This document shows, one piece after another, positions 1 to 64,000 of a stretch of 64,000 nucleotides of DNA. Position 1 is the first letter of the stretch, and the number at the start of each line of letters is the position of its first letter. The notes beneath the pieces are model-generated. The model did no database searches, had not been told where the DNA came from, and saw only the letters and a list, made by a program, of their open reading frames with translations. Made by a program: the position numbers and the translations under genes. Origin of the DNA: Rubrivivax sp. (GTDB lineage: Bacteria > Pseudomonadota > Gammaproteobacteria > Burkholderiales > Burkholderiaceae_C). The stretch covers positions 1 through 64,000 of the forward strand of contig JAHBZS010000005.1 of NCBI GenBank assembly GCA_019635285.1, read 5' to 3'.

Positions 1-884
1 TGCGCGTGTCGGTGACGGTGATCGCCGAGCAGAACGGCCGGCGCGAAGTCGGCACCGGCGGCGGCGGCGGCCGCTTCGGCCTGGGCTACTTCCAGGACGA
101 GATGCTGAAGTCCTATGTCGAGCAGGCCGTCAACGCGGCGCTCACCAACCTGGAGGCGCGCCCCGCGCCGGCCGGCGAGATGAGCGTGGTGCTGGGCCCC
201 GGCTGGCCCGGCGTGCTGCTGCACGAGGCCGTGGGCCACGGGCTGGAGGGCGACTTCAACCGCAAGGGCTCGTCCACCTTCGCCGGCCGCATCGGCCAGC
301 GCGTGGCCGCCAAGGGCGTGACCGTGCTCGACGACGGCACCATCGCCGACCGTCGCGGCTCGCTCAACATCGACGACGAAGGCCACGCCACGCAGCGCAA
401 CGTGCTCATCGAGGACGGCATCCTCAAGGGCTACATCCACGACTCGATGAACGCGCGGCTGATGGGCGTCAAGCCCACCGGCAACGGCCGGCGCGAGAGC
501 TATGCGCACGTGCCGATGCCGCGCATGACCAACACCTACATGCTGGGCGGCAGCCTGGCCAAGGAAGAGATCATCGCCAGCATGAAGCGCGGGCTGTATG
601 CCACCAACTTCGGCGGCGGGCAGGTGGACATCACCAGCGGCAAGTTCGTGTTCAGTGCCAGCGAGGCCTTCTGGGTGGAGAACGGCAAGATCCAGTACCC
701 GGTGAAGGGCGCCACCTTGATCGGCAACGGCCCCGAGGCGATGACGCGCGTCAGCCTGATCGGCAACGACATGGCGCTGGACACCGGCGTGGGCGTCTGC
801 GGCAAGGAAGGCCAGAGCGTGCCGGTGGGCGTGGGCCAGCCCACCCTGCGCATCGACCGGCTGACGGTGGGCGGCACGGCCTAA
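1..884 (+). CDS. tldD: TldD metalloprotease, C-terminal part
   Basis: This is the 3' end of a TldD gene whose start lies left of the window; the reading frame is open from base 3. TldD is the catalytic subunit of the TldD/TldE zinc protease, a cytoplasmic heterodimer that degrades unfolded peptides and trims some modified peptides and antitoxins. The family's metal-binding motif is visible as [11 protein letters not shown] (bases about 219-251), followed by the conserved stretches IDDEGHAT and [18 protein letters not shown]. The C-terminal glycine-rich beta region is complete. About 58 bp separate it from the downstream hydratase gene on the same strand. The intact HExxxH separates it from TldE/PmbA, which lacks this site. 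Confidence 0.95.
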
Positions 885-941
885 AGCCCACGGCGTGTGC
901 CAAGGGCACGTCGCCGGCGTGCCGCCTGAGGAGGAACGGTC

Positions 942-1733
942 ATGAAAGTCATCCACGAGGCAAGGCACGCGCGCGCCACGCTCGACGCGGGCGGCGTCGC
1001 CACGCTGCAAGTGCTCGACGCCGGCCGGCTGAACATCATCGGCAGCGCGGCCATTGCCGACCTGCGCGCCGCGCTGCAGGCACTGGCCGCCGAGCCCGCG
1101 CTGCGCGTGCTGGTGCTGCGCGGCAGCGGCGAGCGGGCCTTCATCGGCGGCGCCGACATCGGCGAGATGGTCGGCCTGACGCCGGCCACGGCCCAAGCCT
1201 TCATCACCCGGCTGGCGAGCCTGTGCGACGCCGTGGCCGAGATGCCGGTGCCGGTGATCGCGCGCCTCCCCGGCTGGTGCCTGGGCGGCGGGCTGGAAGT
1301 GGCGCTGGCCTGCGACCTGCGCCTGTGCGACGACAGCGCCATGTTCGGCATGCCCGAGGTCAAGGTCGGCATCCCGTCGGTGATCCACGCGGCGCTGCTG
1401 CCGCGGCTGCTGGGCCAGTCGCGCGCCGACTGGCTGCTGCTGTGCTGCGAGAACATCGACGCCGCGCGCGCCGAAGCCTGGGGCCTGGTGCACGAGCGCT
1501 GCGCGGTGGGCGCGCTGGACGCGCTGGTGCAGCGGCGCGCCGCCGCGCTGGCGGCGCTGCCGCCGCAGGCGCTGCGCCAGCAGAAGCGCCTGCTGCGCCA
1601 CTGGCAGACGGTGCCGCTGGCGCAGGCGGTGCGCGACAGCATCGGCGAGTTCGCGCAGGCCTATGCCACCGGCGAGCCGCAGGCGCTGATGGGCGACTTC
1701 ATGGCGCGCAAGGCGGCCAAACGCGAGGGCTGA
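942..1733 (+). CDS. Enoyl-CoA hydratase/isomerase family protein
   Basis: A 263-residue crotonase-fold enzyme, the usual length of the family, acting on an enoyl-CoA in the cytoplasm. Both oxyanion-hole segments are present (FIGGADIGEM and CLGGGLEVALACD). Both catalytic glutamates of true hydratases appear conserved, in GGGLEVAL and GMPEVKVGIPS, so hydration is more likely than isomerisation. The ATG follows a GAGGAAC ribosome site. The gene stands alone behind tldD, so the context does not reveal the acyl substrate. Confidence 0.88.
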   Translation: MKVIHEARHARATLDAGGVATLQVLDAGRLNIIGSAAIADLRAALQALAAEPALRVLVLRGSGERAFIGGADIGEMVGLTPATAQAFITRLASLCDAVAEMPVPVIARLPGWCLGGGLEVALACDLRLCDDSAMFGMPEVKVGIPSVIHAALLPRLLGQSRADWLLLCCENIDAARAEAWGLVHERCAVGALDALVQRRAAALAALPPQALRQQKRLLRHWQTVPLAQAVRDSIGEFAQAYATGEPQALMGDFMARKAAKREG

Positions 1734-1835
1734 GACTTGCACCCCGGAAGAAGGCCTCAGGCAGCGCCCAATTGATGGCGGGCGCATCGGGGCACCGCCT
1801 GAAGCGAGGTGTCCAGCCTCGCTCCCAGCGACCGC

Positions 1836-2162
1836 CTACTTGAGTTTGAGCATGTCGACCCCGGCGGCCAGACTCAGGACTGCGACGATCAGTGCGACCA
1901 CGGCAACCCGCCGATCGAAGGCAGCCCACCATGGTTGGCGCGCCGCGAGTTCGCTGCGCAGCACTTCTCGCCCCTTCAGCGTTATGGTTGCCTCGAGGTA
2001 GACGTCTCGATCACCTGAGGCATCGATGGCCTCAATCAATCCTGCCCGATACAACTCCCTGAACGCCGCCAAGTCGACTCTCGGATCAGCTTCATCAATG
2101 GTCCGTGGAAGCCCTTCGTCAGCAGCTCGGCTCAGCACCGCAAGGGTGGACTTCGTAAGCAT
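1836..2162 (-). CDS. Small hypothetical protein with C-terminal membrane helix
   Basis: A 108-residue protein of unknown function. The start at 2162 was chosen because AAGGAG lies seven bases upstream; longer in-frame starts have no such site. Residues about 1-80 look like a small soluble helical domain (TKSTLAVLSRAADEGLPRT, then a FRELYRAGLIEAID segment and a predicted beta-turn region), with a winged-helix flavour. The last 20 or so residues (VAVVALIVAVLSLAAGVDML) form one hydrophobic helix, suggesting a tail-anchored protein facing the cytoplasm. It diverges from the MFS gene across an AT-richer 280-bp region. I do not recognise the family. Confidence 0.72.
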   Translation of the reverse strand: MLTKSTLAVLSRAADEGLPRTIDEADPRVDLAAFRELYRAGLIEAIDASGDRDVYLEATITLKGREVLRSELAARQPWWAAFDRRVAVVALIVAVLSLAAGVDMLKLK

Positions 2163-2443
2163 GTTGATGCTCCTTGTGAGACGCAAGTCGCGTCGATGAG
2201 TCATGCTAGGGAGAGTCTGAAATCGAGAGAACAATCGACCTAAGTGATTGATTCTTATGAGTGTGATCATCCGGCGTCGGCATCGATTTGCGGGTGCATT
2301 GGTGTGAGCGGACGCCCGGCAGCCCGCCAGTTTTTTCCCGCCGACTGCGGGCCTGTCCCTCAACGAACTTTGTTAGCCCGCCATGGTGGCGAAGGGGATG
2401 TCATGCCGGGCCGGCGCGGCATGGCCTCGCGCCACAATGGGCC

Positions 2444-3646
2444 GTGCCTGCCGAGAGTTTCAACCTGCGCCGCATCGCGGTGGCCGTGTTCGGCCCGACC
2501 CTGCTGTTCGGCCTGGGCGAAGGGGCGATCCTGCCGATCGTCGCCCTCAGCGCGCGCGAGCTCGGCGCGTCGGTGCCGACCGCGGCGCTGATGGTCACGT
2601 TGATCGGCATCGGTTCGCTGCTCAGCAACATCCCGGCGTCGATGCTGACCCTGGCCCGCGGCGAACGCTGGGCGCTGGTGGCGGCGTCGCTGTGGTGCGC
2701 GCTGGCCATGGCGCTGTGTGCGTGGACGCAGCAGCTGTGGCTGTTCGCCGTGGGCTGCCTGCTGATCGGCGCCGCGCAGGCCGTGTTCAGCCTGGCGCGC
2801 CAGAGCTACCTGACCGACGCCGCGCCGCCGCACTACCGCGCCCGCGCGATGTCCACGCTGGGCGGCGTGATGCGCATCGGCCTGTTCATCGGGCCGTTTG
2901 CCGGGGCTGCGGCGATCCACCGCTTCGGCCTGGCCGGCGCCTACGGCGTGGGCATCGCCGTGCTGCTGGTGTCGGCGCTGCTGTCGGCGCGCCTGCCCGA
3001 CCTGGAGGCGCACGACCCGTCCGCGCCGGCCCCGCCCACCGCACCGGACTCGACCTGGCTGGCGACGCTGCGCGACCACGCCCGCGTGTTCGCCGCGCTG
3101 GGCGTGGGCGTGCTGCTGGTGAGCGCGGTGCGCTCGTCGCGCCAGGCGGTGATCCCGCTGTGGGCCGACCACCTGGGCCTGCAGGCCTCGGTCACGTCGC
3201 TGATCTACGGCCTGGCGGCTGGCCTGGAGATGCTGGTGTTCTACCCGGCCGGGCACCTGATGGACCGCAAGGGCCGGCTCTGGGTGGCGCTGCCGTCGAT
3301 GTTGATCATGGGCGTGGCGCTGTTGCTGACGCCGCTGAGCACCGGCCCGGCCAGCCTGCTGCTGGCGGCGGCGGTCATCGGCTTCGGCAATGGCATCAGC
3401 TCCGGGCTGATCATGACGCTGGGCGCCGACCACGCGCCACGCACCGGGCGGGCGCGTTTCCTCGGCCTGTGGCGGCTGATGGCCGACATCGGCGCCGCCG
3501 GCGGACCGGCCTTGTTGTCCTTGCTGGCTGCCGTGCTGTCGCTGGCCTCCGGCATTGCCGCCACCGGGCTGATCGGCATCGCCGCGGCCTGGCAGCTGGC
3601 GCGCTGGATCCCGCGCTTCGGCGACCGCGGCAGCGGGCGGCCCTGA
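2444..3646 (+). CDS. MFS transporter
   Basis: A major facilitator superfamily permease of 400 residues with about twelve hydrophobic segments. The MFS loop 2-3 region is only loosely recognisable, but the DRKGR loop between helices 8 and 9 (HLMDRKGRLWV) is clear. The start is taken as GTG 2444 because the next codons (PAESFNLRRIAVAVFGP) lead straight into the first helix; the upstream in-frame codons encode an unlikely Cys/Pro/Arg-rich segment. The substrate cannot be read from the sequence. Drug, sugar or organic-acid export are all possible. It is not in an operon with its neighbours. Confidence 0.85.
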   Translation: MPAESFNLRRIAVAVFGPTLLFGLGEGAILPIVALSARELGASVPTAALMVTLIGIGSLLSNIPASMLTLARGERWALVAASLWCALAMALCAWTQQLWLFAVGCLLIGAAQAVFSLARQSYLTDAAPPHYRARAMSTLGGVMRIGLFIGPFAGAAAIHRFGLAGAYGVGIAVLLVSALLSARLPDLEAHDPSAPAPPTAPDSTWLATLRDHARVFAALGVGVLLVSAVRSSRQAVIPLWADHLGLQASVTSLIYGLAAGLEMLVFYPAGHLMDRKGRLWVALPSMLIMGVALLLTPLSTGPASLLLAAAVIGFGNGISSGLIMTLGADHAPRTGRARFLGLWRLMADIGAAGGPALLSLLAAVLSLASGIAATGLIGIAAAWQLARWIPRFGDRGSGRP

Positions 3647-3664
3647 GCCCCGGGGCAGGCCGCG

Positions 3665-3946
3665 TCAGTGCGGCTTGCGCGGGCCTTTGGCGGCGTCCGG
3701 CGAAACCATGTGGCTTTGGCCGCCGGGGCGGCGTCGCGCGCGGCGGATGGCCTCGTCGGCCACGCGCTCGGCGTCGCGCCGATGGCTGCGCCTGGACCAC
3801 GCCTGCCGCGCCGTCCAGCGCAGCCGCCACCAGGCCCGCTGGCCGGCGGCGTCGATGCGGCGGCGCTGCGCCACGGGCAGCACCAGGCGCAGCAGCAGCG
3901 CCACGCAGACCGCCAGCACCGCGCCGGCCAGCACCAGTTCGACCAC
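3665..3946 (-). CDS. Small membrane protein downstream of glutamate dehydrogenase
   Basis: A 93-residue protein starting at GTG 3946, five bases after an AAGGAG site. The N-terminus is one strong hydrophobic helix (VELVLAGAVLAVCVALLLRLVLPV). The rest is very basic (RRRIDAAGQRAWWRLRWTARQAWSRR and a tail ending KGPRKPH). It looks like a single-pass inner-membrane protein with a positively charged cytoplasmic tail. It begins 14 bp after the glutamate dehydrogenase stop codon and is probably co-transcribed with it. No family is recognised. Positive-inside topology predicts that the N-terminus faces the periplasm. Confidence 0.65.
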   Translation of the reverse strand: MVELVLAGAVLAVCVALLLRLVLPVAQRRRIDAAGQRAWWRLRWTARQAWSRRSHRRDAERVADEAIRRARRRPGGQSHMVSPDAAKGPRKPH

Positions 3947-3960
3947 CCCAGCTCCTTGCT

Positions 3961-6900
3961 TCAGACCAGTTGCCGCAGCTTGCGCAGCGCCACCGACAGC
4001 ATCGCCAGGTCGGCCGACTTGGCGTCGCCCAGTTCGGCCAGCAGCCGGTGCGCTTCCTGCAGCGCCTGCGGATTCTCGTCTTCCCAGGCCTGCAGCCTCT
4101 GCGGCACGTCGCCCTGGCCGCGGTGCAGCACCTCCAGCACCACCTGGGTCTGCAGCTCGCGCAGTTCGTCGCCCAGCGCGGCCTTGGCCAGCATGTCCCA
4201 GTGGCCGTCGGCGGCCAGCGCCTCGATCTGCCGGTGCACGCGGGTCAGCCCCAGGCGCAGGCCCAGTTCGCGGTGCAGCGCGCCCACCTGCTCCAGCGGC
4301 GCCTGGGACGATTCGGCGATCTCGGCAATGTCCAGCGCATCGAACAGCCCGTCGGTGGCTGCCACCGCCTGCGCCAGGTCCGGCGGCACGCCGGCCTGCA
4401 CCCAGGCGCTGACCTGCGGCGTGCCGGCGGCCGCCGGCTCCAGCTGCGCGCGCAGCAGGGCCACCGCCGGCGTGTAGCGGTCGATCTGCGCCTGCAGGCC
4501 TTCGGCCAGGCGCCGCGGATGCAGCAGCCAGGTGGTGGCGCGCAGGTTCAGCCCGCGCAGGTGGTGCGCCATCTCGGCCTGCACGGCGTCGGGCACGCGG
4601 TTGTCTAGCGCCTCGATCTGCTTCCACAGCCGGCCGTAACAGAAGACCTCGCGCATCGCCAGGAAGGCGCGCACGATCTGCGCCGGCCGCGCGCCGGTGA
4701 TCTCGGTCAGCCGGTGCACGAAGGTCGGCCCGACGCGGTTGACCATGCGGTTCAACACGTGCGTGGCGATGATTTCGCGCTTCAGCGGGTGGCGCGGGAT
4801 GTAGGCCGCGAAGGTCTCGCGCAGCAGCCGCGGAAAGTAGCGCTGCAGCGCGCTGGCCACCCACGGGTCTTCGGGCAGGTCGGAGTCGACCAGCTCGTCC
4901 GACAGCCACATCTTGCTGTAGGCCAGCAGCACCGCCAGCTCGGGGCTGGTCAGGCCGCGGCCCTGGGCGCGGCGCTCGGCCAGCTGCTCGTCGCCCGGCA
5001 GGAACTCGATGGCGCGGTCCAGCCGGCCGGCTTTTTCCAGGTGGCGCATGAAACGCGCCTGCTGGTCGAGCAGCGACACGCCCAGCCCGCGCGTCAGCGA
5101 GATCACCTGCGTCTGGTGGTAGTTGTCGGCCAGCACCATGTCGGCCACGTCGTCGGTCATCTGCGGCAGCAGCGCGTTGCGCTGCTTCTCGGTCATCTCG
5201 CCGTCGGCCACCGCCAGGCCGAGCAGGATCTTGATGTTGACCTCATGGTCGGAGGTGTCGACCCCGGCGGAGTTGTCGATGGCGTCGGTGTAGATGCCTA
5301 CGCCGGCCTGTGCCGCCTCGATGCGGCCGAGCTGCGTGAAGCCCAGGTTGCCGCCCTCGCCCACCACCTGGCAGCGCAGCTCGGCGCCGTTGATGCGCAG
5401 CGCGTCGTTGGCGCGGTCGCCGACGTCGGCATGGCTTTCGCTGCGCGCCTTGACGTAGGTGCCGATGCCGCCGTTGTAGAGCAGGTCCACCGGCGCCTTG
5501 AGGATGGCGCTGAGCAGCTCGGTGGGCGACAGCCGCAGGTCGTCGCTGTCCGACGCGATGCCCAGCACCGCGCGCGCCTGCGGCGACACGGGGATGGACT
5601 TCTGCGCGCGCGACCACACGCCGCCGCCGGCGGAGATCAGGCCGGTGTCGTAGTCAGCCCAGGACGAGCGCGGCAGCTTGAACAGCCGCTCGCGCTCGGC
5701 GAAGGACGCGGCCGCGTCGGGCTGCGGGTCGATGAACACATGGCGGTGGTCGAAGGCCGCCACCAGCCGGATGTGGCGCGACAGCAGCATGCCGTTGCCG
5801 AACACGTCGCCGGACATGTCGCCCACGCCGACCACCGTGAAGTCCTGGCTCTGCGTGTCCAGGCCGCGCTCGCGGAAGTGGCGCTTGACGCTTTCCCACG
5901 CGCCGCGGGCGGTGATGCCCATGGCCTTGTGGTCGTAGCCGACGCTGCCGCCGGAGGCGAAGGCGTCGCCCAGCCAGTGGCCGTATTCGGCCGAGATGGC
6001 GTTGGCATGGTCGGAGAAGGTGGCCGTGCCCTTGTCGGCGGCCACCACCAGGTACGGGTCGTCGCCGTCGATGCGGCGCACCAGCGGCGGCGGCACCACC
6101 TGGCCGGCCACCAGGTTGTCGGTCAGGTCCAGCAGCGCGCGCAGGTAGTCCTGGTAGCAGGCCACGCCCTCCTTCAGGAAGGCGTCGCGCTCGCTCGCCG
6201 GCGGCGCCTTCTTCAGCACGAAGCCGCCCTTGCTGCCCACCGGCACGATGACGGTGTTCTTCACCATCTGCGCCTTCACCAGGCCCAGCACCTCGGTGCG
6301 GAAGTCCTCGGGCCGGTCGCTCCAGCGCAGGCCGCCGCGCGCCACCTTGCCGCCGCGCAGGTGGATGCCTTCGAAGCGCGGCGAGTAGACGAAGATCTCG
6401 ACGAAGGGCCGCGGGCTGGGCAGCCCCGGCACCTGGGCCGAGTCGAACTTGAAGCTCAGGAACGCGCGCCGCGGCCCGGGCGCGCCCGAATGGCCGACAC
6501 CGGTGCGCCAGTGGTTGGTGCGCAGCGTGGCCAGCACCAGCGCCAGCAGCTGGCGCAGCACGCGGTCTTCGTTGAGGTTGGCCACGCGGTCCAGCGCCAG
6601 CTCGATGGCGCGCACCTGCTCGGCGGCGGCCGCGTCGTCGTGCGCAGTGGGGTGCAGGCGCAAATGGAACAGCCGCACCAGCATGTGCGCGATGTGCGGC
6701 TGCGCCGACAGCGTGGCCTCGATGGCCGCCTGCGACAGCGCGAAGCCGATCTGCTTCAGGTACTTGGCATAGGCGCGCAGCACGACGATGTCGTCGGCGC
6801 CCAAGCCGGCGCGCAGCACCAGGCGGTTGAAGTCGTCGTTCTCGACCTCGCCGCGGAAGACGCGACCGAAACTGTCCTCGAACAGCCGCGCCAGCCCCTC

Positions 6901-8799
6901 GGGCTCGGCGTCGTCGGAGGCCGGCGCCTCGAGGCTGAAGTCGTGCATCGACACCCGTGCGCCGTCGTCGTGGCCCTGGCGGATGCGGAAGTTGTCCTCG
7001 CCCATGACGCGCACGCCCATGTGCTCGAGCATCGGCAGGCTGTCCGACAGCACCACCGGCCCGCCCAGCCGGTAGACCTTGAAGCCCAGGCTGCGCGGGC
7101 CGCCGCCCAGCGGCCGGTACAGCGCCAGGCCCAGCGGCTGCGCGGGGGTCAGCGCGTCCACGGCCAGCAGGTCCGGCACCGCGGCGCGGGCGCGGTGGAT
7201 CTCGCGATAGACCTGCGGGAAGGCCGCGCCCCAGCGCTTGTACAGCGCCATGCCGCGGGCTTCGCCGGCTTCGTCGACCAGCGCGTCGCGCAGCTCGTCG
7301 TCCCAGCGCCGCGACGCCGCCGCCAGCTGGGCTTCGATGGCGCGCACGTCGTAGGCCGGCACCTGGCCCGCCGCGGTGCGGATGGTGAAGTGCACGCGCG
7401 CCAGCAGCGTGTCGCCCAGCAGCACGTTGAAGTCGGCGCGCTGGCCATCGAAGGCGGCCATCAGGATGGCCTGGAACTTCTTGCGCAGCTCGGTCGAATA
7501 GGCTTCGCGCGGCACGTAGACCAGGCAGGAGACGAAGCGCTCGTAGGGGTCGCGCCAGACGAACAGGCGCAGCCGCTGGCGCTCGCCGGCGGCGAGGATG
7601 CCCAACGCCGTGTCGAACAGGTCGTCCTCGCCGATCTGGAACAGGTCGTCGCGCGGGTAGGTGGCCAAGATGTGCTCCAGCGCCTTGGCCAGGTGGCCGC
7701 CCGCGGGCAGCGCGGCGCGGCGCATCACCGCCGCGGTCTTCTGGCGCAGCAGCGGGACCTCGTTGACGCGCGCGCTGTAGGCGCTGGAGCTGAACAGCCC
7801 GATGAAACGGTGCTCGCCGATCACCTGGCCGGCCGCGTCGTAGCGCTTGATGCCCACATAGTCGCTGTAGCCGGGCCGGTGCACGGTGGAGCGCGTGTTC
7901 GAGCGCGTCACCAGCAGCAGCGGCACCGGCGCGCGGGCCATCGCGCGCACCTGCGGCGGCACCGCGGCGAAGCTGGCCGAGACCTCGTGCGCCGCCTCGC
8001 GCAGCACGCCCAGCCCGCTGCCCGGCACCAGGTGCAGCGCGTCTTCGCCGCGCTCGTCGTGCACCAGGTCGTGCAGGCGGTAGCCGAGCAGCGTGAAGTG
8101 GTCGTCGGCCAGCCATTGCAGGAAGGCCCGGCTTTCTTGCGCCAGCGGCAGCGGCACCGTCGGCGGCGGTGTGTCGAGCTCGCCGATCGCCTGCTGCAGC
8201 CGGCCGAGCATCGGCTTCCAGTCCTGCACCGCCGCGCGCACGTCGCCCAGCACGCGTTCCAGGCCGGCCGCCAGCTCGGCGCGCAGCGCCGGGTCGACCA
8301 GGCGGTCGACCTCGATGTGCATCCACGACTCGTTCCTGGCGGGCGCATCGTCGGCCTGCGCACCCAGCTCGTGCAGCGACTGCAGCCGCCCCTGCGCGTC
8401 GCGCTGCACGCGCAGCACGGGGTGCACGATGAGGTGCATCGTCAGGCCCTGGCGGTAGATCTCCATGGTGAGCGTGTCCACCAGGAAGGGCATGTCGTCG
8501 TTGACCACCTCGATCACCGAATGGCGCGACGCCCAGCCATGCTCGGCCAGCGACGGGCTGATGACGCGCAGCCGCGTCGTGCCGGGCAGGCGCTCGGCGC
8601 CGAACTGCCAGCTCGACAGCAGCGCGCCGAGCAGGTCCTCCGGCGAGCGCGATGCCAGGTCGTCGTCGTCGAGGTGGTGGAAGCAGGCGCGGGCGAAGGC
8701 TTCGAGCAGCGGCCGCTGCTCGGGCGGCAGGCGCGGCGCGGCCAGGGCCAGCACGGCAGACAGGCGCTCGCCGCGCAGCGCGTCGATCGATGGGCTCAT
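3961..8799 (-). CDS. gdhB: NAD-specific glutamate dehydrogenase, large (180 kDa) type
   Basis: A 1612-residue enzyme of the large bacterial class, close to the usual 1600 residues. It oxidises L-glutamate to 2-oxoglutarate and ammonium with NAD+, mainly for amino-acid catabolism. The long N-terminal half carries ACT-like regulatory regions. The catalytic domain follows, with RGGLRWSDRPEDFRTEV and the lysine-bearing PVGSKGGF near residue 855, then the Rossmann part (GVGDMSGDVFGNGMLLS) and EGGNLGFTQLGRIE. The ATG at 8799 follows AAGGAGACG. It diverges from the coxS-like gene over 126 bp. Orthologues are often allosterically controlled by arginine or aspartate; the sequence does not show whether this one is. 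Confidence 0.96.
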   Translation of the reverse strand: MSPSIDALRGERLSAVLALAAPRLPPEQRPLLEAFARACFHHLDDDDLASRSPEDLLGALLSSWQFGAERLPGTTRLRVISPSLAEHGWASRHSVIEVVNDDMPFLVDTLTMEIYRQGLTMHLIVHPVLRVQRDAQGRLQSLHELGAQADDAPARNESWMHIEVDRLVDPALRAELAAGLERVLGDVRAAVQDWKPMLGRLQQAIGELDTPPPTVPLPLAQESRAFLQWLADDHFTLLGYRLHDLVHDERGEDALHLVPGSGLGVLREAAHEVSASFAAVPPQVRAMARAPVPLLLVTRSNTRSTVHRPGYSDYVGIKRYDAAGQVIGEHRFIGLFSSSAYSARVNEVPLLRQKTAAVMRRAALPAGGHLAKALEHILATYPRDDLFQIGEDDLFDTALGILAAGERQRLRLFVWRDPYERFVSCLVYVPREAYSTELRKKFQAILMAAFDGQRADFNVLLGDTLLARVHFTIRTAAGQVPAYDVRAIEAQLAAASRRWDDELRDALVDEAGEARGMALYKRWGAAFPQVYREIHRARAAVPDLLAVDALTPAQPLGLALYRPLGGGPRSLGFKVYRLGGPVVLSDSLPMLEHMGVRVMGEDNFRIRQGHDDGARVSMHDFSLEAPASDDAEPEGLARLFEDSFGRVFRGEVENDDFNRLVLRAGLGADDIVVLRAYAKYLKQIGFALSQAAIEATLSAQPHIAHMLVRLFHLRLHPTAHDDAAAAEQVRAIELALDRVANLNEDRVLRQLLALVLATLRTNHWRTGVGHSGAPGPRRAFLSFKFDSAQVPGLPSPRPFVEIFVYSPRFEGIHLRGGKVARGGLRWSDRPEDFRTEVLGLVKAQMVKNTVIVPVGSKGGFVLKKAPPASERDAFLKEGVACYQDYLRALLDLTDNLVAGQVVPPPLVRRIDGDDPYLVVAADKGTATFSDHANAISAEYGHWLGDAFASGGSVGYDHKAMGITARGAWESVKRHFRERGLDTQSQDFTVVGVGDMSGDVFGNGMLLSRHIRLVAAFDHRHVFIDPQPDAAASFAERERLFKLPRSSWADYDTGLISAGGGVWSRAQKSIPVSPQARAVLGIASDSDDLRLSPTELLSAILKAPVDLLYNGGIGTYVKARSESHADVGDRANDALRINGAELRCQVVGEGGNLGFTQLGRIEAAQAGVGIYTDAIDNSAGVDTSDHEVNIKILLGLAVADGEMTEKQRNALLPQMTDDVADMVLADNYHQTQVISLTRGLGVSLLDQQARFMRHLEKAGRLDRAIEFLPGDEQLAERRAQGRGLTSPELAVLLAYSKMWLSDELVDSDLPEDPWVASALQRYFPRLLRETFAAYIPRHPLKREIIATHVLNRMVNRVGPTFVHRLTEITGARPAQIVRAFLAMREVFCYGRLWKQIEALDNRVPDAVQAEMAHHLRGLNLRATTWLLHPRRLAEGLQAQIDRYTPAVALLRAQLEPAAAGTPQVSAWVQAGVPPDLAQAVAATDGLFDALDIAEIAESSQAPLEQVGALHRELGLRLGLTRVHRQIEALAADGHWDMLAKAALGDELRELQTQVVLEVLHRGQGDVPQRLQAWEDENPQALQEAHRLLAELGDAKSADLAMLSVALRKLRQLV

Positions 8800-8925
8800 G
8801 GGTCGTCTCCTTCGGCGGCGAAGCTCGGCGAAGGCCGGCTCCGTTCTGTGGACGGCCGCAGCTTACGCCGGCCGCGCCGCGGCGGTCACGCTACGATTGC
8901 CGTTCGCCGAAGGAGACGCATTTCC

Positions 8926-9408
8926 ATGAGTTCACTCAACCTCGAAGTCAACGGCCGGGCCGTGCAGCTGCAGGTGGACAGCCACCGCCTGCTGGTGGAG
9001 GTGCTGCGCGAGCAGCTGGGCCTGACCGGCACGCACGTGGGCTGCGACACCAGCCAGTGCGGCGCCTGCACCGTGCTGCTCGACGGCCAGCCCGTGAAGA
9101 GCTGCACCACGCTGGCGCTGCAGGCCGAAGGCTGCCGCGTGACCAGCGTCGAAGGCCTGGCCGCCCAGGACGGCACACGCCACGCCATCCAGCAGGCCTT
9201 CGTCGACTGCCACGGCCTGCAATGCGGCTTCTGCACGCCGGGCATGATCATGTCCACCGCGGCGCTGCTGCAGCGCACGCCCAACCCCAGCGACGCGCAG
9301 ATCGCGCATGCGCTGGAAGGTAACCTGTGCCGCTGCACCGGCTACGTCAACATCGTCGCCGCGGTCAAGCAGGCGGCGGCCACCTTGGCCGCGGGAGCCA
9401 CGAAATGA
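8926..9408 (+). CDS. [2Fe-2S] subunit of CoxSLM-type molybdenum hydroxylase
   Basis: The 160-residue iron-sulfur subunit of a xanthine-oxidase-family molybdenum hydroxylase. It carries electrons from the molybdopterin subunit to the FAD subunit. Two clusters are visible. The plant-ferredoxin type uses C40, C45, C48 and C60. The helical-bundle type uses C100, C103, C135 and C137 (CGFC and CRC). AAGGAGA precedes the ATG. Its stop overlaps the large-subunit start (ATGA), so the two are translationally coupled. This is the first gene of a three-gene operon (S-L-M order). Genuine CO dehydrogenases usually have M-S-L order with coxDEF accessories, which are absent here. Confidence 0.94.
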
Positions 9409-11726
9409 GCGCCATCGCCCAGCGTTTCGGCAGCGGCCAGTCGGTGCGCCGCATCGAGGACCCGGCGCTGGTCGCCGGCAAGGGCCAGTTCACCGACGAC
9501 GTGACGCTGCCCAACCAGACCTGGATGAGCGTGCAGCGCTCGCCCTACCCGCATGCGCGCATCGTCGCCATCGACACCTCGGCCGCGCGGGCGCTGCCCG
9601 GCGTGGTGGCGGTGTACACCGGTGACGACCTGGTGAAGGCGGGGGTCAAGCCGCTGAGTTCGCAGCCGGTGTTTCCGGGCCCCGGCGGCGCCAAGGCGCC
9701 GCAGACGCCGCGCCACGCGCTGGCGGTGGGCGAGGCGCGCTTCGTCGGCGAAGCGGTGGTGGCGGTGATCGCCACCAGCCCCGACGCGGCGCGGGCGGGC
9801 CGCGACGCGGTGATCGTCGACTACGAAGAGCTGCCCAACGTCACGCACCTGGACGACGCCACGGCGGCCGGCGCGCCCAAGGTGTGGGCCGATGCGGCCG
9901 ACAACTACGCCGCACAGATGCGCCACGGCAATGCCGAGGCCTGCGCGGCGGCCTTCGCCAAGGCTGCGCACGTGGTGACGCTGGACCTGGTGAACCAGCG
10001 CCTGGCGCCGACCTCGCTGGAGCCGCGCAGCGTGCTCGGCAGCTACGAGAACGGCCGCGTGACGCTGCGCCTGAGCAGCCAGATGCCCGGCGGCGTGCGC
10101 GACACGCTGTGCAACGAGGCCTTCGGCTGGCCCACGGACAAGCTGCGCGTGCTGGTCGGCGACGTCGGCGGCGGCTTCGGCATGAAGACCGGCGCCTATC
10201 CGGAAGACATCCTGGTGGCGCACGGCGCGCACACGCTGCAGCGACCGGTGAAGTGGATCTCCGAGCGCAGCGAGGAATTCCTGGCCTCCAGCCACGGTCG
10301 CGACATCCGCAGCCACGTGGAGATGGCGCTGGACGCCGACGGCCGCGTGCTCGGCCTGCGCACGCAGACGCTGGCCAACGTCGGCGCCTATGCCACCACC
10401 ACCGGCGTGATCATCCAGCTGCTCATCGGCCCGTGGGTCACGACCAGCATCTACGACATCCAGACCATCGACCTGACGCTCAGCGCGGTGCTGACGAACA
10501 CCACGCCGCTGGGTGCCTACCGCGGCGCCGGCCGGCCTGAGGCGATCTTCATCATCGAGCGGCTGATGGACACCGCCGCGCGGCAGATCGGCATGGACCC
10601 GGCCGAGCTGCGCCGCCGCAACATGATCCGCCCCGAGCAGATGCCCTACACCAACCCGATGGGGCAGGTCTACGACAGCGGCAAGTTCGAGTCGGTGCAA
10701 ACGCAGGCGCTGGCGCTGGCCGACTGGGCCGGCTTCGACGCGCGCGCCGCGGCCTCCAGGCAGGCCGGCAAGCTGCGCGGGCGCGGCCTCGCGTCCTTCC
10801 TGGAATGGACCGGCGGCAACGTCTTCGAGGAGCGCGTCACCGTCAACGTCTCCGGCGACGGCTTCATCGAGGTCTTCAGCGCCACGCAGGCCATGGGCCA
10901 GGGCATCGCCACCAGCTATGCGCAGCTGGTGGTGGACGTGTTCGGCGTGCCCATCGAGAAGGTGCGCATCGTGCAGGGCGACACCGACCGCGGCGTCGGC
11001 TTCGGCAGCGCCGGCTCGCGCTCGATCTTCGTCGGCGGCTCGGCCATCCAGGTGGCCTCGCAGCGCACGGTGGAAAAGGCGCAAGGCCTGGCCGCCGAGG
11101 CGCTGGAAACGTCGCCGCGCGACATCGAGTACCGCGAGGGCGTGTTCCGCGTCGCCGGCACCGACCGGCAGATCGGCCTGTTCGAGCTGGCCGCCAAGCA
11201 GGCCGAGCACCAGGTCTTCGTCGATTCGACCAGCGCGGTGCAGGCGCCCAGCTGGCCCAACGCCTGCCACATCTGCGAGGTGGAGATCGACCCGGACACC
11301 GGCGTCGTCCAGGTGGCCAGCTATGCGTCGGTGAACGACGTGGGCCGTGCCATCAACCCGACCATCGTCATCGGCCAGCTGGACGGCGGCGCGGTGCAGG
11401 GCCTGGGCCAGGCGCTGTGCGAACAGGTGGTCTACGAGCGCGAGTCGGGCCAGCTGCAGACCGGCACGCTGATGGACTACGCGCTGCCGCGCGTCGACCT
11501 GATCCAGCGCTTCAACACGCAGCTGGACCAGAGCACGCCGTGCCTGACCAACCCGCTGGGCGTCAAGGGCGTGGGCGAGCTGGGCACCATCGGCGCCACG
11601 CCGGCGGTGGTCAATGCCGTCGTCGATGCGCTGCAGCGCGCCGGTGCCGGCGCGCGTGCCGACCAGCTGCAGATGCCGCTGACCAGCGAACGTGTGTGGT
11701 CGGCGCTGCACGGCCGCACTGCCTGA
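9405..11726 (+). CDS. Molybdopterin-binding large subunit, CoxL form II-like
   Basis: The 773-residue catalytic subunit. Residues 371-377 read AYRGAGR, the signature of 'form II' CoxL, not the AYxCSFR of proven CO dehydrogenases, so CO oxidation should not be assumed. The catalytic glutamate of the xanthine oxidase family is in GVKGVGELG (E725). Molybdopterin-contact segments such as GGGFGMK and GQGIATSYAQ are present. The enzyme probably hydroxylates an aldehyde, purine or other N-heterocycle. It starts at ATG 9405, overlapping the iron-sulfur gene by four bases, and is followed after 10 bp by the FAD subunit. The substrate is unknown. Confidence 0.93.
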   Translation: MSAIAQRFGSGQSVRRIEDPALVAGKGQFTDDVTLPNQTWMSVQRSPYPHARIVAIDTSAARALPGVVAVYTGDDLVKAGVKPLSSQPVFPGPGGAKAPQTPRHALAVGEARFVGEAVVAVIATSPDAARAGRDAVIVDYEELPNVTHLDDATAAGAPKVWADAADNYAAQMRHGNAEACAAAFAKAAHVVTLDLVNQRLAPTSLEPRSVLGSYENGRVTLRLSSQMPGGVRDTLCNEAFGWPTDKLRVLVGDVGGGFGMKTGAYPEDILVAHGAHTLQRPVKWISERSEEFLASSHGRDIRSHVEMALDADGRVLGLRTQTLANVGAYATTTGVIIQLLIGPWVTTSIYDIQTIDLTLSAVLTNTTPLGAYRGAGRPEAIFIIERLMDTAARQIGMDPAELRRRNMIRPEQMPYTNPMGQVYDSGKFESVQTQALALADWAGFDARAAASRQAGKLRGRGLASFLEWTGGNVFEERVTVNVSGDGFIEVFSATQAMGQGIATSYAQLVVDVFGVPIEKVRIVQGDTDRGVGFGSAGSRSIFVGGSAIQVASQRTVEKAQGLAAEALETSPRDIEYREGVFRVAGTDRQIGLFELAAKQAEHQVFVDSTSAVQAPSWPNACHICEVEIDPDTGVVQVASYASVNDVGRAINPTIVIGQLDGGAVQGLGQALCEQVVYERESGQLQTGTLMDYALPRVDLIQRFNTQLDQSTPCLTNPLGVKGVGELGTIGATPAVVNAVVDALQRAGAGARADQLQMPLTSERVWSALHGRTA

Positions 11727-11736
11727 GGAGCCTTCG

Positions 11737-12531
11737 ATGACCCCCTTTGCCTTCCACCGCCCCACTTCCCAGGCCGCGGCCCTGCAGCTGCACCAGGCGG
11801 GCGACGACGCCCGCTACCTGGCCGGCGGCCAGTCGCTGCTGCCGGCGATGAAGCTCGGCCTGGCCGCGCCGTCGGACCTGATCGCGCTGGCGCAGCTGCC
11901 CGGCGGCAACGCCATCGCCGTCGACGGCGACCGGCTGCGCATCGGCGCGATGACGCCGCATGCGGTGGTCGCCGCATCGGCGGACGTGCGCCAGCGCATC
12001 CCGGCGCTGGCCGCGCTGGCCGACGGCATCGGCGACCCGGCGGTGCGCACGCGCGGCACGCTCGGCGGCAGCCTGGCGCAGAACGACCCGGCCGCGTGTT
12101 ACCCGGCCGCGGTGCTGGGCCTGGGCGCCACGGTGCACACCGACCGGCGCCAGATCGCCGGCGACGACTTCTTCAAGGGCCTGTACGAGACCGCGCTGGA
12201 GCCGGGCGAGCTGATCACCGCGGTGAGCTTCCCGGTGCCCCAGCGCGCGGCCTACGTGAAGTTCAAGCAGCCGGCCTCGCGCTTTGCGCTGGTCGGCGTG
12301 TTCGTCAGCCAGGGGCCGCAGGGCACGCGCGTCGCGGTCACCGGCGCCGGGGCCTGCGCCTTCCGCGTCGCGGCCTTCGAAGCCGCGCTGGCCAAGGACT
12401 GGTCGGCCCAGGCCCTGGCCGGCCTGGCGGTGCCGGCCGACGAGCTGAACACCGACCTGCATGCCAGCGCCGGCTACCGCGCGCATCTGATCGGCGTGCT
12501 GGCGGGGCGCGCCGTCAACGCGGCGCGCTGA
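11737..12531 (+). CDS. FAD-binding medium subunit, CoxM-like
   Basis: A 264-residue FAD subunit that completes the S-L-M molybdenum hydroxylase and passes electrons to an acceptor. FAD pyrophosphate-binding motifs typical of CoxM are visible: AGGQSLLP near residues 29-36 and RGTLGGSLAQNDPAACYPA near 107-125. GAGGAG precedes the ATG. The gene ends 17 bases inside the convergent wecE gene on the other strand, so the two 3' ends overlap. No molybdenum-cofactor maturation gene lies beside the operon. Confidence 0.92.
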   Translation: MTPFAFHRPTSQAAALQLHQAGDDARYLAGGQSLLPAMKLGLAAPSDLIALAQLPGGNAIAVDGDRLRIGAMTPHAVVAASADVRQRIPALAALADGIGDPAVRTRGTLGGSLAQNDPAACYPAAVLGLGATVHTDRRQIAGDDFFKGLYETALEPGELITAVSFPVPQRAAYVKFKQPASRFALVGVFVSQGPQGTRVAVTGAGACAFRVAAFEAALAKDWSAQALAGLAVPADELNTDLHASAGYRAHLIGVLAGRAVNAAR

Positions 12532-13651
12532 TCGCCTGCAGCGCGTCGACCAGGCTGCGCAGCACGCGCTCGCGGTCCACGCCGATCCACAGCGGCAGCC
12601 GCAGCAGGCGCTCGGCGGCGGCGTCGGTGTGCGGCATCGGCGTGGCCGCGCGGCCGAAGCGCTGCCCCGCGGGCGACGAGTGCAGCGGCACGTAGTGGAA
12701 CACCGCCTGCACGCCGGCGTCGCGCAGCTGGCCGATGACCGCCTGGCGCGCGGCCAGCGACGGCAGCAGCACGTAGTACATGTGCGCGTTGTGCGCGCAG
12801 TGCGGCGGCACCACGGGGCGGCGCAGCGAGCCGCGCGCCTCCAGCTCGGCCAGGCCGTCGTGGTAGTGCTGCCAGATCTCCAGCCGGCGCCGCCGGATCT
12901 CGTCGCCCTGCTCCAGCTGCGCCAGCAGGAAGGCGGCCACCAGCTCGCCGGGCAGATAGGACGAGCCGACGTCGACCCAGCGGTACTTGTCGACCTCGCC
13001 GCGGAAGAAGGCGCTGCGGTCGGTGCCTTTCTCGCGCAGGATCTCGGCGCGCCGCAGCAAGGTGGCGTCGTTGACCAGCAGCGCGCCGCCTTCGCCGGAG
13101 ATGACGTTCTTGGTCTCGTGGAAGCTCAGGCAGCCCAGCGCGCCCAGCGTGCCCAGCGGGCGGCCGCGGTAGTGCGCGCCGTAGGCCTGCGCGGCGTCTT
13201 CGATGAGCATCAGCCGGTGGCGCTGCGCGATGTCCCGCAACGCGTCCATCTCGCAGGCCACGCCGGCATAGTGCACCGGCACGATGGCGCGCGTGCGCGG
13301 CGTGATCGCCGCCTCGACCAGGCGCTCGTCCAGGTTGAGCGTGTCCGGCCGGATGTCCACGAACACCGGCACCGCGCCGCGCAGCACGAAGGCGTTGGCC
13401 GTGGAGCTGAAGGTGTACGACGGCAGGATCACCTCGTCGCCCGGGCCCACGCCGGCCAGCAGTGCGCCCATCTCCAGCGCGGCGGTGCACGAATGCGTGA
13501 GCAGCGCCTTGGCGCAGCCCAGCGCCTGCTCCAGCCGCGCATGGCAGCGCGAGGTGAAGCGGCCGTCGCCGGCGAGCATGCCGTGGGCATGCGCCTCGGC
13601 GATGTAGTCGAATTCCCTGCCGGTCAGGAAGGGCCGGTTGAATGCTTCCAA
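12515..13651 (-). CDS. wecE: dTDP-4-amino-4,6-dideoxygalactose transaminase
   Basis: A 378-residue PLP-dependent sugar aminotransferase of the DegT/RffA family. It transfers an amino group from glutamate to C4 of dTDP-4-keto-6-deoxyglucose for surface polysaccharide synthesis. The PLP lysine is K181 in SFHETKNVIS, and FHYVPLHSSPAG and LPSYTFSSTANAF match the WecE pattern. The start is taken as TTG 13651: GGGGAGG lies just upstream, and the resulting EAFNRPFLTGREFDY aligns with the N-terminus I recall for E. coli WecE. No other dTDP-sugar gene is nearby, so it is an orphan from a dispersed pathway. Confidence 0.92.
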   Translation of the reverse strand: MEAFNRPFLTGREFDYIAEAHAHGMLAGDGRFTSRCHARLEQALGCAKALLTHSCTAALEMGALLAGVGPGDEVILPSYTFSSTANAFVLRGAVPVFVDIRPDTLNLDERLVEAAITPRTRAIVPVHYAGVACEMDALRDIAQRHRLMLIEDAAQAYGAHYRGRPLGTLGALGCLSFHETKNVISGEGGALLVNDATLLRRAEILREKGTDRSAFFRGEVDKYRWVDVGSSYLPGELVAAFLLAQLEQGDEIRRRRLEIWQHYHDGLAELEARGSLRRPVVPPHCAHNAHMYYVLLPSLAARQAVIGQLRDAGVQAVFHYVPLHSSPAGQRFGRAATPMPHTDAAAERLLRLPLWIGVDRERVLRSLVDALQAISAPR

Positions 13652-13720
13652 GCGCCTCCCCTGAGCGATCGCCGCGCGCTGGCCGCGACTTTTTAGCATG
13701 GCGTGATACATTTCCAGCCC

Positions 13721-13798
13721 ATGACCCGCGCCCCGTTCCGCTTTACGAGCTACTGGTTTACGGCCCCACCCGGCGGCTGGACTCCGTGGCGCGCGTGA
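13721..13798 (+). CDS. Aromatic-rich leader peptide of aroG attenuator
   Basis: A 25-codon open frame directly upstream of the aroG terminator hairpin. It is rich in aromatic codons: F6, F8, then Y11-W12-F13 in a row, and W20 and W23 near the end (…FTSYWFTAPPGGWTPWRA). Seven of 25 codons are Phe, Tyr or Trp. The downstream gene makes the common precursor of exactly these three amino acids, so I infer a leader peptide whose translation rate reports aminoacyl-tRNA supply. The ribosome-binding site is weak. No homologue was checked. Confidence 0.66.
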   Translation: MTRAPFRFTSYWFTAPPGGWTPWRA

Positions 13799-13824
13799 AC
13801 CGAACGACGCAACCGATCCAGAAG

Positions 13825-13851
13825 AACCGCCGGCAACCCCGGCGGTTTTTT
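13825..13851 (+). terminator. Intrinsic terminator in the aroG leader (attenuator)
   Basis: A perfect 9-bp stem, AACCGCCGG (13825-13833) with CCGGCGGTT (13839-13847), closes a 5-base loop and is followed by a T-run. It lies 26 bp after the leader-peptide stop and 30 bp before the aroG ATG, so it can only act as an attenuator for aroG. Within the leader-peptide frame, CCGGCGG at 13770-13776 repeats the 3' arm of this stem. It could pair with the 5' arm instead, forming a competing antiterminator. Confidence 0.8.
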
Positions 13852-13880
13852 GTTGCCGCATCGAAAGAAGGAGCCCCGCC

Positions 13881-14993
13881 ATGCAGTCCCGAAATGCCGA
13901 AGCGCGCCACGCGCTCAGCGAGAAGACCAGCGAGACCGACGACCAGCGCATCAAGGACGTCACGCCCCTGCCGCCGCCCGAGCACCTGATCCGCTTCTTC
14001 CCGATCGCCGGCACGTCGGTGGAAAAGCTGATCGGCCGCACGCGCCACGCGGTGCGGCAGATCATGCAGCGCAAGGACGACCGGCTGCTGGTGATCATCG
14101 GCCCGTGCTCGATCCACGACCCCGCCGCGGCGCTGGACTATGCGCGCCGCCTGCGGCCGCTGCGCGAGCGTTATGCCGACACGCTGGAGATCGTCATGCG
14201 CGTGTACTTCGAGAAGCCGCGCACCACCGTCGGCTGGAAGGGGCTGATCAACGACCCCTACCTGGACGAGAGCTACCGCATCGACGAAGGCCTGCGCATC
14301 GCGCGCCAGCTGCTGGTGGAGATCAACCGCCTGGGCGTGCCGGCGGGCAGCGAGTTCCTGGATGTGATCAGCCCGCAGTACATCGGCGACCTGATCAGCT
14401 GGGGCGCCATCGGCGCGCGCACCACCGAAAGCCAGGTGCACCGCGAGCTGGCCTCGGGCCTCTCCGCGCCGGTGGGCTTCAAGAACGGCACCGACGGCAA
14501 CGTGCGCATCGCCATCGACGCCATCCAGGCCGCGGCGCGGCCGCACCACTTCCTGTCGGTGCACAAGAACGGCCAGGTGTCGATCGTCGAAACGCGCGGC
14601 AACAAGGACTGCCACGTCATCCTGCGCGGCGGCAAGACGCCCAACTACGACGCCACGCATGTGGCCGCGGCCTGCAAGGAGATCGAGGCGGCCAAGCTGG
14701 ACTGCACGCTGATGGTCGACTGCAGCCACGCCAACAGCAGCAAGCAACACGAGCGGCAGCTCGACGTGGCGCGCGACGTGGCCGCGCAGATGAAGGCCGG
14801 CGGCCGCTGCATCTTCGGCGTGATGGTCGAGAGCCACCTCGTCGCCGGGGCGCAGAAGTTCAGCGCCGGCAAGGACGACCCGTCCAAGCTGGCCTACGGC
14901 CAGAGCATCACCGACGCCTGCCTGGGCTGGGACGATTCGGAAGAGGTGCTGCGCGTGCTGAGCGACGCCGCGAAGTCACGGCGCAGTGCCTAG
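13881..14993 (+). CDS. aroG: 3-Deoxy-7-phosphoheptulonate (DAHP) synthase, class I
   Basis: A 370-residue class I-alpha DAHP synthase. It condenses phosphoenolpyruvate and erythrose 4-phosphate, the first step of the shikimate pathway to Phe, Tyr and Trp. Family motifs include LLVIIGPCSIHD (metal Cys), FEKPRTTVGWKG, GFKNGTDGN, ILRGGKTPNYD and MVDCSHANSSK. AAGGAG precedes the ATG. An attenuator-like leader (13721-13851) suggests control by aromatic amino acids at transcription, in addition to the feedback inhibition usual in the family. Its TAG stop lies inside the left arm of the palindromic element that begins at 14989. Confidence 0.96.
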   Translation: MQSRNAEARHALSEKTSETDDQRIKDVTPLPPPEHLIRFFPIAGTSVEKLIGRTRHAVRQIMQRKDDRLLVIIGPCSIHDPAAALDYARRLRPLRERYADTLEIVMRVYFEKPRTTVGWKGLINDPYLDESYRIDEGLRIARQLLVEINRLGVPAGSEFLDVISPQYIGDLISWGAIGARTTESQVHRELASGLSAPVGFKNGTDGNVRIAIDAIQAAARPHHFLSVHKNGQVSIVETRGNKDCHVILRGGKTPNYDATHVAAACKEIEAAKLDCTLMVDCSHANSSKQHERQLDVARDVAAQMKAGGRCIFGVMVESHLVAGAQKFSAGKDDPSKLAYGQSITDACLGWDDSEEVLRVLSDAAKSRRSA

Positions 14994-15264
14994 CAGCCTG
15001 GGCGGCAGAGATCGGCACCCGCGCCGAGGTGGCCAAGGCCGCTGGCGTAGGCGCGTCGCGCAGCGCGGGCTCGCCGCCCACGCAAGCGGCGCAACACCCG
15101 CCAGCGGCCTTGGGCACCTCGGCCCTTCGGGTTGGGGCTGATTCGGGCGCATGCAGCGTTGCAGCGCTTGCCCGGGCGACCCGCCCGGGCTGCGCACTGC
15201 GCCTTGCCTGCATCCCGAATCAGCCCCAACGCGGGTGCCGATCTCTGCCGCCCAGGCTCCTAGG
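14989..15264. repeat. 276-bp nested palindromic element at the aroG 3' end
   Basis: Outer inverted arms of 35 bp (14989-15023 and 15230-15264) differ at one position. They enclose two further hairpins. The first has 25-bp arms (15023-15047 with 15099-15123, one mismatch). The second has a perfect 17-bp stem (15131-15147 with 15214-15230), which continues after a small interruption and contains CCCGGGCG/CGCCCGGG. The whole could fold into a three-way, cloverleaf-like structure. The left arm contains the stop codon of aroG and the element has no gene. It may be a miniature mobile repeat, a bidirectional terminator or an RNA; copy number is unknown. Confidence 0.85.
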
Positions 15265-15497
15265 GGAGGAATTCCGGCGGCAGCGCCTTCGACAGGCGGG
15301 GACGGCGTCTCGTCATCCGGCGACCGCGGTCAGACACAGAAGTCTGTCAGCGGGCAGCCCTCGCCCCGATGCAGCTGCACGACGCCCTTGCGGGCCGAGT
15401 GCCGTGCCGGTGGCCGTCCCCGCGAGCGAGACGTTGGCTGGCCGTTTGCCTTGGCACCATAGTGCAACCATAATTTAACCTCCAAGGAGGTGCCGCG
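15265..15497. other. Non-coding stretch before the toxin-antitoxin pair
   Basis: About 230 bp between the palindromic element and the antitoxin gene. I see no convincing gene. GC content falls towards the right end, where the promoter of the toxin-antitoxin pair lies. A short imperfect hairpin (CAGAC…GTCTG near 15331) is the only other structure. Confidence 0.6.
15446..15474 (+). promoter_or_regulatory. Candidate sigma-70 promoter and operator of the TA pair
   Basis: TTGCCT (15446-15451) and CATAAT (15469-15474) are separated by exactly 17 bp and lie 24 bp upstream of the antitoxin ATG. Between and over the -10 element, ACCATA-GTGCA-ACCATA forms a direct repeat that could be the site where the ribbon-helix-helix antitoxin represses its own operon. 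This is inferred from position and pattern. Confidence 0.5.
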
Positions 15498-15743
15498 ATG
15501 CCGACGACGCTGACTTTGAAGAACATTCCGGACGAGGTGTACGAGCGGCTCAAGGCGTCCGCGGCAGCGCACCGGCGCAGCCTGAACAGCGAAGCGATCG
15601 TGTGTCTGGAATCGGTGCTGGTGCCTGGGCGCGTGGCGGTGAGCGAACGCCTGGCAAGAGCGCGGGCACTGCGTGCCAGTCTTCCGAAGGCGAAGTTTCG
15701 GGCCAAGGACATGGATGCCTACAAGCGCGAAGGGCGGCAGTGA
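15498..15743 (+). CDS. FitA/VapB-type ribbon-helix-helix antitoxin
   Basis: An 81-residue antitoxin. The N-terminal 45 residues form an Arc/FitA-type ribbon-helix-helix DNA-binding domain (TLTLKNIPDEVYERLKASAA…RRSLNSEAI). The C-terminal part, with KFRAKDMDAYKREGRQ, should wrap into the toxin's active site. A perfect AAGGAGG site precedes the ATG by seven bases. Its stop overlaps the toxin start (GTGA), the usual coupling in such pairs. The complex is expected to bind its own promoter. Confidence 0.9.
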   Translation: MPTTLTLKNIPDEVYERLKASAAAHRRSLNSEAIVCLESVLVPGRVAVSERLARARALRASLPKAKFRAKDMDAYKREGRQ

Positions 15744-16147
15744 TCGTTGTTGACAGCAACGTCGTCGCCTACCTGTACCTGCCCGGGGACTACACCGACC
15801 AGGCGGAAGCGCTGCTGGAGCATGACGCGGACTGGGCGGCCCCGCTACTGTGGCGCAGTGAGTTCCGCAACATTCTGGCGGGCTACATGCGGCGCAAGAC
15901 GCTCACCTTTGAAGCGGCACGCGAGCTGCAACTGGAAGCCGAAAGTCTGCTGGCCGGAGGCGAGCACGAGGTGGACTCGCGCCTGGTGCTGGAACTTGTG
16001 CGAGACAGCGGTTGCTCCGCGTATGACTGCGAGTTCGTGGCGCTGGCGATGACGCTCGGCGTGAAGCTCGTGACGATGGACGCCAAGCTGCTGAAGGCCT
16101 TCCCGAGGTACGCCGTGGCGCTTGCCGCCGGCTCAAGTTCGACATAG
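15740..16147 (+). CDS. PIN-domain toxin (FitB/VapC type ribonuclease)
   Basis: A 135-residue PIN-domain endoribonuclease, normal length for VapC/FitB. The four acidic residues that bind Mg2+ are visible: D5 (VVDSN), E41 (WRSEFRN), D96 (AYDCEFVALA) and D114 (TMDAKL). Translation starts at GTG 15740 inside the antitoxin stop region. Toxins of this family cleave tRNA or other RNAs when freed from the antitoxin. All catalytic positions are intact, so it should be active. Its position beside a palindromic element suggests an acquired module. Confidence 0.9.
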   Translation: MIVVDSNVVAYLYLPGDYTDQAEALLEHDADWAAPLLWRSEFRNILAGYMRRKTLTFEAARELQLEAESLLAGGEHEVDSRLVLELVRDSGCSAYDCEFVALAMTLGVKLVTMDAKLLKAFPRYAVALAAGSSST

Positions 16148-16304
16148 GCGGGGCCGCGCGATTGCAGATGCCATGTCGGCGCGGGCTGTCATCACTCAGC
16201 CCACCGCAGATGCCGGCCACACGACTGCAGGCTCGATCCTTGGGGCACTTCAACGCAACGGCCGATCAATCGCTGGCGTTGGCGGGGCGTCCAGGGCCGA
16301 GGAG

Positions 16305-17066
16305 CTAAGCCACATGGCGAGGCTGGGCCGCCCACTGGTCCTTCTTGCCCTTCATGCCCACAGGCAGGGCCACGCCGATCCGGTGCCTCGACGCCGCATC
16401 CCCGGGGCGCACCCTCGCCAGGATCACTGAGGCCGCATCGGTGTAGGGAATGATCATCTCGGGAATCTTCATCGCGAACAGCGGAAGCACGAGGAGCGGC
16501 GGCAACGCTCGAGCGATCGATGGCAGTGGCGTGGGCAAGCTGTCGATCGACGTGCGCAGCCGCTCCAGGCCGATGGCCGGCTGTTCGACCATGGGCCCCG
16601 GGCACAGAAGGCGCCAGTCGAGGTCGGATCGTTGCAGGCGTTCGAAGTTCTTGCGGTGCGGCCAGTACGTCTCGCGGACCTTCGGCAGATCGACCCCCAT
16701 TCGGCCTGTGGCATCCAGCGGCAGGAGCGCCGCCCCGGCCAGAAACCAGCACACGGGGCGTTGATCGGATCCCAGTGTCTCCAACGCGCTGACCACCCGG
16801 TCGACCAGGCGGACGAAGGCTTCGCCTTCTGAAACCACGCCCGCGCACGAGACGAACACCTCGTGGCCCGCCGCGAACGAAGAAATCTGCCGGCTCGTCG
16901 CGGCGCTCAGATCGAGGTCGGTGACCCGCGCCTGCGCCGACACCTCGGGGGCGAGCCGGCCGCGGTCGCGGACGGCAACGGACAGGCGCCAATCGTGCGC
17001 CAGTGCTTGCCGGGCGACGTGCCGGCCCAGGTTGCCGGTGGCGCCGAGTACGGCGATGGAGCTCAT
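16305..17066 (-). CDS. NAD(P)-binding atypical SDR / NmrA-like protein
   Basis: A 253-residue protein with a Rossmann nucleotide-binding start, VLGATGNLGRHVARQAL (residues about 5-21), typical of atypical short-chain dehydrogenases. The normal YxxxK catalytic pair is not evident, as in NmrA-like and flavin-reductase-like members, which sense NAD(P)H or reduce small molecules. Codon use is slightly less GC-biased than in neighbouring genes. It stands alone, transcribed away from the acyl-CoA ligase region, and nothing nearby identifies its substrate. Confidence 0.78.
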   Translation of the reverse strand: MSSIAVLGATGNLGRHVARQALAHDWRLSVAVRDRGRLAPEVSAQARVTDLDLSAATSRQISSFAAGHEVFVSCAGVVSEGEAFVRLVDRVVSALETLGSDQRPVCWFLAGAALLPLDATGRMGVDLPKVRETYWPHRKNFERLQRSDLDWRLLCPGPMVEQPAIGLERLRTSIDSLPTPLPSIARALPPLLVLPLFAMKIPEMIIPYTDAASVILARVRPGDAASRHRIGVALPVGMKGKKDQWAAQPRHVA

Positions 17067-17208
17067 GTGCGGCCTGACATAGGAAGGGACGGGTCCGTCC
17101 CGAAGCGGGCGCGATTGTGGACGAGGACGACAAGCCGGCCCCGGTGCGCCGCCGAGGCCGACGCCATCGCGTGGGGCCGTGCGGGCGACCCGCGCGGCCG
17201 CTCAAGCG

Positions 17209-18768
17209 CTACGCCACGCCGCGCTTCTGCGCCTTCCAGAACGGCTCGCGCAGCACCGACTTCAGCACCTTGCCGGCGCCGGACAGCGGCAGCTGCGCCA
17301 CGAAGTCGACGCTGCGCGGGCACTTGTAGTGGGCGATCAGCTGCTTGCAGTGGCCGATCAGGCTCTCGGCGGTGGCGTCTGCCCCGGGCTTGAGCACGAC
17401 GATCACGTGCACCGTCTCGCCCCACTGCTCGCTGGGGATGCCGATCACCGCGCAGGCGGCCACCGCCGGATGCTGGGCCACGATGTTCTCCACCTCGGCC
17501 GAGTAGACGTTCTCGCCGCCGCTGATGATCATGTCCTTCATGCGGTCGACGACGAAGATGAAGCCGTCGTCGTCCATGTAGGCGCCGTCGCCGGTGTGCA
17601 TCCAGCCGCCGCGCAGCGCCTCGGCGCTCTGCTCGGGCTTGTTCCAGTAACCGAGCATGACGTTCGGCCCGCGCACCACCACCTCGCCCACCGTGCCGCG
17701 CGGCACTTCGCGGTCGTCGAGGTCGACGATCTTCACCTCGGTGCAGTAGCTGGCGCGCCCGGCGGCGCGCAGCTTGCCCAGCTTGCGGCCCTCCGGCGTG
17801 TGGAAGAACGGCGGCAGCAGCGTCGCCAGCGGCGACAGCTCGGTCATGCCGTAGGCCTGCACGAACTCCACGCCCGGCAGTGCGGCCATGGCGCGGTCGA
17901 GCACCGCCTCGGAGATGGGCGACGCGCCATAGATCACCGAGCGCAGGCTGCTCAGGTCGCGGCCCTGCTTCATTGCCGGATGGTCCACCAGCATCTGGAT
18001 CATCGTCGGCACCAGCAGCACGTGCGTGACGCGGTCGCGCTCGATGGCCTGCAGCACCGCTTCGGGGTTGAAGGCCGGCAGCACGCTGTGCGTGCTGCCC
18101 TCGATCCAGTGCGCCGCGGCGATGCCCATGTCGGCCAGGTGGAACATCGGCGCCGCGTGCAGGTAGCAGCTGCCGGCCGGCGCGGTGCCTTCGCTGTGCA
18201 AGGCCAGCGCCGAGCTGCACAGGTTGGTGTGGCTGAGCATCACGCCCTTGGGGAAGCCGGTGGTGCCGCCGGTATAGAACACGCCGGCCAGGTCGTCGCC
18301 GCGGCGCGCGGCATCGGGCACCGGCGCGCTGGTGGCGATCAGCGCCTCGTAGTCGTGCATGCCGGCCGGCGTGTCGCCGCTGCCGCAGTAGACGATCTCG
18401 CGCAGCGTCTTCGCCTCGCCGCGGAAGCCTTCGGCCATGGCCTTGAAGGTGTCGTCGACCAGCAGGATCGTCGACGCGCAGTCGTCCAGCGAGTACAGGA
18501 TCTCGGCCGCCGACCAGCGGATGTTGCAGGGGTTCAGCGCGCCGCCGCCCCAGGGCACGGCGAACTGGTATTCCATGTAGCGCTCGGAGTTCAGCGCCAG
18601 CATCGCCACGCGGTCGCCGGGCTGCATGCCCAGCGTCTGCAGCGCGCCGGCCAGGCGCGCCACACGCTCGGCCAGCTCGCGGTAGCTGCGCACCAGGGCG
18701 CCGGCGCGGATGGCCGGGCGCTCGGGGTGTTGCTGCACGCTGCGGTGCAGGGATTGGGTCAGGTACAT
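17209..18768 (-). CDS. Acyl-CoA synthetase (AMP-forming)
   Basis: A 519-residue adenylate-forming ligase that activates a carboxylic acid to its CoA thioester with ATP. The P-loop-like motif FYTGGTTGFPKGVMLSHTN, the AYGMTELSPLAT motif, the hinge DGFIFVVDRMKDMIISGGENVYSAE and a C-terminal catalytic lysine in LSGAGKVLKSVLRE are all visible. The ATG 18768 follows AGGAGA. It diverges from the thiolase-MaoC-SDR-hydratase operon and most likely supplies its CoA substrate. The long-chain, aromatic or steroid-side-chain substrate class cannot be decided from sequence alone. Confidence 0.9.
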   Translation of the reverse strand: MYLTQSLHRSVQQHPERPAIRAGALVRSYRELAERVARLAGALQTLGMQPGDRVAMLALNSERYMEYQFAVPWGGGALNPCNIRWSAAEILYSLDDCASTILLVDDTFKAMAEGFRGEAKTLREIVYCGSGDTPAGMHDYEALIATSAPVPDAARRGDDLAGVFYTGGTTGFPKGVMLSHTNLCSSALALHSEGTAPAGSCYLHAAPMFHLADMGIAAAHWIEGSTHSVLPAFNPEAVLQAIERDRVTHVLLVPTMIQMLVDHPAMKQGRDLSSLRSVIYGASPISEAVLDRAMAALPGVEFVQAYGMTELSPLATLLPPFFHTPEGRKLGKLRAAGRASYCTEVKIVDLDDREVPRGTVGEVVVRGPNVMLGYWNKPEQSAEALRGGWMHTGDGAYMDDDGFIFVVDRMKDMIISGGENVYSAEVENIVAQHPAVAACAVIGIPSEQWGETVHVIVVLKPGADATAESLIGHCKQLIAHYKCPRSVDFVAQLPLSGAGKVLKSVLREPFWKAQKRGVA

Positions 18769-18997
18769 CGTCGTCTCCTGGTGGTCGCGGGCCGGGGCGC
18801 GGTGGGTTCGCGCGGGTCGGGCGCCAGTGTCCCGAAGCCGCGGCCGGCGCGCGATGTCGGATCGCCTCGTTTTGCTGGCCTGCGGCCTCAACCCGCCGTG
18901 GTGGCCGGTGCGCGCGTGACGCGGCGCTCCTACCATCGCCGCCGCTGGCCGCAGATCGCGGCCCTTGGTCCCCCACCCCCCATTGAAAGGCCTCGTC

Positions 18998-20182
18998 ATG
19001 AGCACCCCTGTCCACGTGGTCGGCGTCGGCATGATTCCCTTCGCCAAGCCGGGCGCCAACAAGCCCTATCCCGAGATGGCCGCCGAAGCGCTGCGCCGCG
19101 CGCTGGCCGATGCCGGCGTCGGCTACGAGCAGGTGCAGCAGGCCTACGTCGGCTACGTCTACGGCGACTCCACCTGCGGCCAGCGTGCGCTGTACGAGGT
19201 GGGCATGACCGGCATCCCGGTGATCAACGTCAACAACAACTGCTCCACCGGCTCGACCGCGCTGTTCCTGGCGCGCCAGGCGGTGCAGAGCGGCGCGGTC
19301 GATTGCGCGCTGGCGCTGGGCTTCGAGCAGATGAACCCCGGCGCGCTGGGCTCGGTCTACACCGACCGGCCCAGCGCCTTCGAGCGCTTCGACCATGCGG
19401 CCGACGAGCTGGTGGGCCATGCGAAGGTGCCACTGGCGCTGCGCTACTTCGGCGGTGCCGGCCTGGCGCACATGCAGCAGTACGGCACGCCGCTGGAGAC
19501 CTTCGCCAAGATCCGCGCCAAGGCCAGCCGGCATGCGGCCAACAACCCGCTGGCGCTGTTCAAGAACGTGGTCACGCCCGAGGAGGTGATGGCCTCGCCG
19601 GCGATCTGGCCGGGTGTGCTGACGCGGCTGATGGCCTGCCCGCCCACCTGCGGCGCGGCCGCGGCCATCCTGTGCAGCGAAGCCTTCGCCGCGCGCCACG
19701 GCCTGGACCGCAGCGTGCGCATCCGCGCGCAGGCCATGACCACCGACGCGCCCATCACCTTCGACGCGCAGGACATGCGCGAGGTGGTCGGCTTCAGCAT
19801 GGCGCGCGCCGCGGCGCAGCAGGTCTACGACGCGGCCGGCGTCGGCCCCGAAGAGATGGACGTGGTGGAGCTGCACGACTGCTTCGCGCAGAACGAACTG
19901 CTCACTTATGAAGCACTGGGCCTGTGCGGCCTGGGCGGCGCACAGCAGTTCGTCGACGACGGCGACAACACCTACGGCGGCAAGGTGGTCACCAACCCGT
20001 CGGGCGGGCTGTTGAGCAAGGGCCACCCGCTGGGCGCCACCGGCCTGGCGCAGTGCACCGAGTTGGTCCAGCAGCTGCGCGGCAGCGCCGACAAGCGCCA
20101 GGTGGAAGGCGCGCGCCTGGCGCTGCAGCACAACCTGGGGTTGGGCGGCGCCTGCGTGGTGACGATGTACGAAAAAGTCTGA
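18998..20182 (+). CDS. Thiolase, SCP-x / lipid-transfer protein type
   Basis: A 394-residue thiolase-fold enzyme of the SCP-x/lipid-transfer group, often used to cleave or release branched or sterol-like acyl chains. The nucleophile is C82 in NNNCSTGSTAL, and NPSGGLLSKGHPLGATGLAQ carries the GHP motif. The second catalytic cysteine of classical thiolases (CxGxG) is replaced by GLGGACVV, as in this subgroup. The start is ATG 18998; an upstream in-frame GTG would add an unlikely proline-rich segment. It leads a five-gene operon. Confidence 0.9.
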   Translation: MSTPVHVVGVGMIPFAKPGANKPYPEMAAEALRRALADAGVGYEQVQQAYVGYVYGDSTCGQRALYEVGMTGIPVINVNNNCSTGSTALFLARQAVQSGAVDCALALGFEQMNPGALGSVYTDRPSAFERFDHAADELVGHAKVPLALRYFGGAGLAHMQQYGTPLETFAKIRAKASRHAANNPLALFKNVVTPEEVMASPAIWPGVLTRLMACPPTCGAAAAILCSEAFAARHGLDRSVRIRAQAMTTDAPITFDAQDMREVVGFSMARAAAQQVYDAAGVGPEEMDVVELHDCFAQNELLTYEALGLCGLGGAQQFVDDGDNTYGGKVVTNPSGGLLSKGHPLGATGLAQCTELVQQLRGSADKRQVEGARLALQHNLGLGGACVVTMYEKV

Positions 20183-20201
20183 CCCCACGGAGACCAAGAC
20201 G

Positions 20202-20642
20202 ATGATCGACAAGGCTTTCATCGGGCGCGAGCTGGCGCCCTCGACCTTGACCTTGGAGCGCGGCCGGCTGCGCTTCTTCGCGCAGGCCATCGGCGAGACC
20301 GACCCGGTCTATACCGACCTGGACGCGGCGCGTGCGGCCGGTTATGCCGACCTGCCGGCCCCGCCGACCTTTCTGTTTGCCGCCGAGCTGGAATCGGGCC
20401 AGTCGATGGCGTTGCTGGAGCTGCTGCAGATTCCGCTGTCCAAGCTGCTGCACGGCGAACAGGGCTTCACCTACCACCGCGCGGCCTGCGCCGGCGACAC
20501 CATTACCGTGCGCCCGCGCATCACCGACATCTACGACAAGAAGGCCGGCGCGCTGGAGTTCGTGGTGAAGACCGCCGAGGCGCGCAACCAGCGTGACGAA
20601 CTGGTGGCCGAGCTGCGCACGGTCATTGTCTGCCGTCATTGA
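20202..20642 (+). CDS. MaoC-like dehydratase, FAS1-type N-terminal hot-dog domain
   Basis: A 146-residue hot-dog-fold protein related to the N-terminal domain of FAS1/MaoC dehydratases (ETDPVYTDLDAARAAGY, PPTFLF, LLHGEQGFTYHRAACAGDTITVRPRITDIYDKK). Such proteins usually pair with a second MaoC subunit to form a heteromeric (R)-enoyl-CoA hydratase. The next gene, 11 bp away, encodes that partner. It lacks the D-x4-H hydratase signature, so it is probably the substrate-binding half. Confidence 0.88.
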   Translation: MIDKAFIGRELAPSTLTLERGRLRFFAQAIGETDPVYTDLDAARAAGYADLPAPPTFLFAAELESGQSMALLELLQIPLSKLLHGEQGFTYHRAACAGDTITVRPRITDIYDKKAGALEFVVKTAEARNQRDELVAELRTVIVCRH

Positions 20643-20653
20643 GGAACGCCGCG

Positions 20654-21067
20654 ATGAAAACCCTTTCCCACGCCGAAGTCGGCCAGGAGCTGCCGCCGCT
20701 GACGCTGCCGGCGGTGAACCGCACGACGCTGGCGCTGTTTGCCGGCGCGTCGGGCGACCACAACCCGGTGCACATCGACATCGACTTCGCGCGCAAGGCC
20801 GGCATGCCCGATGTGTTTGCGCACGGCATGCTGGGCATGGCCTGGATGTGCCGTCTGCTCACGCAATGGGCGCCGCAGAAGCAGCTGCGCAAGGTGGACG
20901 CGCGCTTCGCCGGCATCACGCAGGTGGGCCACGTCATCACCTGCCGCGGCAAGGTGGCCGAGATCGTCGACTTCAACGGCGAGCGCTGTGCGCGCATCGA
21001 AATCAGCACCAGCAACCAGTACGGCCAGGTGCGCATCGCCGGCGAGGCGCTGGTCGCGCTGGCCTGA
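20654..21067 (+). CDS. MaoC-family (R)-enoyl-CoA hydratase
   Basis: A 137-residue hot-dog hydratase with the catalytic pattern ASGDHNPVHIDIDFARKAG, where D and H activate water, followed by FAHGMLGMAWM. It likely forms a heterodimer or tetramer with the product of the preceding gene and hydrates an enoyl-CoA. The ATG at 20654 follows GAGGAAC; a TTG 15 bases earlier in frame is less likely. It is the middle gene of the thiolase-to-hydratase operon. Confidence 0.9.
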   Translation: MKTLSHAEVGQELPPLTLPAVNRTTLALFAGASGDHNPVHIDIDFARKAGMPDVFAHGMLGMAWMCRLLTQWAPQKQLRKVDARFAGITQVGHVITCRGKVAEIVDFNGERCARIEISTSNQYGQVRIAGEALVALA

Positions 21068-21080
21068 ACGAGGAACCCCC

Positions 21081-21917
21081 ATGACATCCCGCAAACTCGA
21101 AGGCAAGGTGGCGCTGGTCACCGGTTCCGGCCGCGGCATCGGCCGCTCCATTGCACTGAAGCTGGCCAGCGAAGGCGCCCGCCTGGTGATCAACGACCTG
21201 GACGACGGCCCCGCGCAGGACACGGCGCAGGCCGTGCGCGCGCTGGGCGCTGACGCCGTGGCCTGCATCGGCAGCGTCACCGCGCCGGACTTTGCCGAGC
21301 GCTTTGTCGGCACGGCGGTGGACCAGTTCAAGGGCCTGGACATCATCGTCAACAACGCCGGCTACACCTGGGACAACGTCATCCAGAAGATGACCGACGA
21401 GCAGTGGTACGCCATCCTCGACTGCCACCTGACCGCGCCCTTCCGCATCCTGCGCGCGGCGCAGCCGGTGATCCGCGCGCTGGCCAAGGCCGACGGCGAG
21501 GCCGGCGTGCGCCACGTGCGCAAGGTGGTCAACATCTCGTCGATGGCCGGCCTGTTCGGCAACGCCGGCCAGGCCAACTACGCCACCGCCAAGGCCGGCG
21601 TCGAAGGCATGACGCGCACGCTGGCCAAGGAATGGGGCCGGCTGAACGTCACCGTCAACGCCGTGGCCTACGGGTTGATCAAGACGCGGCTCACCGTGGC
21701 CACCAACGACGCCAGCGCCACCGCGAACATCGAGGGGCGCGAGATCAAGGTCGGCGTCAACCCCGGGCTGATGGACGCGATGGAAAAGATGATCCCGCTG
21801 GGCCGCGGCGGCACGCCCGACGAGGCGGCCGGCGCGGTGTACCTGTTCTGCATCCCCGAATCCGACTACGTCAGCGGCCAGACGCTGGTGTGCAGCGGGG
21901 GGCTCACGGGGATATGA
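21081..21917 (+). CDS. Short-chain dehydrogenase/reductase
   Basis: A 278-residue classical SDR. It shows the cofactor motif TGSGRGIG (residues about 15-22), NNAG, the catalytic serine in NISSMAG and the YATAK active-site pair. The C-terminal VSGQTLVCSGGLTG loop is usual for FabG-like 3-hydroxyacyl-CoA dehydrogenases. In this operon it would oxidise the 3-hydroxyacyl-CoA made by the MaoC pair before thiolytic cleavage. A 40-residue insertion after the active site (NIEGREIKVGVNPGLMDAM) resembles the HSD17B4 subgroup. Confidence 0.9.
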   Translation: MTSRKLEGKVALVTGSGRGIGRSIALKLASEGARLVINDLDDGPAQDTAQAVRALGADAVACIGSVTAPDFAERFVGTAVDQFKGLDIIVNNAGYTWDNVIQKMTDEQWYAILDCHLTAPFRILRAAQPVIRALAKADGEAGVRHVRKVVNISSMAGLFGNAGQANYATAKAGVEGMTRTLAKEWGRLNVTVNAVAYGLIKTRLTVATNDASATANIEGREIKVGVNPGLMDAMEKMIPLGRGGTPDEAAGAVYLFCIPESDYVSGQTLVCSGGLTGI

Positions 21918-21919
21918 CG

Positions 21920-22049
21920 GCCCCCGGCCGCCTGGCGGCCGCCCCCCGCGGGGGCTACCGAACCGGACCGGGGGACCCGGATCCGGTTCGGCCCGCTTGG
22001 GCCACGCTGCCCCCTCGTCGCCTGCGGCGACGTTTCCCCCTGGGGCATT
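21920..22049. repeat. Intergenic palindromic (REP-like) repeat
   Basis: The gap between the SDR and the last hydratase holds two hairpins. One pairs CCGAACCGGACCGGG (21958-21972) with CCCGGATCCGGTTCGG (21976-21991), with one bulged base. The other is CGTCGCC-TGC-GGCGACG (22016-22032), itself enclosed by TGCCCC…GGGGCA. Such GC-rich palindromes between operon genes resemble REP elements and can terminate transcription or stabilise mRNA ends. Copy number elsewhere is not known. Confidence 0.6.
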
Positions 22050-22081
22050 CCATCTCCGAGGCATCGTGTGAAAGGCTTGCC

Positions 22082-22858
22082 ATGCCACTGGTACTGAGCG
22101 AACGCGAGGGCGCGGTCGCGCGGCTCACGCTCAACGACCCCAAGTCCTACAACTCGCTGGGCCTGGATCTGCTGGGCGAGTTCAACGCGGCGCTGGACCA
22201 GGCGATCGCCGACCCCGCGGTGCGCGTGATCCTGCTCACCGGCGCGGGCAAGGGCTTCTGCTCCGGCGCGCAGTTCGGCGCCGGCATCTTCGACCAGGGC
22301 GACGCGGTGGGCGCGATGATGCGAGAGCGCATCAGCCCGTTGATCGAGACGCTGCATGCGTCGCCCAAGCCGGTGGTCACTGCGGTCAACGGCGCCGCGG
22401 CCGGCGCGGGCGTCGGCGTGGCGCTGGCCGGCGACATCGTGTTCGCCGCGCGCTCGGCGCGCTTCATCCTGAGCTTCGTGAAGCTCGGTGCGGTGCTGGA
22501 CGGTGGCACCTCGCAGTTCCTGCAACGCAGCATCGGCGCGGCACGCACCCGCGCGCTGGCGCTCAGCGGCGAAGCGCTGCCGGCGCAGACCGCGGCCGAC
22601 TGGGGCCTGGTCTGGCGCTGTGTCGACGACGAGCACCTGCTGGCCACGGCCCATGAGATGGCGCAGCGGCTGGCCGACGGGCCGCCGCTGGCCATCGCGG
22701 CGATCAAGCAGCAACTCGACCGGGCCTGGGCCGACGACCTGGCCCCCGCGCTGGACGCCGAGGCCGAAGCGCAGTCGCGCGCGTTCGTTACGCAGGACCT
22801 GAAGGAAGGCGCGGCCGCCTTCGTCGAGAGGCGAGCGCCGCGTTTTGTTGGGCGCTAG
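22082..22858 (+). CDS. Enoyl-CoA hydratase/isomerase, PaaG-like
   Basis: A 258-residue crotonase-family protein. The first hydratase glutamate is missing: the motif reads GAAAGAGVGVALAGD instead of GGGxE. An aspartate occupies the second catalytic region (FVKLGAVLDGGTSQFL). This matches PaaG-type delta3,delta2-enoyl-CoA isomerases. It could shift a double bond so that intermediates can enter the MaoC hydratase step encoded upstream. It is the last gene of the five-gene operon, separated from the SDR by a palindromic repeat. Confidence 0.87.
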   Translation: MPLVLSEREGAVARLTLNDPKSYNSLGLDLLGEFNAALDQAIADPAVRVILLTGAGKGFCSGAQFGAGIFDQGDAVGAMMRERISPLIETLHASPKPVVTAVNGAAAGAGVGVALAGDIVFAARSARFILSFVKLGAVLDGGTSQFLQRSIGAARTRALALSGEALPAQTAADWGLVWRCVDDEHLLATAHEMAQRLADGPPLAIAAIKQQLDRAWADDLAPALDAEAEAQSRAFVTQDLKEGAAAFVERRAPRFVGR

Positions 22859-22998
22859 TACTGATTTGCGATCGAGCGCCCAGAAGACTAGGGCGGCTGG
22901 CGCACAGCGGCCGTTCGACTGAGTGTCGGCGAGGAGGCGAAGCGCCAGACGGTGCCACTTCCTGGTTTGTCTGCGTCGCGCGAGTGGCTTCGCCTGGG

Positions 22999-25476
22999 TC
23001 ACTTCACCTTCATCTCTGGGCCGCAGCACTTCTTGAACTTCTTACCTGATCCGCATGGGCACTGCTCGTTTCGCCCGATGCGTCGGCCCGTCGCGACCGC
23101 TTTCTGAAGTCGTGCTTCGCGCAGAGCCTCGCCCCGTGCTCGGAGCGCCGGCAGTTCGAAGATTGAGACGTCTGCGAGTCGCAAGAAGTGCCATTCGGCA
23201 TGGAGGAGCATGCCCGCGTCATCGTAGGAGAGTTCAAGGAGCACCCGCTCCGGTTCGTCATGCATCACCATGATTGCCCGTGCGTGGTCGCGCATCTCAT
23301 CTGCCGAAGGGAGTGACCACCGGGGCGTCAATGCGAAAGCTGTCAAGCGCACCTCCCCGAAGGTCGAAAACGGACGAGGTTGCTTCGCGTCTGACCGCCC
23401 CAGCTCTTGCGCCAGCGTGTTGAACATCCGATCTCGCCAGTCTCCGCTCATGTCGAGGAGGTAGGCCGCGATAGCGGAGCGACCGTTCTTGTCGCTCACG
23501 CGCAAGAACTCAAGCAAGGCCGTCAGACCCGCAGGCATCTTCTGATGAAGAGGGGATGGAAGTGCCGGTTCCGCCAAGCGCGCGGAGAAAAACTTGTCGA
23601 TCTCCTGCCGGTAGCCGATGAACTGCAGATGAGCCGTCGCTCCACCGCGAAGTTCAGCCGCATGCTTGGGGTAGTGGTTGTGCTGGAGATACAGACCCAA
23701 ATGGTCTAGCTCGTCGTCGAGTTGGAGAGTGTCCGACGTAAGCGCCTCTCGGCGCATCTGGACGAAGTGAAGGAACTCGAGCGGATTGGTAAAGATGTCT
23801 GAGTACACGCGCAGGTCATCCAGTGACAGTGACCACACGGGCTTGTCTCCAACGTCTACCCCGATGGACGACAGGTGCTGAACTTGGGCTGCAATCTCCG
23901 TGAATGGATCAAGCGTGACAGCGCAGATCGTGACTTGGCGATAGTCCCTCAGTCTCAGGCGGGCGGTTTCGCTTCCCGCGTGGTTCAGCAAGGGAACCTC
24001 ATCGGCTGTTTGCAGGTATCGAAGGAACCGGTTGCCTTGCTTGGCGGGCGCAGACACAAGGTTCTTGATTGACTGCACGTGCGCGTCGACATCAGTGGCG
24101 GGCGACGTGTAGGTGAATGAGCCAGACTTAACTTCGACGATGAACAGGTGTCCATCAAACAAAAGTACGCCGTCCGCTTCATAGCGAGCAGCCGCTGCCC
24201 CGGCCTCGCACAGCCGATAGTAGATCTCCTTGAAGCACGTTGCGCCGGGCAGTAGTCGTTGCAGGTACTCGAACGGCAAAGTCTCGGTAGCCCCTTTGCG
24301 GGCGTCGATCCAGGCTTGCTTGAGGCGTTGGTCCTCAGCGAACACGCGCTTTTCAAGCTGGCGGTAGAAGTGGTCGAACAAGCCGCTCAGATCGAAACAG
24401 TAGTACTTTCCATCCAGCTTGATGAAGGGCCGCTTGAATATGGGCCAGACACGCAACGGCCACCCCTTGAAGGGTCCATCGGCAAAGAACTCTCCATCCT
24501 GGCCCGGCGCCCAAGCAAAGTCCTCAAGGAACGCAGGTGGCAAGTTAGTCACCTTCTGCAAGTCGAAGAGGTCGTGGAGAAGAAAGAGCCTTACTGCGCG
24601 GTTCTGTTCTGCCTCAAGCCCGTGACGGACGATTGATGCGCGCAGCAGTTCTCCTGGGTCACCATCCTTCGCGATGCCAGCTTTGATATCTGAGTCCAGC
24701 GCTGCGAGAGATTTCCGTTTGAACGTGTCCATAGCGTCAAAAGCATCGGCGAGGCCCCTGGTCAGCGAGTGCCAGATCTTGGCGAGCTCATCGCACAGTT
24801 GCTCGCTGCTCAGCCCGTAGAGCTGCTGGACCACGCCAGTCTGTGGTGTGAGCAGTTCGCGTAGTGCTTGGACCTGATGGTTCTGATACTGCTCTCCTGT
24901 GACATTGCACCAGTAGAGCTGCGTCCGAAAGTGGAACTCCTCGAATGCGGCGTCGACGGCCGGACCGCTCTTTCGGTGCTCGGCTGTAGCGCACAAAAAG
25001 TACCGCGAGTTCAGCTTCTGAAAAATGGACTCGACCAGGTGCTGCAGCTTGCCCCAGGCTTCATCGGTCAGCTCGCTCGACCGGTCAGCAGTGGGCGGCG
25101 TGCCGGCAACCAGGCTCTGAACATAGTCGAGCATTCGCGCAGCATGTGCGTGTTCGTGCCCGACTTCTACCTCGCTCTCAATCCCCAGGGTCGCGGCGGT
25201 TCGCTCCCACCAGGCTCGGTGCAGCATTTCCAATGGGTTCAGCGTTGCTACCAGGGCCGCGGCGTCGGCGATGTCTCGGTCAATCTCGCGCACCACCTCG
25301 TCATAGCTCGCGACGAGGCGCGCCTGGAGCTTGTCGAACTCACCTGGCGACCAGTTGCTCTGCGAGACGATGTGACGGCCGAACCGCATCATGCGAAGGG
25401 GACCGGAGCTGAAGACCTCGTCGGGTTGGTGTGCTGCGGTGCGAACGCTAGGCCGCTTGTGCTTGTTGCGCTTCAT
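22999..25476 (-). CDS. SEC-C protein with PD-(D/E)XK nuclease-like motif
   Basis: An 825-residue protein, transcribed alone and visibly lower in GC than its neighbours, suggesting transfer. The C-terminus is a SEC-C zinc motif (RNEQCPCGSGKKFKKCCG). In the middle, YEADGVLLFDGHLFIVEVKSG shows D435-x12-E448-V-K450, the layout of PD-(D/E)XK nucleases. The long N-terminal region is helical and unrecognised. The start ATG 25476 (MKRNKHKR) was preferred over upstream codons of poor composition. Function is unknown; a nucleic-acid enzyme, perhaps in defence or repair, is an inference. Confidence 0.75.
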   Translation of the reverse strand: MKRNKHKRPSVRTAAHQPDEVFSSGPLRMMRFGRHIVSQSNWSPGEFDKLQARLVASYDEVVREIDRDIADAAALVATLNPLEMLHRAWWERTAATLGIESEVEVGHEHAHAARMLDYVQSLVAGTPPTADRSSELTDEAWGKLQHLVESIFQKLNSRYFLCATAEHRKSGPAVDAAFEEFHFRTQLYWCNVTGEQYQNHQVQALRELLTPQTGVVQQLYGLSSEQLCDELAKIWHSLTRGLADAFDAMDTFKRKSLAALDSDIKAGIAKDGDPGELLRASIVRHGLEAEQNRAVRLFLLHDLFDLQKVTNLPPAFLEDFAWAPGQDGEFFADGPFKGWPLRVWPIFKRPFIKLDGKYYCFDLSGLFDHFYRQLEKRVFAEDQRLKQAWIDARKGATETLPFEYLQRLLPGATCFKEIYYRLCEAGAAAARYEADGVLLFDGHLFIVEVKSGSFTYTSPATDVDAHVQSIKNLVSAPAKQGNRFLRYLQTADEVPLLNHAGSETARLRLRDYRQVTICAVTLDPFTEIAAQVQHLSSIGVDVGDKPVWSLSLDDLRVYSDIFTNPLEFLHFVQMRREALTSDTLQLDDELDHLGLYLQHNHYPKHAAELRGGATAHLQFIGYRQEIDKFFSARLAEPALPSPLHQKMPAGLTALLEFLRVSDKNGRSAIAAYLLDMSGDWRDRMFNTLAQELGRSDAKQPRPFSTFGEVRLTAFALTPRWSLPSADEMRDHARAIMVMHDEPERVLLELSYDDAGMLLHAEWHFLRLADVSIFELPALRARGEALREARLQKAVATGRRIGRNEQCPCGSGKKFKKCCGPEMKVK

Positions 25477-25736
25477 TCGTTGATCGTGCCATGCAAATCT
25501 TGCCGCTTGTCTCCTGTAGGACGGCCCGTCGAGCTGCGTGCCAACGGTACGGCTACTTTTCAGATTCCCGGACGGCGGGTCAGGGTCCCACGCCGCGATC
25601 TTCAAGAAGAATCTGCAACGCAGTCTGTGCGTCAGCACTGCTGCCGACTGCCCGCATACGGCTTGCATCTTCGAACGCGAACTCGCACGACACGCGCGTG
25701 CCGCCTGTGCCGGCCGGGCGCGTATGCTCGCCCGCC

Positions 25737-26771
25737 GTGGACCGCCCCGCCCCCGAGGACCGCACGCCGCCGACTCCGCCGCTGACGGTGGGCGTGGTGT
25801 TCGTGCGCAACCTGCTGTCCGGCGTGCGCTCCAAGGGGCTGGACGGCGACGCCTTCCTGCGCGAAGCCGGCATCGCCCCGGAGGCGCTGGCCGACGACGA
25901 CGCGCACGTCACGCTGCAGCAGTACGGCGACCTGCTGCGCGTGCTGATGGTGCGGCTCGACGACGAGACGCTGGGCTTCCTGACGCGCAAGTCCAAGCCC
26001 GGCAGCTCGCTGCTGCAGGCACGCAGCGCGCTCGGCGCGCCGAACCTGGAGACGGCGATCCGCCGCATCGCGCATGTGTTCGGGCTGCTGCACGACGACG
26101 TGTCGCTGCGCCTGCTGCAGTCGGGCGACGAAGGCGGCCTGGGCCTGGAGTTCCACGATGCCGCGGTGCAGCGCAACCCCTTCCTGCACGAGTTCCTGCT
26201 GCGCGCCTACTGGCGGCTGTTCGCCTGGCTGGTCGGCGGCGAACTGCCGCCCACGCGCGTGGACTTCGCCTTCCCGCGCCCCCACTACTCGGCGGGCCTG
26301 GGGCGCATCTTCCCGGCGCCGTGGCGCTTCGATGCCGCAGTCAGCACGATCTGGTTCGAGGCCCGGCGCCTGCAGATGCCGATCTGCCGCGACGAGGCCG
26401 CGCTGGCGCAGTACCTGAAGGAAGGGCCGGTGCAGATCGTGCTGCCGCGCCGCGACCACGGCATCAGCGGCCGCGTGCGGCTGCACCTGCAGCGCAGCCA
26501 GCCGCAATGGCCCGACCTGGAGCGCAGCGCGCAGGCGCTCAACATGTCGGCCGCCACCTTGCAGCGGCACCTGGCCGCAGAAAGCACCTCGTTCCAGGCG
26601 TTGAAGGACCAGCTGCGCCGCGAGATCGCCATCTACCGGCTGCACACCAGCCGCGTGCCGCTGGCCAAGCTGGCGGCCGAGCTCGGCTTCGCCGACTCGT
26701 CGTCGTTCCAGCATGCGTTCAAGGCCTGGACCGGCTCGCCGCCGGGGCGCTACCGCCGCAGCGCCTCGTGA
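25737..26771 (+). CDS. AraC-family transcriptional regulator
   Basis: A 344-residue regulator with an N-terminal arabinose-binding-like sensor domain (about residues 20-210, including VTLQQYGDLLRVLM and PLTVGVVFVRNLL). A C-terminal AraC double helix-turn-helix follows (SAATLQRHLAAESTSFQALKDQ and LAKLAAELGFADSSSFQHAFKAWTG). The GTG at 25737 was chosen because the codons before it lack coding character. Members of this subgroup often control lipid or aromatic catabolism. It reads convergently towards the encapsulin gene, and its target is not evident. Confidence 0.9.
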   Translation: MDRPAPEDRTPPTPPLTVGVVFVRNLLSGVRSKGLDGDAFLREAGIAPEALADDDAHVTLQQYGDLLRVLMVRLDDETLGFLTRKSKPGSSLLQARSALGAPNLETAIRRIAHVFGLLHDDVSLRLLQSGDEGGLGLEFHDAAVQRNPFLHEFLLRAYWRLFAWLVGGELPPTRVDFAFPRPHYSAGLGRIFPAPWRFDAAVSTIWFEARRLQMPICRDEAALAQYLKEGPVQIVLPRRDHGISGRVRLHLQRSQPQWPDLERSAQALNMSAATLQRHLAAESTSFQALKDQLRREIAIYRLHTSRVPLAKLAAELGFADSSSFQHAFKAWTGSPPGRYRRSAS

Positions 26772-26811
26772 CCTCGATGCCGATCCGGCGGCGCTGCGCC
26801 GCCGGCGGCCG

Positions 26812-27621
26812 TCACTTCTTGGCGGGCGGGGCCAGGATCACCGAGGCCTCGGCCGTCTGCGTGCGGTAGCTCAGCGTCTCCTGCAGGTACAGCTCCACCG
26901 TGTTGGCCGAATGGCTGAGGTAGCCGATCGCCAGGTCCTGGCCGAGCGTCAGCTCGAAGTCGCCGCCGCGCGTGCTCAGCACCACGCCGCCCTTGATCGC
27001 CGGGCTCCAGACGACTTCCTTGTCGACCAGGGTCTGGATGTGCTTGAGCACGGGGTAGCCGTCGTCGCTGCCGCCGGTGAGCCGCGTGTAGGGCTCGGCG
27101 CCCAGCACCAGCGCGTAGGGGCCGTTGACGCCGGCCAGGCGCAGCGCCTCGACGGCCCGGGCGACGGCCTCGGGGTAGCCGCCGATGTTGGCCGGCAGGC
27201 TCAGCTGGGGGTTGCTGCTCAGCTGGCGCATGCCTTCGATGCCGCCGTCGGCATAGCCTTCGAAGACCACGTGGTCTTCGGCGTAGGCGATGGTCTTGGC
27301 CGCGTCCTTCAGCGGCTGCCAGTCCGAGTCGTTGGAGCCGCGCTCGACATCGTCGATGGCCTGGCGCGTCAGCGTGAAGGGCACGCGCAGCTCCAGCACC
27401 GGCGTCACCTGCCGCTGCGCCACCCGCAGGCCTTTGCACAGCGGCGGCACCTCACGCACGTGCCCCGTGCCGATGGCCGCCAGGTCGGCGCCCTTGGGGC
27501 CGATCAGGTCCACCACCTTGCGCGCGCCCAGGTAGCGCTTCAAGGTGCGCGCCGCCTCCTCCTCGATCTGTTGCCAAGCGCTGTCGGAGATGGGCGCCAA
27601 GGCGCGATGCAGGTTGTTCAT
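26812..27621 (-). CDS. Encapsulin nanocompartment shell protein (family 1)
   Basis: A 269-residue HK97-fold shell protein of encapsulin family 1, earlier called linocin/CFP29. Family features include MNNLHRALAPISDSAWQQIEEEA (cargo-docking N-terminal helix), KYLGARKVVD-like TLKRYLGARKVVDLIGPKG, VPPLCKGLRVAQRQVTP, FEGYADGGIEGM and LGAEPYTRLTG. Many copies assemble into a hollow protein shell that encloses a tagged enzyme in the cytoplasm. The gene follows its peroxidase cargo gene with a one-base gap, so both are made together. Family 1 shells with DyP cargo are linked to oxidative stress protection. Confidence 0.96.
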   Translation of the reverse strand: MNNLHRALAPISDSAWQQIEEEAARTLKRYLGARKVVDLIGPKGADLAAIGTGHVREVPPLCKGLRVAQRQVTPVLELRVPFTLTRQAIDDVERGSNDSDWQPLKDAAKTIAYAEDHVVFEGYADGGIEGMRQLSSNPQLSLPANIGGYPEAVARAVEALRLAGVNGPYALVLGAEPYTRLTGGSDDGYPVLKHIQTLVDKEVVWSPAIKGGVVLSTRGGDFELTLGQDLAIGYLSHSANTVELYLQETLSYRTQTAEASVILAPPAKK

Positions 27622-27622
27622 G

Positions 27623-28645
27623 TCAGCTCCCGTTCTTCAAAGATCCGATGCCCAATGATCCGTCGTTGCGCGGCGGTGCGGCGGCGTCGGCGGTCGCCGC
27701 CGCGGCCGGCGCAGGCTGCGGCACGTCGTCGAGGAAGCCCGCCGTGGGGACGAAGAACAGCGTCCCGGTGACGGCGCGGCTGTAGTCCAGCAGCCGGTCG
27801 TAGTTGCCCGGCGGGTTGCCGATGAACATGTTGTCCAGCATGCGCTCGATGCGCTGCGGCGCGCGCGCATAGCCGCAGAAATAGGTGCCGTGCTCGCCGC
27901 CGGCGATGCTGCCGAAAGGCATGTTGGCGCGCAGGATCTCCAGCGCGTTGCCGTCCTCGTCGGTGATCGAGGTCAGCGCGTTGTGCGCGAACGAGGGCTT
28001 GACGGCGTCCGACAGCTCGATGTCCGACAACTTCTCGCGGCCGACGAAACCTTCCTGCCGCTCCACCGGCACCTGGTTCCACTTCGGCAGGTCGTGCAGG
28101 TACTTCTGCACGATGACGTAGCTGCCGCCGGCGAAGGCCGGGTCCTCGTCGCCGATGAGCACGGCGGCGTCGCGGCCGGGGCCCACCGGGTTCTCGGTGC
28201 CGTCGACGAAGCCGAGCAGATCACGCGCGTCGAAGTACTTGAAGCCCTGCGTCTCGTCGACCACGGTGACGGCCGCGCCGATGCGCGCCATGATCTGCGT
28301 CGCCAGCTCGAAGCACAGGTCCATGCGCGCGGCGCGGATGTGCAGCAGCAGGTCGCCGGGCGTGGCCGGCGCGTGGTGCACGCCGTGGATCTCGCGGAAC
28401 GGGTGCAGCTCTTTCGGCCGCGCCCCGTCGAACAGCCGGTCCCAGGCCTGCGAGCCGAAGCCCAGCACGCACGACAGGCTGTTTTTTGAATCGCGGAAGC
28501 CCACGGCACGCACGATGGCCGACAGGTCCGCGCAGAACGCGCGCACCGTCTGCGCACTCTGCGCGCCTTCGTTGAGGGTGGCGACGAGAAAGATCGCCGA
28601 GCGCGTCAGGTCGGCCGTGACCGGCTGGCTGGGTATGGCTTGCAT
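27623..28645 (-). CDS. DyP-type peroxidase, encapsulin cargo
   Basis: A 340-residue dye-decolourising haem peroxidase of the B type. Active-site residues are visible: D148 in GFVDGTENP, the proximal haem ligand H221 in PSFAHNALT, and R239 and N241 in LRANMPFG. After the catalytic domain, an Ala/Pro-rich linker (about 310-327) leads to a C-terminal targeting peptide, DGSLGIGSLKNGS (328-340), the classical encapsulin loading tag. The start ATG 28645 gives the standard N-terminus; an upstream in-frame ATG at 28687 is possible. It precedes the shell gene by one base. Confidence 0.96.
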   Translation of the reverse strand: MQAIPSQPVTADLTRSAIFLVATLNEGAQSAQTVRAFCADLSAIVRAVGFRDSKNSLSCVLGFGSQAWDRLFDGARPKELHPFREIHGVHHAPATPGDLLLHIRAARMDLCFELATQIMARIGAAVTVVDETQGFKYFDARDLLGFVDGTENPVGPGRDAAVLIGDEDPAFAGGSYVIVQKYLHDLPKWNQVPVERQEGFVGREKLSDIELSDAVKPSFAHNALTSITDEDGNALEILRANMPFGSIAGGEHGTYFCGYARAPQRIERMLDNMFIGNPPGNYDRLLDYSRAVTGTLFFVPTAGFLDDVPQPAPAAAATADAAAPPRNDGSLGIGSLKNGS

Positions 28646-28976
28646 CGACTCGAACCGCTCCCTCGTTGTCTTTGTTGGCATTCGCATTCTCGTACCAAAA
28701 CGGTGCGGCCGGCGTGGCACACGCCGCGGCCGCGGCCAGGGGCGACCAACGAACTGGGGGAGGGCTCCTCAGCCGCCGCGCGCAGGATTGGCGTGCTCGG
28801 CGCGGGTGGCCTGGATGCGGTCGGCGCGCGTGAGGTCCAGCCGCCGCACGATGCGGATGCGCTCGGTCAGGTCCTGGCGCAGCTTGGCGCTCTCGACCTT
28901 GCCCGCGCGCTGACCGGCGTGGCACGGAAGGCCCCGTCCCGCCGGCGCGCCGCCCGGCGCGAAGCCGGCCCGTCCT
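28646..28976. other. Intergenic region upstream of the DyP-encapsulin operon
   Basis: A 330-bp gap. The part next to DyP (28646-28760) presumably holds the operon promoter, but I see no convincing -35/-10 pair or regulator site. On the minus strand, 28769 to about 28920 carries a stop-terminated frame with good codon bias (…KVESAKLRQDLTERIR…EHANPARGG). It has no usable start codon, so it may be a gene remnant or an unannotated short protein with an unusual start. Confidence 0.4.
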
Positions 28977-29552
28977 TCAACCTGCGTCGCGCTTCAGGCG
29001 GTCGCTGTGCCAGTAGATATCGTCGCCGCCCAGGCCGTCGAGCCGCGCGCGGTTGAGCACGCGCGCCAGCACGAACATCAGGTCCGACAGGCGGTTGAGG
29101 TACTGCCGCGGTGCGTCGTGGACCTTGTCCTGGCCGGCCAGCGCCACCAGCGCGCGTTCGGCGCGGCGCGCGACGGTGCGCGAGACGTGGGCCAGCGCGG
29201 CGGGCCGCGTGCCGGCCGGCAGGATGAATTCCTGCAGCCGCGGCAGCTGCGCGTTGTAGTGCGCCAGCGCCTCGTCCAGGCGCTGCACGGCCTCGGCCTT
29301 GAGCAGCTCGTAGCCGGGGATCGACAGCTCGCCGCCCAGGTTGAATAGCTCGTGCTGGATGGTCACCAGCAGCTCGCGCACGTCGGCCGGCAGCGGCTCG
29401 GCCAGCAGCACGCCGAGGCTGGAGTTCAGCTCGTCGACGTCGCCCATGGCCTGCACGCGCAGGTGGTCTTTGGGCACGCGCGTGCCGTCGCCGAGGCCGG
29501 TGCTGCCATCGTCGCCGGTGCGCGTGGCGATCTGCGTCAGGCGTTGTCCCAT
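28977..29552 (-). CDS. pduO: Cob(I)yrinic acid a,c-diamide adenosyltransferase, PduO type
   Basis: A 191-residue PduO-type ATP:cob(I)alamin adenosyltransferase. It attaches the 5'-deoxyadenosyl group to reduced corrinoid to form coenzyme B12. The ATP-binding N-terminal motif TRTGDDGSTGLGDG (residues about 10-23) and the helical active-site segments VDELNSSLG and RRAERALVAL…YLNRLSDLMFVLAR are typical. No cobalamin riboswitch is apparent upstream. A small unknown gene lies 28 bp beyond its start on the same strand, and the two may be co-transcribed. Confidence 0.95.
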   Translation of the reverse strand: MGQRLTQIATRTGDDGSTGLGDGTRVPKDHLRVQAMGDVDELNSSLGVLLAEPLPADVRELLVTIQHELFNLGGELSIPGYELLKAEAVQRLDEALAHYNAQLPRLQEFILPAGTRPAALAHVSRTVARRAERALVALAGQDKVHDAPRQYLNRLSDLMFVLARVLNRARLDGLGGDDIYWHSDRLKRDAG

Positions 29553-29580
29553 GGGGCCATTGTGCCCCTGGCGTCGGCCT

Positions 29581-29892
29581 TCAGCCGGCCAGACGCACCG
29601 CCAGGCGCTGCAGCAGCGGACGCTGGCGCCAGTTCTCGCAGGCGCGCTCGGCAAAGTCGCGGCCACGCTCGCTGAGCCGGTAGTAGCGCACGCTGGGAAA
29701 GCCGTGCGGGTTTTCGAACTCGCGCACCAGGCCATAGGCGATGAGCGTGCGGTGCGCGCTGTACACCGGCGCGCCGTCCAGGGTGCAGCCGCCGCTGATG
29801 TCGCTGACGCGCACCATCACGCGGCCCTTGCGCAGCGCCTGCAGCGCGTCGATGAATTCGCCGCGGTTGGGGATGATGGTTGGCGTGCTCAC
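29581..29892 (-). CDS. Small hypothetical protein, winged-helix-like
   Basis: A 103-residue protein starting at GTG 29892. It has the alternating helix-strand pattern of a small winged-helix or MarR/PadR-like fold (EFIDALQALRKGRVMVRVSDI … APVYSAHRTLIAYGLVREFENPHGFPSVRYYRLSERGRDFAERA), in which the 'RYYRLSERGRDFA' strand-helix resembles a wing and C-terminal helix. DNA binding is possible but unproven. It lies just upstream of pduO. I do not recognise a named family. Confidence 0.7.
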   Translation of the reverse strand: MSTPTIIPNRGEFIDALQALRKGRVMVRVSDISGGCTLDGAPVYSAHRTLIAYGLVREFENPHGFPSVRYYRLSERGRDFAERACENWRQRPLLQRLAVRLAG

Positions 29893-29998
29893 CTTCGCTC
29901 ACCTTCGGGTATGGCAGTGCGGTAGCCCTATGGTCGCACCGTGGCAGCCTGGGTGCGCGCCGAAGTGCAGGGCAAGGTACCCGCTGTTTCGGCCCTGC

Positions 29999-32900
29999 CT
30001 ACCAGGTGTCCACGAAGCGGGCCGCCTCGGGCGGGCGCGGCATCTGCGCCGCGCTGTCCAGCCCCTGCAGCAGCCAGTCGCGGGTGCTCGCCGGGTCGAT
30101 CACCGCGTCGATCTCCAGCGTCGTCGCCATGTTGATCGCCGAGCCGGCCGCGTACTGCTGTTCGACCAGCTGTTTGTAGAGCGCCTCGCGCGGCGCGCCT
30201 TCGGGCGCCGCTTCGAGCTCCTTGCGGTAGCCGAGCTTGACCGCGCCTTCCAGGCCCATGCCGCCGAACTCGCCGGTCGGCCAGGCCACGGTGAACACCG
30301 GCGCGTCCAGGCCGCCGGCGGCCATGGCCTGCGCGCCCAGGCCATAGCCCTTGCGCAGCACGACGGTGAAGAAGGGCACGCTCAGGTGCGCGGCGACGAC
30401 GAACATGCGGCACACATGCCGCACCTGGGCCTGGCGTTCGATGTCGGGGCCGACCATGAAGCCCGGCGTGTCGCAAAGCGACAGCATCGGCAGGCCGTGC
30501 GCGTTGCACAGCTGCATGAAGCGCGCTGCCTTGTCCGCTGCCTCGGCGTCGATGGCGCCGCCGAGGTGCATGGGGTTGTTGGCGAGCACGCCGATGGGCC
30601 GGCCTTCGATGCGCGCCAGCGCCGTCAGGATGCCGCTGCCGAAGCCCGAGCGCAGCTCGAGCAGCGAGCCGCGGTCGAACAGGTCCAGCATGAGCTTGCG
30701 CACGTCGTAGACGCGCAGCCGGTTCTCCGGCACGGCGTGGCGCAGGCGCTGCGCATCGGGCGCTTCCCACTCTGGCAGCCGGCCCTGGAAGTACGCCAGG
30801 TACTGCCGCGCCGCGGCCACCGCGCCGGCTTCGTCGTCGACCAGCACGTCGATCACGCCGTTGCGGTGCTGCACCGGGCTCGGTCCGATGTCCTCGGGGC
30901 GGAAGTTACCCAGGCCGCCGCCTTCGATCATCGCCGGCCCGCCCATGCCGATGTTGCTGGCGCGCGTGGCGATGATGACGTCGGCACAGCCGAGCAGCGC
31001 CGCGTTGCCGGCGAAGCAGCGGCCATGCACGATGCCGACCACCGGCACCTTGCCCGACAGCGCGGCGAAGCGGCTGAAGGTATGGTTGTTCAGGCCCGCG
31101 ACGATGGGCATGTCGACATCGCCGGGCCGACCGCCGCCGCCTTCGGCGAACAGCACCACCGGCAGCTTCAGCCGGTGGGCCAGCTCGAACATGCGGTCCT
31201 TCTTGTGGTGGTTGCGCCAGCCCTGCGTGCCGGCCAGCACGGTGTAGTCGTAGGCCAGCACGACGCAGCGCGAAGCCTCCGGGCCGAAGTGCGCGGCATT
31301 GACGGTGCCGATGCCGGTGACCATGCCGTCGGCGGGCGTGTTGCGCACCAGGTCGTCGACGCTGCGCCGGCTGGCCTGCGCGGCCACGGCCAGCGCGCCG
31401 TATTCGGCGAAGGAGCCGGGGTCGCACAGCTCGGCGACGTTCTCGCGCGCGGTGCGGCCACCGGCGGCATGGCGGCGCGCCACCGCTTCGGGCCGGCTGG
31501 CATCGGCCGTGAAGGCCAGGCGGTCGAGCAGGCGCTGCAGGTCGGCGCGGATGCCTTCGGCGGCCTCGCTTTGCACCGCGGCGGCGGCCTCGGCGCCGGC
31601 ATCCACCGGCTCCAGCACCAGCAGCACGTGGGACTCGGCCAGGTAGTCGCCGACCGACGCGCGCACGTCGCTGATGCGCGCGGCCACCGGCGCATGCAGC
31701 AGGTGTTCCATCTTCATCGCCTCGAGCACCGCGACCGGCTGGCCGGCCGCCACCAGGTCGCCTTCGGCCACCGACAGCTCGACCAGCTTGCAGGCCATCG
31801 GTGCCCGCAGCGCGACCAACCCGGCGCCGACCTCCAGCGCCTGTGCGTCGGCCGGCGCGTCGGGCTCGGCTTCGGCGGCCGGTGCCGATGCGGATGCGGA
31901 CGCGGCGGCGATCTCGGCATACAGGCTCGGCCATTGTTGTTCGAGCCAGCGTGTGTGCACCGCGTTGGCCGCCAGCGCGGGGTGCGCCGCCAGGCGCCGC
32001 AGCAGCGGCAGGTTGGTCGCCAGCCCGTCGATGCGGCACTCGTCGAGCGCGCGCCGTGAACGCCGCAAGGCTTCGGCAAAGTTCGCGCCGCGGTGGCTGA
32101 CGATCAGCTTGGCGAGCAGCGTGTCGTAGTGCGGCGATGGCGCCGCGCCGGCCACCGCGTGCGTGTCCAGCCGCACGCCCGGCCCGCTGGGCCATTCGAG
32201 CCGCGTGATGCGCCCGGAAGAGGGCCGCGCCTGGCCGGCTTCGTCCAGCGTCTCGGCGTTGATGCGCCACTGCACGGCGAAGCCGCGTGCCGGCGGCGGG
32301 CTGCTCAGGCCCAGCGAGGCCAGCGACGCCCCGGCGGCGATGGCGATCTGCGCCTGCACCAAGTCGACGCCGGTCACCTCCTCGGTGACCGTGTGCTCGA
32401 CCTGCAGCCTGGGGTTGACCTCGATGAAGACGAAGTCACCACGCTCGTCGTCGAGCAGGAACTCGAAGGTGCCCAGGCTGCGGTAGCCGACCGCGCGCGC
32501 CAGGCGCAGCGCACACGCCGTCATGCGCTCGCGCAGCGCGGCGTCGAGGGTCGGGCTCGGCGCGATCTCCACCAGCTTCTGGAAGCGCCGCTGCAGCGTG
32601 CATTCGCGTTCGCCGAAGGACACCACCTCGCGGCCGTCGCCGAGCAGCTGGATTTCGATGTGGCGCGCGCGCGGAATCAGCCGCTCGGCATACACCGCCG
32701 CCACGCCGAACGCGGCCTGCGCCTCGGAGCTGCAGCGTGCGTAGGCCTCGGGCAGCGCGTCGGCGTCGAACACCGCGCGCATGCCGCGCCCGCCGCCGCC
32801 GGCCACCGCCTTGAGCATCACGCCACAGCCGGGGTGCTGCTGGCGCTGTGCCGCCAGGAAAGCCTGCACCTGCTCGAGCGTCGCCGCGCCGGTGCCGGGC

Positions 32901-33289
32901 AACAGTGGCACCTGATGTTCGCTGGCCAGCGCGCGGGCCCGGGCCTTGTCGCCGAACAGCGCCAGGTGCTCGGCGGCCGGGCCGACGAAGACGATGCCCG
33001 CGGCGGCACAGGCGGACGCGAAGTCGGCGCGTTCGCTGAGGAAGCCGTAGCCCGGATGGACCGCGTCGCAGCCGCTGTCCACCGCGGCGGCGACCACCGC
33101 ACCGATGTCCAGGTACGCGGCCGGGCCGGTGGCCTGCAGCGCCACCGCCTCGTCGGCCAGCCGCACGTGCAGTGCCTGGGCGTCGTCGCGTGCGTAGACC
33201 GCGACCGTGGCCAGCCCCAAGTCGCGCGCGGCGCGGATCAGGCGCACGGCGATCTCGCCGCGGTTGGCGATCAGGATCTTCTGAAACAT
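29999..33289 (-). CDS. Single-chain acyl-CoA carboxylase (BC-BCCP-CT fusion)
   Basis: A 1096-residue fusion of all three functions of a biotin-dependent acyl-CoA carboxylase. The biotin carboxylase is about residues 1-450 (KILIANRGEIAVRLIRAA, AGGGGRGMRAV). The biotin carrier domain carries biotin on K526 in EAMKMEHLL. The carboxyltransferase occupies about residues 590-1096 (GMGGPAMIEGGGLGNF, NNPMHLGGAIDAEAADKA). Most bacteria split these into two or more chains; one-chain forms are known for medium/long-chain substrates. The acyl-CoA ligase gene upstream on the same strand (about 105 bp) probably makes its substrate. A second such fusion lies at 35171-38431. Confidence 0.93.
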   Translation of the reverse strand: MFQKILIANRGEIAVRLIRAARDLGLATVAVYARDDAQALHVRLADEAVALQATGPAAYLDIGAVVAAAVDSGCDAVHPGYGFLSERADFASACAAAGIVFVGPAAEHLALFGDKARARALASEHQVPLLPGTGAATLEQVQAFLAAQRQQHPGCGVMLKAVAGGGGRGMRAVFDADALPEAYARCSSEAQAAFGVAAVYAERLIPRARHIEIQLLGDGREVVSFGERECTLQRRFQKLVEIAPSPTLDAALRERMTACALRLARAVGYRSLGTFEFLLDDERGDFVFIEVNPRLQVEHTVTEEVTGVDLVQAQIAIAAGASLASLGLSSPPPARGFAVQWRINAETLDEAGQARPSSGRITRLEWPSGPGVRLDTHAVAGAAPSPHYDTLLAKLIVSHRGANFAEALRRSRRALDECRIDGLATNLPLLRRLAAHPALAANAVHTRWLEQQWPSLYAEIAAASASASAPAAEAEPDAPADAQALEVGAGLVALRAPMACKLVELSVAEGDLVAAGQPVAVLEAMKMEHLLHAPVAARISDVRASVGDYLAESHVLLVLEPVDAGAEAAAAVQSEAAEGIRADLQRLLDRLAFTADASRPEAVARRHAAGGRTARENVAELCDPGSFAEYGALAVAAQASRRSVDDLVRNTPADGMVTGIGTVNAAHFGPEASRCVVLAYDYTVLAGTQGWRNHHKKDRMFELAHRLKLPVVLFAEGGGGRPGDVDMPIVAGLNNHTFSRFAALSGKVPVVGIVHGRCFAGNAALLGCADVIIATRASNIGMGGPAMIEGGGLGNFRPEDIGPSPVQHRNGVIDVLVDDEAGAVAAARQYLAYFQGRLPEWEAPDAQRLRHAVPENRLRVYDVRKLMLDLFDRGSLLELRSGFGSGILTALARIEGRPIGVLANNPMHLGGAIDAEAADKAARFMQLCNAHGLPMLSLCDTPGFMVGPDIERQAQVRHVCRMFVVAAHLSVPFFTVVLRKGYGLGAQAMAAGGLDAPVFTVAWPTGEFGGMGLEGAVKLGYRKELEAAPEGAPREALYKQLVEQQYAAGSAINMATTLEIDAVIDPASTRDWLLQGLDSAAQMPRPPEAARFVDTW

Positions 33290-33394
33290 CGGCGGGTGCT
33301 CCTTATCGGTGGTCCATGGCTCCGCGACATCAGGGTCGCGGCGAAGTCGATGCGATCCAGCGGCCGTCGCCGAGCCGGAGGCATGGGGCGTGGC

Positions 33395-35008
33395 TCAAGG
33401 CGCGTCGTGCAGCAGCCGGCGCAGCACCTTGCCGGCGCCGGTGGCGGGCAGCGAGTCGATGAAGCGCACGCTGCGCGGCGCCTTGTACGTGGCCATCTGC
33501 TCGCGCGACCAGGCGATGAGCTCGTCCTCGCCCACCGATTGCCCCGGCTTGCAGACGATGAAGGCGCGCACCACCTCGCCCTTTTGTGCGTCGGCGACGC
33601 CGATGACCGCCGCTTGCGCCACTGCGGGGTGGCGGATCAGGATGGTCTCGACTTCCTCGGGGAAGACGCTGTAGCCCGAGACCTTGATCATCTCCTTGAA
33701 GCGGCCACTGAAGGTCAGGTAGCCGTCGGCGTCGAGCGTGCCCACGTCACCGGTATGCACCCAGCCGTCGCGCAGCGTCTGCGCGGTGGCCTCGGGCTTG
33801 TTCCAGTAGCCCTTGAAGCACCCTCGGCTCTTCAGCACGATCTCGCCCGATGTGCCGGCGGCGCAATCGCGGCCGGTGGCCGGGTCGACGATGCGGATGT
33901 GGTTGCCCGGAATGGCCTTGCCCTGCGTGCCCCAGCGCACCGCGTCGGCGGGCATGTAGGTGTCGACGGTGTGGGTTTCGGACAAGCCGTAGGACGCCTC
34001 GAAGGAGTTGCAATTGGGCGCGTACTCGCGCCACTGGCGCGCCAGCGCGTCGGTGAAGGTGATGCCGAAGCTGGTGACCGGGTTGACGCGCAGGCTGGTC
34101 AGGTCGAAGCCCTTGGCCCCCGGCAGCTGCATCGCGGCGACGTTCATCGGCGCGATGCTGTACCACCAGCTCACGCGGTGACGTTCGATGGCCTGCAGCG
34201 CGGCCAGCGGGTCGAAGCGGTACAGCAGCACCGTGGTGGCGCCGGTGTACAGCGTGACGTTGACCGACATCACCATGCCGGCGATGTGGTACATCGGCGC
34301 GATGCCCAGCAGCACGTCGGCGGCGCTGACGCCATTGCAGTCGGCCGCCGCGGCCGACTTGTACAGCGCGTTGTCGTAGCTGAGCATCGCGCCCTTGGGC
34401 AGCCCGGTGGTGCCCGAGGTGTAGGTCATCAGCGCGATGTCGTCCATGTGCAGCGCGACCGGCGGGCAGGCCGCGCCGCTGCGCGCGGCGGCCAGGAAGT
34501 CCTCGCAGTCGGCAGGCAGCGGCAGCGGTGCCGCGCGCATCTGCAGCAGCTCGGCCGGCACGTCGATGCTCGGCGTGGCCGGCAGCAGGTCGGCGTAGCG
34601 CACGACGAACACGCGCTCCAGCGTCGAGCCGGCGCGCACCTTGTCGACCACCGGCAACAGCACGTCGGCGGCGACGATGACCCGCGCGCGCAGGTCGCCC
34701 AGTTGGTAGGCGAGCTCGTGCTCCTTGTTCAGCGGCCCGCAGGGGCAGACGATCGCGCCCAGCTTCTGGATGCCGCAATGCGCGATCACGTACTGCGGGC
34801 AGTTGCTCATGAACAGCGCCACCGGCTCGCCCTTGCGCACGCCGACGTCGGCCAGCCGCGCGGCGAAGGCGTCGCTCATGCGGTCGAGCTCGGCGTAGCT
34901 CAGCGCCGCGCCGTACCACAGGTAGGCCGGCTTGTCGGGCGTGGTGCGCGCGTGGCGGCGCAGGTATTCGTGCAGCGGCTGCAGCGTGCCGTCGGAGGAG
35001 TCAGTCAC
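33395..35008 (-). CDS. AMP-dependent acyl-CoA synthetase
   Basis: A 537-residue adenylate-forming ligase starting at GTG 35008, after AGGAGA. Motifs: TYTSGTTGLPKGAMLSYDN, ASYGLSETHTVDTYMP, the hinge DGYLTFSGRFKEMIKVSGYSVFPEEVE and a terminal catalytic lysine in PATGAGKVLRRLLHD. It activates a free acid to acyl-CoA, most likely feeding the one-chain carboxylase encoded downstream. Its promoter faces the second carboxylase across an intergenic region with two TetR-type palindromes, so repression by an acyl-CoA-responsive TetR protein is likely. Confidence 0.92.
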   Translation of the reverse strand: MTDSSDGTLQPLHEYLRRHARTTPDKPAYLWYGAALSYAELDRMSDAFAARLADVGVRKGEPVALFMSNCPQYVIAHCGIQKLGAIVCPCGPLNKEHELAYQLGDLRARVIVAADVLLPVVDKVRAGSTLERVFVVRYADLLPATPSIDVPAELLQMRAAPLPLPADCEDFLAAARSGAACPPVALHMDDIALMTYTSGTTGLPKGAMLSYDNALYKSAAAADCNGVSAADVLLGIAPMYHIAGMVMSVNVTLYTGATTVLLYRFDPLAALQAIERHRVSWWYSIAPMNVAAMQLPGAKGFDLTSLRVNPVTSFGITFTDALARQWREYAPNCNSFEASYGLSETHTVDTYMPADAVRWGTQGKAIPGNHIRIVDPATGRDCAAGTSGEIVLKSRGCFKGYWNKPEATAQTLRDGWVHTGDVGTLDADGYLTFSGRFKEMIKVSGYSVFPEEVETILIRHPAVAQAAVIGVADAQKGEVVRAFIVCKPGQSVGEDELIAWSREQMATYKAPRSVRFIDSLPATGAGKVLRRLLHDAP

Positions 35009-35083
35009 CGGTGTCTCCTGTGAATTTGCGAGGGTCCAGGGTAAACCACGACGCGCTGGACGCGTGCGGGGCTTGCGCAAATA

Positions 35084-35095
35084 TACCAATTGGTA
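35084..35095. promoter_or_regulatory. TetR-type operator 1 (TACCAATTGGTA)
   Basis: A perfect 12-bp palindrome in the divergent promoter region between the acyl-CoA ligase and the second carboxylase. It overlaps a possible minus-strand -10 (TATATT on that strand, 35080-35085). Its TACC…GGTA ends match operator 2. Confidence 0.7.
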
Positions 35096-35103
35096 GAAAC
35101 TTG

Positions 35104-35117
35104 CTACCGATCGGTAG
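35104..35117. promoter_or_regulatory. TetR-type operator 2 (CTACCGATCGGTAG)
   Basis: A perfect 14-bp palindrome whose centre is 21 bp, two helical turns, from that of operator 1. TACC-N4-GGTA palindromes are typical of TetR regulators of acyl-CoA metabolism. The likely ligand protein is the TetR gene at 40240, before which a related ACCGATCGG sequence (40222-40230) also occurs. Confidence 0.72.
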
Positions 35118-35170
35118 GTGACCCACGGCAGCTTCGGCCGGGTGCACCCCAAAACCGCACGGGGGGACAG

Positions 35171-38100
35171 GTGGAGAGGCTGCTCATCGCCAATCGCGGC
35201 GAGATCGCGATCCGCGTCGCACGCGCCGCGCGCAAGCTCGGCTGGACCTCGGTGGGTGTGCATGCCACCGACGATGCCGGCTCGCTGCACGTCGCGCACA
35301 TGTCCCCGTGCGTGGCGCTTCCCGGCAGCGGTACGGCGGCGTACCTGGACCAGGAAGCGATCCTGCGCATCGCCGCCGACACCGGCTGCACGCTGGTGCA
35401 CCCGGGCTACGGCTTCCTGAGCGAGAACGCCGATTTCGCGCGTCGCTGCGCCGCGCAGGGGCTGCGCTTCGTCGGGCCTGCGCCCGAGGTGTTGGCGCTG
35501 TTCGGCGACAAGATTCGCGCGCGCAAGCTGGCCCAGGAACTGCGCCTGCCGGTGCTGCCTGGCACGACCCATGCCACTTCCATGGAAGAGGCCATGGCCT
35601 TTGCCGTGGAACACGGCCCGGTCATGCTCAAGGCCTTGGCCGGCGGCGGCGGGCGCGGCATGCGCGCCGTGCACGACGTCGCGCAGTTGCAAGCGGTCTA
35701 CGCGAGTTGCCGGTCCGAGGCGCTGGCGGCCTTCGGCATCGGCGACCTGTACGTGGAGCAGCTGCTCACGGCCGCGCGGCACATCGAGGTACAGGTGGTC
35801 GGCGACGGCAGCGGCGCGGTGTGCCACCTGTGGGAACGTGACTGCTCCGTGCAGCGCCGCCACCAGAAGGTCATCGAGGTCGCGCCCGCTCCCGATCTGC
35901 CTGCCGCGCTGCGCGATCGCCTGCTGGACGCGGCCACCCGCCTGGCGCGGCACGTGCGCTACCGCAGCCTCGGCACCTTCGAATTCCTGGTGCGGGGCGA
36001 GGACTTCTGGTTCATGGAGGCCAACCCGCGCCTGCAGGTCGAACACACCATCACCGAAGAGATCACCGGTATCGATCTGGTGCAGGCCCAGCTGCGCATC
36101 GCGTTGGGCGAACGCTTGGCCCCGCTGGGCCTGGACCAGCCGCCGCCGACGCGCGGCTTCGCCATCCAGGCGCGGGTGAACCTGGAAGCGCTGCGCGAGG
36201 ACGGCATGCCCGTGCCGCAGGCCGGCACGCTGACCGCCTATGCGCCACCGCGCGGCCCCGACGTGCGCGTCGACGACTACGGCTACGTCGGCTATGCCAC
36301 CAGCCTGCGCTACGACTCGCTGCTGGCGAAGGTGATCGCACGCGGCAGTACGTTCGACAGCGCGGCCACCAATACCTACGACGCGCTGGGCGAGTTCGTC
36401 ATCGAAGGGGTGCAGACGACGATCCCGCTGCTGATGAGCATCCTGCGCCTGCCGGCGTTCCGATCCGGCCACTTCGACACGTCGCTGGTGGCCACGCATC
36501 TGCCCGCCCTGCTGGCCTCGGCCACCGGCCATCCGGCGCTCGCCCAGCCCGGTGCGGCCGACGCGCGGCCCGCGCCGCAGCGCCGCGACGACGCGCGGCC
36601 GCCGGCGCAGGACGGCGACCTGGTGGTCGCCGCGCCGATGCCGGGCACGATCGTGGCCGTGAGCGTCGACGCCGGCAGCGAGGTCCGCGCCGGCGACACG
36701 CTGATGGTCATCGAGGCCATGAAGATGGAGCACCTGGTGCGCGCCGCCGCGCCGGGTGCGGTGGTGTGGCTGGGCGCGGCGCTGGGCGACGCGGTGGCCG
36801 AAGGCGCTGCGCTGTGCGTGATCCGGCCCGCCGACGCGGCACCGCACGCGCCGCAGCGCGCCGACGACGAAGCCCGGCCCGACTGGCGCGCCGAGGTGGC
36901 CGAGATCGCCCGGCGCAAGGCGCTGGCGCTGGCCCTGGGCGGCCCCGACAAGGTGGCCAAGCAGAAGCAGCAGGGCAAGCTGACCGTGCGCGAGCGGGTG
37001 GACGCGCTGGTGGATGCGGGCAGCTTCAACGAGCTCGGCGCGCTGACCGGTTTTGCCACCTATGACAACGATGGCCAACTGAGGTCGCTGCTGCCCGCCA
37101 ACTTCGTCGCCGGCACCGCCCGCTTGAATGGCCGCAAGGTGGTCATCGGTGCCGACGACTTCAGCGTGCGCGCGGGCTCGGGCGACGCCGCGATCCATGC
37201 CAAGCAGATCTTCGCCGAACACTATGCGGGGCAGATGCGCCTGCCGGTGGTGCGGCTGCTCGACGGCGCCAGCGGCGGCGGCAGCGTGAAGATGGCGCAG
37301 CAGGCGGGCTTCCACTACCTTCCGGTGAACCCGGGCTGGGATGCGGTGGTGGACAACCTCTCGCTGGTGCCGGTGGTGGCCGCTGCCCTGGGGCCGACGG
37401 TCGGCCTCGGCGCGGCGCGTCTGGTGATGTCGCACCTGTCGGTGATGGTCTGCGGCATCGGCCAGGTCTTCACCGCCGGGCCGCCGATCGTGCTGGGCGC
37501 CACACGCGAGGCGCTCAGCAAGGACGCGCTCGGCGGCGTCGACGTGCATCGCCGCAACGGCGTGGTCGAGCGTTTCGTCGCCAGCGAAGCCGAGGCCTTC
37601 GACGTGATCCGGCGCTTTCTGTCGTACCTGCCACAAAGTGTGTTCCAGCTGCCGCCCGTTGCGGCGGGCGGTGGCGAGGCGCAGCCGCTGCGCGCCGACG
37701 CGCTGCTGTCGGCGATCCCGCGCAACCCGCGGCAGACCTACGACATCCAGCCGATCCTGGAGGCGATCTTCGATCGCGATTCGGTCCTGCCCTATGCCGA
37801 GTACGGCGGCTCCACGGTGACGGCGCTGGCCCGGCTCGACGGTCATCCGGTGGGCGTCATCAGCACCGATCCGCACAAGGGCGCAACCATGACGGCCGAG
37901 GGCGCCATGGCCGTGACCCGGCTGGTCGATCTGTGCGAGACCTTCCACCTGCCGATCGTCAGCCTGACCGACCAGGCCGGCGTGTCGATCGGTTCCGAAG
38001 CCGAGCGCCGCGGCACCATCCGCTTCGGCGCGCGCGCCATCAGCGCGATCTATCAGGCGCGGGTGCCGCAGGCCGAACTCATCATGCGCCGCGTCTTCGG

Positions 38101-38431
38101 CGTCGGCGGCGCGGGCGCCGTGAACCGGCATCGCGCCTCGCGCAGCTGGTCCTGGCCCTCGGGCACCTGGGGCTCGCTGCCGCCGCAAGGCGGCATCGAA
38201 GCGGCCTTTCGCGCCGAGCTGGAGCAGGCGGCGGACCGCGCAGCGACGCTGGCGCGCATCACCACCGAGCTCGAACGCATCGAGTCGCCCTTGCGCACCG
38301 CCGAGCGCTTTGGCGTGCAGGACGTGATCGACCCGCGCGACAGCCGCGCGCTGTTGTGCGACTGGGTGCACGACGCCTATGCAGTGCTGCCCGAACAACT
38401 CGGCAGGCCGGCTTTCGGCCTGCGCCCCTGA
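35171..38431 (+). CDS. Second single-chain acyl-CoA carboxylase (BC-BCCP-CT fusion)
   Basis: A 1086-residue paralogue of the fusion at 29999-33289. It starts at GTG 35171 after a G-rich ribosome site, giving the standard ERLLIANRGEIAIRVARAA beginning. The biotin carboxylase is about residues 1-440 (AGGGGRGMRAV). The biotin is attached to K518 in EAMKMEHLV. The carboxyltransferase follows to the end (GASGGGSVKMAQQAGF, GVSIGSEAERRGTIRFG). The linker before the carrier domain is Ala/Pro/Arg-rich. It is divergent from the other carboxylase operon, and the second ligase follows after 28 bp. The two carboxylases differ enough to suggest different acyl substrates. Confidence 0.93.
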   Translation: MERLLIANRGEIAIRVARAARKLGWTSVGVHATDDAGSLHVAHMSPCVALPGSGTAAYLDQEAILRIAADTGCTLVHPGYGFLSENADFARRCAAQGLRFVGPAPEVLALFGDKIRARKLAQELRLPVLPGTTHATSMEEAMAFAVEHGPVMLKALAGGGGRGMRAVHDVAQLQAVYASCRSEALAAFGIGDLYVEQLLTAARHIEVQVVGDGSGAVCHLWERDCSVQRRHQKVIEVAPAPDLPAALRDRLLDAATRLARHVRYRSLGTFEFLVRGEDFWFMEANPRLQVEHTITEEITGIDLVQAQLRIALGERLAPLGLDQPPPTRGFAIQARVNLEALREDGMPVPQAGTLTAYAPPRGPDVRVDDYGYVGYATSLRYDSLLAKVIARGSTFDSAATNTYDALGEFVIEGVQTTIPLLMSILRLPAFRSGHFDTSLVATHLPALLASATGHPALAQPGAADARPAPQRRDDARPPAQDGDLVVAAPMPGTIVAVSVDAGSEVRAGDTLMVIEAMKMEHLVRAAAPGAVVWLGAALGDAVAEGAALCVIRPADAAPHAPQRADDEARPDWRAEVAEIARRKALALALGGPDKVAKQKQQGKLTVRERVDALVDAGSFNELGALTGFATYDNDGQLRSLLPANFVAGTARLNGRKVVIGADDFSVRAGSGDAAIHAKQIFAEHYAGQMRLPVVRLLDGASGGGSVKMAQQAGFHYLPVNPGWDAVVDNLSLVPVVAAALGPTVGLGAARLVMSHLSVMVCGIGQVFTAGPPIVLGATREALSKDALGGVDVHRRNGVVERFVASEAEAFDVIRRFLSYLPQSVFQLPPVAAGGGEAQPLRADALLSAIPRNPRQTYDIQPILEAIFDRDSVLPYAEYGGSTVTALARLDGHPVGVISTDPHKGATMTAEGAMAVTRLVDLCETFHLPIVSLTDQAGVSIGSEAERRGTIRFGARAISAIYQARVPQAELIMRRVFGVGGAGAVNRHRASRSWSWPSGTWGSLPPQGGIEAAFRAELEQAADRAATLARITTELERIESPLRTAERFGVQDVIDPRDSRALLCDWVHDAYAVLPEQLGRPAFGLRP

Positions 38432-38459
38432 GGGCGGTCCACGCCCAAGGAGATTCGCG

Positions 38460-40208
38460 ATGAATGCTGCCGACCTGAACGAACAGACCCTGACCGCCCT
38501 GCTGCGCGAGCACGGGGAACTGGTCACCGAGCGGCTCGACCACTGGGCCCGGACGGCCGGCGAGCGGGTGTTCTTCTACTACGGAGAGGATGACGTTGCC
38601 CTGAGCTATGCCGAGTTCGCGCGCCGCGCCGACCACATCGCGGGCAATCTGGCGCGCCTGGGCATCGGCAAGGGCGATCGCGTCAGCGTGATGACACGCA
38701 ACGCCCTGGTCAGCGCCTTGTTCATGTTCGGCATCTGGAAGGCGGGCGCGGTCTATGCCCCGGTCAACTTCTCGTTTACCGGGCGGCTGCTGTCGTACCA
38801 GCTGGACGACACCGCGCCCCGGCTGATCGTCACCGACGCGCACCTGCTGCCGGCGCTGAACGACGTGGCGGCCGCGCTGCAACACAAGCCCAAGCTCGCC
38901 GTCTACCGCGCGCCCGCAGGCGCGCACGATGCCGCCGGCCCCGCCGTGGCGGTGGACGCGGCCTTCGGCGCGGTGGCGTGGGACGAGCTGACGCGCGAAT
39001 GTGCGGCGCCGGCGGTCGCACTGGGCTTCGACGATGTGGCCAACCTGATCTACACCTCGGGCACCACCGGTCCGGCCAAAGGCGTGCTGCAGCCGCACCG
39101 CTGGATGGCGCAATACACCTTCTGCATGCGCGTGCTGATGACCGAAGACGACGTCATCTACAACGACCTGCCGATGTACCACGTGGGCGGCGCGATCGCC
39201 AACATCTGCCGCGCGGCCTGGGTCGGCTGCGAGGTCGCGGTGTGGAACCGCTTCAGCCCCGACGGCTTCTGGCCGCGCATTGCCGCGCGCAAGGTCACCT
39301 CGGCGATCCTGCTGGACGTGATGATCCCGTGGCTGAACAAGGCCGAGCCCAAGGACGACGACCGCCTCAACACGCTGAACAAGGTGCACATGCAGCCGCT
39401 GGCGTTGCAGCACCACGCATTCGCGCAACGCTTCGGCATCGATTTCGTCACCGCGGGCTTCGGCCAGACGGAAAGCGGCTTGGGCCTGTGGACCGTGATC
39501 GAGGAGACCGCGCAGGACGAAGGCACGCCGGAGTCGCTGTACCGCGGCCTCAGCCACGCGCAACTGCACGAGCTGGCGCGGCGCTACGACATGGTGGTGA
39601 CGCCGGGTGCGCAGGCCACGCGCAAAGGGCTGATGGGGCTGCCGCCGCCGTTCTTCGAGGTGTCGGTGCGCGACGCGTCGGATGAGCTGTGCGCACCGGA
39701 GGTCGCCGGCCACCTGGCGCTGCGGCCGCGCCTGCCCGGCATCCTGATGCACGCCTACCTGGGCAAGCCCGACGCCACGGTGGCGGCGTTTCGCAACCTG
39801 TGGTTCCACACCGGCGATGCGGCGCTGCGGGGCCACGATGGCATGTTCTATTACGTCGACCGGCTCGGCGACCGCATCCGCGTGCGCGGCGAGAACCTGT
39901 CCTCGTTCCAGGTCGAGGACATGATCAACCAGCACCCGCAGGTGCAGATGAGCGCCGCGGTGGCGATTGCCAGCCAGGAAGGCCACGAGGACGATGTCGT
40001 TGCCTTCGTCGTCCCCGTCGCCGGGCAGACGCTCGAGGTCGCGGCGATCCACGCCTTCGCGGCCGCGACCATGCCGAAGTTCATGCGTCCGGCGCACGTG
40101 CGCATCGTCGCCGACCTGCCGCGCACGCCGACCAACAAGGTCGAGAAGTACAAGCTGCGCCAGCAAATTCTTGCGGAGCTGGCGGCCGCCGCCGGCGACA
40201 AGAAGTAG
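38460..40208 (+). CDS. AMP-dependent acyl-CoA ligase, CaiC-like
   Basis: A 582-residue ligase resembling crotonobetaine/carnitine-CoA ligases. Motifs: IYTSGTTGPAKGVLQPH, AGFGQTESGLGLWTV, hinge DGMFYYVDRLGDRIRVRGENLSSFQVED, and a catalytic lysine in RTPTNKVEKYKLR. AAGGAG precedes the ATG. It follows the carboxylase by 28 bp and precedes the TetR gene by 31 bp, so the three form one transcript. It has an unusual extra segment of about 40 residues (EETAQDEGTPESLYRGLSH) before the C-terminal part. The substrate is unknown. Confidence 0.9.
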   Translation: MNAADLNEQTLTALLREHGELVTERLDHWARTAGERVFFYYGEDDVALSYAEFARRADHIAGNLARLGIGKGDRVSVMTRNALVSALFMFGIWKAGAVYAPVNFSFTGRLLSYQLDDTAPRLIVTDAHLLPALNDVAAALQHKPKLAVYRAPAGAHDAAGPAVAVDAAFGAVAWDELTRECAAPAVALGFDDVANLIYTSGTTGPAKGVLQPHRWMAQYTFCMRVLMTEDDVIYNDLPMYHVGGAIANICRAAWVGCEVAVWNRFSPDGFWPRIAARKVTSAILLDVMIPWLNKAEPKDDDRLNTLNKVHMQPLALQHHAFAQRFGIDFVTAGFGQTESGLGLWTVIEETAQDEGTPESLYRGLSHAQLHELARRYDMVVTPGAQATRKGLMGLPPPFFEVSVRDASDELCAPEVAGHLALRPRLPGILMHAYLGKPDATVAAFRNLWFHTGDAALRGHDGMFYYVDRLGDRIRVRGENLSSFQVEDMINQHPQVQMSAAVAIASQEGHEDDVVAFVVPVAGQTLEVAAIHAFAAATMPKFMRPAHVRIVADLPRTPTNKVEKYKLRQQILAELAAAAGDKK

Positions 40209-40239
40209 CCAGACACCCACCACCGATCGGGACCAGCAC

Positions 40240-40953
40240 GTGAACGAGCGCATCCTCCCTCGTCCGATGACGGCAGACCGCCAACCGCGCCAGCGCGTCT
40301 CGACGCTGGGCACCGAACCGCGGCGCGAGGCGATCCTGAAGGTCGCGGAACGACTGTTCTTCGAGCAGGGCTATGCCAACACCACGATCGAGCAGATCGT
40401 GGGCGAGCTCGGCGTGACCAAGCCGGTCGTGTACTACTACTTCCGCGACAAGCTGGAGATCTTCGAGACGATCTCCTGGCGCCCCACCGTCGACTGCCTG
40501 ACCGTCATGGACTTCGCGCCGGACGACGAGCGCCCGGCGCACGTCAAGCTCGAGGCCGGTCTGACGCGGCTGATCGAGAACATGGTGCGGCACTACCCCG
40601 CCGCCTTCCTGTACTACCGCGAACCGCAGGTGTTCCGGCCCGAGTACATCGCCGCCCAGACGAAGCTCGCGCGCAGCTTCTACGCGCACATGTGTGCGCT
40701 GCTCGAACAAGGCCGGCGCGACGGCACGCTCGAATTCGGCGAAGCACGCCTGACCGCGCTGGCCGCGTTCAGCCTGCCCGGCTTCATGCACACCTGGTAC
40801 CGCCCCGATGGCCGCCTGCCGCCCGCCGAGGTGGTGCGTGAGATGGTGGCCATCGCGATGCGCGTGATCGGCGTGCATCACCCCGTAGCGCGGCGCGTCC
40901 GGCCGCCATCCCCCCGCCCGACGAAGCGTGTTTCATCAAGGAGCCAGACATGA
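40240..40953 (+). CDS. TetR-family regulator of the acyl-CoA carboxylase cluster
   Basis: A 237-residue TetR regulator. The helix-turn-helix is near residues 30-75 (REAILKVAERLFFEQGYANTTIEQIVGELGVTKPVVYYYFRDK); the remainder is the ligand-binding domain. The start may be GTG 40240 or ATG 40267. The last gene of a carboxylase-ligase operon, it probably represses both operons through the TACC-N4-GGTA palindromes at 35084 and 35104 and may respond to an acyl-CoA. A partial copy of that palindrome lies just upstream (40222-40230). Its stop overlaps the next start by four bases. Confidence 0.88.
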   Translation: MNERILPRPMTADRQPRQRVSTLGTEPRREAILKVAERLFFEQGYANTTIEQIVGELGVTKPVVYYYFRDKLEIFETISWRPTVDCLTVMDFAPDDERPAHVKLEAGLTRLIENMVRHYPAAFLYYREPQVFRPEYIAAQTKLARSFYAHMCALLEQGRRDGTLEFGEARLTALAAFSLPGFMHTWYRPDGRLPPAEVVREMVAIAMRVIGVHHPVARRVRPPSPRPTKRVSSRSQT

Positions 40954-42221
40954 TTTCCCCCGCCCGCCCCCACGCCCGCTTTGCTGCCAGGCTGACCGCC
41001 CTGGCTGCGGCGACGCTGCTCGTCACCGCGCCCGCGGCGGCACAGGAAACCTTCAAGGTGGCCTACATCGACCCGCTGTCGGGGCCGTTCGCCAACGTCG
41101 GCGAGTTGATGCTCGCGCACCTGCAGTTCGCCATCGACGACATCAACGCCAAGGGCGGCGTGCTCAAGTGAACGAAGATCGAGCTGCAGAAATTCGACGG
41201 CAAGCTGGCCGCGGCCGAGAGCCTGGCCGCGCTGCAGTCGGCGATCGACCAGGGCGCGAAAGTCATCTTCACCGGCGGCTCGGGTTCGACCGTGGTCGGC
41301 GCGCTGGTCGAGGCCGCGGCCAAGCACAACACGCGCAACCCGGACCGCCCGGTCATCGTCGTCAACCATTCGTCGATCGACCCTGACCTGACGGGCAAGC
41401 GCTGCAACTTCTGGTACTTCCAGACCGAAGCCAACACGGCGATGAAGATGAAGGCGCTGGCCAACTACGTGAAGAAGCAGCCCGACATCAAGGACGTGTA
41501 CCTGTTCAACCAGGACTACGCCCACGGCAAGCAGTGGGCCAGCTACGGCCAGGAGATGTTCACCCTGGCGCGGCCGGACGTGAAGTTCGTGGGCCAGGAC
41601 TTCATCCCCATCGGCCGCGTCAAGGACTTCGCGCCCTACGTGTCGAAGATGAAAGCAGCGGGCGCGGACACGCTGATCACCGGCAACTGGGGCAACGACC
41701 TGACGCTGCTGTTGCGCGCCGCCGGGGAGGCCGGCGTCGACTGGCGCTATTTCAACCACAGCGCGGGTTCGTTTCCTGGCACGGTGACGGCGATTGCGCT
41801 GGCCAAGATCGGGCGCGTGACCTGGGTCGCCGAATGGCACCCCGGCCAGGCCGATTCGGCGAAGGTCGACGCGCTGGCCAAGGCCTACAAGACCAAGATG
41901 GGCAGGGACTTCCTTGCGCCGCGCATCGAAATGACGCCGCACTTCGTGGCCGCGGCGATCAACAAGGCGCAATCGACCGACCCGAAGAAGATTGCGCTGG
42001 CGATGGAGGACATGAGCTACGAATCGTCCTTCGGCCCGGTGCGCATGCGCGCGCAGGATCACCAGCTGCTGCTGCCGCAGGTGGTCAACACCATCGCGCC
42101 GGTCGACGGCAAAACCGTCAAGGTGGGCTGGGAAGGCACGAACTACGGCTTCCGCACCGACGCGCTCTACAGCGGCAACGAGCTGGCGCAGGGCAGCGAG
42201 TGCAAGATGGTGCGGCCCTGA
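40950..42221 (+). pseudogene. ABC transporter periplasmic solute-binding protein, broken by TGA
   Basis: The frame encodes a branched-chain-amino-acid-type (LivJ-like) solute-binding protein of about 423 codons, with a signal peptide (RLTALAAATLLVTAPAAAQ) and mature start ETFKVAYIDPLSGPFANVG. Codon 74 is an in-frame TGA (41169-41171, after GGVLK). Downstream the same frame stays open with full homology (TKIELQKFDGKLAAAESL … ELAQGSECKMVRP), so this is a single nonsense change, not a frameshift. ATG 40950 follows AAGGAG and overlaps the tetR stop. No membrane or ATPase subunits are adjacent. It is a recent pseudogene, a readthrough gene or a sequencing error. Confidence 0.85.
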
Positions 42222-42298
42222 CCGCCGGGCGCGCGGGCCGGGCGTGGCCAGCCCGCACTGCCTAAAATCGGCTCCCGCCCAGCGAAGGAGTGCGCCCC

Positions 42299-43720
42299 AT
42301 GAACGCCCCGGTCCCGACCCATGTGTTGCCCGCCTTCGACAAGCGCGCGGTGCCGGCGGCGATGCTGGCCGCGCTGCAGCAGCGCTTCGGCGAGCGCTGC
42401 TCGAGCGCCGCCGCGGTGCGCGAGCAGCACGGCCGCGACGAGTCGCCGTTCCCGGTGACGCCGCCGGAGCTGGTGGTGTTCTGCGACAGCAACGACGACG
42501 TGGCCGCGGTGCTGAAGCTGGCCGCCGAGCACGCGGTGCCGGTCATTCCCTACGGCACCGGCTCGTCGCTGGAGGGCCACCTGCTGGCGGTGCAGGGCGG
42601 CATCAGCGTCGACGTGTCGGGCATGACGCGCATCGTGCGTCTGAACCCCGAGGACCTGACGGTGACCGTGCAGGCCGGCGTGACGCGCGAGCAGCTGAAC
42701 CGCGAGATCAAGGACTCGGGGCTGTTCTTTCCCATCGACCCCGGCGCGAACGCCAGCCTGGGCGGCATGGCGGCGACGCGCGCCAGCGGCACCAACGCCG
42801 TGCGCTACGGCACCATGCGCGAGAACGTGCTCGGGCTGACCGTGGTCACCGCCGCCGGCGAAGTCATCCGCACGGGCACGCGCGCCAGGAAGTCCTCGGC
42901 CGGCTACGACCTGACGCGCCTGTTCGTCGGCAGCGAAGGCACGCTCGGCGTGATCACCGAGGTGACGCTGAAGCTGTACCCGCTGCCCGAGGCGGTGAGC
43001 GCGGCGATCTGCCACTTTGCCGATGTGCGCTCGGCGGTCGACGCGACGATCCAGATCATCCAGATGGGCGTGCCCATCGCGCGCTGCGAGCTGCTGGACC
43101 GCAACGCGGTGCGCTTCATCAACGCGCAGAGCAAGCTGGGGCTGCGCGAATCGCCGATGCTGCTGATGGAGTTCCACGGCAGCGAAGCCGGCGTCAAGGA
43201 ACAGGCCGAGACGGTGCAGGCCATCACGGCCGACCTGGGCGGCGAGGCCTTCGAATGGGCCAGCACGCCCGAAGAGCGTACGCGCCTGTGGACCGCGCGG
43301 CACAAGGCCTACTTCGCCGGCATGACGCAGAACCCGGGCTGCCGCACCGTGACCACCGATACCTGCGTGCCGATCTCGCGGCTGGCCGAGATCATCGACG
43401 CATCGGTGGCCGAGGTCGATGCCTCGGGCCTGCCGTATTACATCGTCGGCCACGTCGGCGACGGCAACTTCCACCTGGCCTACCTGGTGAAGGACGGCGA
43501 CGCGGCCCAGCGTGCGCTGGCCGAAGGCATGAGCCAGCGCATGGTGCAGCGCGCGATCGCGCTGGAAGGCACCTGCACCGGCGAACACGGCGTGGGCCTG
43601 CACAAGATGGACTTCCTGGTGGAAGAGGCGGGCACGGGCGCCGTGGAGATGATGCGCCAGGTGAAGCGCGCGCTGGACCCGAAGAACATCATGAACCCGG
43701 GCAAGATCTTCACGCTGTGA
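42299..43720 (+). CDS. FAD-linked oxidase, D-lactate dehydrogenase-like
   Basis: A 473-residue flavoprotein of the vanillyl-alcohol-oxidase fold with a GlcD/DLD-type C-terminal domain. FAD-binding motifs are PVIPYGTGSSLEGHLLA and GLFFPIDPGANASLGGMAATRASGTNAVRYG. The C-terminal part has GHVGDGNFHLAYL and CTGEHGVGLHKM, the metal and substrate histidines of D-2-hydroxyacid dehydrogenases. It oxidises D-lactate or a similar 2-hydroxyacid and passes electrons to cytochrome c or quinone. GAAGGAG precedes ATG 42299. The downstream protease gene starts within its stop codon, so translation is coupled. Confidence 0.93.
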   Translation: MNAPVPTHVLPAFDKRAVPAAMLAALQQRFGERCSSAAAVREQHGRDESPFPVTPPELVVFCDSNDDVAAVLKLAAEHAVPVIPYGTGSSLEGHLLAVQGGISVDVSGMTRIVRLNPEDLTVTVQAGVTREQLNREIKDSGLFFPIDPGANASLGGMAATRASGTNAVRYGTMRENVLGLTVVTAAGEVIRTGTRARKSSAGYDLTRLFVGSEGTLGVITEVTLKLYPLPEAVSAAICHFADVRSAVDATIQIIQMGVPIARCELLDRNAVRFINAQSKLGLRESPMLLMEFHGSEAGVKEQAETVQAITADLGGEAFEWASTPEERTRLWTARHKAYFAGMTQNPGCRTVTTDTCVPISRLAEIIDASVAEVDASGLPYYIVGHVGDGNFHLAYLVKDGDAAQRALAEGMSQRMVQRAIALEGTCTGEHGVGLHKMDFLVEEAGTGAVEMMRQVKRALDPKNIMNPGKIFTL

Positions 43721-44505
43721 GGCATGGGCCGCGCCGGCGCACGCTGGTCTACGCCGGCGGCCTGGCGGCGCTGGGCCTGCTGAGTGCGCCCGCGGCCCGC
43801 GCCGGGCTGGAAGAGCTGATCGTCGCGGCCAAGCCGTCGGTGGTGGCGGTGGGCGTCTACAACCCCACCGGCAACCCCCGCTTCGGTTTCCGCGGCAGCG
43901 GCTTCGTGGTCGGCGATGGCAACTTCGTCGTCACCAACCTGCACGTGCTGCCGGACGTCATTCCGCCTGGTGGCGCCGAAGGCAGCCTGGCCGTCGTCGC
44001 GCCGCGCCTGGGCAGCGCCGACAGCGCGGGCGGGCGCGGTGCCAAGGTCGTGGCAACGGACCGTGAACACGACCTGGCGCTGCTGCGCATCGACGGGGCG
44101 CCGCTGCCGGCGCTGCAGTTGGCCGAAGCTGGCGCGCGCGAAGGCACATCGATCGCCCTCATCGGCTTCCCGATCGGCGGCGTGCTGGGCTTCAGCCCGG
44201 TGACGCATCGCGGCATCGTGGCCTCGGTGACGACCATCGCGTTGCCCGCGCCGAGCTCGCAGTCGCTGAGCAACCAGGCCATCAACCGCCTGCGCCAGGG
44301 GACCTTCGAGGTCTACCAGCTGGACGCCACCGCCTACCCGGGCAACAGCGGCGGGCCGGTGCTGGACTTGGCCTCCGGCGAGGTGGTGGCGGTGCTCAAC
44401 ATGGTGCTGGTCAAGGGCAGCCGCGAGACCGCGCTGTCGCAGCCCACCGGCATCAGCTACGCGATACCGGTGCGCTTCGTCAGCGAGTTGCTGAAGAACC
44501 GCTGA
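43717..44505 (+). CDS. Secreted trypsin-like serine protease (S1C/DegP-like, no PDZ)
   Basis: A 262-residue trypsin-fold protease. The start is taken as GTG 43717, overlapping the previous stop (GTGA). This gives a signal peptide (RRRTLVYAGGLAALGLLSAPAARA), so it acts outside the cytoplasm. The catalytic triad is visible as H in VVTNLHVLPD, D in DREHDLALLRID and S in YPGNSGGPVLD. It has no PDZ domain, unlike DegP/DegQ. Translational coupling to a D-lactate dehydrogenase is unusual; whether they work together is unknown. Confidence 0.88.
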   Translation: MRHGPRRRTLVYAGGLAALGLLSAPAARAGLEELIVAAKPSVVAVGVYNPTGNPRFGFRGSGFVVGDGNFVVTNLHVLPDVIPPGGAEGSLAVVAPRLGSADSAGGRGAKVVATDREHDLALLRIDGAPLPALQLAEAGAREGTSIALIGFPIGGVLGFSPVTHRGIVASVTTIALPAPSSQSLSNQAINRLRQGTFEVYQLDATAYPGNSGGPVLDLASGEVVAVLNMVLVKGSRETALSQPTGISYAIPVRFVSELLKNR

Positions 44506-44514
44506 GCGCGGCGC

Positions 44515-46071
44515 TCAGGCCGCGGGCGCCGGCACGCTCCAGCGCTTGCTCACGTCGCCGGCGGCGTTGACGCTTTCCATCTGCACGCCGAAGCCCCACA
44601 GCCGGGCGACATGCTTGAGCACCTCGTTGGCGGTGTCGTGCAGCGGCCGGTTGTTGTGCTGGAAGTGGCGCAGCGTCAAGGAGCGGTCGCCGCGCAGGTT
44701 GACGTTCCACACCTGGATGTTCGGCTCGCGCGAACCCAGGTCGTACTGGCGCGACAGCGCCTCGCGCACGCGGCGGTAGCCGCTCTCGTCGTGGATCGCC
44801 GAGACCTCGAGCTCTTCTTCCTTCTCGTCGTCGACGATGGCGAACAGGCGCAGCTCGCGCATCAGCTTCGGGCTGAGGAACTGGCCGACGAAGCTCTCGT
44901 CCTTGTAGTTGCGCATCGCCTGGTCCAGCGCCGGCAGCCAGGGCGTGCCGGCGATCTCGGGGAACCACTGGCGGTCTTCGTCGGTGGGGTCTTCGCAGAT
45001 GCGCTTCAGGTCGGTGTACATCGCGAAGCCCAGCGCATAGGGGTTGATGCCGCTGTAGGCGCGGTGCCCCACCGGCGGCTGGTAGACCACGTTGGTGTGC
45101 GACGTGAGCCATTCGATCATCACGCCGTCGGTCAGGAAGCCGTCGTCGTACATCTGGTTCAGCAGCCGGTGGTGCCAGAAGGTGGCCCAGCCTTCGTTCA
45201 TCACCTGCGTCTGGCGCTGCGGGTAAAAGTACTGCGCCACCTTGCGCACGATGCGCACGATCTCGCGCTGCCAGGGCTCGAGCAGCGGCGCGTTCTTCTC
45301 GATGAAGTACAGCAGGTTCTCCTGCGGCTCTTCGGGGAAGCGCTTGTGTTCCTTTTCGGCGGTGTCCTTGTCGGCGCGCCGCGGCAAGGTGCGCCACATG
45401 TCGTTGACCTGCGCCTGCGCATAGGCCTCGCGGTCGCGCGCGTCGGCCAGCTCCTGCGCCAGCGACTTGCGGCTGGGCCGGCGGTAGCGGTCGACGCCGT
45501 GGTTCTGCAGCGCGTGGCAGCTGTCGAGAAACTCCTCGACGGTATCCAGGCCGTACTTCTCCTCGCACTTGGCGACGTAGTTCTTGGCGTAGACCAGGTA
45601 GTCGATGATCGACGCCGCGTCGGTCCACATGCGGAACAGGTAGTTGCCCTTGAAGAAGCTGTTGTGGCCGTACGCGGCATGCGCGATGACCAGCGCCTGC
45701 ATGGCCATCGTGTTCTCCTCCATCAGGTAGCTGATGCAGGGGTTGCTGTTGATGACGATCTCGTAGGCCAGGCCCATGTGGCCGCGCTTGTAGTTCTTCT
45801 CGGTGGCGATGAATTCCTTGCCGTAGCTCCAGTGCCGGTAGTTCACCGGCATGCCCACGCTGGCGTAGGCGTCCATCATCTGCTCGGCGGTGATGATCTC
45901 CAGCTGGTTCGGATAGGTGTCCAGCCCGAAGCGCTCGGCCGTGTCGCGGATGACCTTGTGGTACTGCTCGATCAGCTCGAAGGACCAGTCGCTGGGCCCG
46001 GGCAGCGGTGTCGCCGGCCGTTCCTTCAACGGCAGCGGCTCGGTCAGCGGATTGCGCAACACGGCGCTCAT
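44515..46071 (-). CDS. spoVR: SpoVR/YcgB family protein
   Basis: A 518-residue SpoVR-family protein, near normal length. Recognisable segments include HWSYGKEF, YEIVINSNPCISYLMEENTMAMQALVIAHAAYGHNSFFKGNYLF, MNEGWATFWH and PYALGFAMYTDLKRI. The biochemical role is unknown; in E. coli the homologue YcgB is linked to stress with YeaG and YeaH. It is the third gene of prkA-yeaH-spoVR, separated from yeaH by 58 bp. ATG 46071 was chosen over an upstream frame lacking family similarity. Confidence 0.93.
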   Translation of the reverse strand: MSAVLRNPLTEPLPLKERPATPLPGPSDWSFELIEQYHKVIRDTAERFGLDTYPNQLEIITAEQMMDAYASVGMPVNYRHWSYGKEFIATEKNYKRGHMGLAYEIVINSNPCISYLMEENTMAMQALVIAHAAYGHNSFFKGNYLFRMWTDAASIIDYLVYAKNYVAKCEEKYGLDTVEEFLDSCHALQNHGVDRYRRPSRKSLAQELADARDREAYAQAQVNDMWRTLPRRADKDTAEKEHKRFPEEPQENLLYFIEKNAPLLEPWQREIVRIVRKVAQYFYPQRQTQVMNEGWATFWHHRLLNQMYDDGFLTDGVMIEWLTSHTNVVYQPPVGHRAYSGINPYALGFAMYTDLKRICEDPTDEDRQWFPEIAGTPWLPALDQAMRNYKDESFVGQFLSPKLMRELRLFAIVDDEKEEELEVSAIHDESGYRRVREALSRQYDLGSREPNIQVWNVNLRGDRSLTLRHFQHNNRPLHDTANEVLKHVARLWGFGVQMESVNAAGDVSKRWSVPAPAA

Positions 46072-46129
46072 GCGAAGTCCCTCCGCGCGTGGCGCTGCGC
46101 AACCTGGGCTGCGGGGCGGCCGCGCACGC

Positions 46130-47416
46130 TCATGCCGCCTTCGCCCCTTCCTTCTTGAACAGGTCGCGGAACACCGGGTAGATCTGGTCGGCACTGACCG
46201 CCTTGCGCATCGCGAAGTGCGCATGCAGCGGCGGCAGCTGCGCGTATTCGTCCCACAGGTTCTGCTCTTCCTCGGCCACCTGCACGTAGGCGTAGTAGCG
46301 GCACAGCGGCAGCAGCTTCTCGCTGAGCAGCTCGCGGCAGCGGCCGCTGTCGTGATGCCAGTTGTCGCCGTCGCTGGCCTGTGCGCCGTAGATGTTCCAC
46401 TCGCTGGGCGAGTAGCGCTCGCGGATGATTTCTTCCATCAGCACCAGCGCGCTCGACACCACGGTGCCGCCGGTCTCGCGCGCATGGAAGAAGTCGTCCT
46501 CGTTGACCTCTTGCGCCTGCGTATGGTGGCGGATGAAGACCAAGTCGATCTTCTCGTAGTGCCGCGTCAGGAACAGGTACAGCAGGATGAAGAAGCGCTT
46601 GCTCAGTTCCTTGCGCCCTTCGTCCATCGAGCCGGAGATGTCCATCAGGCAGAACATCACCGCCTTGCTGGTGGGCACCGGCACCTTGATGCGGCTGCGG
46701 TAGCGCAGGTCGATCGGGTCCAGGTACGGGATGCGCGCGACGCGCGCGCGCAGCGCGGCGATGGCGGCTTCCAGCTCCTTCAGCCGCGCCAGCTTCGCGT
46801 CGGTCTTGGGCTCGGCCTGCAGCGCCTCGAACTCCTCTTCCAGCACGCGCAGCTCGGCACGCGAGCCGGCGCCGATGGCAATGCGCCGGCCGATGGCGCC
46901 GCGCAGCGAGCGCACCACGTGCAGGTTGTTCGGCGTGCCGTCGCTGCTGAAGCCGGCGCGCTGGCTCTTCCATTCGGGTGTCTCGGCCAGTTGCGTGCGC
47001 ACCAGGTTGGGCAGCGCCAGGTCCTCGAAGAAGACCTGCATGAACTCTTCCTTGCTCAGCGTGAAGACGAAGTCGTCCTCGCCCTCGCCGGAATCGCTGG
47101 CCTGGCCGCTGCCGCCGCCCTGCCCGCCGCCGCCCTTGGGCCGCCCGATGCGGTCGCCGCGGATGAAGTCCTTGTTGCCCGGGTGCACCACCTCGCGAAT
47201 GCCGCCCGAGCCGTGGCCGAAGACCGGCTCGCTCAGGTCCTTCTTGGGGATGTGCACGTCCTCGCCGCGCTCGACGTCGCGGATGCTGCGGCCGTCGATG
47301 GCGCGCTTCACCGCCTCGCGCACCTGCACCTTGTGGCGGCGCAGAAAGCGCTCGCGGTTGCCCACCGACTTGTTCTTGCCGGCGAGGCGCCGATCGATGA
47401 TGCTCTGCAGTGCCAT
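46130..47416 (-). CDS. yeaH: YeaH family protein (DUF444), VWA-like
   Basis: A 428-residue DUF444 protein. It begins SIIDRRLAGKNKSVGNRERFLRRH, has a Gly-rich loop (GRPKGGGGQGGGSG, about 93-106) and contains a von Willebrand A-type metal site, FCLMDISGSMDEGRKELSKRFF. It is thought to act with the kinase PrkA/YeaG and YcgB in starvation and stress response. Its ATG overlaps the prkA stop codon by one base (TGATG), so the two proteins are made in proportion. Confidence 0.94.
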   Translation of the reverse strand: MALQSIIDRRLAGKNKSVGNRERFLRRHKVQVREAVKRAIDGRSIRDVERGEDVHIPKKDLSEPVFGHGSGGIREVVHPGNKDFIRGDRIGRPKGGGGQGGGSGQASDSGEGEDDFVFTLSKEEFMQVFFEDLALPNLVRTQLAETPEWKSQRAGFSSDGTPNNLHVVRSLRGAIGRRIAIGAGSRAELRVLEEEFEALQAEPKTDAKLARLKELEAAIAALRARVARIPYLDPIDLRYRSRIKVPVPTSKAVMFCLMDISGSMDEGRKELSKRFFILLYLFLTRHYEKIDLVFIRHHTQAQEVNEDDFFHARETGGTVVSSALVLMEEIIRERYSPSEWNIYGAQASDGDNWHHDSGRCRELLSEKLLPLCRYYAYVQVAEEEQNLWDEYAQLPPLHAHFAMRKAVSADQIYPVFRDLFKKEGAKAA

Positions 47417-49338
47417 CAGCTGCTCTTGCGCACGCGCAGGTACCACTCGCACAGCAGCCGCACCTGCTTCTGCGTGTAGCCCTTGGCGACCATGCGGGTG
47501 ACGAAGTCCTCGTGCTTCTTGGCCTCGTCGGCGCTGGCCTTGGCATTGAAGCTGATCACCGGCAGCAGCTCTTCGGTGTTGGAGAACATCTTCTTCTCGA
47601 TCACCGTGCGCAGCTTCTCGTAGCTGGTCCACACCGGGTTGTTGCCGGCGTTGTTGGCGCGCGCGCGCAGCACGAAGTTGACGATCTCGTTGCGGAAATC
47701 CTTCGGGTTGGCGATGCCGGCGGGCTTTTCGATCTTCTCCAGTTCGGCGTTCAACGCCGCGCGGTCGAAGACCTCGCCGGTATCGGTGTCGCGGTACTCA
47801 TGGTCCTGGATCCAGTAGTCGGCATAGGTGACGTAGCGGTCGAAGATGTTCTGGCCGTACTCGCTGTAGCTTTCCAGGTAGGCGGTCTGGATCTCCTTGC
47901 CGATGAACTCGGCATAGCGCGTCGCCAGGTGCTCCTTGATGAACGCGGTGTACTTCTGCTCCAGCTCGGGCGGGAACTGCTCGCGCTGGATCTGCTGCTC
48001 CAGCACGTACATCAGGTGCACCGGGTTGGCCGCGACTTCGGTGCTGTCGAAGTTGAAGACCTTGGAGATGATCTTGAAGGCGAAGCGCGTGGACACGCCG
48101 CTCATGCCTTCGTCGACGCCGGCGTAGTCGCGATACTCCTGGTAGCTCTTGGCGCGCGGGTCGGTGTCCTTCAGGTTCTCGCCGTCGTAGACCAACATCT
48201 TGCTGAACAGGCTGCTGTTCTCGGGCTCCTTCAGCCGCGTCAGGATGGCGAACTGGCTCATCATCTTCAGCGTGCCCGGCGCGCAGGTGGCCTCGGCCAG
48301 CGAGCTGCCGCGCAGCAGCTTCTCGTAGATCTTGACCTCTTCCGACACGCGCAGGCAGTAGGGCACCTTGACGATGTAGATGCGGTCGAGGAAGGCCTCG
48401 TTGTTCTTGTTGTTGCGGAAGCTCTTCCACTCGCTCTCGTTGCTGTGCGCGAGCACGACGCCGTCGAAGGGGATCGCGCCGAAGCCTTCGGTGCCCTTGA
48501 AGTTGGCTTCCTGCGTGGCCGTGAGCAGCGGGTGCAGCACCTTGATCGGCGCCTTGAACATCTCGACGAATTCGAGCAGGCCCTGGTTGGCCAGGCACAG
48601 GCCGCCGGAGTAGCTGTAGGCGTCCGGGTCGTCCTGCGCGTAGGTCTCGAGCTTGCGGATGTCGACCTTGCCGACCAAGGAGGAGATGTCCTGGTTGTTC
48701 TCGTCGCCCGGCTCGGTCTTGCTGATGGCGATCTGCTTGAGGATCGACGGATGGCGCTTGACCACCTTGAACTGACGGATGTCACCGCCGAATTCCTCGA
48801 GCCGCTTCACCGCCCAGGGGCTCAAGATGCGGTTCAGGTAGCGGCGCGGAATGCCGTATTCGGACTCCAGGATCGGCCCGTCCTCGGCGATGTCGAACAG
48901 GCCCAGCGGCGATTCGTTCACCGGGCTGCCCTTGATCGCATAGAAAGGCACGTCCTGCATCAGCTGCTTCAGCCGTTCGGCGATCGAGCTCTTGCCGCCG
49001 CCCACCGGGCCCAGCAGATAGAGGATCTGCTTCTTTTCTTCCAGCCCTTGCGCCGCATGGCGGAAGTAGGAGACGACCTGTTCGATCGAGTCCTCCATGC
49101 CGTAGAACTCGGCGAAGGCCGGGTAAACCTTGATGACCTTGTTGGCGAAGATGCGCGACAGGCGCGGGTCGTTGCGCGTGTCGATGGTCTTCGGCTCACC
49201 GATCGCCTTGAGCATGCGCTCGGCGGCGGTGGCATAGGCCAGCGGGTTGCGCTTGCACTCGGCGAGGTAGTCCTCGAGGGACATCTCCTCCTCGCGACTG
49301 CGCTCGTAGCGGGCGGTGAAGCTGCTGATCACGTCCAT
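47416..49338 (-). CDS. prkA: PrkA serine protein kinase (YeaG)
   Basis: A 640-residue PrkA/YeaG protein combining an AAA+ ATPase domain (Walker A GPVGGGKSS at residues 110-118) with a C-terminal kinase-like domain. It functions in nitrogen-starvation and general stress responses. AGGAGG precedes the ATG. It leads the prkA-yeaH-spoVR operon. A sigma-54-type promoter lies about 215 bp upstream of its start, which fits the known RpoN control of the enterobacterial homologue. Target proteins are not evident here. Confidence 0.95.
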   Translation of the reverse strand: MDVISSFTARYERSREEEMSLEDYLAECKRNPLAYATAAERMLKAIGEPKTIDTRNDPRLSRIFANKVIKVYPAFAEFYGMEDSIEQVVSYFRHAAQGLEEKKQILYLLGPVGGGKSSIAERLKQLMQDVPFYAIKGSPVNESPLGLFDIAEDGPILESEYGIPRRYLNRILSPWAVKRLEEFGGDIRQFKVVKRHPSILKQIAISKTEPGDENNQDISSLVGKVDIRKLETYAQDDPDAYSYSGGLCLANQGLLEFVEMFKAPIKVLHPLLTATQEANFKGTEGFGAIPFDGVVLAHSNESEWKSFRNNKNNEAFLDRIYIVKVPYCLRVSEEVKIYEKLLRGSSLAEATCAPGTLKMMSQFAILTRLKEPENSSLFSKMLVYDGENLKDTDPRAKSYQEYRDYAGVDEGMSGVSTRFAFKIISKVFNFDSTEVAANPVHLMYVLEQQIQREQFPPELEQKYTAFIKEHLATRYAEFIGKEIQTAYLESYSEYGQNIFDRYVTYADYWIQDHEYRDTDTGEVFDRAALNAELEKIEKPAGIANPKDFRNEIVNFVLRARANNAGNNPVWTSYEKLRTVIEKKMFSNTEELLPVISFNAKASADEAKKHEDFVTRMVAKGYTQKQVRLLCEWYLRVRKSS

Positions 49339-49782
49339 GCGGACCTCCTGGTTCAGGAAGATGTCGAGCGCCAGCCGAGCCCTCGCCATCTGGGAAGATC
49401 TGATGGAGTCCCGGCGTTACGGGGCCAGGGCGCCATCAGAGCTTTCCGGTAGTCAGCAGCGTGTCATGTCGTCATTCGCAGCGTCGTTGAAATTGAGAGC
49501 ATCGACTCGTCGAGAAACTGCCATAAGGCGGTGCATTTCCCGATCGATGCTTGCAAGACCCGTTCCAGCATTCTCCAGGTGCATGTCACACCAGCTTGGT
49601 GATTTAAACGCAGATGGGGCCTCACCGGCTGACAACGCACCGTATATCCATCGTCGATTCGTGTGCTTCGCAACGCACGCCGGCATCGAGCGCGTCGATG
49701 GTGCTGGCACGCATCGTGTAAGGCTCCCGGCATCATCGGCGCCTATGCTGATGACCTCTTACGGCTGCGGCCCCTCTGCACC
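49339..49782. other. Long regulatory intergenic region between prkA and icd-like gene
   Basis: A 444-bp gap of lower GC content than the genes around it. It holds the sigma-54-like promoter (49552-49567) and a candidate upstream activator palindrome near 49701. Short open frames here have no ribosome site or codon bias, so I regard the region as regulatory only. Confidence 0.6.
49552..49567 (-). promoter_or_regulatory. Candidate sigma-54 promoter of prkA operon
   Basis: Read on the minus strand, TGGAACG-GGTC-TTGCA matches the sigma-54 consensus TGGCACG-N4-TTGCA at all but one position. It keeps the essential GG-N10-GC spacing. It would start transcription about 200 bp before prkA. Further upstream, a palindromic GTGCTGGCAC (49701-49710) could be an enhancer-protein site. 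Confidence 0.62.
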
Positions 49783-50814
49783 ATGACACAACGCATTCCC
49801 GCCACCCTGATTCCCGGCGACGGCATCGGCCCTGAAATCGTCGACGCCACCTTGGCCGTGCTCGATGCGCTCGGCGCGCCCTTCGACTGGGAACACCAGG
49901 TCGCCGGGCTGGCCGGCGTCAAGGCCGCCGGCGACCCGCTGCCGCAGGCCGCGCTGGACAGCATCCGCCGCACGCGGCTGGCGCTGAAGGGCCCGCTGGA
50001 AACGCCCTCCGGCGGCGGCTACCGCTCATCGAACGTGCGACTGCGCGAGGAGTTCAAGCTCTATGCGAACCTGCGCCCGGCACGCACCATCGTGCCCGGC
50101 GGCCGCTTCGACAAGATCGACCTGGTGGTGGTGCGCGAGAACCTGGAAGGCCTGTACATCGGCCATGAACACTACGTCGAGATCGACGGCGATCCGCACG
50201 CGGTGGCCATGGCCACAGGCATCAACACGCGTGCCGGCTGCCGGCGCATCCTGGAATACGCGTTCGAGCATGCCATCGCCACCGGCCGCAAGAAGGTGAC
50301 GATCGTGCACAAGGCCAACATCATGAAGGCGCTGACCGGCATCTTCCTGGAGACCGGCCTCGAGCTGCACGAGCAGAAGTACAAGGGCCGCATCGCGGTG
50401 GACAGCGTCATCGTCGATGCGTGCGCGATGAAGCTGGTGCTCAACCCCTGGCAGTTCGACGTGCTGGTCACCACCAACCTGTTCGGCGACATCCTGTCCG
50501 ACCTGGTGTCGGGCCTGATCGGCGGGCTGGGCATGGCGCCGGGCGCCAACATCGGCGCCGACGCGGCCATCTTCGAAGCGGTGCACGGCTCGGCGCCGGA
50601 CATCGCCGGCAAGGACATGGCCAACCCCAGCGCCTTGCTGCTGGCCGCGGCGATGATGCTCGAACACGTGCAGCGCGGCGACCTGGCGGCGCGCCTGCGC
50701 CAGGCCATCGACGACACGCTGAACGTCGACCAGGTGCGCACCGGCGATCTGGGCGGCAGCGCCGGCACCGCCGCCTTCACGCGCGCGCTGGTGCAGCGCG
50801 TGCGCAATGGGTAG
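49783..50814 (+). CDS. NAD-dependent isocitrate dehydrogenase-like protein
   Basis: A 343-residue member of the isocitrate/isopropylmalate dehydrogenase family. Substrate-binding residues appear in [23 protein letters not shown], a pattern of the NAD-type isocitrate dehydrogenases, and [13 protein letters not shown] and [25 protein letters not shown] follow. It probably oxidises isocitrate to 2-oxoglutarate with NAD+. A homoisocitrate or isopropylmalate role is less likely. No strong ribosome site precedes ATG 49783. It converges on parB. Confidence 0.9.
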
Positions 50815-50831
50815 GCGCGGGTAGGCGCGGC

Positions 50832-51728
50832 TCAGCGCTCGGCCAGGCCGAGCTTGTCGAGCAGGCCGTTCAGTTCGTCCAGCGAGCCGAAGGCGATGGC
50901 GATCTCGCCTTGCTCGCCGCGCTGCGTCTTGCGGTGCACGCGGATCTCCACCGCCGCCGCCAGCTTGTCGGCCAGCTGTTCTTCCAGCCGCACCAGGTCG
51001 CGCGACTTGTCCTTCTTGACGCGCAACAGCGGCGACTGGCGGCCGTTGTTCTGCTCGCGCGCGACCAGCTTCTCGGCGTCGCGCACCGACAGCTTGCGCG
51101 CGACGATCTGGTTGGCCGACAGAATTTGCTGCGCGCTGTCCAGCGACAGCAGCGCACGCGCATGCCCCATGTCCAGGTCGCCGGCCATCAGCATCTGTTG
51201 CACCGGCGGCGCCAGGTTCAGCAGGCGCAGCAGGTTGCTCGCCGCACTGCGCGAGCGCCCCACGGCCGCGGCCGCCTGCTCGTGCGTCAGGCTGAATTCG
51301 TGCACCAGGCGCTGCAGGCCCTGCGCTTCTTCCAGCGGGTTGAGGTCCTCGCGCTGCATGTTCTCGATCAGCGCCATCACCGCGGCGGCCTCGTCGGGCA
51401 CGTCCTTCACCAGCACCGGCACTTCGTCCAGGCCCGCCAGGCGCGCGGCGCGCACGCGGCGCTCGCCGGCGATGATCTCGTAGTCGCCGCTGCCGCCGGG
51501 CAGCGGCCGCACCAGCACAGGCTGCATCACGCCCTGGCTCTTGATGCTCTCGGCCAGCTCGTACAGCGAGCCCTCGTCCATGCGCGTGCGCGGTTGGTAG
51601 CGGCCGCTGCGCAGCAGCCCCAGCCGCAAGGTGCCCGGAGCACCGGCTGCGGCAGGTGCGTCGCTGACCTTCGGGCCGAGCAATGCTTCGAGGCCCAGGC
51701 CCAGGCCTTTCGGTTTTTTGGTCGCCAT
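50832..51728 (-). CDS. parB: Chromosome-partitioning protein ParB
   Basis: A 298-residue ParB/Noc-family CTP-dependent DNA clamp. It shows an N-terminal [14 protein letters not shown] motif that contacts ParA, the CTP-binding box [12 protein letters not shown], the helix-turn-helix [23 protein letters not shown] that reads parS, and a C-terminal dimerisation domain. It loads at parS and spreads to segregate origins. Unusually, argC on the opposite strand separates it from parA, so parB must have its own promoter in the 66 bp between argC and parB. Confidence 0.95.
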
Positions 51729-51794
51729 GGGCCCATTGTCGGGCATCGGTTTGGCCCATGCCGTATGCTGCGCGGCAGCAACGCGGAGAGGCAG

Positions 51795-52736
51795 ATGGCA
51801 TACAAGGTTTTTGTCGACGGCCAGGAAGGCACGACCGGGCTGCGCATCCACGAGTACCTGGCGCAGCGCGCGGACATCGAGGTGCTGAGCATCGATACCG
51901 AGCGCCGCAAGGACCCCGCCGAACGCGCGCGCTTGCTGAACGCGGCGGACGTGGCCTTCCTGTGCCTGCCGGACGACGCAGCGCGCGAGGCCGCGGCGAT
52001 GGTCACCAACCCGCGCACCTGCCTCATCGATGCCAGCACCGCGCACCGCACCGCGCCGGGCTGGGTCTTCGGCCTGCCCGAGTTGGCACCGGAGCAGCGC
52101 GAGCGCATCCGCGGCGCCAAGCGCATCGCCAACCCGGGCTGCCATGCCAGCGCCTTCATCCTGCTGCTGCGCCCGCTGGTCGACGCGGGCATCGTGCCGG
52201 CGTCACTGCCGGTATCGGCCACCTCGATCACCGGTTATTCGGGTGGCGGCAAGAAGATGATCGAGCAGTACCAGCGCGGCAACGACCCGCTGCTGACCGC
52301 GCCGCGCCCATACGGCCTGGGCCTGAAGCACAAGCACCTGCCCGAGATGCGCGTGCATGGCGGCCTGCAGTCGAACCCGGTGTTCATGCCGGTGGTCGGC
52401 AACTTCTACAAGGGGCTGGCGGTGACGGTGCCGCTGAGCTTCAGCCAGCTGGCCGCGGGCACGGACGGCCGGGCCCTCCAGCGCGCGCTGGCCCAGCGCT
52501 ACGAAGGCGAACGCTTCATCCGCACCCTGCCGCTGTCCGACCCGGCCACGCTGGAAAGCGGCTTCTTCGACGTGATGGGCGCCAACGACAGCAATCGCGT
52601 CGACATCTTCGTCTTTGCCAACGACCAGCAGGCGCTGCTGATGGCGCGTCTGGACAACCTGGGCAAGGGCGCCAGCGGCGCGGCGGTGCAGTCGATGAAC
52701 GTGCACCTGGGCGTCGACGAAGGCACCGGCCTGTAG
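51795..52736 (+). CDS. argC: N-acetyl-gamma-glutamyl-phosphate reductase (ArgC type 2)
   Basis: A 313-residue type 2 ArgC, shorter than type 1. It reduces N-acetylglutamyl phosphate to the semialdehyde in arginine synthesis. The nucleophile cysteine is in [27 protein letters not shown] is the nucleotide-binding start and [16 protein letters not shown] is conserved. GGAGAGG precedes the ATG. It lies inverted between parB and parA, an odd place for a biosynthetic gene, with no other arg gene nearby. Confidence 0.94.
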
Positions 52737-52789
52737 CCGCCGGCGGCCCCGGCCGCCCCACGCTCACGATGTGAGCGTCCGCTTTCAAA

Positions 52790-53560
52790 TCACATCGACG
52801 CGATGCGGCGCACCAGCTCCTGGGCGAAGGCGACGAAAGCCGCCGCGCCCTTGGACTGCGGATCGAAGACGACGCCCGGCTGGCCATAACTCGGCGCCTC
52901 GGCCAGCCGCACGTTGCGCGGAATGACGGTGTCGAAGACCTTGTCGCCGAAATGGCCCTTGAGCTGCTCGCTGACCTGGGTCTGCAAGGTGATGCGCGGG
53001 TCGAACATCACCCGCAGGATGCCGATGACCTGCAGGTCGCGGTTGAGGTTGGCGTGCACCTGCTTGATGGTATTGACCAGGTCCGACAGGCCCTCCAGCG
53101 CGAAGTACTCGCACTGCATCGGCACGATCACGCCGTGCGCGCTGCACAGGCCGTTCAGCGTCAGCAGGCTCAGGGACGGCGGGCAGTCGATGAGCACGAA
53201 GTCGTAGTCCGCGGCGACGGCCTGCAGGGCGCCGCGCAGCCGCTGGTTGCGCCGCTCCAGCGAGACCAGTTCGACTTCCGCGCCGGCCAGTTCGCGGTTG
53301 GCCCCGAGCAGGTCGTAGCCGCCCTTCTCCGAGCGCACACGCGCCTCGGCCACGCTGGCCGACTCCAGCAGCACGTCGTAGACCGACAGCGCCAGCGCAC
53401 GCTTGTCAATGCCCGAACCCATCGTCGCGTTGCCCTGCGGGTCCAGATCGATCAGCAGCACGCGCTGGCCGGCCTGCGCCAGGCCGGCGGCCAGGTTCAC
53501 CGCGGTGGTGGTCTTGCCGACCCCACCCTTCTGGTTGGCGACGCAGAAGACGCGCGCCAT
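52790..53560 (-). CDS. parA: Chromosome-partitioning ATPase ParA (Soj)
   Basis: A 256-residue ParA/Soj ATPase with a deviant Walker A KGGVGKTTT (residues 10-18), a Walker B in FVLIDCPPS and DNA-binding basic residues near the end. It dimerises with ATP on the nucleoid and pulls ParB-parS complexes apart. It starts 2 bp after lysE ends, and rsmG and mnmG lie upstream on the same strand, giving the conserved mnmG-rsmG-parA arrangement. Confidence 0.96.
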   Translation of the reverse strand: MARVFCVANQKGGVGKTTTAVNLAAGLAQAGQRVLLIDLDPQGNATMGSGIDKRALALSVYDVLLESASVAEARVRSEKGGYDLLGANRELAGAEVELVSLERRNQRLRGALQAVAADYDFVLIDCPPSLSLLTLNGLCSAHGVIVPMQCEYFALEGLSDLVNTIKQVHANLNRDLQVIGILRVMFDPRITLQTQVSEQLKGHFGDKVFDTVIPRNVRLAEAPSYGQPGVVFDPQSKGAAAFVAFAQELVRRIASM

Positions 53561-53562
53561 GT

Positions 53563-54177
53563 TCAATCGCGCACCAGCCGCAGACCGAAGCCGACCAGAA
53601 ACAACCCCGCCACGCGTTGCAGCGCCAGCGCCAGGCGGCGATGCGCGCGCACCTGCTGCGACACGGCTTGCGCGAAGAGGCACAAAACCAGGCAGTAGAG
53701 CGCGGTGATCGCCGCGACCGTCAGCGCCATGGCCACGAAGGTGGGCGCGCCCTGGTGCTTGAGCGGGTCGATGAACAGCGGGAAGAAGGCCATGTAGAAG
53801 ATGATCGCCTTGGGGTTGAGCAGGGTGATCAGCAGCGCCTGCCGCAGATAGTGGCGAGGTTGGATACGGATCGGCGAAGCGCCGCCCTCGCCGCGCGCCA
53901 GCAACAAGCGCAGGCCGATCCAGCCCAGGTAGGCCGCGCCCAGGTACTGCACCGCCTTGAACCAGGCCGGATGTGCTGCCAGCACGGCGGCCACCCCCGC
54001 GACAGCCAGCCACAGCAGCACCTGGTCACCGAGGATCAGTCCGGCCGTGGCCGCCGCGCCGGCGCGGAACCCGCCCTTGCCGGTGGAGGTCAGCAGCGCG
54101 AAGGTGCCCGGGCCCGGCAGTGCCAGGAACAACAGGATCGCGGCGCAGAAGGCGCCGTAGTCGGCAATGCCAAACAT
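53563..54177 (-). CDS. LysE/RhtB family amino-acid exporter
   Basis: A 204-residue membrane protein with about six hydrophobic helices and the LysE-family motif LALPGPGTFALLTSTGKGGFRAGAAATAGLILGD at the start. It probably exports an amino acid or derivative. It sits between rsmG and parA, all on one strand, a position often occupied by lysE in Burkholderiales. The substrate is unknown. Confidence 0.9.
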   Translation of the reverse strand: MFGIADYGAFCAAILLFLALPGPGTFALLTSTGKGGFRAGAAATAGLILGDQVLLWLAVAGVAAVLAAHPAWFKAVQYLGAAYLGWIGLRLLLARGEGGASPIRIQPRHYLRQALLITLLNPKAIIFYMAFFPLFIDPLKHQGAPTFVAMALTVAAITALYCLVLCLFAQAVSQQVRAHRRLALALQRVAGLFLVGFGLRLVRD

Positions 54178-54272
54178 GGTTCAGGGGGTTGGTGTGGGGG
54201 GCGGACCCTGCCCGCGCCAGCGGCAAGGTTAACCCAGATTCGGCACCTCGCCGGGGTCCTGGCGCGTTGCCA

Positions 54273-54926
54273 TCAGCTTGGGCGCATCCAGACAAGACAG
54301 CGCTGGGCCTCCAGCCCCGGCACCTGCAGAGGTTCCACGTGAAACACGTTGACCTCGGCACCCAGGGCGGCGATCTCATCGTCCGGCACCTTGCCCTTCA
54401 TTGCCAGCCAGCAGCCCCCGGGGGCCAGATGGCGCTGCGTCAAGCGGGTGAAGTCGGACAGGGAGGCGAAAGCGCGCGACGTGACCACGTCGAAGGGCGG
54501 GGCCTGCAGCTGCTCCACACGCGCGTGTTCGGAGCTCAGATTCCTGATCGCCAGCTCGGCGGCCGCTTGCCGGATGAAAGTGGCCTTCTTGGCCACGGCG
54601 TCGACGCAACACAGCGCCCAGCCGGGTCTCATCAGCGCCCAGACGACACCGGGCAATCCGGCGCCGCTGCCGACGTCCAGAATGCGGGCACGGCCCTCTT
54701 GCAGATGCCGATCCAGAGACGGCAACACCGCCAGACAGTCCAGCAGATGCTGGTACAGCATCTGCTGCGGCTCGCGCACGGCGCTCAGGTTGTAGGCCTG
54801 GTTCCATTTGTGCAGCAGATCGAGGTAGGCCAGCAGCCGCTGCTGCAACTCGTCACCCGCCGGCAGCGCCAAGGCCTGCAGCCCGGCACGCAGCGCCACG
54901 GCCCGCGGGTCTGGCGCGGCAGCCAT
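54273..54926 (-). CDS. rsmG: 16S rRNA (guanine527-N7)-methyltransferase
   Basis: A 217-residue RsmG (GidB) that methylates G527 of 16S rRNA. It shows the SAM motif ILDVGSGAGLPGVVWAL and conserved HLLDCLAVLP, SRAFASLSDF. The product is non-essential but its loss gives low-level streptomycin resistance in many bacteria. It follows mnmG by 6 bp. A parS-like sequence lies inside the gene at 54331-54346. Confidence 0.96.
   Translation of the reverse strand: MAAAPDPRAVALRAGLQALALPAGDELQQRLLAYLDLLHKWNQAYNLSAVREPQQMLYQHLLDCLAVLPSLDRHLQEGRARILDVGSGAGLPGVVWALMRPGWALCCVDAVAKKATFIRQAAAELAIRNLSSEHARVEQLQAPPFDVVTSRAFASLSDFTRLTQRHLAPGGCWLAMKGKVPDDEIAALGAEVNVFHVEPLQVPGLEAQRCLVWMRPS
54331..54346. promoter_or_regulatory. 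parS-like site in rsmG
   Basis: GGTTCCACGTGAAACA matches the parS consensus TGTTTCACGTGAAACA at 14 of 16 positions. It lies within the rsmG coding sequence about 770 bp from parA. It could be a second, weaker ParB loading site. Confidence 0.6.
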
Positions 54927-54932
54927 CGGGCG

Positions 54933-56900
54933 TCAGGCCGCGTCCGGCAGTTCCGCCGTCCGCCCGGCGCGGGTCGCCGACAGGCGCTTCTTCTTCAGGT
55001 GCACCAGCAGCAACGAAACCGCCGCGGGCGTGACGCCCGAGATGCGCGACGCCTGCCCCAGCGTCTGCGGGCGGTGGCGCGACAACTTCTGGCGCACTTC
55101 GAAGGACAGCGCCGTCACCTGGCCGTAGTCCAGATCCTCCGGCAGCGCCAGGTTCTCGAAGTGCTGCGCCCGGGCCACCTCATCGCTCTGCTTGTCGATG
55201 TAGCCGGCGTACTTGGTCGCTGTTTCGACCTGCTCGATGACGGCGTCGGCCAGGCGCGTGCCCCACTCGGCGGTCAGTGTTTCACGTGAAACCAGCGGCT
55301 GGATCCCCGCGATGCGGCTCAGCTCGCTCAAGGTGTCGAAGCTCACGCCAGGCCGGCGCAGCAGTTCGACCAGGCGGTGTTCGTGGTCCAGCGCCTTGCC
55401 CAGCAGGCGCTCCGCATCGGCCGCTGGCAGGCGCGCCGGCTGCACCCACGTGCTCTTCAAGCGCTCGCTTTCGCGCGCGATGGCCTCGCGCTTGCGTTCG
55501 AAGGCCTGCCAGCGGGCATCGTCGACCAAGCCCAGCCCACGGCCCAGCTCGGTCAGGCGCAGGTCGGCGTTGTCTTCGCGCAGCTGCAGCCGGTACTCGG
55601 CGCGGCTGGTGAACATGCGATAGGGCTCGGTCACACCCTTGCTGACCAGGTCGTCGACCAGCACGCCCAGGTACGCCTGGTCGCGCCGCAGCTGCAGCGG
55701 CTCGCGGCCTTGCACCTGCAGCGCCGCGTTGACGCCGGCATACAGGCCCTGCGCGGCCGCCTCTTCGTAGCCGGTCGTGCCGTTGATCTGCCCGGCGAAG
55801 AACAGGCCGCGGATGGCCTGCGTCTCGAAGGTCGGCCGCAGCTCACGCGGGTCGAAGTAGTCGTATTCGATGGCGTAGCCGGGCCGCAGAATGTCGGCCT
55901 GCTCCAGGCCGACCATCGAGCGCACCGCCGCGATCTGGATGTCGAAGGGCAACGACGTGGAGATGCCGTTGGGATAGATCTCGTGCGTCTCCAGGCCTTC
56001 CGGCTCCAGGAAGATCTGGTGCGCGTCCTTGTCGGCGAAGCGGTTGACCTTGTCCTCAATGCTCGGGCAGTAGCGCGGGCCGGTGCCTTCGATGACGCCG
56101 GTGAACATCGGGCTGCGGTCGAAGCCCGAGCGGATGATCTCGTGCGTGCGCTCGTTGGTGTGGGTGATCCAGCAGGGCAACTGACGCGGGTGCTGAGACG
56201 CCTCACCCATGAAGCTGAACACCGGCACCGGGTCGCGGTCGCCGTGCTGCTCGGCCAGACGCGAGAAATCGATGGTCTTGCCGTCCAGCCGCGGCGGCGT
56301 GCCGGTCTTCAAGCGGCCCTGCGGCAGCTTCAGCTCCTTCAGGCGGGCCGACAAGGTCACGGCCGACGGGTCACCCGCGCGGCCGGCGCTGTAATTCTGC
56401 AGCCCCACATGCACCCGGCCATCCAGGAAGGTGCCGGCGGTCAACACCACCGCACGCGCGCGGAAGCGAACGCCAACTTGCGTCACGACGCCTGCCACGC
56501 GATCGCCTTCGACGACCACGTCGTCCACCGCCTGCTGGAACAGCCACAGCTTCGGCTGGTTCTCCAGCCGGCGTCGGATCGCCGTGCGGTAGAGCACGCG
56601 GTCGGCCTGCGCGCGCGTGGCACGCACCGCCTGGCCCTTGCTGCCGTTGAGAATGCGGAACTGGATGCCCGCCTCGTCGGTGGCCGCGGCCATCGCGCCG
56701 CCCAGCGCGTCGATCTCCTTGACCAGATGGCCCTTGCCGATGCCGCCGATCGACGGGTTGCAGCTCATCTGCCCCAGCGTCTCCAGGCTGTGTGTCAGCA
56801 GCAATGTACGGCAGCCCATGCGCGCGGCGGCCAGCGCCGCCTCGGTGCCGGCATGGCCGCCACCGACGACGATCAGGTCGAACTCACGCGGGTAGAACAA
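54933..56900 (-). CDS. mnmG: tRNA uridine 5-carboxymethylaminomethyl modification enzyme MnmG
   Basis: A 655-residue MnmG (GidA). With MnmE it adds the carboxymethylaminomethyl group to the wobble uridine of several tRNAs. It shows the FAD motif [41 protein letters not shown] and [18 protein letters not shown]. The start is TTG 56900, matching the usual (M)[15 protein letters not shown]. Its ribosome site GAAAGG is the 3' arm of a perfect hairpin (56907-56925), so translation may be damped. It holds a strong parS site at 55278. Confidence 0.96.
55278..55293. promoter_or_regulatory. parS site in mnmG
   Basis: TGTTTCACGTGAAACC matches the bacterial parS consensus at 15 of 16 positions, and the core TTTCACGTGAAA palindrome is perfect. 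It is about 1.7 kb from parA and supports an origin-proximal location. Confidence 0.82.
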
Positions 56901-56906
56901 GGGACG

Positions 56907-56925
56907 GGCCTTTCGTGGAAAGGCC
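56907..56925 (-). promoter_or_regulatory. Hairpin covering the mnmG ribosome-binding site
   Basis: A perfect 8-bp inverted repeat GGCCTTTC-N3-GAAAGGCC lies 7 bases before the TTG start of mnmG. Its 3' arm contains the likely Shine-Dalgarno GAAAGG. No T-run follows, so it is more likely a translational control or mRNA-end element than a terminator. Confidence 0.5.
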
Positions 56926-56991
56926 GGAATTTTAGGCTGCGGCCTTTTCCACCGCTGGCGCCATGTGGGCCTTGGCAGAAGCGCATGCGCT

Positions 56992-59154
56992 TCAGGCTTC
57001 GCGCTCGGCGTTCGCCGGGTGCCCCACGCTGCGCAGGTCCTGCGACACGCGCCCGCCATGCAGCGCCACCACGCGGCCGGCGCTGGCGATGGTCTCGGGC
57101 CGGTGCGCCACGATCACACGCGTCAGCGCCAGCTGCCGCACCGCCTGGTTGACCAGCCGCTCGCCCTCGACATCGAGGGCGCTGGTGGCCTCGTCCAGCA
57201 GCAGGATCTTCGGCCGCTTGTACAGCGCACGCGCCAGCAGGATGCGCTGCTTCTGCCCGCCGGACAGGCTGGAGCCCATGTCGCCGATCAGCGTGTGGTA
57301 GCCCATGGGCATGGCCTCGATCTCGTCGTGCACCGAGGCCACGCGGGCGCAATGCACCACCCAGTCCATGTCGGGCTGCAGGTCGAAGAAGCTGATGTTG
57401 TCGGAGATCGAGCCGGAAAAGAGCGGCTCGTCCTGCATCACCACGCCGATCATGTCGCGCCAGGCGCGCAGGCCGAGCTGCGTCAGCGGCACGCCGCCGA
57501 CGAGCAGCTCGCCGGACTGGGGCGCGTGGATGCCGAGGATGACCTTCAGCAACGTGGTCTTGCCGCAGCCCGACGGGCCGACGATGGCCACCGATTCGCC
57601 GGGCTCGATGCGCAGCGATACCCCCGACAGCACCTCGGGTTCGGCGTCGGAATAGGCAAAGCTGACGTCGCGCAGCTCGATCTCCGGTATGCCGCTGACC
57701 TTGCGCCCGTGGTGGCCGGCGGCGTCCTCCTGCTCGGGTGCGGTCAGCACGATGTCGGCCAGCCGCTCGCCTTGCAGGCGCAGCATCTTCAGTTCCACCA
57801 CCTTGTCGATCAAACCACTGACGCGGGTGGCGAACTGCTCCTTGTAGGCCATGAAGGCGAAGAGCATGCCCACCGAGAACTTCTGGTCCAGCACCAGCAG
57901 CGCACCGATCCACACCACGGCCACCCGCTCCAGCCCGAAAAGCAGGCGGTGCAGCGCCGAGAACAGCAGATCCAGCTTGCGCGTGGCCAGGTCGGCATTC
58001 ATCGTGTCCACCACCAGGCTGGTGAAGCGCGACTGCCGGTCGGCCTGCGCATTGAACAGCTTGATCGCCTGCACCCCGCGCAGCGATTCGAGGAAGTGAC
58101 TGGACTTCTTCGATTCGTGCACCAGCGCCTCTTCGGTGGCGTCGCGCAGCGGCCTGAAGAAGGCCCAGCGCAGCAACGCATAGGCCGCCACCGCGCCCAG
58201 CACCACCGCGGTCAGCGTGCCGCTGTAGACGAACATCATCGCCAGCGTCAGCACCACCAGCAGCCCGTCGAGCACCGCCTCGATGAAACTGGTGGTCAGC
58301 GTCTTCTGGATCTCGTGCACCGCAGAAAAGCGCGACCAGATGTCGCCGATGTGGCGCTTCTCGAACCACTCCACCGGCAGGCGCATCAGGTGCGCGAACA
58401 CGTTCGCCAGCCACTGCAGGTTCAGCGTTGCCGACAGCACCAGCACGGCCCACGAACGGATCGCCGCCGTGCCGGCCTGGATGAGCACCAGCAGTCCGAA
58501 GCCCACGCCCAAGGTGGCCAGCAGGTCGCGGTCGGCGCTGACCAGCACGTCGTCCACCACCCACTGCATCAGGAAGGGGCTGAGCAGCATGAAGGCTTCC
58601 AGCGCCAGCGCCAGCACGAAGATCTGCGCCAGCGAGCGCTTCAGCCCGGTGATGCGGCCCAGCATCTGGCGCGGCGAGACATGCTGCTTCTCGATCCGCG
58701 GCTCGAAGTCGGCCGCCGGCGTCAGCTCCAGCACCACGCCGGTGAAATGGCGCGACACCTGCTCCAGCTTCAGCCGGCGCAGCCCATGCGCCGGGTCGTG
58801 GATGGTGGCGACGCCGCGGCTCACGCCCACCAGCACCACGAAGTGGTTCATGTCCCAGTGCAGGATGCAAGGCTGTTCCAGCTGGGCCAGGTCCTCGATC
58901 TCCGCACGCAGCGCGCGCGCGTGCAGCTTCAGGCTTTCGGCCATGCGCACCAGATCGAGCAGATTCACGCCCTTTAGCGACAAGGAGAAGCGCTGGCGCA
59001 GCGTCGGCAGGTCGGAGCGGTGCCCATGGGCCGCGGCCACCATCGCCAGGCAGGCCAGGCCGCACTCTGCGCCCTCGGTCTGCAGGATCACCGGCACGCG
59101 GCTGGAGCCGAAGCCCAGCCGCAGCCCGCCCCACTTGCCGAAACGCCCGCTCAC
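56992..59154 (-). CDS. C39-peptidase ABC exporter (PCAT) of double-glycine peptides
   Basis: A 720-residue peptidase-containing ABC transporter. The N-terminal C39 cysteine protease has an intact triad: C31 in [12 protein letters not shown]104 in [10 protein letters not shown] and D120 in IHDPAHG. It should cut substrates after Gly-Gly. A membrane domain with about six helices follows (about 160-440). The ATPase has Walker [13 protein letters not shown], signature LSGGQKQR and DEATSALD. The start is GTG 59154, after GAAGGG. Preceded by an HlyD adaptor and a GG-leader peptide gene, it forms a type I-like export system. A 16-bp palindrome overlaps its stop codon. Confidence 0.93.
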
Positions 59155-59212
59155 GAAAGCGCCCTTCGCGCGACACGCTCCGCAACGTGCGCTGGGGCGT
59201 GGCCCGCTGCAC

Positions 59213-60478
59213 TCATAACCGGTTGCCCAGGCCGAGCACCGGCGCAAACAGCCATTCGATCAGACGCCTGCGCTCCAGCAGCACGTCGGCCTCCATGCGC
59301 ATGCCGGCGACCAGCGGCTGCGCGACGCCGAACGCCTTCAGCTCCGGGTAGTCCATGGCCACGGTGATGCGGAACATCGGTTCGGCCGCGCCGTCCACGC
59401 CCGTCGGCACCGCCAAGGGCAGGCCGGCCAGTTCGGGGGCCGCCAGAGGCGTGCGCGACACCTGCAGCACATGGCCGGTCTGATGACCGAACTTCTGGTA
59501 CGGAAAGGCTTCGAAGCGCAACCGCACTTCCTGCTGCGGCCGCACGAAGCCCACCGCCCCGGAAGGCGCGAACAGGTGCGCCTGCAGATGGGCCCCCGAT
59601 GGCACCAGGCTGGCCAGCGCCGAGGCCGGCGACACGCTTTGCCCGGGCTCGGCCAGCACCGAGCTCACCGTACCGTCCTGCGGCGCCCGCACGACGATCT
59701 GGCGCACCGCGTCCTGCTCGGCCGCCTCCCGGGCCAGCGCGGCAAGATCCCTTTCGATCGCGCCCTGCCGAGACTTCAGCTGCACCGGCAGGCCCCGACG
59801 CTCGCCGTCCAGCACGGCCCGGTCGCGCGCCAGCGCGGCGCGCTGGCGCTCCATGGCCTGGGCCTGCACCTGCAGTCCCAACACCTCTTCCTTCTTGGTC
59901 TGCACCTGGGCCGGTGAGATGAACTGGTCGCGGCTCAGTGATTCCAGACGCTCCAGTGCTTGCTGCGCCAGCGCCAGGCGCTGACGATGCAGCGTCACCT
60001 CGGCCTCGACCTGCATCTGCTCGCGCGCCATCGCGTCGATGCGCCGCTGCAGCGACAGCATCTCGCCTTCGGCCAGCTGCGCCTGCTGGCGCGCGGCGTC
60101 CTCGAGGCTGCGCTTGCGCTCGTCCAGGCTGCGCTGCACACGGGCCTGCACGTCGGCGGACAGCGTGCTGCTTTCCAGCGCCAGCACGAACATCACGTCG
60201 CCGGCATGCACCGCCTGCCCTTCCTGCACGTGGCGCTCGAGCACCCGTCCCTGCACCGGCGGCACCAGGCGAATGACCCCGAGGTCGGGCACCAGCACAC
60301 CGCCGATGCGCGCCTTGCGGGTGTATTCGCCAAGGAACAGGAAGGCCAGCACCAGCGCCAGCACACAGACGACGCTGAGCGTGTACACGGTGAGCGACAG
60401 CGGGCGCACGAGTTGCACCTGGCCCAGCCAGTTCTGACGCTGGGCCTCGGCGACCTCGGGACGAAACAGCGAGGACAT
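59213..60478 (-). CDS. HlyD-type periplasmic adaptor protein
   Basis: A 421-residue membrane-fusion protein for the C39 exporter encoded 58 bp downstream. A single N-terminal membrane helix (about residues 28-50), a lipoyl half-motif (GRVLERHVQEGQAVHAGD), a long coiled-coil hairpin (about 110-260, rich in Ala, Gln, Leu, Arg) and the second lipoyl half (VRAPQDGTVSSVLAEPGQSV) are visible. It links the inner-membrane exporter to an outer-membrane TolC-like channel, which is not in this window. The start ATG 60478 leaves the terminator and palindrome outside the gene; a longer start at 60598 is possible but would place both inside it. Confidence 0.88.
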   Translation of the reverse strand: MSSLFRPEVAEAQRQNWLGQVQLVRPLSLTVYTLSVVCVLALVLAFLFLGEYTRKARIGGVLVPDLGVIRLVPPVQGRVLERHVQEGQAVHAGDVMFVLALESSTLSADVQARVQRSLDERKRSLEDAARQQAQLAEGEMLSLQRRIDAMAREQMQVEAEVTLHRQRLALAQQALERLESLSRDQFISPAQVQTKKEEVLGLQVQAQAMERQRAALARDRAVLDGERRGLPVQLKSRQGAIERDLAALAREAAEQDAVRQIVVRAPQDGTVSSVLAEPGQSVSPASALASLVPSGAHLQAHLFAPSGAVGFVRPQQEVRLRFEAFPYQKFGHQTGHVLQVSRTPLAAPELAGLPLAVPTGVDGAAEPMFRITVAMDYPELKAFGVAQPLVAGMRMEADVLLERRRLIEWLFAPVLGLGNRL

Positions 60479-60540
60479 AGACACTAGCGCCGTCCCCGTC
60501 GACGACAGGCTCGACCGCCGCTCGCGACCGAGGGGGCGAC

Positions 60541-60556
60541 GCGCTTGATCAAGCGC
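60541..60556. promoter_or_regulatory. Perfect 16-bp palindrome upstream of the adaptor gene
   Basis: GCGCTTGATCAAGCGC is fully self-complementary. It lies between the peptide terminator and the HlyD start, where an operator for exporter expression would be expected. Its binding protein is unknown. Confidence 0.4.
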
Positions 60557-60561
60557 AAACG

Positions 60562-60589
60562 AAAAAGCGGACCGGACAAGCCGGCCCGC
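60562..60589 (-). terminator. Intrinsic terminator after the GG-leader peptide gene
   Basis: On the minus strand, GCGGGCCGG-CTTGT-CCGGTCCGC forms a 9-bp stem with one G-U pair and is followed by TTTTT. It lies about 105 bp after the peptide stop and before the adaptor gene, so it would make most transcripts peptide-only, with some readthrough into the exporter genes. Confidence 0.78.
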
Positions 60590-60693
60590 GGACATCATGG
60601 CAGGCCATCAAGCCAACCATAATGCCAATCAGCCTAGGTGCACATCACCAAGTACCCCTAGGCCTCTTGATCGTGGCCCGAAGGCCGGTAGGT

Positions 60694-60846
60694 CTACTTC
60701 CTGTCCCAGCCGCCCTTGGGCAGCCCCCCGGCGACCTTCTTCAGGTCGTCCAGGTCCAGCACAACCGGTCCGCTCTTGGCCGGCTTCTTCTCCGCAACGA
60801 CGTCGGCGGCAGTCTTCTTCTTCTTTGGGGCAACTGCTTTCTTCAT
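60694..60846 (-). CDS. Double-glycine-leader peptide with a 9-residue core
   Basis: A 50-codon gene found by reading the sequence; AAGGAG lies six bases before the ATG. The N-terminus is Lys/Ala-rich (MKKAVAPKKKKTAAD…). Residues 28-41 (VVLDLDDLKKVAGG) form a typical double-glycine leader with spaced hydrophobic residues, after which a C39 peptidase should cut. The remaining product is LPKGGWDRK (42-50), much shorter than usual bacteriocins. It lies between luxR and the HlyD-C39 exporter genes, with a lux-box-like site upstream and a terminator downstream. A signal peptide, a modified peptide and an antimicrobial are all possible; which one is unknown. Confidence 0.8.
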   Translation of the reverse strand: MKKAVAPKKKKTAADVVAEKKPAKSGPVVLDLDDLKKVAGGLPKGGWDRK

Positions 60847-60922
60847 GAGGACTCCTTCTGGTTCGGCCTGTGCGACCGTCCGCGCACGTCTGCATTGCAG
60901 CAGCGGTAGTGAAGAAAGAACA

Positions 60923-60938
60923 CTGTCAGCTCTTACAG
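60923..60938 (-). promoter_or_regulatory. Lux-box-like site upstream of the peptide gene
   Basis: CTG-N10-CAG (plus-strand reading CTGTCAGCTCTTACAG) lies 77 bp before the peptide ATG. It shares 13 of 16 bases with the site at 61744. This is the expected half-site pattern for LuxR-type regulators, such as the one encoded next door. Confidence 0.62.
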
Positions 60939-60979
60939 GGTGAGCCCTTGACGCGACAGCGTGTCGGCACCGCTGGGCG

Positions 60980-61693
60980 TCAGTGAATCAACCCGAGTCG
61001 CAGTGCCTTCAGCACGGCGGCATGCTTGCTGGCACAGCCCAGCTTGTGCATCGCGTTGTTGACGTGCAGCACGGCGGTACGCTCGCTGATCCCGAGTATC
61101 GCGCCCACTTCCCAGGCGGTCTTGCCTTCCATCGTCCAGTGCAGGGCCTCCAACTCCCGGGGCGTCAGCAACGGCCTCTCCGGCTGCATCGGCTCGGGCA
61201 GCAGCAGGCGCAGCGCCGCTTCCTGCGCATGCACCGCAAACAGCTGCAGGTCGGCCACCACGCGTTGCAGCTCGGCGGCATCGCCCGGCAACGGCTTGTC
61301 GCGGTCCACGCCCAGCACGAAATGCCGCCCTTCGGGCAGGTGCAGCGCCATGGCAATGCCGGTGTTGAAGCCGAAGCGCGCCTGCTCCTCCCACAGCTCA
61401 CCCATGCCCTGCACGGTGTAGGTCTGCTGGTCCCAGATGATCGGCACGCTCTGCTTGCGGCAATGCTGCATCACCGGGTCGCGGCGCATCATCTCGACGT
61501 CGCGGAAGGTGCTCGAAAACTCCTGCGGCGTGTTGTCGACACTGATGAAGTCGGTGCCCGCGAGGCCCCGATCGACCACGGTGACCGCGGCCACGGTATC
61601 GAAGCCGAGGCGCTGCGCAAAGCGCACGATCTCATCGCGGAACTCGTCGCGGTCCTTGGCTTTGAGCACGGAAGAGTAGCCGCCGGGCAGCAT
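60980..61693 (-). CDS. LuxR-family regulator with autoinducer-binding domain (solo)
   Basis: A 237-residue LuxR-type regulator: an N-terminal autoinducer-binding domain (about 20-160) and a C-terminal helix-turn-helix (LTPRELEALHWTMEGKTAWEVGAILGISERTAVLHVNNAMHKLG). Relative to LasR/TraR, the conserved D-P (D72, P73) and W87 (PIIW) are kept, but the positions of W57 and Y61 are both Phe (F59, F63). It may therefore bind an acyl-homoserine lactone variant or another ligand. No LuxI synthase is in the window. The start could be ATG 61693 or a TTG at 61723. It likely acts on the flanking CTG-N10-CAG sites. Confidence 0.9.
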   Translation of the reverse strand: MLPGGYSSVLKAKDRDEFRDEIVRFAQRLGFDTVAAVTVVDRGLAGTDFISVDNTPQEFSSTFRDVEMMRRDPVMQHCRKQSVPIIWDQQTYTVQGMGELWEEQARFGFNTGIAMALHLPEGRHFVLGVDRDKPLPGDAAELQRVVADLQLFAVHAQEAALRLLLPEPMQPERPLLTPRELEALHWTMEGKTAWEVGAILGISERTAVLHVNNAMHKLGCASKHAAVLKALRLGLIH

Positions 61694-61743
61694 CAGAATG
61701 CCCCAAGTGCTCCAGGACGCCAAAGCTGCCGCCGGCGCGTGCC

Positions 61744-61759
61744 CTGACAGGGCTTACAG
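61744..61759 (+). promoter_or_regulatory. Second lux-box-like site, upstream of the 138-codon gene
   Basis: CTGACAGGGCTTACAG shows CTG-N10-CAG and is nearly the same as the site at 60923-60938. It lies in the divergent region between luxR and the unknown plus-strand gene and could control one or both. Confidence 0.6.
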
Positions 61760-61795
61760 CTTCCAAGGGCTGCGCCATTCCGGAAACATACCGGC

Positions 61796-62212
61796 ATGTT
61801 CAGCACCTCGAGTCCTTCCGACCCCTCACACATGACTCCCACCACACCTTGGTCCATCCGGGCGTGGCCCCCCATATTGTGGCAGGCCGGGCGCGAATCG
61901 CAATTGCACTTCCACCACCTCAGCACACGCGTCACCATGCCGGGCGACAGGAAATCGCGCACGGCAGGCCAGACCATCTGGGGCGGGCACTCCGCCGCCG
62001 GTGAGGCCGGTGTGGCCTGGGACTGGGTGCAGGTCTGCGGTGAAGTCGTGGCCATGGCCGATCCGATGTGCGTGGTGACCAACCTGCGCCTCGTCGGCGA
62101 GGAGGGTGAAGTGTTGACCGCGCTGGAATCAGCGCGCTTTCTCAACGAGATCGTGCACGCGCTGCCTTGGCAGACGGAAGTGCAGCGCGCCCTGCAGGTG
62201 GGCGAAGCCTGA
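61796..62212 (+). CDS. Hypothetical protein beside the luxR-peptide locus
   Basis: A protein of 138 codons if read from ATG 61796, or 126 from ATG 61832. The second start would suit a promoter at the lux-box-like site, since the first would leave almost no 5' leader. Soluble, with no signal or membrane segment. It contains GVAWDWVQVCGEVVAMADPMCVVTNLRLVGEEGEVL and ends in an amphipathic helix (LNEIVHALPWQTEVQRAL). I do not recognise the family. Its divergence from luxR and its own lux-box-like site suggest it belongs to the same regulon. Confidence 0.7.
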   Translation: MFSTSSPSDPSHMTPTTPWSIRAWPPILWQAGRESQLHFHHLSTRVTMPGDRKSRTAGQTIWGGHSAAGEAGVAWDWVQVCGEVVAMADPMCVVTNLRLVGEEGEVLTALESARFLNEIVHALPWQTEVQRALQVGEA

Positions 62213-62232
62213 ACGCCATGGCCTGAGGGGTG

Positions 62233-63399
62233 TCACCTGGACACGCTGTGGCGCAAGGTGCGTGCCACGAACGCCAGGCACAGCGCACCCAGCAACGTAC
62301 AGACAACCAGCGGCAGCAGAAGTTCCCAGCCCGCCATCGACTCGCCCTTGAGCACGCGGGCCATCAAGGTGGTCTGCGCCAGCACCGGCATCCACAGGTG
62401 CCAGGGGGCTTCGCCGCTGCGGCCGAACAGGGTCAGCAACGGCAGCAATGACACCAGCAGCACCACCACGGTGGCATTGGCCTGGGCCTCCTTGACGCTG
62501 CGGCAGCGGATGGCGATGGCCATCAGCAGCGCCGCCAGCGCGCCGGCCAGCGGCAGCAGCAGCGCCAGGAACATCGCGCCCTCGCGCCAGCCGAAACGGA
62601 ACATCGCGGCCAGCAGTTCGCTGCGCAGCAGCCATTGACCGGGCAGGAAGCTGGCGCAACTGAGCAGCGCGATGAGCATGGCCACCGCGGCCACCGCGGC
62701 CCATTTGCCGAGCACCAGTGCCAGCGGCGGCACCGGGTTCATCATCAGCGGCTCGAGCGAGCCGCGCTCGCGCTCGCCGGCGGTGGTGTCCAGCGCCGCA
62801 TGCAATGCGCCGTAGACCACGGCCATCAGCACGAAGAACGGCACCAGCGTGGCCCACTGCGCCGCCCGTGCCGCCGGGCTGGCCAGGTCGCGCTCGTCCA
62901 CCTCGATGGCCTGTAGCGACCCCGGCGCCACGCCGCGCCACGCCAGGCGCAGCATGGCCTGCTCCTGTGCGAAGCCCTGCAGCAGCCGCGCCACGCGCGC
63001 GGCGCCGGTGGCGGCGCGCGGGTTGGCCGAACTGCTGAGCAGCTCGACGCGCGGCGCCTCGCCCCGGGCCAGCGCCGCCTCGAAGCCCTCGCCCACCACC
63101 AGCACCGGCTCGCCCAGACGGTTGCCCTGGAGCAGCCGCTCATGGTCGGCCGGGGCCGGTCGGATGCGGTAGGTCTGCCGCTCCAGGTAGTTGCGCAAGC
63201 TCGGCGCGTGCTCGATGCCGGCGACGATGATCTCGCGCGCCTCGGCACGCTCCTCCAGGTCGGCCACCAGCGTCGACAGCAGCACCAGCACCAACGGGCC
63301 GATGGCCACCGAGCTGAAAAGGATGACCAGCAGCGTGCGCCGGTCGCGCAGCGCATCCAGCAGTTCCTTGCGCAACACGATCCACGCGGCCGACATCAT
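62233..63399 (-). CDS. ABC-2 type permease (NatB-like)
   Basis: A 388-residue ABC-2 permease. One N-terminal membrane helix (LLVILFSSVAIGPLVLVLLSTLVA) is followed by a large extracytoplasmic region (about 45-180) and then five to six helices. This is the architecture of NatB sodium exporters and of CPBP-like drug permeases. The motif GERERGSLEPLMMNPVPP is typical of ABC-2 permeases. Its start overlaps the stop of the ATPase gene, so they form one transporter. The substrate (Na+, drug or other) is unproven. Confidence 0.88.
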   Translation of the reverse strand: MMSAAWIVLRKELLDALRDRRTLLVILFSSVAIGPLVLVLLSTLVADLEERAEAREIIVAGIEHAPSLRNYLERQTYRIRPAPADHERLLQGNRLGEPVLVVGEGFEAALARGEAPRVELLSSSANPRAATGAARVARLLQGFAQEQAMLRLAWRGVAPGSLQAIEVDERDLASPAARAAQWATLVPFFVLMAVVYGALHAALDTTAGERERGSLEPLMMNPVPPLALVLGKWAAVAAVAMLIALLSCASFLPGQWLLRSELLAAMFRFGWREGAMFLALLLPLAGALAALLMAIAIRCRSVKEAQANATVVVLLVSLLPLLTLFGRSGEAPWHLWMPVLAQTTLMARVLKGESMAGWELLLPLVVCTLLGALCLAFVARTLRHSVSR

Positions 63400-64000
63400 G
63401 CCGCGCCCTCCGCCGCAAGCGCGTCATCGCCGAAGGCCAGGCGCACGAAGCAGCGTTCGAAGTCCTCGTCGCCGGTGCGTGCGCACAGCTCGGCCACCGT
63501 GCCTTCGGCCACCGCGCGGCCGTGCGCCATCACCACCACGCGGTCGCACAGCCGCTGCACCTCCTGCATCAGGTGGGTGGAGAAGACGATGCACTTGCCC
63601 TGTTCGTCGCGCAGCCGGCGCAGGCCTTCGCGCAGCGCGCGCGTGGCCTGCACGTCCAGCCCGTTGGTCGGCTCGTCCAGGATGATGTTGTGCGGGTCGT
63701 GCACCAGCGCGCGCGCCAGCGCCGTCTTCATGCGCTCGCCCTGGCTGAAGCCCTCGGTGCGCCGCTCCAGCAGCGGCTCCATCTGCAGCATGCGCGCCAG
63801 GCTGTCGGCCCGCGCCTGCGCCGCAGACGGCGTCAGGCCGTGCAGCCGGCCGTAGTAGACGATGTTCTCGCGCGCCGTCAGCCGCGGGTACAGCCCGCGC
63901 GCGTCGCTGAGCACGCCGACGCGCGCCAGCGCCGCGGCGCGTTGCGTGGCCACATCGATGCCGTCGATCCGCACTTGCCCCGCGTCGGCCTCCAGCAGCC
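63396..64000 (-). CDS. ABC transporter ATP-binding protein (NatA-like), partial
   Basis: The C-terminal 200 or so residues of an ABC ATPase whose start is beyond the right edge. The Q-loop region (RVGVLSDARGLYPRLTARENI), signature motif FSQGERMKTALARALVHDP, Walker B IILDEPTNGLD and switch histidine FSTHLMQEV are all present. It powers the NatB-like permease and overlaps its start codon by four bases. The Walker A lies outside the window. Confidence 0.92.
   Translation of the reverse strand, partial: LLEADAGQVRIDGIDVATQRAAALARVGVLSDARGLYPRLTARENIVYYGRLHGLTPSAAQARADSLARMLQMEPLLERRTEGFSQGERMKTALARALVHDPHNIILDEPTNGLDVQATRALREGLRRLRDEQGKCIVFSTHLMQEVQRLCDRVVVMAHGRAVAEGTVAELCARTGDEDFERCFVRLAFGDDALAAEGAA

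Follow-up and report, generated by a model that had tools for sequence, protein, structure and literature searches.

A LuxR-type receptor gene beside a hexapeptide precursor gene: a candidate peptide autoinduction circuit in Rubrivivax and related genera

Introduction

LuxR-type receptors are the textbook sensors of AHLs, small fatty signals, and for many LuxR solos the ligand is not known. What, then, does a LuxR solo read when the gene behind its lux box encodes a short peptide? The question is raised by a locus in a 64-kb window (the whole stretch of DNA analysed, positions 1 to 64,000 of the Rubrivivax sp. contig JAHBZS010000005.1). From computational analysis, we consider it quite likely that this locus is an autoinduction circuit with a ribosomally made hexapeptide, in place of the AHL, as the ligand of LuxR. 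We found no description of such a system in the open-licence PMC literature.

Results

Comparison of the window with its relatives indicates that the peptide-export locus is genuine, conserved in related genera and larger than first described. The parts that the initial annotation had placed on one strand are all present on the minus strand: the C39-peptidase ABC exporter (56992 to about 59154, start uncertain, ORF open to a TTG at 59247), an HlyD-type periplasmic adaptor (59213–60598; HlyD_3, 1e-18), the GG-leader peptide (60694–60846) and the LuxR-type receptor (60980–61690, with an ATG at 61690 and the ORF open to a TTG at 61723). The remainder of the span assigned to the locus (61832–62212) is instead a plus-strand ORF, divergent from luxR and open from 61796, which had been overlooked. 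It encodes an RsaM homologue, below the cut-off of 25 in Pfam (DUF4902, E = 2e-4, 21.7 bits) and with the features and fold of the RsaM family (Foldseek match 4o2h, E = 5.6e-5, probability 1.00, TM 0.69). Within the window, the neighbors of luxR are the genes for RsaM, the peptide, HlyD, C39, ABC2 and MnmG. RsaM, HlyD and C39 accompany 107 of 175 non-duplicate LuxR genes, and RsaM only another 46. An order-wide LuxR search at E≤1e-50 hit 3 of 399 genomes (our own, one of the same family and one of another family at 43%), a tblastn search of LuxR against plasmids gave no match at E≤1e-30, and an Rfam scan of the locus gave none.

The exporter matches Peptidase_C39 (4e-35), ABC_membrane and ABC_tran in Pfam, and its Cys, His and Asp, which we take to be the catalytic residues, are invariant in four aligned orthologues (C21, H94 and D110 in alignment A2). 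Homology of HlyD to its relatives starts at ORF residues 24–44, with the likely start near 60478. A GG leader is thus found together with a C39 peptidase that keeps its Cys, His and Asp, and the precursor is predicted to be exported and cleaved by C39/HlyD. GG-leader bacteriocins and class II microcins combine the same leader, C39-ABC and HlyD parts. With its variable cores, the peptide could accordingly be read as a LuxR-controlled bacteriocin or microcin, a mere output, with LuxR sensing the AHL or another small molecule of neighboring cells. A leader in one relative weakly resembles the XyeA RiPP family (E = 0.04; 14.1 bits, below the cut-off of 33), as this reading would have it. Against it, no separate immunity or modification gene is apparent in the window among the recognised genes between luxR and mnmG, nor an immunity gene among those between the ABC2 gene and mnmG.

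The paired lux-box-like sites of the initial annotation are borne out. The pattern CTGTAAGNNCTGNCAG, at up to one mismatch, occurs twice in the 64-kb window (0.07 expected), both times exactly, at 60923–60938 and 61744–61759. The first site belongs to the lux box CCTGTAAGAGCTGACAGTG (60921–60939, minus strand), which scores at least 15/19 in 133 of 145 LuxR loci and is the sole match with fewer than three mismatches in its own genome. This conservation marks it as the probable operator of the peptide operon, through which LuxR would activate. The second dyad, CTGTAAGCCCTGTCAG (61744–61759, minus strand), lies between rsaM and luxR; across 132 loci a related dyad occurs upstream of luxR, mostly at 13–14/19 versus 9–13 in shuffled sequence, with the exact pattern in only 12. 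The gene content and the conserved box together support the proposal of a peptide-export locus controlled by a LuxR solo.

From the box to the chosen start codon the distance is 86–104 nt in 94 of 106 loci. In between lies an extended −10-like element, TGCTGCAAT (60894–60902, minus strand), seen solely when loci were aligned on the box; a sigma-70 scan of the locus gave no match. Its columns, counted from the box over 132 loci, are T37 (92%), G38 (98%), T40 (97%), A43 (97%), A44 (100%) and T45 (97%). A terminator-like stem-loop (60589–60567, minus strand) separates the peptide gene from the likely start of HlyD and possibly serves attenuation; such structures occur in 20 of 93 loci versus 2 of 93 shuffled ones. 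A strict-box search found a match in 54 of 62 genomes and exactly one in 43, of which 41 lie, by coordinates, behind luxR. Inspection of 20 of the regions with extra sites revealed, beyond the operon itself, no target common across genera; two genomes of one genus (L281 and L283) share one such target.

The precursor has 50 residues, a 41-residue GG leader followed by LPKGGWDRK, and matches neither Pfam nor NCBIfam. The initial annotation had staked its reading on conservation of the peptide frame and the GG motif. Both are retained, along with LP[KR]GGW, in two relatives whose LuxR is 90% identical (L013 and L014), and a GG/GA leader pattern is found in 107 of the 107 precursors with an adjacent exporter gene, among 138 curated precursors. 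What did not hold is the nine-residue core: what is conserved, and repeated in relatives, is the hexapeptide LPKGGW (X-P-x-x-x-W, codons at 60706–60723, minus strand), and short charged tails like DRK are present in the closest kin (L013–L015). The curated set leaves out 37 of the 175 LuxR genes (no candidate, contig end or box-less paralogue) and keeps one doubtful row, the second LuxR of L125. An xPx(2-3)W motif occurs in 124 of the 138, a count that is biased, as are all over this set, since PxxxW guided the choice among ORFs. The control is an ORF ending in PxxxW-stop after the box, found at 106 of 133 loci; the reverse complements had none (0 of 133), and dinucleotide shuffles averaged 0.75 of 133. 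The other 14 precursors have P-x4-W (five) or lack the Trp in the unit (nine, of the PRVS, PRVG, PRAG and PRIGGL types).

Among relatives the hexapeptide is present in one to seven copies per precursor. The unit repeats identically in 44 of 50 multi-unit precursors and differs strongly between species: unit pairs are identical in 93 of 100 cases within one precursor versus 31 of 1225 between precursors. Codon differences among the copies of these 50 precursors are synonymous in 159 cases and non-synonymous in 11. Identical tandem hexapeptides are not what the bacteriocin reading would lead one to expect. Three other candidates were rejected: a translation attenuator or arrest peptide, because the repeats lie within a single ORF and a terminator-like stem follows several exporter-less versions; a RiPP with a modification enzyme, none being recognised beside the peptide gene in the window; and an X-Pro diketopiperazine precursor, because positions 3–5 of the unit co-vary with the receptor pocket too.

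At some exporter-less loci the hexapeptide is kept in leaderless ORFs, the single-unit ones being 9–23 residues long, which again speaks against a bacteriocin. LuxR is expected to be cytoplasmic, and the shortest of these ORFs, from a sister clade (e.g., MICLPRVGW), come near a bare ligand. The peptide could therefore be an intracellular cofactor of LuxR, a folding aid or inhibitor whose level is lowered by export, so that the circuit gauges growth state or export capacity and not density. At E≤1e-90, 13 of 15 main-clade genomes with leaderless peptides have no exporter match, as that reading would predict; there the peptides have no evident exit route, and the signal might be intracellular. 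Elsewhere the evidence points to export: 107 of the 138 precursors combine a GG/GA leader with an adjacent HlyD and/or C39 gene, and where leader-bearing loci lack an adjacent exporter, a C39 exporter lies elsewhere in 10 of 10 genomes, versus 2 of 15 for the leaderless main-clade set (Fisher p=2e-5). Precursors with four to seven copies, moreover, resemble signal amplification. We consider the cofactor reading improbable and favor a secreted signal.

If the hexapeptide is a signal, what receives it? LuxR has the features of its type, Autoind_bind (1e-24) and GerE (6e-15) in Pfam and an AHL-receptor fold, with an AlphaFold model (pLDDT 90.5) whose best PDB matches are QscR, LasR and RhlR. The AHL-contact residues appear not to be conserved, a change that alone is no proof against AHL binding. 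At the position equivalent to LasR W60 and TraR W57, 121 receptors have Tyr in 72 cases, Phe in 42 and Trp in 5, and the positions of LasR Y56 and S129 are altered. LasR D73 (kept in 119 of 121), P74 and W88 are retained, as would suit a receptor of AHLs with the peptide as mere output. LuxI (PF00765) has no match in the locus or in its own genome, which is 94.5% complete. It scores above cut-off in 10 of 80 genomes with this system, which makes AHL sensing possible in some of these; 14 control genomes gave no match, and the 10 matches show that the family is detectable.

The hexapeptide co-varies with the ligand-binding domain (LBD) of LuxR and not detectably with its DNA-binding domain (DBD), RsaM, HlyD or C39. 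Overall, the correlation is modest, with a rank r of 0.18 for the LBD. A partial Mantel test of LBD against unit given DBD yielded 0.25 over 121 pairs (a value reached in 0 of 2000 permutations), and 0.24 over the 108 left without LuxRs more than 93% identical (0 of 1000), under nulls that do not preserve phylogeny. In a joint regression over 90 loci (LBD, DBD, RsaM, HlyD, C39 peptidase and ABC), the LBD alone was significant. An initial site test used a general list of LasR pocket residues. It was repeated with residues from the docking tables of PMC12061423 and from PMC10613653: among 153 variable columns, the 15 ranked highest included 7 LasR pocket residues (p=4.6e-5). Peptide position 1 maps to LasR 115/116/127, position 3 to 60/69/101, position 4 to 52/56/64 and position 5 to 70, and the coupled sites are complementary in size and charge. 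Receptors of peptides with Thr5 have Gly at LasR-70 in 29 of 32 cases, and those of Gly5 peptides in 0 of 56; given the side-chain volumes, this is size complementarity (rho −0.80). Residue 70, a LasR pocket residue, is not part of the list from PMC12061423 and PMC10613653. As a statistical pattern, the hexapeptide differs from species to species and fits the receptor of each.

These genes are neighbors sampled from related genomes, and the association could have arisen by shared ancestry or exchange of linked cassettes and not by binding, the more so as the permutations ignore the tree and the site pairs were chosen post hoc. On the DNA, however, the LBD is separated from the peptide gene by the DBD, which does not track the unit once the LBD is accounted for; this argues against simple linkage. 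Tree-based dependence tests gave p=3.5e-15 (5/70), 7.9e-10 (3/101), 2.3e-10 (4/64) and 5.9e-9 (1/127), values that are descriptive because pairs and residue groupings were picked post hoc; among the four controls with mismatched pairs, one reached p=0.046. Co-change counted on a tree built including the tested columns was in moderate excess for pocket columns (mean z 0.82 versus 0.02 for others, p=0.004). Position 5 was clearly predicted out of clade (0.67–0.69 versus a baseline of 0.52), as was position 1; prediction was weak for position 3 and near baseline for position 4. A held-out set of 42 further loci (L284–L325) was thin, with five LuxRs not already included. In one (L316), Gly at LasR-70 goes with four copies of LPRGTW, as the 5/70 rule has it; in another (L295), LPKGGW with Met at 70 fits this rule, and Met at 64 with Gly4 breaks the 4/64 rule; the other three (L303, with a degenerate LPSSW, L320 and L296) offer no unit that could be scored. 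Given the DBD result, the tree-aware tests and the pocket enrichment with its size and charge complementarity, we rejected ancestry or linkage as the sole cause and regard it as the least probable of the alternatives.

Co-variation with the ligand pocket also tells against the bacteriocin reading, which we hold to be improbable, about as much so as the cofactor reading. The initial annotation had left open a signal or a weapon. The signal is supported, as the unit tracks the ligand pocket of LuxR; the weapon is less so, given this tracking, the leaderless exporter-less versions and the lack of an apparent immunity gene among recognised genes. The earlier interpretation stands in part: it overlooked the rsaM gene and the repeated units of the precursors, as well as the signs that the peptide is probably the ligand.

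Discussion

We suggest the following circuit. LuxR, as the co-variation strongly implies, would bind LPKGGW in the pocket that accommodates the lactone in AHL receptors, the peptide being probably the ligand itself rather than a mere target of regulation. The complex would bind the lux box at about −42, the class II promoter spacing of lux boxes, and switch on the peptide-HlyD-C39 operon in positive feedback. By family knowledge, the precursor would be exported through C39/HlyD and cleaved after GG, multi-unit cores and C-terminal tails would be trimmed to the hexapeptide, and this would be taken up again, perhaps by an oligopeptide permease; we infer secretion, maturation and re-uptake alike. 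RsaM may damp the loop, as in AHL systems.

The circuit shares with AHL LuxI/LuxR systems, whose RsaM topologies are reviewed in PMC10710839, the LuxR fold, a lux box before the signal gene and an RsaM neighbor. It differs in having a hexapeptide precursor and no luxI behind the box, and Tyr or Phe at the position of LasR W60 in 114 of 121 receptors. Topology type 6 of that review, a divergent rsaM-luxR solo in Pelomonas, Thauera, Kinneretia, Albitalea and Xenophilus, has the same arrangement as here; the word "peptide" is absent from the text of PMC10710839, and the peptide gene would be its missing partner. The LuxR solos PipR and OryR likewise respond to peptide-like inducers; in PMC4981722, the tested peptides were added externally and acted weakly (Ser-His-Ser at 1 mM or more), and the ligand of PipR is given in PMC10134790 as an ethanolamine derivative. 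Here, by contrast, the peptide is encoded beside its receptor, is often present in repeats and varies together with the pocket, and the window neighbors differ from the proline iminopeptidase and peptide-uptake genes that flank PipR/OryR.

A type of encoded peptide that follows the type of the adjacent receptor, as seen here in co-variation and complementarity, recalls the peptide pheromones. In Gram-positive bacteria these include ComC-type peptides, exported by GG/C39, and RRNPP systems with cytoplasmic receptors. Our locus resembles both in its short, receptor-matched peptide, the former in export and the latter in a cytoplasmic regulator, but the receptor, a LuxR (Autoind_bind plus GerE), is neither a histidine kinase nor a TPR protein, and the host is a betaproteobacterium. 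From GG-leader bacteriocins and class II microcins it differs in its hexapeptide repeats, leaderless relatives and co-variation with the regulator pocket.

It seems likely, if a shade less so than the circuit itself, that a LuxR lineage of Sphaerotilaceae and their kin switched from lactones to ribosomal hexapeptides, giving a peptide pherotype system with a readable lock-and-key residue code, in exported and leaderless versions down to a nine-residue product. With a LuxR reading an exported hexapeptide, bacteria would communicate from cell to cell in a new way, and this would add a Gram-negative class of peptide quorum sensing on the best-known receptor family. If so, the ligand of each receptor could be read from the adjacent DNA, with a synthetic peptide as a cheap test, natural receptor-peptide pairs would offer a specificity code with which laboratory strains could be given orthogonal sensors, and nine-codon genes, easily overlooked by annotation, would acquire a defined function.

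Organization and conservation of the locus

In the window, luxR (60980-61690), a peptide gene of 50 codons (60694-60846), hlyD and a C39-ABC exporter gene are minus-strand genes located upstream of mnmG, as the initial annotation had described; its gene list stands for these four but missed an rsaM-like gene (61832-62212, plus strand) divergent from luxR. The paired lux-box-like sites that it proposed are also present. One, a lux box at 60921-60939, stands ahead of the peptide gene together with an extended -10-like element (60894-60902); the other, a lux-box-like dyad at 61744-61759, is in the rsaM-luxR intergenic region. We assign the divergent gene to RsaM because its product matches Pfam DUF4902 (2e-4, under the family cut-off) and its AlphaFold model (pLDDT 85.6) matches, in the PDB at E ≤ 0.001, solely two chains of 4o2h, an RsaM homologue. 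The LuxR model (AlphaFold, pLDDT 90.5) has structure matches to QscR, LasR, RhlR, SdiA and TraR. A terminator-like stem (60567-60589) separates the peptide gene from hlyD and may set peptide expression over exporter expression; 20 of 93 loci have comparable structures.

LuxR matched 102 of 399 family genomes at E ≤ 1e-40, and 100 regions were fetched from such genomes; the peptide search matched 5 of 299 family genomes, own among them. The 80 named LuxR loci, the best 80 of 165 relatives, represent Rubrivivax, Methylibium, Rhizobacter, Piscinibacter, Roseateles, Mitsuaria, Ideonella, Aquabacterium and Leptothrix, together with many MAGs. Order-wide, 3 of 399 sampled genomes had a LuxR match at E ≤ 1e-50. 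Among 175 non-duplicate LuxR genes, a set that takes in contig ends and tandem paralogues, RsaM, HlyD and C39 accompany 107, RsaM only 46, HlyD and C39 without RsaM 6, RsaM and C39 2, C39 only 1, and none of these 13. One LuxR of 43% identity from another family of the order (locus L263, genome G509) is accompanied by an RsaM-like reading frame and by a lux-box-like site, with no peptide gene recognized. Tandem arrays of 3-5 LuxR paralogues occur at L123-L127, each with a single identified peptide gene; receptor expansion or eavesdropping is possible there.

Behind 133 of 145 luxR genes (at least 55% identity) there is a box that agrees with CCTGTAAGAGTTGACAGTT at 15 or more of 19 positions; its distance to the chosen start is 86-104 nt in 94 of the 106 loci having a PxxxW-stop ORF. 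Counted from the box, C36 T37 G38, T40 and A43 A44 T45 are each conserved at 86-100% across 132 loci; these -10-like bases would place the centre of the box at about -42. The strict box pattern is present in 54 of 62 genomes, and its reversed control in 0 of 62. Exactly one strict site occurs in 43 of the 62, behind luxR in 41 of those 43; the own genome has one. Twenty extra strict-box sites elsewhere in genomes have no evident target common across genera. At loci L264, L266, L281 and L283, further strict boxes precede long ORFs whose N-termini resemble signal peptides; these ORFs may be outputs of the circuit.

A hexapeptide unit under selection

The conserved part of 138 curated precursors (from 175 loci) is a hexapeptide, X-P-x-x-x-W, placed after GG, at the C-terminus, at both, or repeated, as in loci L011 (5x GPNGGW), L023 (4x LPRGTW), L078 (7x GPRGTW) and L055 (3x LPKSGW). 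The pattern xPx(2-3)W occurs in 124 and a final W in 112 of the 138, whose ORFs were picked using the motif; in the control, a count of PxxxW-stop ORFs after the box, such an ORF was found in 106 of 133 loci versus 0 of 133 reverse complements and a mean of 0.75 per 133 shuffles. The 14 precursors lacking the pattern comprise five with P-x4-W and nine W-less PRVS, PRVG, PRAG or PRIGGL types. At least two units are present in 50 of the 138 precursors, all identical in 44 of these, and unit pairs are identical in 93 of 100 cases within precursors versus 31 of 1225 between them. Codon differences between repeat copies are synonymous in 159 cases and non-synonymous in 11, so it is the hexapeptide that is under selection. 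Searches with eight relatives' precursors gave no Pfam family match, and with three precursors no NCBIfam family at its cut-off.

Co-variation of receptor and peptide

Across 121 LuxR-peptide pairs, unit distance correlated with distance in the ligand-binding domain (LBD) given the DNA-binding domain (DBD) (0.25; 0 of 2000 permutations as high), and did not correlate with DBD distance given LBD (-0.09). The LBD-unit correlation was 0.24 once LuxRs more than 93% identical were removed (108 left; 0 of 1000 permutations as high), and in a joint regression with RsaM, HlyD, C39 peptidase and ABC distances (90 loci) LBD alone was significant. Since the DBD-coding part lies between the LBD and the peptide gene, linkage would predict the opposite of this LBD-only association. 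Ranked site by site, seven of the leading 15 among 153 variable columns correspond to LasR pocket residues listed in papers (p = 4.6e-5); with a background list of pocket residues, eight of the leading 15 among 151 do.

The pairings are position-specific and physically sensible. In LasR-equivalent numbering, Thr at peptide position 5 goes with Gly at receptor position 70 in 29 of 32 cases, and Gly at peptide 5 with Trp, Met, Tyr and others (Gly in 0 of 56). Asn at peptide 3 is paired with Lys at receptor 101 in 11 of 13, Lys or Arg at peptide 3 with K, R, H or Q at receptor 101 in 0 of 71, and Gly at peptide 1 with Phe at receptor 127 in 14 of 16. In each of the eight pairs tested the correlation between side-chain volumes is negative: -0.80 for 5/70 (peptide/receptor position) and, at its weakest, -0.19 for 3/69. 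The pair in the window fits: L-P-K-G-G-W occurs with Met70, Phe64, Thr56, Phe60, Leu101, Ala115, Met116 and Val127.

On a tree made with the tested columns left out, a comparison of dependent and independent evolution gave p values of 3.5e-15 for 5/70, 7.9e-10 for 3/101, 5.9e-9 for 1/127, 2.3e-10 for 4/64, 0.0019 for 1/115, 0.0058 for 1/116, 4.7e-6 for 4/56 and 8.3e-6 for 3/60, values that are descriptive rather than tests because pairs and groupings were picked after the tables were seen; four mismatched control pairs gave 0.57, 0.62, 0.68 and 0.046. When co-changes were counted on an all-column tree, the pocket excess was moderate (mean z 0.82 versus 0.02, p = 0.004). Leave-relatives-out prediction of peptide position 5 was best at column 70 (0.67-0.69 versus 0.52); position 1 was helped, position 3 weak and position 4 near baseline. 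LasR W60, the AHL-contacting tryptophan, is kept in 5 of 121 receptors, and a search of 80 system genomes detected no LuxI in 70, the own genome among them.

Leader, exporter and leaderless forms

Leader and exporter go together among the 138 precursors: 107 have a GG/GA leader pattern with adjacent HlyD and/or C39, 18 have neither (one, L125, doubtful), 13 have a leader without adjacent exporter, and 0 have the exporter without leader. In a genome-wide C39 exporter search (E ≤ 1e-90; some genomes incomplete), all ten leader-only genomes had an exporter elsewhere, within about 15 kb in two, versus 2 of 15 main-clade leaderless genomes (Fisher p = 2e-5); it was found in 2 of 4 sister-clade genomes and in 3 of 3 controls with adjacent exporter. 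Single-unit leaderless genes are minimal (MQATHQTQTTTLLPRNGW in L032, MQAVKTVSTRPVQLPRAGW in L041), and multi-unit leaderless peptides reach 62 residues. A LuxR sister clade with another dyad (CTACAAG...CTTTGTAG) has leaderless MWDAICELLGLPRTGGW (L338) and MICLPRVGW (L221). This clade (L129-L141, L217-L221, L334-L338; LuxR 42-54% identity) has short, often amphipathic leaderless peptides, some without final W (LPRLGG, LPKLGG). At L349 (G350:C2:101584-103686), the C39 exporter gene beside LuxR has one in-frame TGA, and that genome has other C39 exporter matches elsewhere.

Proposed mechanism and relation to known systems

Gene order, operator, leader, the hexapeptide unit with its selection, and receptor-peptide co-variation can be read from the sequences. 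We suggest that the precursor would be exported and cleaved, and its product trimmed to the hexapeptide, which would be taken up into the cell and bound by LuxR in the AHL pocket, giving positive feedback on the peptide operon, with RsaM probably damping the circuit. We judge it unlikely that the system belongs among the bacteriocins.

The rsaM-luxR solo pair corresponds to topology type 6 of PMC10710839, the available text of which does not contain the word "peptide"; the available part of a LuxR-solo review (PMC10134790) does not name Rubrivivax, Roseateles, Mitsuaria or Methylibium. LuxR receptors that have altered pocket residues and respond to ligands other than AHLs are already known (PMC4414361). 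The nearest precedent is PipR, whose peptides were added, at millimolar level (PMC4981722). Among the titles and abstract openings listed by searches of open-licence PMC literature (no preprints), none dealt with a LuxR that has an encoded peptide ligand. LuxI is a defining feature of AHL systems, and a TPR receptor of RRNPP systems; neither is found here, and the locus would work like a peptide pheromone system.

What the first reader, a model, noticed from the sequence alone, without database searches (positions are those of the whole stretch)
56992..62212. Candidate undescribed peptide-secretion locus: LuxR solo, 9-residue GG peptide, HlyD and C39 exporter
A LuxR-type regulator, a GG-leader peptide gene, a terminator, an HlyD adaptor and a C39-peptidase ABC exporter lie on one strand just upstream of mnmG. 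Each part is a known family, but the peptide core (LPKGGWDRK) is very small, and control by a LuxR solo through paired lux-box-like sites is unusual for such exporters. The whole looks like a density- or ligand-controlled short-peptide signal or weapon.
Basis: partly seen in the sequence, partly recalled or inferred. Interest (0 to 1): 0.9.

Follow-up and report, generated by a model that had tools for sequence, protein, structure and literature searches.

The report
Peptide signal paired with LuxR receptor
Next to an orphan quorum-sensing receptor sits a tiny gene that seems to encode a secreted six-residue peptide, in the slot where related circuits keep the enzyme that makes the usual signal molecule, which suggests an undescribed kind of bacterial communication that can be tested at the bench.

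Summary
The window holds a conserved cassette: RsaM-like gene (divergent), LuxR solo, GG-leader peptide, terminator, HlyD, C39 exporter. Of the 80 best exporter homologues, the 47 with the LuxR all carry the peptide; the other 33 (9 of them too short to tell) gave no profile hit. The conserved unit is not LPKGGWDRK but a hexapeptide, usually xPxxxW (here LPKGGW). In 23 of 70 precursors it is repeated 2-5 times: copies agree within a precursor (46 of 47 pairs) but rarely between precursors (5 of 253), and 40 of 48 identical pairs differ in codons, as expected of a specificity-coded pheromone. In stretches without the exporter, 9 of 11 loci still have a leaderless micro-ORF with a similar C-terminus directly after luxR. 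A lux box precedes the peptide gene in 54 of 54 exporter-type loci; no luxI was found in the window's genome. I read it as a quorum-sensing circuit in which a ribosomal peptide replaces the acyl-homoserine lactone as partner of a LuxR-type receptor. Binding, secretion and import are inferred, not shown. I found no description in the held open-access papers.

The parts
61796..62212 (+). RsaM-like (DUF4902) gene, divergent from luxR; start codon uncertain
   Evidence: PF16245 E 2e-4, below its cut-off; 21 of 31 aligned proteins match PF16245 at E<=0.001; profile hit to RsaM structure 4o2h E 0.0024; AlphaFold model matches 4o2h, Foldseek E 3.4e-5
61744..61759 (-). lux box between rsaM and luxR, CTGTAAGCCCTGTCAG
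   Evidence: best site scores 7-8 of 8 palindrome positions in 51 of 54 loci; whole-genome scan
60980..61693 (-). LuxR solo: autoinducer-binding domain plus GerE HTH; ATG at 61693
   Evidence: fold like QscR, RhlR, LasR; the only PF03472 match found in the genome
60923..60938 (-). lux box in front of the peptide gene, CTGTAAGAGCTGACAG
   Evidence: 8/8 in 49 of 54 loci and 7/8 in 5
60852..60857 (-). Shine-Dalgarno AAGGAG of the peptide gene
   Evidence: read
60694..60846 (-). precursor peptide gene, 50 aa, GG leader plus core
60724..60846 (-). leader, ending LDLDDLKKVAGG
60706..60723 (-). core hexapeptide LPKGGW, the proposed signal; followed by a variable tail DRK (60697-60705)
60567..60589 (-). 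terminator-like hairpin between the peptide gene and hlyD
59213..60478 (-). HlyD-type periplasmic adaptor; start chosen by eye at MSSLFRPE
   Evidence: in frame without stops, homologue in 47 of 47 LuxR-bearing loci
56992..59154 (-). C39-peptidase ABC exporter; start uncertain
   Evidence: Q/ECG, HW..NHF and DP motifs of the C39 site and LSGGQKQR are visible in the ORF (motif meaning recalled)

Best explanation
The locus is a self-contained quorum-sensing circuit. A LuxR-type receptor is paired with a ribosomally made peptide pheromone instead of a LuxI-made acyl-homoserine lactone. Proposed working: (1) basal transcription gives the 50-aa precursor; (2) the C39 exporter cuts after GG and, with HlyD and an outer-membrane channel, exports the core; (3) proteases trim it to about LPKGGW (in other species they release 2-5 identical copies); (4) the peptide returns through a general oligopeptide importer; (5) it binds the pocket of the LuxR solo, which no longer has the lactone-contacting Trp; (6) LuxR then binds the two lux boxes and raises luxR and peptide expression, while RsaM holds the loop down. 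Shown here: gene content, conservation, repeat structure, lux boxes, pocket substitution, persistence of a similar peptide where no exporter is found. Inferred: steps 1-6.
For: Peptide tracks LuxR: 47 of 47 exporter loci with LuxR have it, and 0 of the 33 without LuxR gave a profile hit, 9 of those with under 1900 nt upstream. It persists without exporter: 9 of 11 stretches lacking HlyD/C39 carry an ATG micro-ORF ending [LIVFAMS]P[RKN]xG.. within 300 nt of luxR, e.g. MNAFKTSQTTPNIPRVGGW and MKPSHALDASSLSPKGGWSPKGGWWAPKGGW, against 8 of 689 other gene ends, 6 of which are these same LuxR genes. Tandem copies: within-precursor identity 46/47, between 5/253; 40/48 identical pairs differ in codons. 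Lux box at the peptide promoter in 54/54 exporter-type loci. The exact box occurs once each in 26 of 150 family genomes: by coordinates 24 lie beside the solo luxR and one lies 117 bases upstream of a luxI in G049. So the peptide sits where luxI sits in AHL circuits; downstream of two less related LuxRs (L152, L155) a LuxI-like frame is seen. No luxI in own genome; 35 of 38 genomes with this LuxR type have no luxI match at E<1e-20, 33 of 38 none at E<=0.001. LasR Trp60 position is Tyr/Phe in 52 of 53 rows. LuxR residue 49 (LasR Ala50) is Phe in 67 of 71 loci whose core ends in W and in 0 of 9 where it does not.
Against: No binding, secretion or expression data. The lux box is not general: of the 11 exporter-less loci only L136 and L147 have it, the other 9 score 5-6 of 8, like shuffles, and 13 of 38 solo-bearing genomes lack the strict pattern. 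The residue-49 pattern rests on about 2-3 independent changes; the tree-aware test cannot reach significance (median p 0.5). Other LuxR columns show little coupling to core sequence. D, P, W88 and G of the AHL site are kept, so a lactone or other small ligand is not excluded. No dedicated importer was seen in the cassette, although 8 SBP_bac_5 matches exist in the genome. No wider regulon was seen. The micro-ORF regexes were written after seeing the sequences. By the stricter P.{3,4}W ending, 6 of 11 match against 22 of 689. L139's C-terminus (FPITGN) fails both regexes, L140 is cut off by the contig end, and L151 (43% identity) shows no obvious peptide (by eye).
Confidence: 0.6

Rival explanations
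1. The LuxR solo senses an AHL or other small molecule from neighbours and switches on secretion of a peptide that acts on something else (interspecies signal, host or competitor). The peptide is output, not input.
For: LuxR keeps D72, P73, W87 and G112 of the AHL pocket in the exporter-type set. Three genomes carry both a strong luxI and the cassette LuxR. AHL-responsive solos are known (PMC10134790, passages read).
Against: A similar peptide persists next to LuxR where no exporter is found. The lactone-contacting Trp is replaced in 52 of 53 rows. The peptide gene carries the autoinduction-type lux box.
Confidence: 0.21
2. The peptide is a pheromone, but it is sensed by another receptor (for example a membrane receptor); the LuxR only times its production.
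For: No importer in the cassette; GG-exported peptides of Gram-positives are often sensed outside the cell (recalled, no call).
Against: Between luxR and exporter there is room for peptide and hlyD but hardly for a receptor gene; genes further out were not surveyed. In exporter-less loci only RsaM, LuxR and the micro-ORF were recognised.
Confidence: 0.11
3. Secreted antimicrobial (microcin or bacteriocin) with C39/HlyD export under LuxR control.
For: GG leader and C39/HlyD exporter resemble bacteriocin export loci (best NCBIfam score is the NHLP exporter).
Against: Six-residue core in 1-5 copies; no room for an immunity or modification gene between peptide and exporter (genes further out not surveyed); exporter far below the NHLP cut-off (510.6 versus 853.3 bits); similar peptide present without exporter.
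Confidence: 0.06
4. The short ORF is a chance frame without function.
For: Very short, GC-rich DNA.
Against: Conserved leader and position, RBS, terminator, and only synonymous differences between core copies.
Confidence: 0.02

Closest known systems
LuxI/LuxR acyl-homoserine-lactone circuits with RsaM (review PMC10710839, passages read)
   Same: LuxR-type receptor, lux boxes, divergent RsaM. [quoted passage not shown]
   Different: No luxI; a peptide gene occupies its slot. The word 'peptide' does not occur in that review's main text.
PipR/OryR plant-associated LuxR solos (PMC4981722, abstract and passages read)
   Same: A LuxR homologue that responds to a peptide (Ser-His-Ser, at 1 mM or more) taken up by an ABC importer, and not to AHLs.
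   Different: There the signal comes from plants or protein digests, and the flanking genes are peptidases and an importer; no precursor gene, exporter or RsaM is mentioned in what I read.
RRNPP / Rgg-SHP / ComRS peptide quorum sensing of Firmicutes (recalled; PMC10075063 abstract start seen in a search listing)
   Same: Adjacent propeptide and intracellular receptor; short C-terminal signal; species-specific code.
   Different: The receptor here is a LuxR-type protein in a Gram-negative, not a TPR-type protein.
HetC of Nostoc (PMC10986499, abstract and outline read)
   Same: C39 ABC exporter proposed to export a signalling peptide in a Gram-negative.
   Different: Developmental system; no LuxR or tandem hexapeptides mentioned in the abstract.
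NHLP-type and other C39/HlyD bacteriocin exporters
   Same: Exporter architecture and GG leader.
   Different: Scores below the curated cut-offs; the peptide has no Pfam or NCBIfam match.

Membership tests
LuxR-type autoinducer receptor | PF03472 plus GerE HTH, LuxR fold | tested here: met
   57 of 57 rows match both; Foldseek best hits QscR, RhlR, LasR
LuxI/LuxR AHL circuit | cognate luxI adjacent or in the genome | tested here: not met
   0 matches in own genome (94.5% complete, its 14 controls silent); the same model finds luxI in relatives; only 3 of 38 solo-bearing genomes have one at E<1e-20, 5 of 38 at E<=0.001
LuxI/LuxR AHL circuit | conserved AHL-site residues (LasR W60, Y64, D73, P74, W88, G; importance recalled) | tested here: inconclusive
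   W60 position Tyr/Phe in 52 of 53, Ala in two of the G096 array; Y64 position variable; D, P and G kept; W88 kept in the exporter type, Tyr in most exporter-less LuxRs
RsaM | DUF4902 domain, RsaM fold, gene beside luxR | tested here: met
   the window protein alone is below the PF16245 cut-off (21.7 versus 25 bits); divergent from luxR in 45 of 47 loci
C39 exporter with GG-leader substrate | C39 domain, ABC exporter, GG leader, HlyD partner | tested here: met
   cleavage itself not testable here
NHLP bacteriocin exporter | TIGR03796 above cut-off | tested here: not met
   510.6 versus 853.3 bits
PAB/OryR-type LuxR solo | adjacent proline iminopeptidase or peptide importer | tested here: not met
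   In the window the neighbours are RsaM, the peptide, HlyD, C39 ABC, an ABC-2 transporter and mnmG
Peptide quorum sensing | peptide is secreted, sensed and autoinduces | not testable with these tools
   Needs bench work; genomic signs only
RiPP or bacteriocin | modifying enzyme or immunity gene in the operon | tested here: inconclusive
   None between luxR and exporter in the window, and 1270-1815 nt between peptide and exporter in the relatives, about the size of hlyD; genes outside the cassette were not surveyed

The most novel reading that the evidence does not exclude
A new class of quorum sensing: LuxR-family receptors whose cognate autoinducer is a gene-encoded hexapeptide (usually xPxxxW). 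The peptide gene took over the place of luxI in an RsaM-LuxR circuit and diversified into a species-specific code (45 distinct hexamers), in two export modes, GG leader with C39 exporter and leaderless micro-ORF.
Probability: 0.55. Interest if true: 0.97.

Novelty: categorically new. Interest (0 to 1): 0.9.

Why it matters
LuxR receptors are the textbook receptors for acyl-homoserine lactones, and peptide pheromones with cytoplasmic receptors are the textbook Gram-positive mode. A LuxR receptor with its own ribosomal peptide would join the two. It would give a set of LuxR solos of unknown ligand a candidate ligand that can be read from the genome and ordered as a synthetic hexapeptide, and it would offer a naturally diversified receptor-peptide set (45 hexamers). 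RsaM, whose mechanism the review calls unknown, would gain a second kind of circuit to act on.

Tried and rejected
Plasmid records: no tblastn match to the peptide. Pfam and NCBIfam: no match for the peptide. Direct peptide search in 150 family genomes: 13 genomes with hits at E<=0.1 including the own one, some of them chance frames; the LuxR proved the better probe. A wider regulon: at up to two mismatches the lux-box scan of the own genome gave 58 strand hits against 36 for the reversed control, palindromic self-pairs included; the one further one-mismatch site, C45:146485, lies in an open frame. Across 150 genomes the exact box occurs once in each of 26, so no shared regulon emerged. Receptor-ligand covariation: over 38 LuxRs one column (49) passed a permutation threshold that ignores kinship; the tree-aware test had too few independent changes, so it is offered as a lead only. 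Spread: 6 of 399 order genomes and 2 of 369 class genomes, the window's own included in both, had a LuxR at E<=1e-30; besides G091 of the same family (67%) these are one of 43% (G260) and four of 31-34%. In these two calls at most 7 first-look candidates per genome were scored, so misses are possible. Chance ORF, bacteriocin and AHL-driven output are treated as rivals.

Limits and dropped rows. One search found 541 exporter relatives and kept the best 80; the counts hold for those 80. The HlyD query was in a wrong frame, so its HlyD rows are not to be used; one search repeats the search in the right frame (47 of 47, 47-89% identity). L017 was a false profile hit and was left out. Duplicates (L004, L006, L012, L013) were left out. 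G090's pair of cores is the one within-precursor mismatch and was kept. The core list was typed by hand, leaves out the leaderless micro-ORFs, and holds some near-identical species. In one search six of the eight background hits are LuxR genes of the tested loci that the filter failed to remove; the raw numbers are given. 'Exporter-less' means no HlyD or like C39 exporter match in the stretch fetched (the ABC matches there are 28-30% identical partial ones); L140 and L141 are cut by a contig end 188 and 1025 nt after luxR, and the rest of those genomes was not searched for exporters (G007 and G078 do hold the exporter type elsewhere). In one search L141 (WLC tail) was counted as non-W, and the 71 include one gap row.
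Full report
What is in the window. Reading the minus strand from 61.7 kb to 57 kb: a LuxR solo, a 50-aa GG-leader peptide gene, a terminator-like hairpin, an HlyD adaptor and a C39-peptidase ABC exporter, then mnmG. Divergent from luxR lies a 138-aa ORF. It is a weak DUF4902 (RsaM) match alone, but with its relatives it hits the solved RsaM structure 4o2h by profile (E 0.0024), and its AlphaFold model (pLDDT 83.7) matches 4o2h by fold (Foldseek E 3.4e-5, TM 0.65).

The peptide is a family. One scan of genome contigs found 541 exporter relatives and kept the best 80. A profile of the peptide, grown from a phmmer search, finds a precursor at the same place in 45 of the 47 loci that hold the LuxR, and reading the other two (L045, L066) by eye shows one there too. 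None of the other 33 gave a profile hit; 9 of these have under 1900 nt upstream, so 24 are informative. HlyD is present in 47 of 47 (the HlyD rows came from a wrong-frame query and are superseded). RsaM is divergent in 45 of the 47; in the other two, one contig begins inside luxR and one flank shows no RsaM. The leader ends in a pattern like PVxLdxxxLxxVsGG. What follows holds a hexamer, usually xPxxxW, alone or in 2-5 exact copies: LPRGTW x4, GPNGGW x5, APKSGW x2, APTKGW x2, and so on.

Signature of a coded signal. Of 70 precursors (list typed), 64 hold xPxxxW, 23 hold it more than once and 51 end exactly in W. Copies within a precursor are identical in 46 of 47 pairs; between multi-copy precursors in 5 of 253, one copy drawn from each. 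At DNA level 40 of 48 identical pairs differ, necessarily by synonymous changes (this set includes two LPRVS precursors). So selection appears to keep the copies alike in protein sequence while species differ. Six precursors lack xPxxxW: LPSSW, LPRVGGW, LPRVS twice, LPRVG twice.

The peptide follows the receptor, not the exporter. In 150 genomes of the family, LuxRs of this type (E<1e-50, 42-100% identity) occur in 38. I fetched 20 stretches. Eleven solos have no HlyD or like C39 exporter in the stretch (L140 and L141 are cut short by a contig end). Directly downstream of most sits a leaderless micro-ORF with a related C-terminus...IPRVGGW...LPRGGWLC...IPRIGPW...LPRAGW...SPKGGWSPKGGWWAPKGGW...FPRTGW...FPRVGF (two ORFs)...LPRNGG...LPKLGG, and less clearly ...FPITGN; the eleventh has only 188 nt left after luxR. 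By a regex written after seeing them, 9 of 11 match, against 8 of 689 other gene ends, and 6 of those 8 are these LuxR genes themselves; by a W-ending regex 6 of 11 against 22 of 689. Two of these genomes, G011 and G143, belong to one genus (codes). Their LuxRs are 73% and 59% identical to the window's; they lack leader and exporter at this locus, yet have the lux box and a W-ending core, in different forms.

It stands where luxI stands. A lux box (CTGTAAGANNTGACAG type) lies between luxR and peptide in 54 of 54 exporter-type loci examined: 49 match 8 of 8 palindrome positions and 5 match 7 of 8, shuffle mean 5.5. A second, slightly weaker box lies between rsaM and luxR: 51 of 54 with 7 or 8 of 8, one with 6, two not scored, shuffle mean 5.4. 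The strict pattern occurs in 26 of 150 family genomes, once each, against 2 hits of the reversed control; by coordinates 24 lie beside the solo luxR, one (G049) lies 117 bases upstream of a luxI, and one (G028) is elsewhere. Against this, 13 of the 38 solo-bearing genomes lack the strict pattern, and 9 of the 11 exporter-less loci have no such box after luxR. In more distant LuxRs a LuxI-like frame is visible beside two of five (L152, L155). The own genome has no luxI match (that call's own controls were silent, but the same model finds luxI in relatives). Nine of the 150 genomes have luxI at E<1e-20, and 3 of these also have the solo; at E<=0.001 it is 24 and 5.

The receptor. The LuxR model (pLDDT 86.8) is closest to QscR, RhlR and LasR. 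At the LasR Trp60 position, which holds Trp in the LasR, QscR and RhlR rows and is recalled as the lactone contact, these LuxRs have Tyr (38), Phe (14) or Trp (1) of 53; two members of the G096 array have Ala. Asp, Pro and Gly of the pocket are kept, and Trp88 in the exporter type. Segment 57-70 is the most variable: mean variability 0.57 against 0.16 for 71-92. Residue 49, aligned with LasR Ala50, is Phe in 67 of 71 loci with a W-ending core and in 0 of 9 without. This is suggestive, but kinship leaves only 2-3 independent cases.

Mechanism. Best supported is an autoinducing peptide circuit: export and leader cleavage by C39/HlyD, trimming, re-import (8 SBP_bac_5 matches exist in the genome), binding to LuxR, activation of luxR and the peptide gene, restraint by RsaM. 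Only gene content and sequence patterns are shown; every biochemical step is inferred. The main rival is that LuxR answers to another ligand and the peptide is output.

Novelty. Searches of the held library listed no paper that I could recognise as describing a LuxR paired with a gene-encoded peptide; of the listed papers I saw titles and abstract starts, and I read passages of PMC10134790, PMC10710839 and PMC4981722 and the outline of PMC10986499. The RsaM review knows the rsaM/luxR-solo topology (type 6, in Pelomonas among others), but no peptide. PipR shows that a LuxR can answer to a peptide-like ligand. Subscription papers and bioRxiv were not searched, so earlier description cannot be excluded.

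Noticed in passing
L131 7540-11774 (G096) and L132 6645-9974 (G066): Arrays of about five tandem paralogues of the solo LuxR (51-66% identical to the window's; one in G066 only a partial match) beside one peptide gene of this family: a natural receptor-duplication series.
   Followed up: partly
L132 10445-17432 (G066): A second HlyD and C39 exporter pair (36% and 53% identical to the window's) on the other strand, with a glycine-rich microcin-like ORF (13005-13295) and a CAAX-protease-like ORF between them (named by eye).
   Followed up: no
L131 7104-7322: A second GG-leader ORF (MRELKSEEIAVIGGA then a proline-rich tail) between the LuxR array and HlyD.
   Followed up: no
L133/L134 (G007); L112/L135 (G078): Two genomes carry both the exporter-type and the leaderless type of RsaM-LuxR-peptide unit, that is two different circuits in one cell.
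   Followed up: partly
window 60540-60700 (-): The stretch after the peptide gene folds far better than shuffles (z -5.56): further hairpins precede the terminator, perhaps setting the ratio of peptide to exporter transcript.
   Followed up: partly
G049:C1:376655-377261: The same strict lux box stands upstream of a luxI in a family genome without the solo LuxR, a possible link between the AHL and the peptide circuits.
   Followed up: partly
L074-L084, L086-L091, L093-L097: More distant homologues of the exporter (52-57% identity; Chromobacterium, Massilia, Lysobacter, Burkholderia and others) gave no match to the LuxR or this peptide; their substrates were not examined.
   Followed up: no
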